Positions 1 to 27,034 of a stretch of DNA of 27,034 nt are shown here, piece by piece. Numbering within the stretch: the stretch's first letter is position 1; every line of letters begins with the position of its first letter. A program made the translations under genes and the position numbers. Source of the stretch: a virus; IMG/VR virus record IMGVR_UViG_3300045932_000313, positions 1 through 27,034 of that record, one strand, 5' to 3'. The notes beneath the pieces are model-generated. The model was not told where the DNA came from and did not search any database. It worked only from the letters and a program-made list of their open reading frames with translations.

Positions 1-1201
1 GCAAGCCCATGATGGTCGCCGCGTCCATCGCCCAGCCCCACACCGGGTCGCAGAACTGCGGCACGAGCATGCGCCAGCGCCAGTCCTCGAGCCGCGCCCA
101 ATGGCGCAAGCGCGACATCCGCGCGGCAGAGAAGGGGAGACCCGTGTAGTCCCCCGTAAGATCCTCATATGTGACGCCGAGTCCCGCGGCAATCGAGCGC
201 AGCGACGTCTTGGCATAGTCCGAGTACTCGCGCACGTTCGGGGGTTGCACGACCTCGATCGTTCGCCCCGCCGGCACGTTCAGCACCATGCCGGGCTCGA
301 GACTGTCGACCTCCGGGTTCGTGGACGTATCGGCGGTGCCGAGCGCCGGGTTGCCGCCATCGACGTCGCTCGTGATCACCGCCAGGCAGGCGGCGATCTT
401 TTGCTTCATCAGCGTCGCGTCTTCGTACTCGTCGAGATCCTTCATGCGCACGAGCACCGGCGCAAACCAGGATGCGCCCCGCGCGCCGCCGGGACGGCTC
501 GCTTTGAAGACGTGCAGCAGGCCGGACGCCGGCACCCGCTGCGACTGGACTGCCGGGAACGCCGAATTCCCCGGGTGCTCGGGAAACAGCCAATAGGCGG
601 CGCGCCGGCCGAGCGCGTCGAATTCGACGCCATACACGATGCGGCCGCCGTTGGGCAGCGTGATCCCGTGCTTCAGCGTGTCGAGGTAGTCGGGCTCGAG
701 CACCTGCAGCTGCAGCGGAATCGGGAGATTGTCCTCGGGCCGACGGATGCGCCGGCGCACCAGGACCTCGCCGGCCTCGACGATGGTGCGCATGACCAGC
801 TTCTGCAACCCCGCGAAGTCGTGCCGGCCGTCGGCATCACAGGCTGTCGTGTTTGCCCACGCGTTCCAGGTCGCGACGGCGCGCGTATTGGCGGTTCTCG
901 GCTTCGGCACCAGACCCCAGCCGACCGTATGATCGACGATGGTGCTCAGCGCGGATTCGGCGTAGGGATTGTTCCGCACCAGGTCGCGCGCGACGTCGCG
1001 CAGCCGTCCGACATAGGGCGCCGTCGACGCGTCGGCGTCCCCCGCGCTGCGCCGCCACCCCTGCGTACGGCGGCCGGCGCTCGCCGCGTCATACTGCCGC
1101 AGCACGAGCTCCGTCGCCAGGCGCGCCCGCACCCGCCGCAACCGCCACTCGGGCGCGAGCACGCCGACCGCGCGATCGAGCCAGGTCATCGCGGGCGTCA
1201 T
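1..1201 (-). CDS. Lambda-type portal protein (GpB family), C-terminus beyond window
   Basis: Portal subunit: forms the dodecameric ring at the head vertex through which TerL pumps DNA. About 400 residues are visible, starting at ATG 1201 with MTPAMTWLDRAV. The pattern R-NNP-A, then VGWGLVPKP near residues 76-103, and the later GLLHVFKASRPGGARG-SWFAPVL stretch are hallmarks of the lambda GpB / Phage_portal_2 family. The last visible residues (FSAARMSRLRHW and WRWRMLVPQFCDPVW) also fit the family core. The start overlaps the stop of the gpW-like gene (ATGA), as in lambda-like packaging operons where W precedes B. The gene is cut by the left edge, not truncated biologically as far as can be seen. 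Confidence 0.93.
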   Translation of the reverse strand, partial: MTPAMTWLDRAVGVLAPEWRLRRVRARLATELVLRQYDAASAGRRTQGWRRSAGDADASTAPYVGRLRDVARDLVRNNPYAESALSTIVDHTVGWGLVPKPRTANTRAVATWNAWANTTACDADGRHDFAGLQKLVMRTIVEAGEVLVRRRIRRPEDNLPIPLQLQVLEPDYLDTLKHGITLPNGGRIVYGVEFDALGRRAAYWLFPEHPGNSAFPAVQSQRVPASGLLHVFKASRPGGARGASWFAPVLVRMKDLDEYEDATLMKQKIAACLAVITSDVDGGNPALGTADTSTNPEVDSLEPGMVLNVPAGRTIEVVQPPNVREYSDYAKTSLRSIAAGLGVTYEDLTGDYTGLPFSAARMSRLRHWARLEDWRWRMLVPQFCDPVWGWAMDAATIMGL

Positions 1202-1410
1202 GAACAGAACCCCTTACTGGTAGCCGCCAGACGCGTCGTCGTGCGGCCGGAGGACCGCGTCACGTCCTGCTGCATGACGGCGAGCAGCTTGAGCATCTCG
1301 TCGATCGAATGAAATGTGACCGACTGATCGGCGAAGACGATCGTGCGCGCGCCCTGGCCCGCGGCGATCGCCGCCTTCAACGTGTCCACGTCGCTCTGCG
1401 TCCACGGCAT
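1198..1410 (-). CDS. gpW-like head-completion / head-tail joining protein
   Basis: A 70-residue protein starting MPWTQSDVDTLKAAIAAGQG. Small, with two helices flanking a short beta segment (RTIVFADQSVTFHS) followed by the helix IDEMLKLLAVMQQDV, which is the usual shape and motif order of gpW-type proteins that seal the portal after packaging. The start at 1410 was chosen over an upstream in-frame start because AAAGGGGGG lies just before it. Its stop overlaps the portal start by ATGA, matching the W-B order of lambda. The C-terminal tail (RSSGRTTTRLAATSKGF) is basic and probably disordered. Confidence 0.75.
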   Translation of the reverse strand: MPWTQSDVDTLKAAIAAGQGARTIVFADQSVTFHSIDEMLKLLAVMQQDVTRSSGRTTTRLAATSKGFCS

Positions 1411-1423
1411 TCGCGCCCCCCCT

Positions 1424-1624
1424 TTACGACAAATCGCGCGTGAGAACCGACAGCCCCGGCACGCCTGCGTCAGTCGCGGCGCGACAGAGACGCTCAACCG
1501 CTGTGGCGAGCTCGGCCGCCGTCAACAGGGTGTCCACGGGCACCCCGATCGCGGCGCCGAGCGCCACCCGAATGCGCGCGAGCGCCTCGACATCAGCCGC
1601 GGCTTTCTGATCTCTTTTGGCCAT
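1424..1624 (-). CDS. Small helical hypothetical protein
   Basis: A 66-residue protein (MAKRDQKAAADVEALARIRV...) that looks almost entirely helical, with a basic N-terminus. I do not recognise a family. The start at 1624 is supported by AAGGGAGGAAG about 6 bases upstream; an upstream in-frame extension would read through a perfect palindrome at 1640-1653. It sits between the 129-residue beta protein and the gpW-like gene, 13 bases from the latter, so it is probably co-expressed with structural genes and may be a small virion or assembly factor (inference). Confidence 0.6.
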   Translation of the reverse strand: MAKRDQKAAADVEALARIRVALGAAIGVPVDTLLTAAELATAVERLCRAATDAGVPGLSVLTRDLS

Positions 1625-1639
1625 GACTTCCTCCCTTGT

Positions 1640-1653
1640 TGCAGACGTCTGCA
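1640..1653. repeat. Perfect palindrome TGCAGACGTCTGCA, copy 1 (intergenic)
   Basis: A 14-bp perfect palindrome in the short gap upstream of the 66-residue gene. The same 14-mer occurs at 10915-10928 and 21099-21112, where it is extended to 16 bp (GTGCAGACGTCTGCAC). Here it is followed by a CA-dinucleotide run on the plus strand. Confidence 0.8.
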
Positions 1654-1663
1654 CACACACACC

Positions 1664-2053
1664 TCAGGCCGCGATGTCGGCGAAGTTGGCGACGTAGAAG
1701 TGCACCTCGCGCGTTACGCGGCCGCCACCCGTCAATCGGAGGTCGAGCGTGAGCACGCGCCGCTCGGCGCTCGCCGAGCCCAGGATCGCGGTGTCGCTCT
1801 CGGCGAACTGCAGCACGAACAGCCCGGTCGTCACCGACCCGCCGTTCTGCCCCAGGACCTCCTGCGCATCGCGCCCGTTGACGATCGTGTCCGACGCGAC
1901 ATCGCGCAGCGTCGCCAGGATGCTCGTCAGCTGGCCCGGCTCGACCAGGGCGCCGCTCGGCAGCGTGAGTGCGGCCCGATACTGATAGGTCGATCGCTCC
2001 GGGATCGCCTCCTTCACCAAAAACACTTTGCGGAAGTCTTCCTGGTTGTGCAT
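1664..2053 (-). CDS. Beta-rich phage structural-type protein, 129 aa
   Basis: A 129-residue protein (MHNQEDFRKVFLVKEAIPER...) with alternating hydrophobic strands. It contains LTSILATLRD, SDTIVNGRDAQEVLG, a mid-region TTGLFVLQFAESD and a C-terminal TREVHFYVANFADI. This pattern (L-T-L-D, then I-N-RDAQ-VL, then a basic strand ending in V-F-V-NL) resembles small beta-sandwich proteins common in tailed-phage structural regions, but I cannot name a family with certainty. Its ATG at 2053 overlaps the stop of the large repeat protein (TAATG), so translation of the two is likely coupled. A role in the virion or in fibre attachment is inferred from position. Confidence 0.65.
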   Translation of the reverse strand: MHNQEDFRKVFLVKEAIPERSTYQYRAALTLPSGALVEPGQLTSILATLRDVASDTIVNGRDAQEVLGQNGGSVTTGLFVLQFAESDTAILGSASAERRVLTLDLRLTGGGRVTREVHFYVANFADIAA

Positions 2054-4707
2054 TACGGCACCCAGCTTTCGTCGTCGAACGCCACCGGTGGTACGAGCCC
2101 TTCGTCATCGACGCGCACTGGCGCGACCAGGCGATCGTCGGCCACACGAATGATTGACACGGCCTCGGTGAACACCGATTCGGCGAGCCGGTGCCGCAGC
2201 GTCATCACGCTGCGCCCGCGCTGCGCCCGCGCAGTGCGCTCGAGGGCGCCGACACCGACGACGGCCTGCGTCCACGGTGTCAACGGCTCTTGTTCACGGT
2301 CGCTCGGCGCGCTCCAGAGCAGGGTCGTCGCGGCACGCAGGGCCGCGCGCCGCGGTGTCGCGAGCGCGCGCTGGACGGGCGCCGGCACAGGCGGCGCCTC
2401 GAGCAGATCGCCGGCGGGCGCACTGCGCAGGGCGATCGTCCGCGACGCGCGGAGCTGCAGCGTCGACCGCGCGAGCTCCAGTGCGCGGGTGCCGCTGACC
2501 GGCGGCGCCCACGTCGACTCGTCGCCGGCGGAGGCCTCGTCGGCGCGCGCCGCGCGCGGCGCCTGCGTGGCTGCGACCTTGCCCCATGCCGTGCGCCGAT
2601 GGCGCTCGATCGCGCGCGTGCCGGCAATTGGCTGAGTCCAGGTGCTCTCCTGCGCCGACAACGGCCCATCGAGGTCCTGCGCCGTCGCGCGCAGATACGT
2701 CGTCGTCGCGCGCGCCGCGCGCGTGGCCCGTGCCGCCGCGGCTGCACCGAGCATCCGCGTCCCGCTGACCGGCTGCGGCCAGGTGCTCTCTTCCGGCGGA
2801 GGTTGCAATGGCTCGAAGGCCTGGTGACCGCGCGCCGCGCGCGTCGCCGCGACTCGCCAGGCCAAGCGCGTGCTCGCTGACAGGGCGCGCGTGCCTGGCA
2901 CCTGCTGCGTCCAGGTGCTCTCCTGCGTCGGTAGCGGCGCGTCAGCGTCCTGCGCCGTCGTCCAGATCTGTGACCGTGCCGCGGAGAGCGCCCGCGCGCG
3001 CGCGGCCGCGGCGAGGCGGATCGCGCGAGTCCCGGACGTCGGCTGTGCCCACGTGGGTTCTTCCGGTGCGGCCGCTTGATCGCCGGCGCCGAACTGGCGC
3101 AGCGCGATCGATCGGCCCGCGAGCTGCGCGCGCTGCTGGATCGCTCTGCGCACGCCGCTCGTGCCAGGGATGGGCTGCGCGTACGTATCCGGCTGCTGCT
3201 CGAGCGGCGCGTTGTCGGCGCCAACGGATGCGCCGTACCAGAGGAGCCAGACGAGATTCTGGTACTGAGCTGGATGGAACACCGGACCTTGCCACCCGGA
3301 TTCCGTGAGCGCCTCGCCACCGCGGTCGCTGGCACGGAGATGCGTCGTCGCGCGATGCGCTCTCGACGCGAATGCCCGCGCTGATGCACCGAGCGCCCAC
3401 GTACCTGGCGTCCGCTGTGTTCCGGTGCTCTCCTGGACTGAGAGCGGCCCGTCCTCCTCTGGGAGTGACCAGAGCACCAGCCGCGAGGCGGAGATGGCGC
3501 GGCCGCGACTCAGCGCGCCCAGCCGCAGGGCGGCGGTGCCGAGCAGCGGCGCCGTCCACGTGCCAGACTCGGGCGGCGCGAGCTCCCCGATGTTCGATCG
3601 CAGACCACCGGTCAGCGTGACCAGGCGGCGCGACGCAGCGGCCGCACGCGCCAGCGCGGTCACTCCGGGCACCGGTTGAGTCCACGTGCTCTCTTGATTC
3701 GCCGGCGCGAGGTCGTATCCCGCCGCGAGGTTCGGACCGGCCGGCCAGGACTTCAAGCCTTGCCAGGCCCGTACGCCAATGGGGATCTCGACCACCCAGG
3801 TGTCCGGCTCTGGCACCGACGGCGGCACCTCGCCAGCGGTCATGCGCAGGCCCTGCGTCAGCGCGGCGCGGCCTGCCGGCCAGCTTCGCCCCAGCGATCG
3901 CGTGCCGGGGATCGGCTGCGTGTAGGTGTCCGGTTGGTTGGTCGGCGCGACGTCGTGTCCCGCCGCGAGGTTCGGGCCGGCCGGCCAGGACTTCAGCCCC
4001 GACCAGGCCCGGGCACCCACGACCTCCTGCGTCCACGTTTCGGGCTGCGTGGGCAACGGGCCATCGACGAAGCCCGCGACGTGCAGCAGCAGGCCCGCGG
4101 CGATCGCCGCGCGCGCGAACTCGGCGCTGCGTGATCGGATCGCGTTGTAGCCGCGGACCGGCATCGGCTGCAAGAGCGTCTGCGGCAATACGACGGTGAG
4201 ACTCGGCGTGACCGCGTAGGTGTCGAGCTGCGTGCCACCATCCCGCGTCAGGCGGAACTCGAGCACGTCGCCATCTGCGACGTCGGCGCCGACAATCTGC
4301 AGCGAGCATTCGGTTTCGCCGTTGCCGTTCGAGACAATGTCGAAGACCGTGCCTCCGGAAACGCCGTCCTCTGTGCACCCCGCGGACGACGACTCGAACG
4401 TCCCGGTGCCACTCAGGCGCTTGGTCGTGTTGTCGCCGTTTGCAAAGGCGACGGTCGCGACCGCGCGAACGATGCTCGACGACGTCGTGATGTTCTGATA
4501 GGCACCGCCGTTGCGGCGCACCTGGAACTCGGCGTCGACGTTGCTCTGGGCCGTGCCATCGCACTGCAGGCAGAACCGCAGCAAGAACGTCGTGTCAATC
4601 GGAATGACGCCACCGGATGGATTGGCGTCTTCCGCAGCATGCCACCCGTGGGTAGACTCAGTCCCCTCGTCGATGCCGAAGCGGTAATGACTTTGGGTGA
4701 CCGCCAC
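2053..4707 (-). CDS. Large protein with ~14-15 W/PGTRA repeats, probable fibre or surface protein
   Basis: 884 residues from GTG 4707. Residues about 1-185 look like a globular beta-domain: they carry four Cys (FCLQC, SAGCTED, TECSL) and strand-like segments. From about residue 200 to 850 the protein is made of degenerate units of 35-47 residues. A typical unit is E-S/D-T-W-T-Q-P-V/I-P-G-T-R-A-L/I, then an Ala/Arg-rich helix, then a strand such as LR or LVLW and an acidic linker like DGPLSAQ. Two units (residues about 232-256 and 312-336) share SGLKSWPAGPNLAAG or WQGLKSWPAGPNLAAG nearly unchanged. The C-terminus (RVADDRLVAPVRVDDEGLVPPV) has a different, shorter periodicity of V-x-DD/DE. No known repeat family is recognised. 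It is flanked by the beta-sandwich protein (upstream) and the 129-residue protein (coupled, TAATG). A virion-surface role is inferred from the neighbours; strength of the coding call is high because only this frame is open throughout. Confidence 0.85.
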   Translation of the reverse strand: MAVTQSHYRFGIDEGTESTHGWHAAEDANPSGGVIPIDTTFLLRFCLQCDGTAQSNVDAEFQVRRNGGAYQNITTSSSIVRAVATVAFANGDNTTKRLSGTGTFESSSAGCTEDGVSGGTVFDIVSNGNGETECSLQIVGADVADGDVLEFRLTRDGGTQLDTYAVTPSLTVVLPQTLLQPMPVRGYNAIRSRSAEFARAAIAAGLLLHVAGFVDGPLPTQPETWTQEVVGARAWSGLKSWPAGPNLAAGHDVAPTNQPDTYTQPIPGTRSLGRSWPAGRAALTQGLRMTAGEVPPSVPEPDTWVVEIPIGVRAWQGLKSWPAGPNLAAGYDLAPANQESTWTQPVPGVTALARAAAASRRLVTLTGGLRSNIGELAPPESGTWTAPLLGTAALRLGALSRGRAISASRLVLWSLPEEDGPLSVQESTGTQRTPGTWALGASARAFASRAHRATTHLRASDRGGEALTESGWQGPVFHPAQYQNLVWLLWYGASVGADNAPLEQQPDTYAQPIPGTSGVRRAIQQRAQLAGRSIALRQFGAGDQAAAPEEPTWAQPTSGTRAIRLAAAARARALSAARSQIWTTAQDADAPLPTQESTWTQQVPGTRALSASTRLAWRVAATRAARGHQAFEPLQPPPEESTWPQPVSGTRMLGAAAAARATRAARATTTYLRATAQDLDGPLSAQESTWTQPIAGTRAIERHRRTAWGKVAATQAPRAARADEASAGDESTWAPPVSGTRALELARSTLQLRASRTIALRSAPAGDLLEAPPVPAPVQRALATPRRAALRAATTLLWSAPSDREQEPLTPWTQAVVGVGALERTARAQRGRSVMTLRHRLAESVFTEAVSIIRVADDRLVAPVRVDDEGLVPPVAFDDESWVP
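3697..4012. repeat. Near-identical direct DNA repeats inside the repeat-protein gene
   Basis: Two stretches of about 75 bases, near 3697-3772 and 3937-4012, are almost the same (both contain CCCGCCGCGAGGTTCGG and GGCCGGCCAGGACTTCA) and are offset by about 240 bases, i.e. 80 codons or two protein repeats. The other protein repeats have diverged much more at the DNA level. Confidence 0.75.
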
Positions 4708-4713
4708 GCGTCG

Positions 4714-5409
4714 TTACCCTCGCAGCCGCGCCATCCGCCGCGGGAAGCGCGGCGTGCTCGAGGCGGTCACGAATGGCGCCGGCCCTCCACCGCCGCTGCT
4801 GGCACGCAGAGATGTCGCGATGATGGCCCACGGCACGCTCACGATCGTCCAGATCAGTTCCACCGACGCGGCCCCGTCTTCGTAGCTGGCGCCTCCGGTG
4901 TAGGTGCTGCCATCCGTCACATCGTCGCCCTCCTGCGTCTGATCGCCGTCTGGTGTGACAGACGGTGCCTGCGCCGACATGGAATCCACGACGAGGTCGC
5001 CGGGCGCGGATGCGATCGTGATCGTCGGCGTCGTGCTGCTACCGATTGCCGTGTCGGTGTTCTCTACCGGGACATCCTGATCGACGCCGTTGTAGGAGCT
5101 AATCACGTAGCCGACCGCCGTCGGCGAGGAGAACTCGATCTCGATGGCGCTCCCCGACGTCGGCGGGTCAAGGATGATGAACATCTTCACCGTGCGGCCG
5201 CTGCCGTCGTCGATGGAATCGATCTCGTCCATCGGCACGCCATCCCAGCGTATTGCCACGAACGCAGGCGCAGCAGCGCCAGACATGAACAGCGTGGCTC
5301 GGCCAAGCCTGTCCACGCCCGCGGTCGTCTTGGGCTCTGCAAGTTCGTGCAGGTCGTCGGCAGCGAGATGGCCGTAGAGGATGTCTTCGCCGTCAGGTAG
5401 AGCAGCCAT
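4714..5409 (-). CDS. Beta-sandwich domain protein, probable virion surface protein
   Basis: 231 residues starting MAALPDGEDILYGHLAADDL. The central part has the string FIILDPPTSGSAIEIEFSS, then ISSYNGVDQDVPVENTDTA, then TPTITIASAPGDLVVDSMSA. The GVDQ-x-P motif followed by T-P-T-I-T-x-x-SAPGDLVVD is a pattern I know from jelly-roll-like domains in secreted and phage proteins of environmental bacteria; the family has no assigned function that I can state. The C-terminus is basic (RFPRRMARLRG) after a poly-Gly linker. It starts 2 bases after the beta-helix gene and ends 6 bases before the repeat protein, so the three are likely translated as one set. Confidence 0.75.
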   Translation of the reverse strand: MAALPDGEDILYGHLAADDLHELAEPKTTAGVDRLGRATLFMSGAAAPAFVAIRWDGVPMDEIDSIDDGSGRTVKMFIILDPPTSGSAIEIEFSSPTAVGYVISSYNGVDQDVPVENTDTAIGSSTTPTITIASAPGDLVVDSMSAQAPSVTPDGDQTQEGDDVTDGSTYTGGASYEDGAASVELIWTIVSVPWAIIATSLRASSGGGGPAPFVTASSTPRFPRRMARLRG

Positions 5410-5411
5410 GT

Positions 5412-7262
5412 CTACAGCCCCGCCTCAAGGCCGATGGTTGGGTTCCCACTCGCGCCCCCGCTCACGAGCGCGTAGCAGCCTGCGTGGCACGCATCGAGAA
5501 CCGATGAGTCTCCGTCCAGATCGCCAATGTCCACACCGCGATTCAGCGCGTCCGAGCTGGCGGCAAGCGTGAAGTCCAGCCCTCCCACGTTCGTAAATGT
5601 GGCCGGAGAATCGTCTGTCTCGATTGAGGCCGCTCCGGCCCCGGTCTCGATGTCCTGGTCGGTGTATTCAGCCTTGAAGCTCGCGAAGTCACCGGAGCCG
5701 CTACCGTCTGAGTAGAACTGCCCGCCTGGACGGTAATAGACGTTGTGCTGGAGACTGACCTGGGTCGCCGGGGGCATGGTGCCTGTGTCGACATCGATGA
5801 CACGCGCCGTGCACCCGTAGAAGATCATGTTCCAGATGCGAACGCCCGACTGCCCGATGGTGGCGGGCATGTAGAGACCAGTCGTGCCGAGCCCGGTGAA
5901 GCTGGTCGGGTTGAAGTGGATCGTGCAGTTGAAGATCCACACGTTGTCGAGGTCGCCGCCCGTGATCAGGATGCCGATGTGGTCGATGTTGATGCCGAGG
6001 TTCTGATAGAACACGTCCCCGCCAGGCTCCCCCGACAGCGAGAACGCAAACATGTGATGGCAATCCTCGACGAGATTCCGCCGAATGACATTGAGCGTGA
6101 TGTCGACAGGCGAGCCCGTCGGATTGTTCTTCTGGACCACCCCGGCCCCGTTGTCGTAGAGGTAGTTGTTCTCGACGAGGCACTCGCGCGAGTCGTAGAT
6201 CTTGAGGCCCGCAGCGTTCGCCGTGTCGTTGCCGTTGCGGAAGCCGTGGACCTTGTTGTTGCGGGCCGTGCAGGCGATGCTCGCCTCGAATCGAATGCCG
6301 TCGTAGTTGTCGGTGTAGTCGACTTGGGGACCGCCGTCGATGTCGCAGCCTTCGATCCAGCCCCCGGTGACGCCCAGGAAAAGCGCCGTGCCCACATCCG
6401 GGCGGGAGTTGGTCTTCGTGTTGTCGGTTTGGCTGATGTCGTCGAGGCACGCGCCTGACCCACTCGTCCCGCCTGCGGTGATCTCTCCGACGCCAGGGAC
6501 CGCGGTCGATGGGAATGAGAAGTGCGTGCTGTCGATGATCGTGATGTTGGTGACGACGATCGGATTCGACAAATCGCTGCTGACCGGCGGAGTCGTGTTG
6601 AGACTCTCAATCCAGAAATTCAGCCCTTGTCCGATGGTGGAGATGTTGTGCGGGGTCGACGTCTCGATGGTGACGACGCCTCCGCTGAGCGCGGCCCCGA
6701 TGATTGTCTTGGGTGTGCCGACCCGATTGTCCCCGGTCATCAACCATCGGCCCGTCTCACGGTCCGCATACCACTTGACGTAATCCCTGGCCACGGCCCC
6801 GATGGTCGGGCAGTTCGCGATGTGCGATCCCAGCCGAACAAAGCCGTCCGCACGGATAGTGAGGTAGTTCACCCCGCCACCGGGACCACCGGTCGGAGTC
6901 CCTTCGTTGGCGGGGCTGTAGAGGACCTGCAGCCTGTCGTTGACGATGGCCGAACTGGGATACAGGATCGCCGAGCCTGACGTAGGCCCGCCCATCACCG
7001 ACACGATGTCGCCAGCTGTCGCCGCTTCGTCCGGATCGGCACTGTCTCGGTCCTGATGGCCCCAGAGAGCCCGGCCCGGAGTGGCCCACGCTATGAGCCC
7101 CGCGCCTGCCCGTATCTCTGCGATGGTGTAGTCGTCATCACCTGTCAGCGCGTTCACCCAGAGCGTCGCGTCCGGCGCGCCGGGCCCACCGTCAGGAGAC
7201 GCGAATGGGATGGTGGCCAGGCCGCCCGGCATCGGCCGCCCTCGAGAACCCATTCGTCGCAT
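5412..7262 (-). CDS. Right-handed parallel beta-helix protein (tail-spike / adhesin type)
   Basis: 616 residues. From about residue 310 onward there is a ladder of short strands with Asn turns: GGWIEGCDIDGG, IACTARNNKVHGFRNG, SRECLVENNYLYDNGAG, LNVIRRNLVEDCHHM, NLGINIDHIGILITGG, NVWIFNCTIHFNP and RIWNMIFYGCTARVIDV. This is the signature of right-handed parallel beta-helices such as pectate-lyase-like domains and phage tail spikes. The N-terminal 300 residues are Gly/Thr-rich, with WVNALTGDDDYT resembling the start of other beta-helix surface proteins (WV-x-x-x-G-D-D). No catalytic residues can be assigned. Three in-frame ATG starts (7262, 7253, 7232) are possible and none has a strong ribosome site. 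A glycan-binding or depolymerase role is inferred, not shown. Confidence 0.85.
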   Translation of the reverse strand: MRRMGSRGRPMPGGLATIPFASPDGGPGAPDATLWVNALTGDDDYTIAEIRAGAGLIAWATPGRALWGHQDRDSADPDEAATAGDIVSVMGGPTSGSAILYPSSAIVNDRLQVLYSPANEGTPTGGPGGGVNYLTIRADGFVRLGSHIANCPTIGAVARDYVKWYADRETGRWLMTGDNRVGTPKTIIGAALSGGVVTIETSTPHNISTIGQGLNFWIESLNTTPPVSSDLSNPIVVTNITIIDSTHFSFPSTAVPGVGEITAGGTSGSGACLDDISQTDNTKTNSRPDVGTALFLGVTGGWIEGCDIDGGPQVDYTDNYDGIRFEASIACTARNNKVHGFRNGNDTANAAGLKIYDSRECLVENNYLYDNGAGVVQKNNPTGSPVDITLNVIRRNLVEDCHHMFAFSLSGEPGGDVFYQNLGINIDHIGILITGGDLDNVWIFNCTIHFNPTSFTGLGTTGLYMPATIGQSGVRIWNMIFYGCTARVIDVDTGTMPPATQVSLQHNVYYRPGGQFYSDGSGSGDFASFKAEYTDQDIETGAGAASIETDDSPATFTNVGGLDFTLAASSDALNRGVDIGDLDGDSSVLDACHAGCYALVSGGASGNPTIGLEAGL

Positions 7263-7288
7263 AAAGGGCGGGCCCCAATAAAGCGGAC

Positions 7289-7329
7289 GCCCTACCCCTG
7301 ACTGGCGAGGAGTGGCTCAGGGGCAGGGC
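7289..7329 (-). terminator. Strong hairpin between virion genes
   Basis: On the minus strand GCCCTGCCCCTGA and TCAGGGGTAGGGC form a 13-bp stem with one G-U pair and a 15-base loop. It fills the 78-base gap between the 200-residue gene and the beta-helix gene. There is no clear U-tract after it, so it may attenuate or protect the transcript rather than end it. Confidence 0.5.
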
Positions 7330-7340
7330 TCCGAGATCGA

Positions 7341-7943
7341 CTAGTTCTCCATGAACTCGGCGGTCGCCTCGACTGTCACGCTCGCCGCATTGGCCAGTGA
7401 TCCGATCTCCATGTTGCCGTTGGCGCCCCCGTTGGGCAGCATCGCGGGCGCGTGGTCCTGCTCGAGCGCGACCCAGCCACCCATGCCACCCGTCTGCGCG
7501 ACGCCGACCGACAGATGCGTGACGGGCGAGGTACCGGCCGTGATCGCCGAAGTGTCATCGAACGCCGTCGTGTCGGCCGCCCGCGCGTTGGGGTTGCGCT
7601 TCGCCGGCGTCTGTGACGTGCCGCCCGATCCCGCGGCGCCGCCGCGAATCAGCTTCAGCACCGCACCGCCCGCCGTACCGAAGCGAGCCGCCCCATACAG
7701 GCCCATGAAGCGCGCCATCATCTGGTTGGCGACCGTGGCGAAGCGGAAGTGCGTGCTGAGCGTGTTCGCAGTTCCGTTGGTCGTGACGACCTTCTTGACG
7801 TCGTAATAGAACGGCATCCCGAGCAGCGCGCCGCTCGCGACTGCACCGACGGCGCTGAGCACCTCCTGGCCATAGCCGAGGACCAGAGCCACGGCGCTGG
7901 CCATCAGCGCCACCACTGCCAGCGTACAAACGCGCTGTCTCAT
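7341..7943 (-). CDS. Structural-type phage protein with N-terminal hydrophobic segment
   Basis: 200 residues from ATG 7943, preceded by AAGGAGTCTGACG. The first 30 residues (MRQRVCTLAVVALMASAVAL...) look like a signal peptide or membrane anchor. The rest reads as a soluble Gly/Ala-rich protein: FYYDVKKVVTTNGTANTLST, then GGMGGWVALEQDHAPAMLPNG and a C-terminal strand SVTVEATAEFMEN. That C-terminal pattern resembles small proteins found in other phage structural regions, but I cannot name the family. A signal-like N-terminus is odd for a virion protein; the protein may instead be membrane-anchored or exported. It overlaps nothing but lies 2 bases after the CxxC protein upstream. Confidence 0.7.
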   Translation of the reverse strand: MRQRVCTLAVVALMASAVALVLGYGQEVLSAVGAVASGALLGMPFYYDVKKVVTTNGTANTLSTHFRFATVANQMMARFMGLYGAARFGTAGGAVLKLIRGGAAGSGGTSQTPAKRNPNARAADTTAFDDTSAITAGTSPVTHLSVGVAQTGGMGGWVALEQDHAPAMLPNGGANGNMEIGSLANAASVTVEATAEFMEN

Positions 7944-7945
7944 CG

Positions 7946-8272
7946 TCAGACTCCTTGAACGAGCTGGCCATTGGGTGGCCGGGTGAGCGGATTGCGAACG
8001 TCGGCCTCGGGAATGGCGACGAGCGGCACGTGGCCGTGCGTCTCGACACACAGGTCGCAGAGATAGAACACGTGCGCCGCCCACTCCCTCGAGATCATCC
8101 CGCCCGACTCGCCGCAATTGACGCAGAAGATCTCCTCCATCCACCCGAGCAGCTTGTGCTTCTTCTCGTTTTTTGATCGAAGCGCCCGCGCGTCGGGAAG
8201 GACAGCGGCGATCGGTTTCCACTGCGGATCGAGCGGCATGTGCGTGAACGCCGCCAGCATACACAGCGACAC
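7946..8272 (-). CDS. Zinc-ribbon-like hypothetical protein
   Basis: Up to 108 residues; starts are GTG 8272, ATG 8260 or ATG 8239, with no decisive ribosome site. Contains FCVNCGESGG and, about 20 residues later, YLCDLCVETHGH, i.e. two CxxC knuckles as in a treble-clef or zinc-ribbon fold. A lysine-rich segment (SKNEKKHKLLGW) precedes them. Function not recognised. It sits just downstream of the HTH protein next to TerL and is coupled to the 200-residue gene (SD of that gene lies across its 3' end). Confidence 0.65.
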   Translation of the reverse strand: MSLCMLAAFTHMPLDPQWKPIAAVLPDARALRSKNEKKHKLLGWMEEIFCVNCGESGGMISREWAAHVFYLCDLCVETHGHVPLVAIPEADVRNPLTRPPNGQLVQGV

Positions 8273-8312
8273 GGTCCACCGATCGTTGGTGTCAACAAAT
8301 GATCAGAAATGA

Positions 8313-8543
8313 TTACAAGTGTTCAGAGCGTCGGAGTCGCCTCAGATAATCGGCGGGCACGCGAATGAACACCGTGCGGCCGTGACGCTCGACGGTGAAG
8401 GGGCGGAACGTCTCCAGGCGAATGCTGCGATAGATGCTGTGCGGATGCTTCCGCACGACGCCGGCGTACTCCTTCACCGTCAACAGCACCTCGCGCGCCT
8501 CGAGGTCAGGCGCACGAGTCCCGCGCGGCTGCAGATCACTCAC
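8313..8543 (-). CDS. Excisionase-like / MerR-type HTH protein
   Basis: 76 residues beginning at GTG 8543, which overlaps the TerL stop (GTGA). LLTVKEYAGVVRKHPHSIYRSIRLETFRPFTVERHGRTVFIRVPADYLRRL fits, in pieces, the helix-turn-helix plus wing of excisionase/MerR-like DNA-binding proteins: T-V-K-E-Y-A, then HPHSIYR as recognition helix, then the R-x-x-FIRVP wing. Such a regulator directly after TerL is uncommon. It may regulate the downstream surface cassette or bind packaging DNA (inference). The following 40 bases (8273-8312) are comparatively AT-rich and contain two AAATGAT direct repeats. Confidence 0.7.
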   Translation of the reverse strand: MSDLQPRGTRAPDLEAREVLLTVKEYAGVVRKHPHSIYRSIRLETFRPFTVERHGRTVFIRVPADYLRRLRRSEHL

Positions 8544-10537
8544 CGCAGGAACCCCGGACGGCGCGGAATCCAGGCGGAGGAGGACTTCACCGGCGCCGAC
8601 GGCGTCGACGACCGTGGCGCCGGCACGATCACCGGCGCCGCCGGTGCGGCTGTCGGCCCATCAGCCAGCGGCAGCGCGAGCTGCTCCTGGCCGGCGATGC
8701 GCGCGAGCTCGAGCCAGTCGGCGTCGGACAGACGATCGAGACCGGCAACCAACGCGGCCGCGCGCGCGTAGACGCGGCAGTCGAGCTGATGGTTCTCACG
8801 GCCGGGGATCTTCTCCCAGACATGCACGGTAAAGCCGTTACGTTTGCGATGCGGCACGAGCTGCTCGGCGGTGAGCTGCTTGAAGAACTCTTCGCCGTAC
8901 TGCGGGAAGTGGCAGTAGCCAGGCGCATACGTCTCGCCGGCGGCCCGTGCCTCGTCGGTCGGCGGATCGATCTTCAGCCAGCCATACAACTCGGTCTTCG
9001 CGACATCGACACCCAGCGGCCAAACGCGATAGCCGCGCTTAAGCATGCGGCCCGCGATCGAAATGTCGACGGGCGAGGGCGTGCCGACGAGCACCTTCGA
9101 CCGCTCGAGGCCTTTCACGGCGATCACCTTGTTGGGCGGTTTCTTGCGCCCCCAGTTGTAGACGGTCTGCGTGTTGTAGCCGCTATCGATCGCCAGGACC
9201 CGGATCGACAGATAGACCTCCGTCGGCGACGGGTACGCGCGCTCGAGGAGCGCGTCGAGCTGCGTCCACACGTCCGAGTGCAGATTGGCCGTCTCGCCGA
9301 GCAGCACGCCGCTCTCGATCGACCAGGACTCCTTGCCGCGGCCCCAGCCGACGACCTCGTACACCAATCGGTCTTTCTGGACATCAACGCCGGCGGTGAG
9401 GAACAGTACGCCGAGCGGACAGCGCGCGATGTCGTAGCTCTCACGACGCTGATAGAGCCGCTCCCACTCGGGCGCCTCGCCCTTATCCTTCCAGGTCTCA
9501 CCGAGCCACGTGTTGACCACCGTCTTCAACACGTCAGGGCTCTTCTCGGCGGACGCGAACTCTTTGCAGAGCTGCCCCCAGGACGCATTCGGACTCAGGC
9601 TGTAGGCGGCCCAAATGTGGAAGCTGACGTGCCCGTCAAACGGCGGCGGCGGCGGGACGTCGGGAAATTGCGGATGCGGCCCCGGCCGCCACTCCCCGGC
9701 CTGATCCATCGCACGCTTGTGCTCGTGCGCGATCTCGGCGCCGCAGCCGATGCACACATAGACCGCATCTTCGGGACGACCCTTGGGCCAGCGGAAGTTC
9801 GCGAACTGCAGGACCTGCATGAACCCGCAATGCGGGCACGGCACGTAGCGCCGCCGCTGATCGCCCTCTTCAAAGAGAGTCTCGATACGGCTGCGCCCGG
9901 AGACGGTGGGGGTGGACCCGTAGCCAATCTTGCGGTCCCAGTAGAAATCGGTGCGGCGAATCCCGAGCTTGATCTGATCGCCCTCCGCGCCCGCGCTCGG
10001 CGGATAGCCGTCGACCTCGTCGAAGAGCACGACCTTCCGCGAGACGCGGCGAAAGCCGCGCGCGCTGTTGGCCCCGACCAGCGACAGACTCCCGCCGGGG
10101 AAAATCTTGTGCAGGATGGTGTTGTCAGCATCCTTCGCCCGGGCCTCGGGGGCGAGCGTGGCCAGCGCCGGGCAGTCGCGCAGCATCGGCGCGATCTCCT
10201 CCTTGCTGTAGCCCTGCGCGTCTTCGAGCGTCGGCTGGACCACCATCAGCGGGCAGGGATCCTGGTGCATGTAGTAGCCGACGACCGTATTGAGCACCTT
10301 CGTGAACCCAACGCGCGCCGACTTCATGACCGCCACCGACACGACCCGCGGATCAGTGAAGGCGTCCATAATGCCGCGCTGGTAGGGAAACGCGCGCCAG
10401 CGCCCGACATCGGCCGCGGATTCGGCCGACAGGTAGTAGTGCTCGTCCGCCCACTCGGAGAGCCGGCGGCGCCGCGGCGGACGAAACGCGCGTCCCGTGT
10501 CCGCCTGCGCCTGGTCGATCGGCAGGAGCGTGCTCAC
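8540..10537 (-). CDS. Terminase large subunit, GpA family
   Basis: ATP-driven DNA packaging motor and nuclease. 665 residues from GTG 10537. The ATPase part has the Walker A-like MKSARVGFTK at residues 71-80 and Walker B VVLFDEVDG at 169-177. Two CxxC pairs (CPHCG at 234-238 and CIGCG at 262-266) form the zinc knuckle seen in lambda GpA relatives. The nuclease part starts near 381 with TAGVDVQKDRLVYEVVGWG, giving the first acidic metal ligand, and continues with LAIDSGYNTQTVYNW. Length fits the GpA (Phage_GpA) family. The start overlaps the TerS stop (GTGA). GpA-type terminases typically act with a lambda-like portal, as found here at the left edge. Confidence 0.96.
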   Translation of the reverse strand: MSTLLPIDQAQADTGRAFRPPRRRRLSEWADEHYYLSAESAADVGRWRAFPYQRGIMDAFTDPRVVSVAVMKSARVGFTKVLNTVVGYYMHQDPCPLMVVQPTLEDAQGYSKEEIAPMLRDCPALATLAPEARAKDADNTILHKIFPGGSLSLVGANSARGFRRVSRKVVLFDEVDGYPPSAGAEGDQIKLGIRRTDFYWDRKIGYGSTPTVSGRSRIETLFEEGDQRRRYVPCPHCGFMQVLQFANFRWPKGRPEDAVYVCIGCGAEIAHEHKRAMDQAGEWRPGPHPQFPDVPPPPPFDGHVSFHIWAAYSLSPNASWGQLCKEFASAEKSPDVLKTVVNTWLGETWKDKGEAPEWERLYQRRESYDIARCPLGVLFLTAGVDVQKDRLVYEVVGWGRGKESWSIESGVLLGETANLHSDVWTQLDALLERAYPSPTEVYLSIRVLAIDSGYNTQTVYNWGRKKPPNKVIAVKGLERSKVLVGTPSPVDISIAGRMLKRGYRVWPLGVDVAKTELYGWLKIDPPTDEARAAGETYAPGYCHFPQYGEEFFKQLTAEQLVPHRKRNGFTVHVWEKIPGRENHQLDCRVYARAAALVAGLDRLSDADWLELARIAGQEQLALPLADGPTAAPAAPVIVPAPRSSTPSAPVKSSSAWIPRRPGFLR

Positions 10538-11142
10538 GCCGCGCCCGCACTGCGCACCATGTCGTCGGCGAGCTCCTCGAGCGCCCGGCGAATCAGGTCA
10601 TCGATTGTGGCGACGTCCGCATGTGTGAGATGCGGGAGCGCCCCCTTGGCCTTGCTCGGCACGGCCAGCAGCTTGGTGCGCGCGACCGTTGCGATCTGGG
10701 TCCAGCGCACGGCCACCTCCCGGCTCTCGACCAGCTCGCCGGAGCGCGTCAGATACTGCTGGCGCGCGGTGGCGGCCTTCCAGCGCTTTTCTTCGGCAGA
10801 GGCCTCCGACAGGGTGAGCTCGCGCCCGGCGGGGTCGGCCGACCGGAGTGCCTCGTCGGTCGGCGGCACGGGTGGCGCGCCCGCCTCGGAACCTAGCGCC
10901 TGCGCGGGCGCCTGTGCAGACGTCTGCACGTCGAGGCCCCGCTCCTTCACGAAGGCCGGCGCGCGCGAGTGGTCCGTGTTCGCGGCCCATTCCTGGTCGG
11001 CCAGGGCGACGTCGGCGATTTTGGGCTGCCGCCGATGGTCGTGCGTGACGCTCGCGCGCAGCCGGCCCGACTTCACGGCGCGCGACACCGACGCCGGCGA
11101 CGTGCCGCGGTGCTTCGCATACGCGCGCAGGGACATCATCAC
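10534..11142 (-). CDS. Terminase small subunit candidate
   Basis: 202 residues. N-terminal SLRAYAKHRGTSPASVSRAVKSGRL is a DNA-binding helix-turn-helix, followed by a P-x-I-A-D-x-A-L-A-D-Q-E-W-A-A-N-T-D segment. The second half has LTLSEASAEEKRWKAATARQ, a helix typical of Nu1-like/TerS proteins, then EVAVRWTQIATVARTKLLAV and IDDLIRRALEELADDM. Position immediately before TerL with a GTGA overlap supports TerS. Starts GTG 11142, ATG 11139 and ATG 11136 are all possible; GGAGG lies 8 bases before 11142. The linker contains VQTSAQAPAQ, encoded by one of the three palindromes in the window. Confidence 0.8.
   Translation of the reverse strand: MMMSLRAYAKHRGTSPASVSRAVKSGRLRASVTHDHRRQPKIADVALADQEWAANTDHSRAPAFVKERGLDVQTSAQAPAQALGSEAGAPPVPPTDEALRSADPAGRELTLSEASAEEKRWKAATARQQYLTRSGELVESREVAVRWTQIATVARTKLLAVPSKAKGALPHLTHADVATIDDLIRRALEELADDMVRSAGAA
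10914..10929. repeat. Perfect palindrome GTGCAGACGTCTGCAC, copy 2 (inside TerS gene)
   Basis: 16-bp perfect palindrome in the low-complexity linker region of the small terminase gene, encoding VQTS/A. Shares its central 14 bases with copies at 1640-1653 and about 21098-21113. Confidence 0.85.
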
Positions 11143-11540
11143 CGACGCGGCCTCCGCGGTGAACGCTTCCGCCGAGGCCGTGTCGTCACCTCGTTCGGCA
11201 TCGGCCCGAGTCGCGCTTCCAATCCGGGCGGCAGCGCCGCGTTCAAGCCGGCGAGGATGCGCTGTCGTATGTCGTTCCAGATCGCCTGAATCTCCGGCTG
11301 CGGCACCGACACGCCGGGCGCATCGCCATCAAGGCGGACCGCGTGTTTCGGCACCAGCACTGTGCCGCTCCGCAGCACGATCCGCACACCATTGCCGCGC
11401 AAGGGCAGACGGAGCTGTTCGTTGACCGCTCGGACGCGATACCGCTTCGGGGTCTCATCTTCAACGATGACGGGCTGATAGCTTCGGCCTCCCCAACCGT
11501 CGATCATCAGCACACCCCGGCGCGCACGGAAGGTCGCCAT
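11139..11540 (-). CDS. Hypothetical protein, beta-rich N-terminus and basic tail
   Basis: 133 residues from ATG 11540 (MATFRARRGVLMIDGWGGRS), chosen because it overlaps the stop of the papain-like gene by ATGA. The first 80 residues look like a small beta-barrel (YQPVIVEDETPKRYRVRAV, LRLPLRGNGVRIVL, GTVLVPKHAVRL), followed by a helix (IQAIWNDIRQRILAGLNAAL) and a strongly basic C-terminus rich in RRPRR. The tail suggests nucleic-acid contact. No family recognised. It sits directly upstream of TerS with a GTGA overlap, so a packaging-related role is possible. Confidence 0.65.
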   Translation of the reverse strand: MATFRARRGVLMIDGWGGRSYQPVIVEDETPKRYRVRAVNEQLRLPLRGNGVRIVLRSGTVLVPKHAVRLDGDAPGVSVPQPEIQAIWNDIRQRILAGLNAALPPGLEARLGPMPNEVTTRPRRKRSPRRPRR

Positions 11541-12070
11541 CAGTTCAATTCCCACCGATGCGTGACATGCCAGCCGCCCGAAGCGCGCGGGTAGAGCGCG
11601 ATCAGCTTAGGGACCGTCTCGCGTTCCCAATACCCGACGTCGGACCACCCCTGGTTAACATCGAAGACGCACGCGTCGTCGCCCGGCACCCGGCGGCGGA
11701 AGCACGCTACGCCAATCCAATGCGTCTGACGATAGGCCCACTTCGGATTCGCGCCCGGCTTCGTCCACGGCCCCTCCCACTGAATGCGGAGCAGCGCATA
11801 TTCACCGGCCAGGCCGCGCGTGGGTGCGGCCTGCTCGGTCCATCGCACGCCGAGACTGCGCAGCGCCGCTGCCATCATCGATGGACTGGTGTAGTGCCGT
11901 TCGCGGAAGTTCGGAATGTGCGGTAGCACGTCCAGCGGTTTCACGCCGAGCATGGCCGCCAGGGCCGCCGGACCGCAGTTCACGATTCCGAACGCGAGGA
12001 CGGCCGCGCGCCAATCATCGCTATCGAATCGGACCGCCGGGGCCGTTAGCTTCTCAAACTTCACGCTCAC
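11540..12070 (-). CDS. Papain-like (C39-type fold) cysteine protease-like protein
   Basis: 176 residues from GTG 12070. IVNCGPAALAAMLGV at 29-43 places the candidate nucleophile Cys32 in the classic NCGPAA/S helix of peptidase C39 and related papain-like folds. QTHWIGV puts His117 in the expected place and VFDVNQGW supplies Asp137 or Asn139. Length and motif order fit a single catalytic domain with no signal peptide. In phages such proteins might process virion proteins or act on peptidoglycan or host proteins; the target is unknown. It overlaps the SPFH-like gene upstream by GTGA and the 133-residue gene downstream by ATGA. Confidence 0.7.
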   Translation of the reverse strand: MSVKFEKLTAPAVRFDSDDWRAAVLAFGIVNCGPAALAAMLGVKPLDVLPHIPNFRERHYTSPSMMAAALRSLGVRWTEQAAPTRGLAGEYALLRIQWEGPWTKPGANPKWAYRQTHWIGVACFRRRVPGDDACVFDVNQGWSDVGYWERETVPKLIALYPRASGGWHVTHRWELN

Positions 12071-12603
12071 GACTGGAGATCCCCAGCCAGGCCGACCCTC
12101 TCGTGGTGCGGCGCCCAGTCACTCAGGTTCTTCAGCGAAAACACCGCACCGCGCTGCCCGATCTGGACCGCGTGAACCTTCACGCCATGCGGCTGCAACT
12201 TGCGCGCGAGGCAATCGGCGGTCCGTTCACCGAGCTCGTCGCTCGAGAGACCATCGTCGTAGACAGATTCCAACGAAGCCGCCGTCCAGTTCTCTACCGT
12301 CGCGCCGACGTCGTTCAACGAGAGCAGGGCCACCTTCGGAGCAGTAATCGTCCACGAGACGACGACCTCGACAACTTCCTGTCGCTTCAGCTGCGCGGAG
12401 AGCTTCATCGTGCGCAGCTGCATCGACACGAGCTGCAGCGAGTGAATGACGGGCCAGTAGACCAGCAGGCCAGGCCGATGTTCGGTCACGACGTCGCGGG
12501 GCCGAAACACCAGGGCGTGATGGCGGGACGTGACGAGCACCAACCGCGGTACCCACTTCGCGAGCCAGGTCATGAGCTCGTTCAGCCAGGCGAAGCCGCT
12601 CAT
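12067..12603 (-). CDS. SPFH / band-7-like membrane-associated protein
   Basis: 178 residues from ATG 12603. An amphipathic/hydrophobic N-terminus (WLNELMTWLAKWVPRLVLV) is followed by a stretch that follows the SPFH core: ALVFRPRDVVTEHRPGLLVY, then WPVIHSLQLVSMQLRT, then a strand-rich VEVVVSWTITAPKVALLSL and a helix with SSDELGERTADCLARKL, ending with GVKVHAVQIGQ. In HflK/C, stomatin and prohibitin the same order (R/G-x-V, PGLH-x-x-P, vdlR, vdvvv-x-y-x-i-x-dP, Gi-V-x-V-x-I) is seen. The protein is short, lacking the long C-terminal coiled coil. Phage-encoded SPFH proteins are rarely described; membrane anchoring is likely, function unknown. Confidence 0.65.
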   Translation of the reverse strand: MSGFAWLNELMTWLAKWVPRLVLVTSRHHALVFRPRDVVTEHRPGLLVYWPVIHSLQLVSMQLRTMKLSAQLKRQEVVEVVVSWTITAPKVALLSLNDVGATVENWTAASLESVYDDGLSSDELGERTADCLARKLQPHGVKVHAVQIGQRGAVFSLKNLSDWAPHHERVGLAGDLQS

Positions 12604-13109
12604 GATCTCGGTCCTCGATCACCCTCTCGAATCACTCGATTCGGTGGCGGCGCGGGTGCTGCAGGGGCCGGTTCTGCCGCCGCAGTGGCTTGCGCGCCGA
12701 ACTCACGTCGCCAACGATCGTGCCACCTGACCACGAGCTCCCTGATGCCGTCGAAGCACTGTGAGCAGAACGGACCGACGTCAATGCTCGAGGGATGGTC
12801 TTCGGCGAACGAATACGCGCCGTCGTCGTCGACCCCACAGCCAATGCACGCGAGACCAGCCGACGCGCTGGCGCGCGCCGTCAGACGGTGGATCTCACTG
12901 ATCGCCCAATCGAGCTGCGATGCCGCCTCCTCGAGCTGTGCGACGTCTGCCGTCCGCAGCCGAATCGCCGTCGCCTGAAGACGACCGATCCCAGCCGAGA
13001 GATCTCCTGGCGTAACAGCCGCACGCCGTGAAACACCTGGAGGCGCCGGCGGTGGCACTGGCTTGACCTGGTCGCTCGGAACGGCCGTCGGCTGCTTGCG
13101 CTCACCCAT
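12600..13109 (-). CDS. Hypothetical protein with zinc-knuckle and Pro-rich ends
   Basis: 169 residues from ATG 13109 (MGERKQPTAVPSDQVKPV), with AAGGAT upstream; an earlier TTG at 13154 lacks a ribosome site. Layout: Pro-rich N-terminus, a long helix (VAQLEEAASQLDWAISEIHRL), then ACIGCGVDDDGAYSFAEDH and FCSQCFDGIRELVVRW, which give two CxxC pairs about 27 residues apart, then an Ala/Pro tail. The CxxC pairs suggest a treble-clef zinc site. Function not recognised. The stop overlaps the SPFH-like start (ATGA). It is the first gene after the 13110-13338 gap and may head a transcript for the packaging genes. Confidence 0.65.
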   Translation of the reverse strand: MGERKQPTAVPSDQVKPVPPPAPPGVSRRAAVTPGDLSAGIGRLQATAIRLRTADVAQLEEAASQLDWAISEIHRLTARASASAGLACIGCGVDDDGAYSFAEDHPSSIDVGPFCSQCFDGIRELVVRWHDRWRREFGAQATAAAEPAPAAPAPPPNRVIREGDRGPRS

Positions 13110-13166
13110 ATAGGCCAAATCCTTGTCCTGAGAGCACTTACTGTCATCACTCAAAAATTCGATTGC

Positions 13167-13346
13167 CTAGCCCTGTCCTGCGCCGATTTCACCCGCATTG
13201 GCCCATTCGCCGGAAGAACCTAAGCCACCCCCACCCCCCGCCAGCGATGAAACTGAGTCACTCCCGGCCCACGCGTAACGGGGTGTTACTACTTGTTTCG
13301 TTACAGCCGGAAACAACTCAATGCGATCACGAACGACATCAACCAT
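13167..13346 (-). CDS. Possible small protein in the 13110-13338 gap
   Basis: A 59-codon frame from ATG 13346 (MVDVVRDRIELFPAVTKQVV...) whose start lies inside the last codons of the DUF4326 gene, as is usual in this gene train. The second half is Gly/Ser-rich. There is no strong ribosome site and no family. If it is not real, the gap of about 230 bases is non-coding and may hold regulation of the genes to the left. Confidence 0.3.
   Translation of the reverse strand: MVDVVRDRIELFPAVTKQVVTPRYAWAGSDSVSSLAGGGGGLGSSGEWANAGEIGAGQG
13275..13304. promoter_or_regulatory. Three GTAAC half-sites (possible regulator site)
   Basis: GTAAC at 13275-13279, its complement at 13285-13289 and again at 13300-13304: a 15-bp inverted repeat (5-5-5) plus a third half-site 15 bases on. 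It lies in the gap upstream of the packaging genes. Binding is not shown; a 5-base half-site is short. Confidence 0.3.
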
Positions 13347-13665
13347 TGGCGATTTCCAAGAGCACATCCGCATGGCACGGTTGATCAAGGCGACACCAGC
13401 ACGCCAGGTCTTTGCCCTTCAGCGTTTGCTTCGCATCGACCATTGCTGCTCGAGCTGTCTCTTGTGCCTTCACGGTCACCGCTGGCTTCGTGATGCACAG
13501 GTAGCCCTGCGCCAACGCACGGTAGAGGAAGATGCACTCGGCAGCCGTGCCATCCCGCCCCACCTCGAACGGATTCCCATACTTCGTCGAGCGATCGACG
13601 CACACCGCACCCGGGGGCAGGCGCCACCCTTTCGCACGGCGACGTTGAATGCGCTTCGGCATCAT
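13339..13665 (-). CDS. DUF4326 family protein
   Basis: 108 residues from ATG 13665. Starts with MMPKRIQRRRAKGWRLPPGA, followed by VCVDRSTKYGNPFEVG and ending LKGKDLACWCRLDQPCHADV. The R-K-G-W-R-L-P-x-G-A, KYGNPF and GKDLACWC-x-L-x-x-PCHAD motifs define DUF4326, a common small protein of phages and mobile elements. Biochemical function is unknown to me; conserved Cys and His near the C-terminus could bind metal. The start codon overlaps the stop of the upstream gene (ATGA). About 26 C-terminal bases before the stop form the upstream part of a possible small gene. Confidence 0.88.
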   Translation of the reverse strand: MMPKRIQRRRAKGWRLPPGAVCVDRSTKYGNPFEVGRDGTAAECIFLYRALAQGYLCITKPAVTVKAQETARAAMVDAKQTLKGKDLACWCRLDQPCHADVLLEIANG

Positions 13666-13940
13666 CGAGCCCCAGCACCCGCAGTGAGAGCGAAGTCAGA
13701 GCTCGGTTGCGGCTGATGCCTGGCATCGATCTCCCGATCAGCACGGGCCAACGTCTCGACGTCCGCTTCACCTACCCGCCTGGTGACCCGCACCACGCAG
13801 CACGGCCCCTCCGCCCCGCCGTTGGGAAAGTGCCTGCAGACGAACCCGTCGACCTCGCGCGTGACGGTGCATACATCCGGGCAAGGATCCGGTCGCCCAT
13901 CTGGCAGTACGTCTGGACGTCCAGTTCGCCTCGGTCTCAT
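13662..13940 (-). CDS. Small Cys-containing hypothetical protein
   Basis: 92 residues from ATG 13940. N-terminus is Arg/Pro/Asp-rich (MRPRRTGRPDVLPDGRPD), followed by CPDVCTVTREVDGFVCRHFP and GPCCVVRVTRRVGEADVE. Five Cys residues and one His in about 30 residues suggest a small metal-binding unit. The gene is coupled on both sides: its start overlaps the upstream stop by ATGA and its stop overlaps the DUF4326 start the same way, which is the main reason to accept it. Function not recognised. Confidence 0.6.
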   Translation of the reverse strand: MRPRRTGRPDVLPDGRPDPCPDVCTVTREVDGFVCRHFPNGGAEGPCCVVRVTRRVGEADVETLARADREIDARHQPQPSSDFALTAGAGAR

Positions 13941-14191
13941 CGCTCACTCTCAGGAAGCTGAAGCTTCCGCGGATCGAGGTCGTCTGACTCCTCAGTGAGC
14001 GCCGGCGGCGGCACAATTCCACGAAAGTCGAGCGCGCACGATCGACAGCAGACCAGGCGCGTCGGGCCCACGAAGAGAACGACGGTTCCCCGAATGACGG
14101 ATTCGCTGCACCAGCGACACACGAGCCCCGCGGCCCGAGCGACTTCCCAGACGGAGACGTCACGACCACGCCAACGGCGTCGCTTGCTCAC
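13937..14191 (-). CDS. Small zinc-ribbon protein
   Basis: 84 residues from GTG 14191. LVCRWCSESVIRGTVVLFVG followed by RLVCCRSCALDFRGIVPPP gives two CxxC pairs (CRWC and CRSC) about 20 residues apart, the spacing of a zinc-ribbon or treble clef. The N-terminus (SKRRRWRGRDVSVWEVARA) is basic and could contact nucleic acid. Overlaps on both sides by GTGA and ATGA. Function not recognised; a transcription- or replication-linked role is only inferred from the position next to the initiator gene. Confidence 0.65.
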   Translation of the reverse strand: MSKRRRWRGRDVSVWEVARAAGLVCRWCSESVIRGTVVLFVGPTRLVCCRSCALDFRGIVPPPALTEESDDLDPRKLQLPESER

Positions 14192-15120
14192 AGCAGCCCC
14201 TTTCGCTGCAGGTGCGCCCTGGCGCGCTCGATGCCCTCACCGACGCTCGCGCCGTCGTATTTCAGATTCGCCTTCGCACAGGCGGTTTTCAGAATCTCCC
14301 TAAGCTCGCCATCGTCGGTCTCAGAACGATGGCGAAGAAGGACATGACGAGCCAGCGCTGCGATGACTTTGACAGCGGGGCGGCCATCTGGCGTTTCCTT
14401 AGAACGAGCCCGCCGAAGCAGCTGAATCCTCAGCTCTTGGCCAGAATCCGAGGTTTCAACATCTTCAACAGCATGAGAAAACGCGCTTGGCGCGTGTTCT
14501 TGCTTTTCAGTACAAGTACTCCGTACAGACGAAGAGATCTGGTTGGTACAAGTACGATCGTGGTACGTGGATCCCTCGTTCCGGACGGCGTTCGGGACGC
14601 GTTCCACGCCGCATTCCATGCGTGCCGGAACGCGTTCCGGTGACTGTCTAGCCGTTCCGGAACGCGTTCCATGACGCGTTCCCGCGCCAGCCTGATAGGC
14701 TTCTTCCACGACGTCATCGAGCAGGTTGACGACATGCTCGGACATCGCCGGCGGCACGCGACCGAGGCCTCGCTTCCGCTTAAATCGATCTTTGCGGTCC
14801 TTCGATCGCCGGCGCTCGACCAGGATTTCGTCGCGGGAATCGTTCCAATCGAGGAAGTCATGGATCCGATAGCCACCGTCCACCTTGTGCCAGAGCGGTC
14901 CCTTGCCTGGCGCCAGCACGCGACAGAGCTCGTCGGCCACGGCTTCCCGGCTCTTCGCGCGCACGCCGAAGTTGTGAATCATGTAGCCGGGAATGAAGCC
15001 ATCGGTGAGCTCGGCGTTGGCGTAGTTGACGCCCGCCCAATACATACGGGCCGCGCTGTCACTGAGCGCGAGCAGCTTGGGATCCTTGTAGGCGCCGTCG
15101 TGAATGCGTCCCCAGGGCAT
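14188..15120 (-). CDS. Replication-initiator-like protein carrying iteron-like repeats in its gene
   Basis: 310 residues from ATG 15120 (MPWGRIHDGAYKDPKLLALS), overlapping the upstream stop by TGATG. The first 110 residues resemble the winged-helix N-terminal domain of phage replication proteins/replisome organisers: DSAARMYWAGVNYANAELTD, GFIPGYMIHNFGVRA, then WHKVDGGYRIHDFLDWN, ending in a basic stretch KDRKDRFKRKRG. The middle, about residues 140-205, is low complexity and is where the DNA holds an array of GGAACGCG-type repeats and two GTACAAGTAC repeats. The C-terminal third is helical (AVKVIAALARHVLL, GELREILKTACAKANL) and could contact a helicase loader. The layout (DNA-binding domain, repeats in the gene, C-terminal partner domain) mirrors lambda O; homology to O is not claimed. 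Confidence 0.7.
   Translation of the reverse strand: MPWGRIHDGAYKDPKLLALSDSAARMYWAGVNYANAELTDGFIPGYMIHNFGVRAKSREAVADELCRVLAPGKGPLWHKVDGGYRIHDFLDWNDSRDEILVERRRSKDRKDRFKRKRGLGRVPPAMSEHVVNLLDDVVEEAYQAGAGTRHGTRSGTARQSPERVPARMECGVERVPNAVRNEGSTYHDRTCTNQISSSVRSTCTEKQEHAPSAFSHAVEDVETSDSGQELRIQLLRRARSKETPDGRPAVKVIAALARHVLLRHRSETDDGELREILKTACAKANLKYDGASVGEGIERARAHLQRKGLL
14481..14687. other. Candidate replication origin (iteron array plus palindromes)
   Basis: On the gene strand eight units of the type GGAACG(CG) begin at intervals of about 12, 12, 20, 21, 12, 11 and 12 bases between 14687 and 14577. Two of them form longer palindromes: CCGGAACGCGTTCCGG at 14625-14640 and CCGGAACGCGTTCC at 14657-14670. 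Downstream lie GTACAAGTAC at 14546-14555 and 14510-14519, and the hairpin ACGCGC-TTG-GCGCGT at 14481-14495, followed by DNA of lower GC. Helically phased repeats in an initiator gene are typical of phage origins. Confidence 0.6.
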
Positions 15121-15605
15121 CAGTGGATGGCCTCGTTGCGAAACAGCGAGCCCTGCTCGCGATCGCCGGCGAGATAGCGCTCCGCTTCGACACAAAGCGC
15201 CCGCACGCGACGAATGGTGTTCGCCGGCAGGACGGGGCCTCCGCTCTCGCCGTAAGGCTTCTCAGGCAAGTGTGGCGTGTTCAGAATCAGCGGGGCCGGG
15301 CACATCATCAGGTCCTTCGTCGCCGTCAGGACCGCACCGAGGATGCCGTCCTTGTAGGTCAACGAGCATCCGAGCACCTTGACCTTCGACGCCTCAGACG
15401 ACGGGAACTCGCAGATGACGCAGACATCGTCGACGAGCGCGCGGAGAGCCGTCTTGAACTCGGCGAGAGGGAGGTCGGCACACTGGAGCGAGTACTCGTC
15501 TGGATCGCCCCCGCCTGGGCGGATCACCTCATACTCGAGACGCACTCTCGAGCCGTCGAACTTGATTTTCGTGAACCGCGTTTCTGGCTTCCGTCGCGAG
15601 CTCAT
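15120..15605 (-). CDS. Conserved phage hypothetical protein, 161 aa
   Basis: 161 residues from ATG 15605 (MSSRRKPETRFTKIKFDGSR). Mixed alpha/beta: VRLEYEVIRPGGGDPDEYSL, then LPLAEFKTALRALVDDVCVI, CEFPSSEASKVKVLGCSLTY and GAVLTATKDLMMC, with a C-terminal helix RRVRALCVEAERYLAGDR and SLF near the end. I recognise this type as recurring in environmental phages but know no function. Three or more Cys are scattered, not paired. Overlaps the zinc-type gene upstream by ATGA and the initiator gene downstream by TGATG, so it probably belongs to a replication block. Confidence 0.75.
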   Translation of the reverse strand: MSSRRKPETRFTKIKFDGSRVRLEYEVIRPGGGDPDEYSLQCADLPLAEFKTALRALVDDVCVICEFPSSEASKVKVLGCSLTYKDGILGAVLTATKDLMMCPAPLILNTPHLPEKPYGESGGPVLPANTIRRVRALCVEAERYLAGDREQGSLFRNEAIH

Positions 15606-15868
15606 GACGGAAGCACCAGCGGAGCGAATCGCAGTGAGCCGTCAGGATCCACTTCGAAGGCTATCAGCCCTGCCGCGATCAGGACAGCAAGGTCATTGAC
15701 GAAATCGACTGCTCTTTGCTCGTTATCGAGCTCGAGCCCGCATGCCCAACCGACGCCCAAGCCTTCCGCACCGCGGCAGCTGCCATCGCCTGGGCAGGTA
15801 CATCGCTGGCGACGGCGCGCGAGCGCAGGAAAAGCGCACTCGATGGCTTCTCGAAGCTCGTCAGGCAT
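15602..15868 (-). CDS. Small Cys-rich hypothetical protein
   Basis: 88 residues from ATG 15868. N-terminal helix MPDELREAIECAFPALARRR, then RCTCPGDGSCRGAEGLG and WACGLELDNEQRAVDFVNDL. Four Cys (CTC, SC, AC) within about 22 residues could bind one zinc. The C-terminal half is a helix plus a short strand pair (LIAFEVDPDGSLRFAPLVL). Unknown family. Its start lies 8 bases inside the end of the upstream gene, and its stop overlaps the next start by ATGA. Confidence 0.6.
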   Translation of the reverse strand: MPDELREAIECAFPALARRRQRCTCPGDGSCRGAEGLGVGWACGLELDNEQRAVDFVNDLAVLIAAGLIAFEVDPDGSLRFAPLVLPS

Positions 15869-16340
15869 TCACGTTGACCTCGGCGAGCAGCTGCTCGCAC
15901 CAACGAATGATTCGCCCCACCGACGCGTTGACGACGCCGTCCCACGCGTAGGGATAGTCAGGACCTTTCAGACGCGTCGCCGAGTGGAAGCTGACCTGGC
16001 CGCACGGCGTGTCGACGTAGAGCACCCACTCATGCGGGTCGCCGACGAACGCAGCCTGCGCATCACGTTGCCAGCCCCAACGGAGCCCGAGGCGATCGCC
16101 GTGCTGAGCGAGCGTGTCGGTGAGATTGCCGAGGGACCAGTTCTTCTTCTCGTAGGCCATCGACTTGAACGAGCGCTGCCCCCGAACGCCGCCGCGATAG
16201 ACCTTCGCGCGCGCCGAGGCCTTCTGCGCGCGAAACAGATTCATCGCCACGACGCCGACCGGCCCCAGGCTCTCGAGCCGCGCGTACAGCCGCTTGGTCG
16301 CCTCACCATCCGAGCCAGCGTAGGTCTCCATCACGTTCAC
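15861..16340 (-). CDS. Conserved phage hypothetical protein, 159 aa
   Basis: 159 residues. GTG 16340 overlaps the upstream stop (GTGA); ATG 16331 is an alternative start (METYAGSDGEATKRLYARLE). Conserved-looking segments are LGPVGVVAMNLFRAQKASARAKVY, in parts, then SFKSMAYEKKNWSLGNLTD, WGWQRDAQA, WVLYVDTPCGQVSFHS and RLKGPDYPYAWDGV, ending in RIIRWCEQLLAE. I know this pattern from many environmental phages and mobile elements as a protein of unknown function. The W-x-L-Y-V-D-x-P-x-G-Q-V-S-F-H-S block suggests an alpha/beta fold with a conserved His; no activity can be assigned. Confidence 0.78.
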   Translation of the reverse strand: MNVMETYAGSDGEATKRLYARLESLGPVGVVAMNLFRAQKASARAKVYRGGVRGQRSFKSMAYEKKNWSLGNLTDTLAQHGDRLGLRWGWQRDAQAAFVGDPHEWVLYVDTPCGQVSFHSATRLKGPDYPYAWDGVVNASVGRIIRWCEQLLAEVNVNA

Positions 16341-16669
16341 GCGGTCACTCCCAGCCGCCGGCGCCGGCGAAGGACGTCGTTGTTGAAGCAGTTGTCGTAG
16401 CCGCGCAGATAGCCGGCCTTGTCGGCAGCCATCGCGATGTCCACAGCGGCATCCAGCGGCACGGTGACACCCTCGAATCCGTCAGGAGTGGCCAGCGATG
16501 TCAGGTCGAGGCGAATGGTGGCCTCGCGCTCGCGATACGCGGCCTGTCGGCTGCCCACGCGCCGCATACGCGCGTAACCGCACGGCTTGCTGCAGGTCAC
16601 GTTGCCGCGCTCCACCTGCAGCTCGGTCAGCGTCGCCGGGCACTCGGAGCAGATCACCAGCGAACTCAC
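16337..16669 (-). CDS. N-terminal zinc-finger protein, 110 aa
   Basis: 110 residues from GTG 16669. The first 35 residues are a compact zinc finger: VICSECPATLTELQVERGN then VTCSKPCGYARMRRVGSR, giving C-x2-C and C-x3-C. The rest contains AAYREREATIRLDLTSLATP, VTVPLDAAVDIAMAADKAGY and RGYDNCFNNDVLRRRRRL. Basic patches at the finger and the C-terminus suggest nucleic-acid binding. Coupled by GTGA to both neighbours. No specific family recognised. Confidence 0.65.
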   Translation of the reverse strand: MSSLVICSECPATLTELQVERGNVTCSKPCGYARMRRVGSRQAAYREREATIRLDLTSLATPDGFEGVTVPLDAAVDIAMAADKAGYLRGYDNCFNNDVLRRRRRLGVTA

Positions 16670-17010
16670 GACGGCAGGCCTCCCGCGCTGTCGAGGAGCA
16701 CGTCGCGCTCGTACGCGTCCGCTTCCTCAACACACCGAGCGCACATCACGGCGCCGACGGGACGTTCGGCGCCACAAAAGGGACAGCGCCCACTTGCTTC
16801 GCGAATCGTGCGCCCCAACCACTCGAGGAGCTCGGCGGCCAAAGCGTCACCACAGAGCGGCACCGCGGCGCGCAGCAGGTTGCCCACGAAAAGTGCCACC
16901 ACGGCCGATGGCGGAGCCTGGCTTGTCGCGAGCAGACGCGCGAGCGACCGGGCACGGTGCCGCAGCTGCGCCTCGTACAGCGCTCGTTCGTCTGGATGCA
17001 GCTCGGTCAT
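16666..17010 (-). CDS. Zinc-ribbon protein with helical N-terminus, 114 aa
   Basis: 114 residues from ATG 17010 (MTELHPDERALYEAQLRHRA). Residues 1-70 are helical (ARSLARLLATSQAPPSAVVA and CGDALAAELLEWLGRTIREA), followed by a clear zinc ribbon RCPFCGAERPVGAVMCARCV. The CPFCG-x8-CARC arrangement is standard. ATGA overlap with the upstream gene and GTGA with the downstream one. Function unknown. Confidence 0.68.
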   Translation of the reverse strand: MTELHPDERALYEAQLRHRARSLARLLATSQAPPSAVVALFVGNLLRAAVPLCGDALAAELLEWLGRTIREASGRCPFCGAERPVGAVMCARCVEEADAYERDVLLDSAGGLPS

Positions 17011-17279
17011 GAGGTCACCGTCTCGGCCCAGCTCGGAGCGATTCGCATCGACCGCAGGAATCGGCGATCAGCCGACGTCAGAATCACGCGCTTCTCGTTC
17101 TGAAAGTCGACGCTGCCGCAGCGCCCACACGGGCTGAGCGATCGCGTCCGAAACAGCGAACCAGGGGCGAGAATGACGTGAGGCAGGATGAACGTCGCCG
17201 GCGTCGCGCAGTTCGAACACCAGAGACGGATCCCGTGCCGCGGCAGCCCACCTTGCGCCTCACCGTCACGCCGGCTCAC
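17007..17279 (-). CDS. Zinc-ribbon protein, 90 aa
   Basis: 90 residues from GTG 17279. LWCSNCATPATFILPHVILA and LSPCGRCGSVDFQNEKRVIL form a zinc ribbon with two CxxC pairs about 28 residues apart. The C-terminal part (TSADRRFLRSMRIAPSWAET) is helical and basic. Unknown function. Overlaps by GTGA with the DUF5131 gene upstream and by ATGA with the 114-residue gene downstream. Confidence 0.65.
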   Translation of the reverse strand: MSRRDGEAQGGLPRHGIRLWCSNCATPATFILPHVILAPGSLFRTRSLSPCGRCGSVDFQNEKRVILTSADRRFLRSMRIAPSWAETVTS

Positions 17280-18313
17280 TGTGTCACCGCCGGGAATTCC
17301 CGCACGCGCAGGTCTTCAGGCCATTCGGATGGATCGCCGCCTTTCCCGTTTGAACCGCGATACGCCTGGCGATGACAGCCGCCACACCGGCCGCAGAAGC
17401 CGTCAGCCTCAACGCCTTTACATGACGGGCAGGGGATGAACGGCCATGATCCAACCTGCTTCACGAAGCACGCGACACCGGCCGCCTTGCACTGCCGGAC
17501 GATTGACCGCGCCCACGCGAGATCGAACGGCCGCGCGCGCGAACCACTCTCGCCGCCGACGATCACCCAATCGAGACATGGCAATGAGCCGGACCAACGA
17601 GAGCCATCAGCCAACGGCACACCGAGGTTCAAACCGAAGTCCAAAGGCCCGAGCAACGGCTCCGCGCTGATGAACCGCACCGCCGCCGGCGTCTGCAGCA
17701 ACAGCGGGATCCGCTCGTCTGCATACTGCTGGTTCTCCACGGAGACACCGAGCCAGACGTTCTTCAGCGGCCAGTACTGCATGTGCCACGAGGTGCCGTC
17801 GGCCGTCGGTTGCCACCAGATCACACGCTCGTCAGGCAGCGTATGCGGCTGCGTTCGCGTGTGCAGTGCTTGAGCAGCGTTGGCGACATCGACGTGCCTG
17901 TAGTCGTTGAAGTACGCGCGCATTCGATCCGCGCGCTTCGTGAGGACCTGGAACGTGTGAAGCGGCGCCAGCGCCATCACTGCGAACACCTTGTCGATGA
18001 ACGCGTCCGGCACGTCCTCGTGGAACATGTCGCTCATCGAGTTGACGAACACCCGCCGCGGCTTCCCCCACGACAGCGGCTCGAGCAGCCGGTCCTCGAT
18101 CATGTTCAAGTGCCCCGTCCAATCGAGCTTGCCGTTGGCGTGGCGCGTCGTCGTGCCCTCGTAGGCCATCCGTATCTTCGGATTCGGGTTCGACGACAGC
18201 TTGTGCGCGACGGGCACGGCGTAACAGTGCGCGCAGCCCGGCGAGAGCTTGTCGCACCCCGTGGTCGGGTTCCAGGTCGTCTCGGTCCACTCGATCGAAC
18301 TGTTCGAGCTCAC
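17276..18313 (-). CDS. DUF5131 (phage Gp37/Gp68) family protein with extra zinc insert
   Basis: 345 residues from GTG 18313. IEWTETTWNPTTGCDKLSPG then CAHCYA gives Cys20, Cys27 and Cys30, the three-Cys motif of Pfam Gp37/Gp68 (DUF5131), which resembles radical-SAM-type cluster motifs. Other family landmarks are present: RRVFVNSMSDMFHEDVPD, HTFQVLTKRADRMR, NVWLGVSVENQQYADERIP, RFISAEPLLGPLDF, WVIVGGESGSRARPFD and the C-terminal GDPSEWPEDLRVREFP. Between FVKQVGSW and that C-terminus, at about residues 295-313, sits a CPSC-x8-CGRCGGC insert, which looks like an added zinc site. Enzymatic activity is unproven. In other genomes the three-Cys protein often pairs with TcmP; no TcmP is visible here. 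Confidence 0.92.
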   Translation of the reverse strand: MSSNSSIEWTETTWNPTTGCDKLSPGCAHCYAVPVAHKLSSNPNPKIRMAYEGTTTRHANGKLDWTGHLNMIEDRLLEPLSWGKPRRVFVNSMSDMFHEDVPDAFIDKVFAVMALAPLHTFQVLTKRADRMRAYFNDYRHVDVANAAQALHTRTQPHTLPDERVIWWQPTADGTSWHMQYWPLKNVWLGVSVENQQYADERIPLLLQTPAAVRFISAEPLLGPLDFGLNLGVPLADGSRWSGSLPCLDWVIVGGESGSRARPFDLAWARSIVRQCKAAGVACFVKQVGSWPFIPCPSCKGVEADGFCGRCGGCHRQAYRGSNGKGGDPSEWPEDLRVREFPAVTQ

Positions 18314-18315
18314 GC

Positions 18316-18720
18316 TCAGCTCCCAACTTGCTCGCCGTCAGCGGTCCACACGAACTCGCCGACAGGGAGATGGCGGTTGCATCCGCAACAGAACGTCGCG
18401 CCGTAGAACTTCGGATCACGCGCGTACGTCTCCGAGAGCGCGCGGCCCATCGTCGTCACCGTGCCGCATCCACCCACACGACTTTCGATGTCCTCCACGC
18501 GGCTGTCGTTGACGATCACGTCGCGTCGGCCAACGTGCCGGTAGCTGTCGCGATACGGTCGGACGAAGCCCTTCCGCCGCTCTTCTTCGCAGAGCACGAT
18601 GTAACTGCTGTGCTGACCAGCGTTGCCTTCTGACCGTTGCCTATCGCGAACCACCGAAGGTGCTTCACCGCTCGTGGTGCACATCTGCCGCCCCTGGTCG
18701 TCGCTCTCGTGTTCGTGCAT
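18316..18720 (-). CDS. Conserved phage protein with GCGTVTTMG and FCCGC motifs
   Basis: 134 residues from ATG 18720 (MHEHESDDQGRQMCTTSG); a 5-codon longer start is possible. The core has IVLCEEERRKGFVRPYRDSY and RHVG, then GGCGTVTTMGRALSETYARD and KFYGATFCCGCNRHLPVGEF, ending VWTADGEQVGS. This combination recurs in phages and mobile elements of environmental bacteria as a protein of unknown function. The four or more Cys (LC, GC, CCGC) with His nearby suggest a structural zinc. Starts one base after the upstream stop and lies two bases before the DUF5131 gene. Confidence 0.75.
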   Translation of the reverse strand: MHEHESDDQGRQMCTTSGEAPSVVRDRQRSEGNAGQHSSYIVLCEEERRKGFVRPYRDSYRHVGRRDVIVNDSRVEDIESRVGGCGTVTTMGRALSETYARDPKFYGATFCCGCNRHLPVGEFVWTADGEQVGS

Positions 18721-18721
18721 G

Positions 18722-18970
18722 TCAGTTGACCTCACTGACCGTGACGCCGGCCTGTCGCAAGATGCCCTTCAACTCGTCCTTGCTCGCCGCGGTGAACACT
18801 ACGATCTGCGTGACGTTTGCGAACCCGCGACCGGGTGGATGAATCACCAACGTCTCACCCGCCTTCGCCTTCATGTGCGCGATCCCCTTGTCCGTAAGCC
18901 CGACGATGACCACCTGACCAGCGTCGTCCTGGCGTTCGGCGTAGGCCCAGACAATGTGTTCGTTCTTCAC
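18722..18970 (-). CDS. Small conserved hypothetical protein, 82 aa
   Basis: 82 residues from GTG 18970 (VKNEHIVWAYAERQDDAGQV), preceded by GGAGGATGGC. Beta-alpha-beta pattern: VVIVGLTDKGIAHMKAKAGE then TLVIHPPGRGFANVTQIVVF and a helix SKDELKGILRQAGV. No family recognised; the LTDKGI and ETLVI-x-PPG strings suggest a compact single domain. A longer in-frame extension exists upstream but has no ribosome site and would overlap the remnant gene at 19014-19103. Confidence 0.68.
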   Translation of the reverse strand: MKNEHIVWAYAERQDDAGQVVIVGLTDKGIAHMKAKAGETLVIHPPGRGFANVTQIVVFTAASKDELKGILRQAGVTVSEVN

Positions 18971-19013
18971 GCCATCCTCCGCGCCGATCGAGCCCCTGGC
19001 TGAAAAAGCACTT

Positions 19014-19103
19014 TCACGGAAACCTCGCGGCGCCTGGGCACCAGAAGAAAATGCCCTTCTCACCATCGTTCTGAAACTCGACGACCCTGGAGACGCCACT
19101 CAT
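19014..19103 (-). pseudogene. Short 29-codon frame, possible remnant of a CxxC-type gene
   Basis: Starts at ATG 19103, overlapping the upstream stop (ATGA), and reads MSGVSRVVEFQNDGEK then GIFFWCPGAARFP before a stop. The start resembles small phage proteins in which R-V-V-x-F is followed by F-x-CPGC (DUF6527-like), but it ends right after CPG, where the family would normally go on with the second Cys and about 60 more residues. It may be a truncated or frameshifted copy or simply a tiny gene. Confidence 0.3.
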
Positions 19104-19261
19104 GGGGCGAGCCCTCGCAGCATCCATCCGATCCAGATGCACCCCCCGACAACACCCAGCGCAGCGCCTCCCACCATGAGGCCGACGACGACATCGACCC
19201 ACGCCCACGCCGGGAGCGCCTGGTCGTGCGTTGCCGTTCGCACCGCGCGCGCGCGCCTCAC
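19100..19261 (-). CDS. Small single-pass membrane protein, 53 aa
   Basis: 53 residues from GTG 19261 with GAGGAGG upstream; start overlaps the upstream stop (GTGA) and stop overlaps the next ATG (ATGA). Basic N-terminus (RRARAVRTATHDQ) followed by WAWVDVVVGLMVGGAALGVV and GGCIWIGWMLRGLAP, a continuous hydrophobic stretch of about 28 residues. The charge pattern predicts the N-terminus inside. No family recognised; it is not in a lysis context. Confidence 0.65.
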   Translation of the reverse strand: MRRARAVRTATHDQALPAWAWVDVVVGLMVGGAALGVVGGCIWIGWMLRGLAP

Positions 19262-19548
19262 GCCATCCTCCTCGACGTCCGACGACCAGACTCCAGCCCC
19301 GCCTTCAGCGTCCGCCGCGGCCGCACCGAGAAGATCAGCACCGGGTCATCGCGCTCGGCCCACAGCCGCGCATGCAGCGCGCGAACACGCACTCGCTCGC
19401 AATCGAGCTCGTCGAGCAACGCGCTGAGCAACGGCGATGGACCCTGCGCCGCGATCAGCCGCGCCACCAGGTCGCGCTCGCGGTCGACGGCGTCTCGCCA
19501 TCGCTCGACGCGAACCAGAACCCGATCGAAGAGCGTCTCGCGCAACAT
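19258..19548 (-). CDS. Helical hypothetical protein, 96 aa
   Basis: 96 residues from ATG 19548 (MLRETLFDRVLVRVERWRDA). Almost entirely charged helix: VDRERDLVARLIAAQGPSPL, LSALLDELDCERVRVRALHA, RLWAERDD, with a basic tail RPRRTLKAGLESGRRTSRR. It could form a coiled coil. Starts one base after the stop of the frameshifted gene (TGAGATG) and overlaps the small membrane gene by GTGA. Function unknown. Confidence 0.6.
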   Translation of the reverse strand: MLRETLFDRVLVRVERWRDAVDRERDLVARLIAAQGPSPLLSALLDELDCERVRVRALHARLWAERDDPVLIFSVRPRRTLKAGLESGRRTSRRMA

Positions 19549-19549
19549 C

Positions 19550-19882
19550 TCAATCTCTCGTCACACCCTTGACGAAGCTCGCTTGGCGCGAACGCCGCAT
19601 CTCGTCAACACGTCCACCCATCGAGGCCGTGAACCCATCGCGAGGCTTGTTCTCCCAGGGCGACGATCCGCGTTTCGCCGGCGGCCGCCCGCGAGGAGGT
19701 TTCGATGGCACGGGCACCGGCGGCCGAGGAGCAGGCGGCGGCTCGTCGAGCGCTTCATCGGTGTCGAGGTCGGCATCAGCCGAGTCGTCGGCAATGTCGT
19801 TCTCGAGGTCGTCGTCCTCGAGGATGACGCTGCGTCGCGGTTGCGATGGCGGCCGAACTGGTGGCGCTGCTGCAGCCGGTTC
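19550..19882 (-). CDS. Acidic/Pro-rich C-terminal part, reached by +1 frameshift
   Basis: 110 codons after the shift, from GAA at 19882 to TGA 19550. It starts EPAAAAPPVRPPSQPRRSVI, has a strongly acidic block LEDDDLENDIADDSADADLD, a Pro-rich KPPRGRPPAKRGSSPWENKP and ends with DGFTASMGGRVDEMRRSRQA. No ATG, GTG or TTG occurs in this frame for about the first 60 codons, although codon use (GC-rich third positions) looks genuinely coding. Options are a programmed +1 shift from the winged-helix gene, a sequencing indel or an unusual start; the prfB-like context favours the first. Confidence 0.6.
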   Translation of the reverse strand, partial: EPAAAAPPVRPPSQPRRSVILEDDDLENDIADDSADADLDTDEALDEPPPAPRPPVPVPSKPPRGRPPAKRGSSPWENKPRDGFTASMGGRVDEMRRSRQASFVKGVTRD

Positions 19883-19898
19883 AAACCGGCCTCCTCGA
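19876..19898 (-). promoter_or_regulatory. Candidate +1 programmed frameshift site (prfB-like)
   Basis: Reads AGGAGG, 3 bases (CCG), GUU, UGA, A on the mRNA. E. coli prfB has AGGGGG, 3 bases, CUU, UGA, C. The order and spacing are the same: Shine-Dalgarno-like hexamer, three bases, slip codon, UGA. A 6-bp stem (GCCGGU/ACCGGC, loop UUGA) overlaps the site. Confidence 0.5.
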
Positions 19899-20381
19899 CG
19901 CCGCCGGCGTCTGCGGCGCAGACGCCGCCCCTGCGTGCCACCGTGTCCCAGCGCGGACGCCAGTCGAGTGCACGCGCCCTTGGGCCTCGAGGTCGTGCAG
20001 CGCCTTGGTCACGCGCGGCCGCAGCCAGCCCACCTTCTTGGCGATCTCGCCGGACTTCAACGAGCCGCGCTGCAGCAGTCGAACGATGCCCTCTTGATCG
20101 GATGCTCCGGCAGAAACGGGGGGGGCTTCACGAGTGCGGCGCGCCACCACACGTTCCGCCTTCTCGACCCGCCGGCCACGCTTCGCACCGCCGCGGCGCC
20201 TCCGGTATGCGCGGCGCGGTGCCGGTGACTCGAGGACCGGCGGACCAGGCGGCAGAGCCAGTCGCAAAGGCGCACCTGGTTGCCGGGGAAGCGCGACGTC
20301 AAGCAGCTGTTGCACCTCGCTGGGTGTGTCGACTTCCACCTCGAGATCGCCACCGGCACGCATGCGAATTCGAAACGGCAT
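19881..20381 (-). CDS. Winged-helix DNA-binding protein, zero-frame part of a likely frameshifted gene
   Basis: 166 residues from ATG 20381 (MPFRIRMRAGGDLEVEVDTP), coupled to the methyltransferase gene by TGATG. After an Arg/Pro linker (RRAYRRRRGGAKRGRRVEKA) comes a winged-helix domain at about residues 95-150: QEGIVRLLQRGSLKSGEIAK, KVGWLRPRVTKALHDLEAQG and RVHSTGVRAGTRWHAG. It ends with RRPV-stop at TGA 19881. Just before the stop the mRNA reads AGG AGG CCG GUU UGA, the same spacing as the prfB +1 frameshift site. The downstream frame continues without a normal start, so the full product may have about 276 residues. It is probably a regulator. Confidence 0.72.
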   Translation of the reverse strand: MPFRIRMRAGGDLEVEVDTPSEVQQLLDVALPRQPGAPLRLALPPGPPVLESPAPRRAYRRRRGGAKRGRRVEKAERVVARRTREAPPVSAGASDQEGIVRLLQRGSLKSGEIAKKVGWLRPRVTKALHDLEAQGRVHSTGVRAGTRWHAGAASAPQTPAASRRPV

Positions 20382-21031
20382 CACAGTTCTCCTGAGGGCT
20401 GCGCGTCGGGAACGGGCGCTTCGTTGCCCCACACATCCCAACCGGCCGGCGCGATTCGAGCGAAGCACTCGAGATAGGGGCCAGGACTCACCAACTCGAC
20501 GAACGCGCGCATCTCGGGAGGCTTCGCGGAATGGCGCGTGCGCGTGGCTTCGAACGCCCGCGGCAACTGCGCCGGCTCAGGGAGCTCCTCGACGTCCGGA
20601 TCGGGGTGGAACAGCACCGTCTCGCCCTGCGCGCGCTTGCCATCGGGCGCGATGCGATACGGCAACCGGCCTCGCACGGCGAACAGACAGTGCTCGGTCC
20701 GGCCGCGGAAGTACTGGCCCAGGCCCGCGCGGTCCTTGACCCAGGTCACGAGCGTCACCGGACGGAATCCCCACCCGCGCACGGCGGCGAAGCCGGCCTC
20801 GAGGTAGTTGTTGGTCAGCCAGCAGTAACAGTGCGCGTCGGCCGCGGCCCACTCGCCGAACGGCAGGCGCTGAATGTCCTTCACCGGCATCAGCGGGTAG
20901 TGGCGATCCGCGCCGCGCTGCACCTGGCCACCGCCGTGCTCGGGCCAGGGCGGATCCAGATACAGCACGTGATAGGCGCCCGCCTGTGGCGGCCCCGGCA
21001 CGGACACGGAGAAGAGCGACGACTGCGGCAT
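20381..21031 (-). CDS. MT-A70-type DNA adenine methyltransferase
   Basis: 216 residues from ATG 21031 (MPQSSLFSVSVPGPPQAGAY), 4 bases after the ParB-like gene. DPPW at residues 26-29 (VLYLDPPWPEHGGG) is the catalytic motif of N6-adenine methyltransferases of the MT-A70/Ime4 class. Other landmarks are the HYPLMPVKDIQRLPF segment, CYCWLTNNYLEAGFAAVRGW, PVTLVTWVKDRAGLGQYF, RGRTEHCLFAVRG and, near the end, KPPEMRAFVELVSPGPYLE plus CFARIAPAGWDVWGNE. Length fits the single-domain phage enzymes. No restriction partner is visible, so it most likely modifies phage DNA to evade host cleavage or regulates timing (inference). Confidence 0.9.
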   Translation of the reverse strand: MPQSSLFSVSVPGPPQAGAYHVLYLDPPWPEHGGGQVQRGADRHYPLMPVKDIQRLPFGEWAAADAHCYCWLTNNYLEAGFAAVRGWGFRPVTLVTWVKDRAGLGQYFRGRTEHCLFAVRGRLPYRIAPDGKRAQGETVLFHPDPDVEELPEPAQLPRAFEATRTRHSAKPPEMRAFVELVSPGPYLECFARIAPAGWDVWGNEAPVPDAQPSGEL

Positions 21032-21035
21032 CGGC

Positions 21036-22586
21036 CTACCGCTTCTTCTTGGAGGCCTTCGCCGCGCGCGCCTTCTTCGCCGGCGTCGCCTCGCCGGGTG
21101 CAGACGTCTGCACAGCAGCCAGCAAGGGCTTGAGATCGATGCCGAGCACCTTCGCCCACGGTGCAAGATTCCGAGCGACCCACCATTCGTTCCCGAAGGC
21201 GCGCATCACAGACGCCAGGACGTACGCGCGAAGCAGATCGTCAGCCGTGGGGTTCGGCAGCTCGAGCAGGTTCAGCGCTCCCTGCAAACCGGCATCACGA
21301 ACGAAGAGCGCGGACAGGGATTTCGGTGACGCCGCCCGGAGCTTCGCCACCGTCGCGTCAAGAATCGCTGGCTTGGCCTTTCGATACGCGGCGCGCTCGG
21401 CGTCGTCTTTCTTTCGACGTGCCTCGTCGCGCCGCCGCTGCTCCTCCTGCTGCTTCTCCCACCGATCGGACGCAGCCGAGCTGTTCTTCGCCGACTTCGC
21501 GCGCGCCTGGCGTTCTGATTTCCAGTGCACATCGCAGTCCTTGTTCACGCAGACGCGGAAGGCCTCGCCGCGGCCAGGCCCCGCAACGACGACGCCCACG
21601 ACGGACCGCTCACACGTCTTCGAGGCCTCGGGCTTTCCCGACCCGTAGAAGTTCTCGTAGTCAAGCTCGCCATCCGCACGCTTCCACGAGCTGGAGTGGT
21701 AGATGCGTTGCGTGTTTCCCTGTTTGGCGTCCGGATGCGTGGCGTGATTGCGCGTGATCTGGACGACTTTCTCGGCCTCCTCCACGGCGGCGGCCGTCTC
21801 GGGGTGCAACTCTCGATTCACCGCCGACTTTGGATCAAAGCGGACATGCCTCGAGATCCATCCATCGAGCTCGCGCACCGTGACGGTCTTCGTGCCGTCG
21901 TACGGGTTCTCCTGCTGCTTCCTCTCGTCGATCGCCTCGTCGCGCGGCGACCGCTCGCCACCCTCAACCTCAAACAGCGGCGAGTCGTGGACGTCGTCGA
22001 ACTCGAGGACGGTTTTCTGCTGGTCCGGAGACAGCCGCGCGATGAGGATGGCGTGGCCAGCTGTGATTCGCCCCTCAACGAGAAGCCTCTGACCGAGTGA
22101 GCTCAGGTCACGCAGCTTGATGCGGTCGTACACGTACTTGCGCGAGGCCTTGATGTCGCCAGCGATCGTGTCGATGTCTACGCCGCGCTTCGTGAGCTGA
22201 TAGAACCCCTCGCCCTCCTCGAGCGCGTTCAGGTCCTGGCGCTGCTTGTTCTCGATCACCATCATGCGCAGGACCTGGACGTCGGTCAGACCTTCGCGCA
22301 CGATGACGGGCACCTGCGACAGCCCGGCGATGTCCGCCGCGCGCCAGCGTCGCTCTCCGGCGACGATCTCGAACCGCCCCTTGCTCTTGCCCGGCCGGAC
22401 GACCAGCGGCTCGATGACGCCGACATCGGAGCCCATCGTGCCAGCGAGCTCCTTCAGCGCCGCCGGATCGAAGTGCTTGCGCGGATTGAGGGGTGAGGGT
22501 TCACAGCTCGCCCACGGGACGATGCGAAACGCATCCTCGGCCACACTCGAGGGGCCTTCCATGACGGGAGCCGCTGCAGTCGCCAT
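21036..22586 (-). CDS. ParB/Spo0J-like protein with C-terminal extension
   Basis: 516 residues from ATG 22586, with AAGGAG upstream. ParB N-domain: NPRKHFD at 34-40, GVIEPLVV 56-63, GERRWRAA 78-85 (the CTP-binding GERRxRA box) and ENKQRQDLN 112-120. The helix-turn-helix covers about 133-180 (KRGVDIDTIAGDIKASRKYV, GRITAGHAILIARL). Beyond residue 190 the sequence departs from chromosomal ParB: C325, C346, C351 and H354 (RVCVNKDCDVHW) may form a zinc site, followed by a long charged coiled coil (EKQQEEQRRRDEARRKKDDA) and a Lys-rich tail KKARAAKASKKKR. No ParA is in the window, so a role in partitioning is not proven; phage ParB-like proteins can also be regulators. One palindrome copy lies in the 3' end. 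Confidence 0.9.
   Translation of the reverse strand: MATAAAPVMEGPSSVAEDAFRIVPWASCEPSPLNPRKHFDPAALKELAGTMGSDVGVIEPLVVRPGKSKGRFEIVAGERRWRAADIAGLSQVPVIVREGLTDVQVLRMMVIENKQRQDLNALEEGEGFYQLTKRGVDIDTIAGDIKASRKYVYDRIKLRDLSSLGQRLLVEGRITAGHAILIARLSPDQQKTVLEFDDVHDSPLFEVEGGERSPRDEAIDERKQQENPYDGTKTVTVRELDGWISRHVRFDPKSAVNRELHPETAAAVEEAEKVVQITRNHATHPDAKQGNTQRIYHSSSWKRADGELDYENFYGSGKPEASKTCERSVVGVVVAGPGRGEAFRVCVNKDCDVHWKSERQARAKSAKNSSAASDRWEKQQEEQRRRDEARRKKDDAERAAYRKAKPAILDATVAKLRAASPKSLSALFVRDAGLQGALNLLELPNPTADDLLRAYVLASVMRAFGNEWWVARNLAPWAKVLGIDLKPLLAAVQTSAPGEATPAKKARAAKASKKKR
21098..21113. repeat. Perfect palindrome GTGCAGACGTCTGCAC, copy 3 (inside ParB-like gene)
   Basis: 16-bp perfect palindrome near the 3' end of the ParB-like gene, in the linker to the Lys-rich tail, again coding for VQTSA. 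Coordinates are exact to about one base. Confidence 0.8.
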
Positions 22587-22600
22587 ATCAACACTCCTTC

Positions 22601-22924
22601 TCACGCGGCGCGCGCCGGGGACCGCCCACGTTCGATGGCCGCGCGTAACCGCTCGCCGAAGTCAATCGAGTCGGCGGTCACCGGCTCGTCGGCATCGATT
22701 CGCGGGGGCCAGGGGCACCAGCCCTGCGCGTCCCAGGCCGCGCGTGTGATGGCCACGGCGCAGTCCTCGCAGCGCGTTAACGCCGCGTCCGTGACCAGCG
22801 CGTAGACTTCGCCGACGCCGATCGGCGCGCCGCACGAGCCGCAGTGCACGGACGTGCGAACCACCGCCGACTCCTCCCGCCGGCGACGGGACCGGAATCC
22901 GCGCACGGCCACGACCCAGGTCAT
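22601..22924 (-). CDS. Zinc-ribbon hypothetical protein
   Basis: Up to 107 residues from ATG 22924 (MTWVVAVRGFRSRRRREESA), overlapping the HD-hydrolase stop by ATGA. VHCGSCGAPIGVGEVYALVT and LTRCEDCAVAITRAAWDAQG give CGSC and CEDC about 24 residues apart, a treble-clef type arrangement. The N-terminal 20 residues are basic and could be an extension; an internal GTG (VRTSVHCG) is an alternative start. It ends 14 bases before the ParB-like gene, whose SD lies in that gap. Function unknown. Confidence 0.65.
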   Translation of the reverse strand: MTWVVAVRGFRSRRRREESAVVRTSVHCGSCGAPIGVGEVYALVTDAALTRCEDCAVAITRAAWDAQGWCPWPPRIDADEPVTADSIDFGERLRAAIERGRSPARAA

Positions 22925-23472
22925 CGCCGCACTCCGGTGAGGGCCTCAAACCGGCGCAGGAATTCGACACGCGCGCTCCAGTGCGACCACGGCTGAATGC
23001 GCAGACGCGTCATCGGACGTTCCACGATGAGCGCCCATGCCGGCGGCTTCGGAAACAGGTCGTGCGCCTCGTGCAGACACAGCGCATCGTCGGCGGCCTT
23101 GACGCTCGACGGGATCTGCGCGCGGAGTCCGAACCGCTGAAGGATCAGCCCGGTGAGATGGGCCTCACAGGCGTTGTAGCCGTCCATCCCGACGAGCGCG
23201 CGCACCGGCCGCGGCACGTCGCCCATGTAGGCTTCAGCCGCGTCGTGCAGCAGCGCGTAGAGCTCGTCGCCGGGCTCGCACATGTACGAGCACAAGACGC
23301 TGTGCTGCGCGACCGAATAGAACGCGCCGATCTGTCCGACGAAGCGGCACTGCAGGCTCAGGCCCTGCGCGATGTCCTCGATGTCAATGGAGTCCGGAGT
23401 GGGGGCCTGAAGAACGAACGAGCGTCCGGTGAAGGTATGAACGGGCGTGGCTTGCAGGATTACATTGGCCAT
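22921..23472 (-). CDS. HD-domain phosphohydrolase (YfbR-like)
   Basis: 183 residues from ATG 23472 (MANVILQATPVHTFTGRSFV), with GGAGG upstream. SVAQHSVLCSYMCEPG gives the first metal His (H57); LYALLHDAAEAYMGDVPRPV gives the HD pair H76-D77. This matches the compact HD hydrolases related to YfbR, which remove phosphate from deoxynucleoside monophosphates, and phage homologues are common. A role in tuning host nucleotide pools is plausible. The start lies inside the end of the small membrane gene upstream (12-base overlap). Confidence 0.88.
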   Translation of the reverse strand: MANVILQATPVHTFTGRSFVLQAPTPDSIDIEDIAQGLSLQCRFVGQIGAFYSVAQHSVLCSYMCEPGDELYALLHDAAEAYMGDVPRPVRALVGMDGYNACEAHLTGLILQRFGLRAQIPSSVKAADDALCLHEAHDLFPKPPAWALIVERPMTRLRIQPWSHWSARVEFLRRFEALTGVRR

Positions 23473-23900
23473 CGCTGCCTCCACCCACCCACGACTCTAG
23501 GCGTGTTACCGACTGGCTGGATACTTCCGCCAGAACCGCCTGCGCCAACCGAAGAGCGCGCGGAACTTCGCACGATCACCAACCTTGGTCGCGGACTCGA
23601 ACCGCGCCCGGCGGTGTGCCCATTTCGACGCTGCAGCTCTGCCCATCGCTCGCGATCCTCCTGTCGTTGCGGCAGCGTGATGGCCGGCGTAGGCCTGTCG
23701 ACGAGCGCACCGAGTTCCCGGACGTGCGTCCATCCGATGCCATCGATATCCGGGGGATCGCCCTTCTCATCGCCACGGTTTCGATCGAGGACGGCGTTCA
23801 GCGAGTCGCCAGCGGACGCGAGGAGTTCACGCCCGCGACGTGTGCAGCAGAGCACCGCGGCGATCGCGGCGAGCACAAGACAGCCGACGATGGCGCTCAA
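23460..23900 (-). CDS. Single-pass membrane protein with cytoplasmic tail
   Basis: 146 residues from TTG 23900 (reads LSAIVGCLVLAAIAAVLCCT), overlapping the upstream stop (TTGA), with GGAGG about 10 bases before. One N-terminal hydrophobic segment is followed by RRGRELLASAGDSLNAVLDR and a polar, charged tail (GDEKGDPPDIDGIGWTHVRE, RQEDRERWAELQRRNGHTAG). The positive residues after the segment predict the tail in the cytoplasm. The TTG start makes the call less certain, but no other frame fits this region and the coupling to both neighbours is tight. No family recognised. Confidence 0.55.
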   Translation of the reverse strand: MSAIVGCLVLAAIAAVLCCTRRGRELLASAGDSLNAVLDRNRGDEKGDPPDIDGIGWTHVRELGALVDRPTPAITLPQRQEDRERWAELQRRNGHTAGRGSSPRPRLVIVRSSARSSVGAGGSGGSIQPVGNTPRVVGGWRQRWPM

Positions 23901-24025
23901 TAGAGGCCCGCCTCCGACGGCCAGTCCTGTTGATCCCGGCGCCGCCGCGCCGTGCGACGCACAACAGCGAACACCTTGAGTCCGGCGCACACGAGGAACG
24001 CCGCTGCCAAGAAGCCGATGAACAT
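23897..24025 (-). CDS. Very small membrane protein, 42 aa
   Basis: 42 residues from ATG 24025, which overlaps the upstream stop (TGATG) and has GGGAGG 8 bases before it. MFIGFLAAAFLVCAGLKVFA is a hydrophobic segment, followed by VVRRTARRRRDQQDWPSEAG. A single membrane helix with a basic cytoplasmic tail. Next to the 146-residue membrane protein it may form a pair. Function unknown. Confidence 0.55.
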   Translation of the reverse strand: MFIGFLAAAFLVCAGLKVFAVVRRTARRRRDQQDWPSEAGLY

Positions 24026-24324
24026 CACGACGTCCTCCCAGCGACCACGCGCAAGCCCTGCGACGGCGCCCCGGACTCGGGCTCGAGCAGCGCATCGAGG
24101 TCCACCCGACGAAAGCGCTTCTTGCCGCGGAGCCAGTGAACCTTGAGGCGCTGCGGCGAACGTCGTCGTTCGACGTACAGCAGCTGGTAGAAGGCATCAA
24201 CGTTGACGTCGCCGGCGCGATGAACGACGACCCCGCCGCGCTCGACGTCACGCTCATACAGGTAGCCGAGATACTCGGCGGCCTGGCGAGTGGTGAGCCA
24301 CGCGACGTGGGCCCCAGGTTTCAC
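24025..24324 (-). CDS. Excisionase/MerR-like HTH protein
   Basis: 99 residues from GTG 24324, overlapping the upstream stop by GTGA. WLTTRQAAEYLGYLYERDVE is the helix-turn-helix start typical of excisionases (WL-T-R-Q-A-A-E-Y-L), interrupted by an insertion, and RLKVHWLRGKKRFRRVDLDA followed by LLE is the wing and C-terminal helix. The insertion (GGVVVHRAGDVNVDAFYQLL) is longer than usual. No integrase is in the window, so it may act as a general regulator of the gene train rather than as an excisionase. Confidence 0.7.
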   Translation of the reverse strand: MKPGAHVAWLTTRQAAEYLGYLYERDVERGGVVVHRAGDVNVDAFYQLLYVERRRSPQRLKVHWLRGKKRFRRVDLDALLEPESGAPSQGLRVVAGRTS

Positions 24325-24800
24325 CGCACGGCCCTCCGAGCCGTCGCCACGGCCGGCGTTGCGATCGAAACCTTGAGAGGGGAGCCAGCCTTCAACGGCA
24401 GCGCCGGCGCCACGAGCATGACGAGCGCACTTACGAGTTGACGCTTTGCAGTCTCGACGTCATCAGGCGGAGCGACCACGATGCTGCCCAATTCCTCGGC
24501 ACGGCGGCCGTAGAACATCGAAAGCAAATCGTCGGGCAATGACTCGAGAAACGTGAACGTCAGCGGCTTCAGACCGTTGAACACCTTGTTCACGTACCCG
24601 CGATAGTCGCGGTCGTTCTTCAGGTGGATCGCGAGCGCCTCGTCGGTCCACCCCAGCTCGGTGGCGCACTTGCGCAGCAGCTCGAGCGCGAGGACAGCAG
24701 ATGCTGTCCTGCTCAACTCGCCACGGCCGAGGGTGGCAGGCGCCTGGTCAGCATCTGCTGTCCGACAGCTCGCGCTCGGTGACGGTACTGTTGGGGTCAT
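24321..24800 (-). CDS. Early-region hypothetical protein, 159 aa
   Basis: 159 residues from ATG 24800, overlapping the Cro-like stop by ATGA. The N-terminus is Ser/Ala-rich and likely disordered, then ALELLRKCATELGWTDEALA, IHLKNDRDYRGYVNKVFNG and LESLPDDLLSMFYGRRAEEL. The ATELGWTDEALAIHL and NKVFNG parts look like a helix-turn-helix (position of a CII-like or Cox-like regulator). The C-terminal part is helical and hydrophobic (QLVSALVMLVAPALPLKAG), possibly membrane-associated. No family is recognised. Confidence 0.62.
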   Translation of the reverse strand: MTPTVPSPSASCRTADADQAPATLGRGELSRTASAVLALELLRKCATELGWTDEALAIHLKNDRDYRGYVNKVFNGLKPLTFTFLESLPDDLLSMFYGRRAEELGSIVVAPPDDVETAKRQLVSALVMLVAPALPLKAGSPLKVSIATPAVATARRAVR

Positions 24801-25021
24801 GAAGCCTTTTGCGCGGAGCGCAGGAAGTAGCGATCGAGCTCGTGGCCGAGGGCATTGGCGAGCTTCTTCGCCATGCGGGCAGTGCGACGTACGCCGCTAA
24901 AGAAACGACCGACAGAAACATGCGAGACGCCAGCCTGTCTGGCCAAGTCGATGGCCAGCCAGCCTTTAGCCGTCATGTCATCGCGCATCAGCGCGACATC
25001 GAATTCCGCACGCTCTTGCAT
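24797..25021 (-). CDS. Cro-like XRE-family regulator
   Basis: 74 residues from ATG 25021 (MQERAEFDVALMRDDMTAKG). Helix-turn-helix: WLAIDLARQAGVSHVSVGRF followed by FSGVRRTARMAKKLANALGH, matching XRE/Cro proteins (A-x-x-A-G-V-S-x-x-x-V-x-R-x-x-x-G). It is the first gene of the leftward train. The promoter and two operator-like sites lie just upstream, and the start codon is only a few bases from the predicted transcription start, so the message may be leaderless. Divergent to the larger XRE protein at 25118, as in lambda-type immunity regions. Confidence 0.8.
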   Translation of the reverse strand: MQERAEFDVALMRDDMTAKGWLAIDLARQAGVSHVSVGRFFSGVRRTARMAKKLANALGHELDRYFLRSAQKAS

Positions 25022-25062
25022 ACGCAAGGACAGGCTACGAGCCTCTCTCTTGCATTGTCAAG
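25015..25062. promoter_or_regulatory. Pair of operator-like sites flanking the leftward promoter
   Basis: CTTGCATACGCAAG at 25015-25028 and CTTGCATTGTCAAG at 25049-25062 share 11 of 14 bases and both have CTTG/CAAG ends. The first covers the start of the Cro-like gene, the second covers the -35 box. Between them AGGCT-ACG-AGCCT (25032-25044) overlaps the -10 box. The arrangement suits repression of the early promoter. Confidence 0.55.
25032..25061 (-). promoter_or_regulatory. Leftward early promoter candidate
   Basis: TTGACA (25061-25056) and TAGCCT (25037-25032) with an 18-base spacer on the minus strand, ending about 10 bases before ATG 25021. Consensus -35, weaker -10. It would drive the long leftward gene train. 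Confidence 0.55.
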
Positions 25063-25117
25063 AACTTTTTCGTACCGGACTGTGCCGCCCACGACTACAG
25101 CGCATAGGCTGGACCGC

Positions 25118-25750
25118 GTGGCGAAGAAACGCTCCCGCCTGCCGGAGCTTCGGGCATTTGGCGCAAAGCTGAGGGCGCTCCGAGGCGACCGTAGCCGCGA
25201 GCAGATTTCAGCGAAGCTCGACCACCAATGGGGCATCAAACTCGACGAGTCGACCTTGGTGCAGTACGAGAAGGGGACTGTGTGGGCACCAGACGCCGTG
25301 GCTCTGATGGGACTCTCGGTTATCTACGATCAGCCACTGCCACAGTTAGTTCGGTTCCTCCTCCTGAATCGGACCAATCCTGACGCCACGGAGAGCGATG
25401 CGGACCGGCTCTACGCGAACGCCTACCAATCGCCACATGAGGATCGAGTCGAGCGAATCTTGGCGAAGCCGTCACTGCATCCTCCACAGACAGCTGCCGG
25501 GAAACGAATTGACCTAGGCCGTCACAGTGGGGATCAAGCATCGACACCTTCAGGAGGTGGCGATGTCCCAGCGTCGCGTGAACGTGCTCCAGTTCCCACA
25601 ATCGAAGAACTCCAGGCTCGACTCAGTGCGGCTCAAGATGCTGCCTTGCACCTCGTCAAAATCATCACAGGAGACGAAGTGCCGAATGTGCATGCAGCTC
25701 GCGGCCGAAATGCCACGGTCCGCAGCGGTAGTCGAAAGGCTCGTCGCTAA
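25118..25750 (+). CDS. XRE-family repressor candidate (CI-like position)
   Basis: 210 residues from GTG 25118 (reads VAKKRSRLPELRAFGAKLRA); the start is uncertain because no ribosome site is seen. Helix-turn-helix: LRGDRSREQISAKLDHQWG, DESTLVQYEKGTVWAPDAVA. This is followed by VIYDQPLPQLVRFLLLNR and a polar linker; the C-terminus has TIEELQARLSAAQDAALHLV and a basic tail. There is no LexA/CI-type self-cleaving peptidase domain, so if it is the immunity repressor it would need another induction route. Divergent from the Cro-like gene across the operator pair. Confidence 0.75.
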   Translation: MAKKRSRLPELRAFGAKLRALRGDRSREQISAKLDHQWGIKLDESTLVQYEKGTVWAPDAVALMGLSVIYDQPLPQLVRFLLLNRTNPDATESDADRLYANAYQSPHEDRVERILAKPSLHPPQTAAGKRIDLGRHSGDQASTPSGGGDVPASRERAPVPTIEELQARLSAAQDAALHLVKIITGDEVPNVHAARGRNATVRSGSRKARR

Positions 25751-25808
25751 ATTCCTCGGCGTAAGTGGGGCAGTGTTGTTCGTCGATCTGATTCCCTTGG
25801 TACCGTAG
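25563..25808 (+). CDS. Overlapping small frame with strong ribosome site
   Basis: 81 codons from ATG 25563 in another frame than the repressor, which it overlaps for 188 bases. CAGGAGGTGGCG stands directly before the ATG. The product starts MSQRRVNVLQFPQSKNSRLD and ends SAAVVERLVAKFLGVSGAVL followed by FVDLIPLVP, a hydrophobic end. The repressor frame also looks coding here, so the two genes either overlap or one of them is shifted. Confidence 0.35.
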   Translation: MSQRRVNVLQFPQSKNSRLDSVRLKMLPCTSSKSSQETKCRMCMQLAAEMPRSAAVVERLVAKFLGVSGAVLFVDLIPLVP

Positions 25809-26053
25809 CTATGGGGGCATGCGGGGTGCCCGCTCGCAGGAGGATTTGACAAAGAGATGGTCGGACTCCTCATCGCCCAGCCGCACACGGAGCGAGTTTC
25901 GACCTGACCCTGGCAAAGACGCTGTCCTCGCTTCGATCGGCGTCGTGACCCTTGACGTGACCGCGCCGGGAGACAATACGCACACCGAGTAAGTTGACGA
26001 TTTGCTGAATCCGTCCCTTAACCTGGTAACAAGCTGTGAAAGGAGAGCACTCG
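25809..26053 (+). other. Gap without a convincing gene between repressor and secreted protein
   Basis: About 245 bases after the overlapping frame (303 after the repressor). It contains a weak hairpin GGGCA/TGCCC at 25815-25831 and an AGGAGG motif at 25838 before a 16-codon frame that I do not accept. The right part holds the promoter candidate at 25994. A border between phage and host DNA could lie here, but no attachment-site repeat can be identified from one side. Confidence 0.4.
25994..26023 (+). promoter_or_regulatory. Promoter candidate for the secreted-protein gene
   Basis: TTGACG (25994-25999), 18-base spacer, TTAACC (26018-26023), about 30 bases before ATG 26054, which has its own AAAGGAG site. 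Confidence 0.35.
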
Positions 26054-26572
26054 ATGACGTCCCCCTGCCGTCGCGTGACCGCCGCAACACTTCTCACGAT
26101 GTTCGCGCTGTCGATCCCGCTCGCCGCCGTTGATGGCAAGAAAGCCGCGTACTTCGGCGGCACAGTCTCTGTGTTCAGCGGCGCCGAGGATCCCGTTGAA
26201 GGCAAGCTGGACACAACGAACGACCATGCGCTCGTGCTCACCGCGGAGTCGAAACCGTTCAAAGGCCAAGCCCTCACGATCCCGTACAAGGACATCATCG
26301 ACATCGAGTATGGGCAGAAGGCCGGCCGACGCGTCGGCGCCGCCGTCGCCACGACGGTCCTCCTGGGCCCCATCGGCTTGCTCTCGCTTTTCTCGAAGAA
26401 GCGAAAACACTACCTTACGATAGGCTTCAAGGACAGCGCGCAGAAGGACCAGGTCGCAGTCATCGAGCTCGGGAAAGACATCGTGCGCACAACGCTGCCG
26501 ATCATCTCCACGCGATCCGGCAAAGAGATCGAATACCAGGACGAGGAAGCCAGAAAGAACGTCGCTGACTGA
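26054..26572 (+). CDS. Secreted or membrane-associated protein, host-like (Acidobacteriota type)
   Basis: 172 residues from ATG 26054 with AAAGGAG upstream. Residues 1-25 (MTSPCRRVTAATLLTMFALS...) are a signal peptide. The mature part has GKKAAYFGGTVSVFSGAEDP, VEGKLDTTNDHALVLTAES, LTIPYKDIIDIEYGQKAGRR, a hydrophobic VGAAVATTVLLGPIGLLSLF, then SKKRKHYLTIGFKDSAQKDQ, VAVIELGKDIVRTTLPIIST and RSGKEIEYQDEEARK. I associate this whole layout with a family of unknown function in Acidobacteriota genomes. It may be host DNA beside a prophage or a moron gene. The stop overlaps the next start (TGATG). Confidence 0.8.
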   Translation: MTSPCRRVTAATLLTMFALSIPLAAVDGKKAAYFGGTVSVFSGAEDPVEGKLDTTNDHALVLTAESKPFKGQALTIPYKDIIDIEYGQKAGRRVGAAVATTVLLGPIGLLSLFSKKRKHYLTIGFKDSAQKDQVAVIELGKDIVRTTLPIISTRSGKEIEYQDEEARKNVAD

Positions 26573-26877
26573 TGGACTGGGCGACACACGATCACCGTGC
26601 ACAGTGGCGAGCGGACCCGCCGGCGCCAATCCTCATCGAGACGCGATGGCGGGTCGTCGGTCCGAGCGAAGTGTCGATCACGTGCGGCATCTACCGGGCG
26701 CCGAGATACCGCGTCGAGGTGCGATGTTTCTACGATGACGGAGGCCTGATTCGCACGCAACTCGCCGAGAGCATGGACGCGGCGCGCGAACACGCCGACG
26801 CCTGGCTGAACGCCATCAGGGAAAAGGGGAGTTTCACCGAGTTACCACTTCTGGTCGAGGATTCACAGACGCGATGA
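26572..26877 (+). CDS. Hypothetical protein, 101 aa
   Basis: 101 residues from ATG 26572, coupled by TGATG to the secreted protein. Contains LIETRWRVVGPSEVSITCGI, YRAPRYRVEVRCFYDDGGLI and a helix SMDAAREHADAWLNAIREKG. Alpha/beta, soluble, small. The R-Y-R-V-E-V-R strand and AREHADAWL helix resemble small domains found in unrelated contexts; no family is named. Coupling suggests that it works with the secreted protein or is merely co-expressed. Confidence 0.6.
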   Translation: MDWATHDHRAQWRADPPAPILIETRWRVVGPSEVSITCGIYRAPRYRVEVRCFYDDGGLIRTQLAESMDAAREHADAWLNAIREKGSFTELPLLVEDSQTR

Positions 26878-26906
26878 AACGCATCTCGGTGTGATCGGGG
26901 GGACAC

Positions 26907-27034
26907 GTGGTCAATCGCAAGGCCGTTGCCATACTAGTAAAGCCGTTTCGCAAATCTCAGGTTGTCGTTGTCGGGGACGGTGTGTTTTTTCACTCAAAGA
27001 AGTCCGCCCAGATTGCGGCCAAGAAATACAAGCG
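26907..27034 (+). CDS. Partial gene at the right edge
   Basis: Reading from GTG 26907 after GGGGGGACAC gives 42 complete codons (VVNRKAVAILVKPFRKSQVV, then VVGDGVFFHSKKSAQIAAKK) with no stop before the edge. A ribosome site and open frame support it, but the fragment is too short to identify. Confidence 0.4.
   Translation, partial: MVNRKAVAILVKPFRKSQVVVVGDGVFFHSKKSAQIAAKKYK

Follow-up and report, generated by a model that had tools for sequence, protein, structure and literature searches.

The +1 shift at CUU-UGA stimulated by a Shine-Dalgarno (SD) sequence is a textbook case of programmed frameshifting. In prfB, the gene of release factor 2 (RF2), an SD-like sequence is separated from CTTT by 3 bases, with TGA-C following (PMC12421855, PMC5009743). 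In the account of RF2 given in PMC5009743, the SD sequence stands three bases before the P-site codon, termination at UGA is slow and the ribosome slips by +1; in the substitution tests reported there, CUU_U outperforms all other shift sites by a wide margin. In RECODE, every CUU-stop +1 shift belongs to prfB (PMC10885494). The prfB frameshift is often missing from high-GC hosts, and in M. smegmatis shifting on the prfB site reaches only about 6% (PMC12421855). In vitro, a GC-rich upstream hairpin can partly mimic the effect of the SD (PMC6321510).

The window considered here is a 27,034-base IMG/VR virus record. On its minus strand, the end of a putative winged-helix gene carries a layout closely resembling that of prfB. 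Judging from the sequence, we favour the view that this is a +1 programmed ribosomal frameshift of the RF2 (prfB) type, located in a phage gene that is not prfB, and consider it probable, with some reserve. Some ribosomes would probably slip at the window site and add a 110-residue tail.

Layout of the candidate site

The winged-helix frame ends in the window with ...TCG AGG AGG CCG GTT TGA A (Table 1), a layout that is read directly from the DNA. The order of hexamer, 3-base gap, slip codon and UGA described in the first-pass annotation is thus present on the minus strand, and the lengths that it predicted for the two products (166 and 276 residues) are correct. Also as described, 110 codons of the +1 frame are open before a stop that directly adjoins the next gene (TGAGATG). 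The same annotation had put the part of this frame devoid of start codons at about 60 codons; such a stretch exists but covers 55, the first ATG, GTG or TTG being codon 56.

An internal SD of the AGGRGG type is found three bases 5' of the slip codon both in the window and in a related phage, L005, described below. The slip codon of prfB, CTT or rarely TTT, is matched by CTT in L005 and replaced by GTT in the window. The base 3' of the TGA, which is C in prfB, is C in L005 and A in the window. From its sequence, the window site would work like a prfB site yet it falls outside the strict CTT definition.

Table 1. Features at and around the candidate frameshift site of the window
Feature	Position	Strand	Details
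Upstream gene, MT-A70-type methyltransferase	20381-21031	-	Stop overlaps the winged-helix ATG (TGATG)
Zero-frame (winged-helix) gene, 166 aa	19881-20381	-	ATG at 20381, stop TGA 19883-19881
Hairpin with 10-bp stem	19905-19927	-	Nearly perfect GC-rich inverted repeat, 9 bases 5' of AGGAGG
Internal SD-like AGGAGG	19895-19890	-	Read in zero frame as two AGG Arg codons
Spacer CCG	19889-19887	-	
Slip codon GTT	19886-19884	-	GTT plus T of TGA gives GTTT
Zero-frame stop TGA	19883-19881	-	Next base A
+1-frame extension, 110 codons + TGA	19550-19882	-	Stop TGA 19552-19550
-1-frame ORF (rival), 107 codons	19561-19884	-	TTG five bases after AGGAGG (AGGAGG-CCGGT-TTGA)
Gene after the site, 96 aa	19258-19548	-	51% identical to the gene after the L005 site

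The zero-frame protein consists of an N-terminal beta-beta-helix region and a C-terminal winged-helix domain (MarR/TrmB/DUF7343-like). Its Pfam matches (DUF7343 at 2.9e-5, also TrmB and MarR) lie just below the cut-offs. DUF7343 scores 24.3 bits against a curated cut-off of 27.6, and for the L005 homologue TrmB scores 25.2 bits against 25.6. The predicted protein is winged-helix-like, without family assignment, and putatively DNA-binding. It differs from RF2, and the prfB attributes of location in the RF2 gene and autoregulation by RF2 are absent.

In the proposed mechanism the last sense codon (GUU in the window, CUU in L005) would be decoded and the ribosome would wait with UGA in the A site, while the AGGAGG three bases upstream would pair with 16S rRNA and strain the P-site codon. 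RF2 may then terminate, giving the 166-residue winged-helix protein. Alternatively the peptidyl-tRNA may slip one base forward, upon which the ribosome would read GAA (GAC in L005) and make a product with an added C-terminal tail, 276 residues long in the window and 269 in L005. It is the slippage itself, its rate and a role for both proteins that we infer here. Because a move from GUU to UUU leaves a first-position mismatch and A rather than C follows the UGA, frameshifting would probably be less efficient in the window than in L005.

The hairpin upstream of the hexamer is a possible extra stimulator of the frameshift. It shows no conservation in L005 and is no better than shuffles, and the same comparison of RNA structure around the site gave no better result than shuffles in either phage. 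Rfam returned no match up to the gathering score, and no tRNA was found.

The motif is rare. The window contains a single copy of AGGRGGNNNNTTTGA, where shuffles predict 0.01; L005 likewise has one copy, and a full-length search of five further ParB-related phage records found none. In these phages AGG accounts for 3% of the Arg codons, GTT for 5% of the Val codons and CTT for 4% of the Leu codons. Since all three are rare, the match to AGG AGG N GTT/CTT is one at the DNA level, directly observed, and not a by-product of the encoded peptide. On the codon usage of the window, any one gene end would carry AGG-RGG-N-NTT with a probability of about 1.3e-6. Within the fetched loci, which total 1.93 Mb and are partly redundant, the two orthologous sites are the only ones where the motif is accompanied by both a zero-frame gene and a +1 frame of 100 codons or more each. 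Two further matches were set aside as frameshift candidates, one (in L023) with a +1 frame that closes after 8 codons and the other (in L106) lacking a zero-frame ORF.

The orthologous site in a related phage

The related phage is represented by two records, L005 (IMGVR_UViG_3300045933_000251) and L003 (IMGVR_UViG_3300045932_000326), which come from two assemblies and are identical across 2,755 shared bases. Both were first reached via the neighbouring ParB protein and not via either part of the candidate gene. They are collinear with the window, with protein identity of roughly 40 to 88%. The winged-helix homologue (L005:2092-2565) aligns with the window protein at 49% identity and ends GCG AGG AGG GCG CTT TGA C, showing every sequence feature of prfB: the SD-like hexamer, three bases, and CTT TGA C. 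The +1 frame of L005 has 112 open codons and its stop overlaps the start of the next gene (ATGA). The two proteins are about half identical, yet the pair of AGG codons, the spacing and NTT-TGA have persisted, and this conservation of the orthologous site is a direct observation.

A sequencing or assembly error, in which the loss or gain of a single base near 19881-19900 broke one gene in two, would be conceivable for the single metagenome record that the window represents. However, L005 is independent, and shows the same relation of zero to +1 frame and the prfB-like motif, identical in two assemblies. Because the orthologous site of a second phage has this same layout, an indel is a very unlikely explanation.

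The site is found in two independent phages only. Viral contigs, phage records and genome contigs yielded no relatives of the zero-frame or +1 part beyond L003 and L005, and near relatives of the window were possibly left out of the collections searched. Among plasmids and 396 genomes from the phylum to which a ParB-bearing MAG belongs, there were weak matches only, all to the winged-helix part, and a profile of the gene following the site again recovered L005 only. The ParB-related phages L004, L006-L010 and L012 carry different genes downstream of ParB.

The two tails show no homology to each other, so that either a fusion or a separate tail gene could be under selection. We count this against the frameshift reading, to the extent that selection on one fused protein is meant. 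The +1 extension of the window comprises an acidic block, a Pro-rich linker and a basic end, and a sequence search gave no family match for it. A single-sequence fold of the fused window protein is of low confidence (mean pLDDT 50), with the tail mostly unstructured. In the AlphaFold model of the L005 tail, a helical hairpin is predicted with confidence (pLDDT about 86-93).

The surroundings of the locus also show differences. The gene that separates ParB from the winged-helix gene is the MT-A70-type methyltransferase of Table 1 in the window, and in L005 it encodes a protein without Pfam match (L005:1248-1883). This position is a case of cassette-like replacement beside the candidate frameshift gene, as are the two unrelated tails. 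Further downstream, a DUF5131 (PHROG 2045) protein (window 17276-18313, minus strand) follows the locus in both phages. A 161-aa protein without Pfam match (15120-15605, minus strand) is 88% identical to its L005 counterpart, where its neighbours reach about 50 to 70%; from its sequence it appears either strongly conserved or recently exchanged. The window also encodes, on the minus strand, an SPFH/Band 7 domain protein (12067-12603; PF01145, E 2.1e-5, above cut-off), which is unusual for a phage, and an 884-aa protein (2053-4707) with recurring Trp/Pro motifs (ESTWTQPVPGTRAL-like) and no Pfam match.

Reading frames downstream of the stop

In GC-rich DNA, an open frame of 110 codons is by itself weak evidence, and the -1 frame of the window is open as well, over 107 codons. 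Coding content was scored with a 3-periodic Markov model, which ranks the +1 frame above the other five in both tails. The scores are -0.093 against -0.202 in the window, where the winged-helix gene itself scores -0.083, and 0.223 against -0.088 in L005. When the model was trained on a larger set, the margin of the +1 frame over the next forward frame came to 33.5 bits for the window and to 69.9 bits for L005. In a calibration on segments where the -1 frame is the true one, the +1 frame gained any lead in only 0.7%. By this measure the +1 frame carries a moderate coding signal in the window and a strong one in L005. The scores support the coding content that the first-pass annotation had claimed for this frame in the window.

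These scores bear on the proposal that the site is a decayed or chance one, GTT and TGA-A being a remnant without biological effect and the downstream stretch barely translated. Both altered positions matter for prfB shifting, and the coding score of the window tail is low in absolute terms. However, the tail scores about like the winged-helix gene, and AGG AGG, the spacing and NTT-TGA have been retained across diverged proteins. We regard decay or chance as very unlikely.

The true downstream gene of the window might instead be the -1-frame ORF that starts at TTG within a TTGA overlap. The TTG has ideal SD spacing, such overlaps are typical of the gene junctions of this phage, and the frame is open throughout its 107 codons. 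Its product, however, is rich in Arg, Ser and Thr and resembles that of a shadow frame, falling 33.5 bits short of the +1 frame. Its GC content by codon position is 0.59/0.69/0.75, compared with 0.79/0.60/0.73 for the winged-helix gene, and the counterpart in L005 closes after 13 codons. This shadow-like character, together with the early closure in L005, makes a gene starting at the TTG highly unlikely.

Ordinary translational coupling is a more serious alternative, in which AGGAGG would hold the terminating ribosome and the downstream frame would be a separate gene started nearby. In L005 the start would be a GTG eight codons into the +1 frame, which has GGAGG eight bases upstream; in the window an unrecognised or non-standard start would have to be assumed. 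Gene junctions of the window phage are often overlapping NTGA (GTGA or ATGA), and the next junction downstream, AGGAGG-ATGGC-GTGA, has the same shape as AGGAGG-N5-TTGA. SD sequences that serve coupling are common near gene ends (PMC5009743), and the tails are non-homologous, as separate genes would be. However, the 55 codons of the window +1 frame that lack a start contain no equivalent of the L005 GTG. Coupling also leaves unexplained the in-phase NTT before TGA at equal spacing in both phages, and the TGA-C of L005. On this evidence coupling seems rather unlikely, and the frameshift remains the preferred reading.

The comparison with homologues proposed in the first-pass annotation has a divided outcome, with the same split of zero and +1 frames in L005 and a possible GTG start of its own after GGAGG, a feature of the kind that the annotation had listed as a refutation. 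The same applies to its prfB-like reading. The canonical orthologous site, the rare codons and the coding signal in both phages speak for it, while the non-homologous tails, the possible GTG in L005, and GTT and A off consensus in the window speak against it. The frequent absence of the prfB shift from high-GC hosts is a further count against frameshifting.

Comparison with known frameshifting systems

Within a literature of incomplete coverage, no phage regulator gene with a site of the prfB type was found. The +1 shifts of the Listeria phages PSA, A118 and A500 (tsh at CCC_UGA, and PSA cps) also concern phage genes, and the shift at the UGA of tsh likewise gives a second product that is extended C-terminally. 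They differ in that structural genes and a proline CCC slip codon are involved, and an AGGAGG stimulator at three-base spacing is not described in the passages of PMC5009743 from which this account of the Listeria phages is drawn.

Frameshifts in the phage tail assembly chaperones (G/GT) resemble the present case in recurring between phages despite divergence of the proteins. Those are mostly -1 shifts at heptamers in tail genes, whereas here a +1 shift would take place at the stop codon of a putative DNA-binding gene that neighbours ParB and methyltransferase genes. The C-terminal Ig-like extensions that phages add by frameshifting, whose shift direction varies between phages, are similar in placing a variable extension on a conserved base protein. 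Sequence search gave no Ig-like match for the tails described here, and the two have no relation to each other.

The closest likeness is to prfB, with which the site shares the AGGRGG hexamer, the three-base spacer, an NTT slip codon, the in-frame TGA and a long +1 frame, and, in L005 only, the CTT slip codon and C after TGA. The window differs from prfB in its GTT and TGA-A. The gene is a phage winged-helix gene and not that of RF2, so RF2-type autoregulation does not apply. The site ends a long zero frame, which would give products of 166 and 276 aa, in contrast to the short peptide and full-length product of prfB. It is conceivable, although we consider it doubtful, that the ratio of the winged-helix and tailed forms tracks the RF2 or termination capacity of the host, the RF2-specific slow stop acting as a sensor. 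If so, an early phage regulator would be tuned by the state of the host translation machinery. Further cases could be found by searching gene ends for AGGRGG-N3-YTT-TGA together with a coding +1 frame, and a genuine frameshift here would offer a simple reporter test. If the frameshift reading is correct, a prfB-type device at the orthologous site of two diverged phages would represent this mechanism recruited outside RF2.
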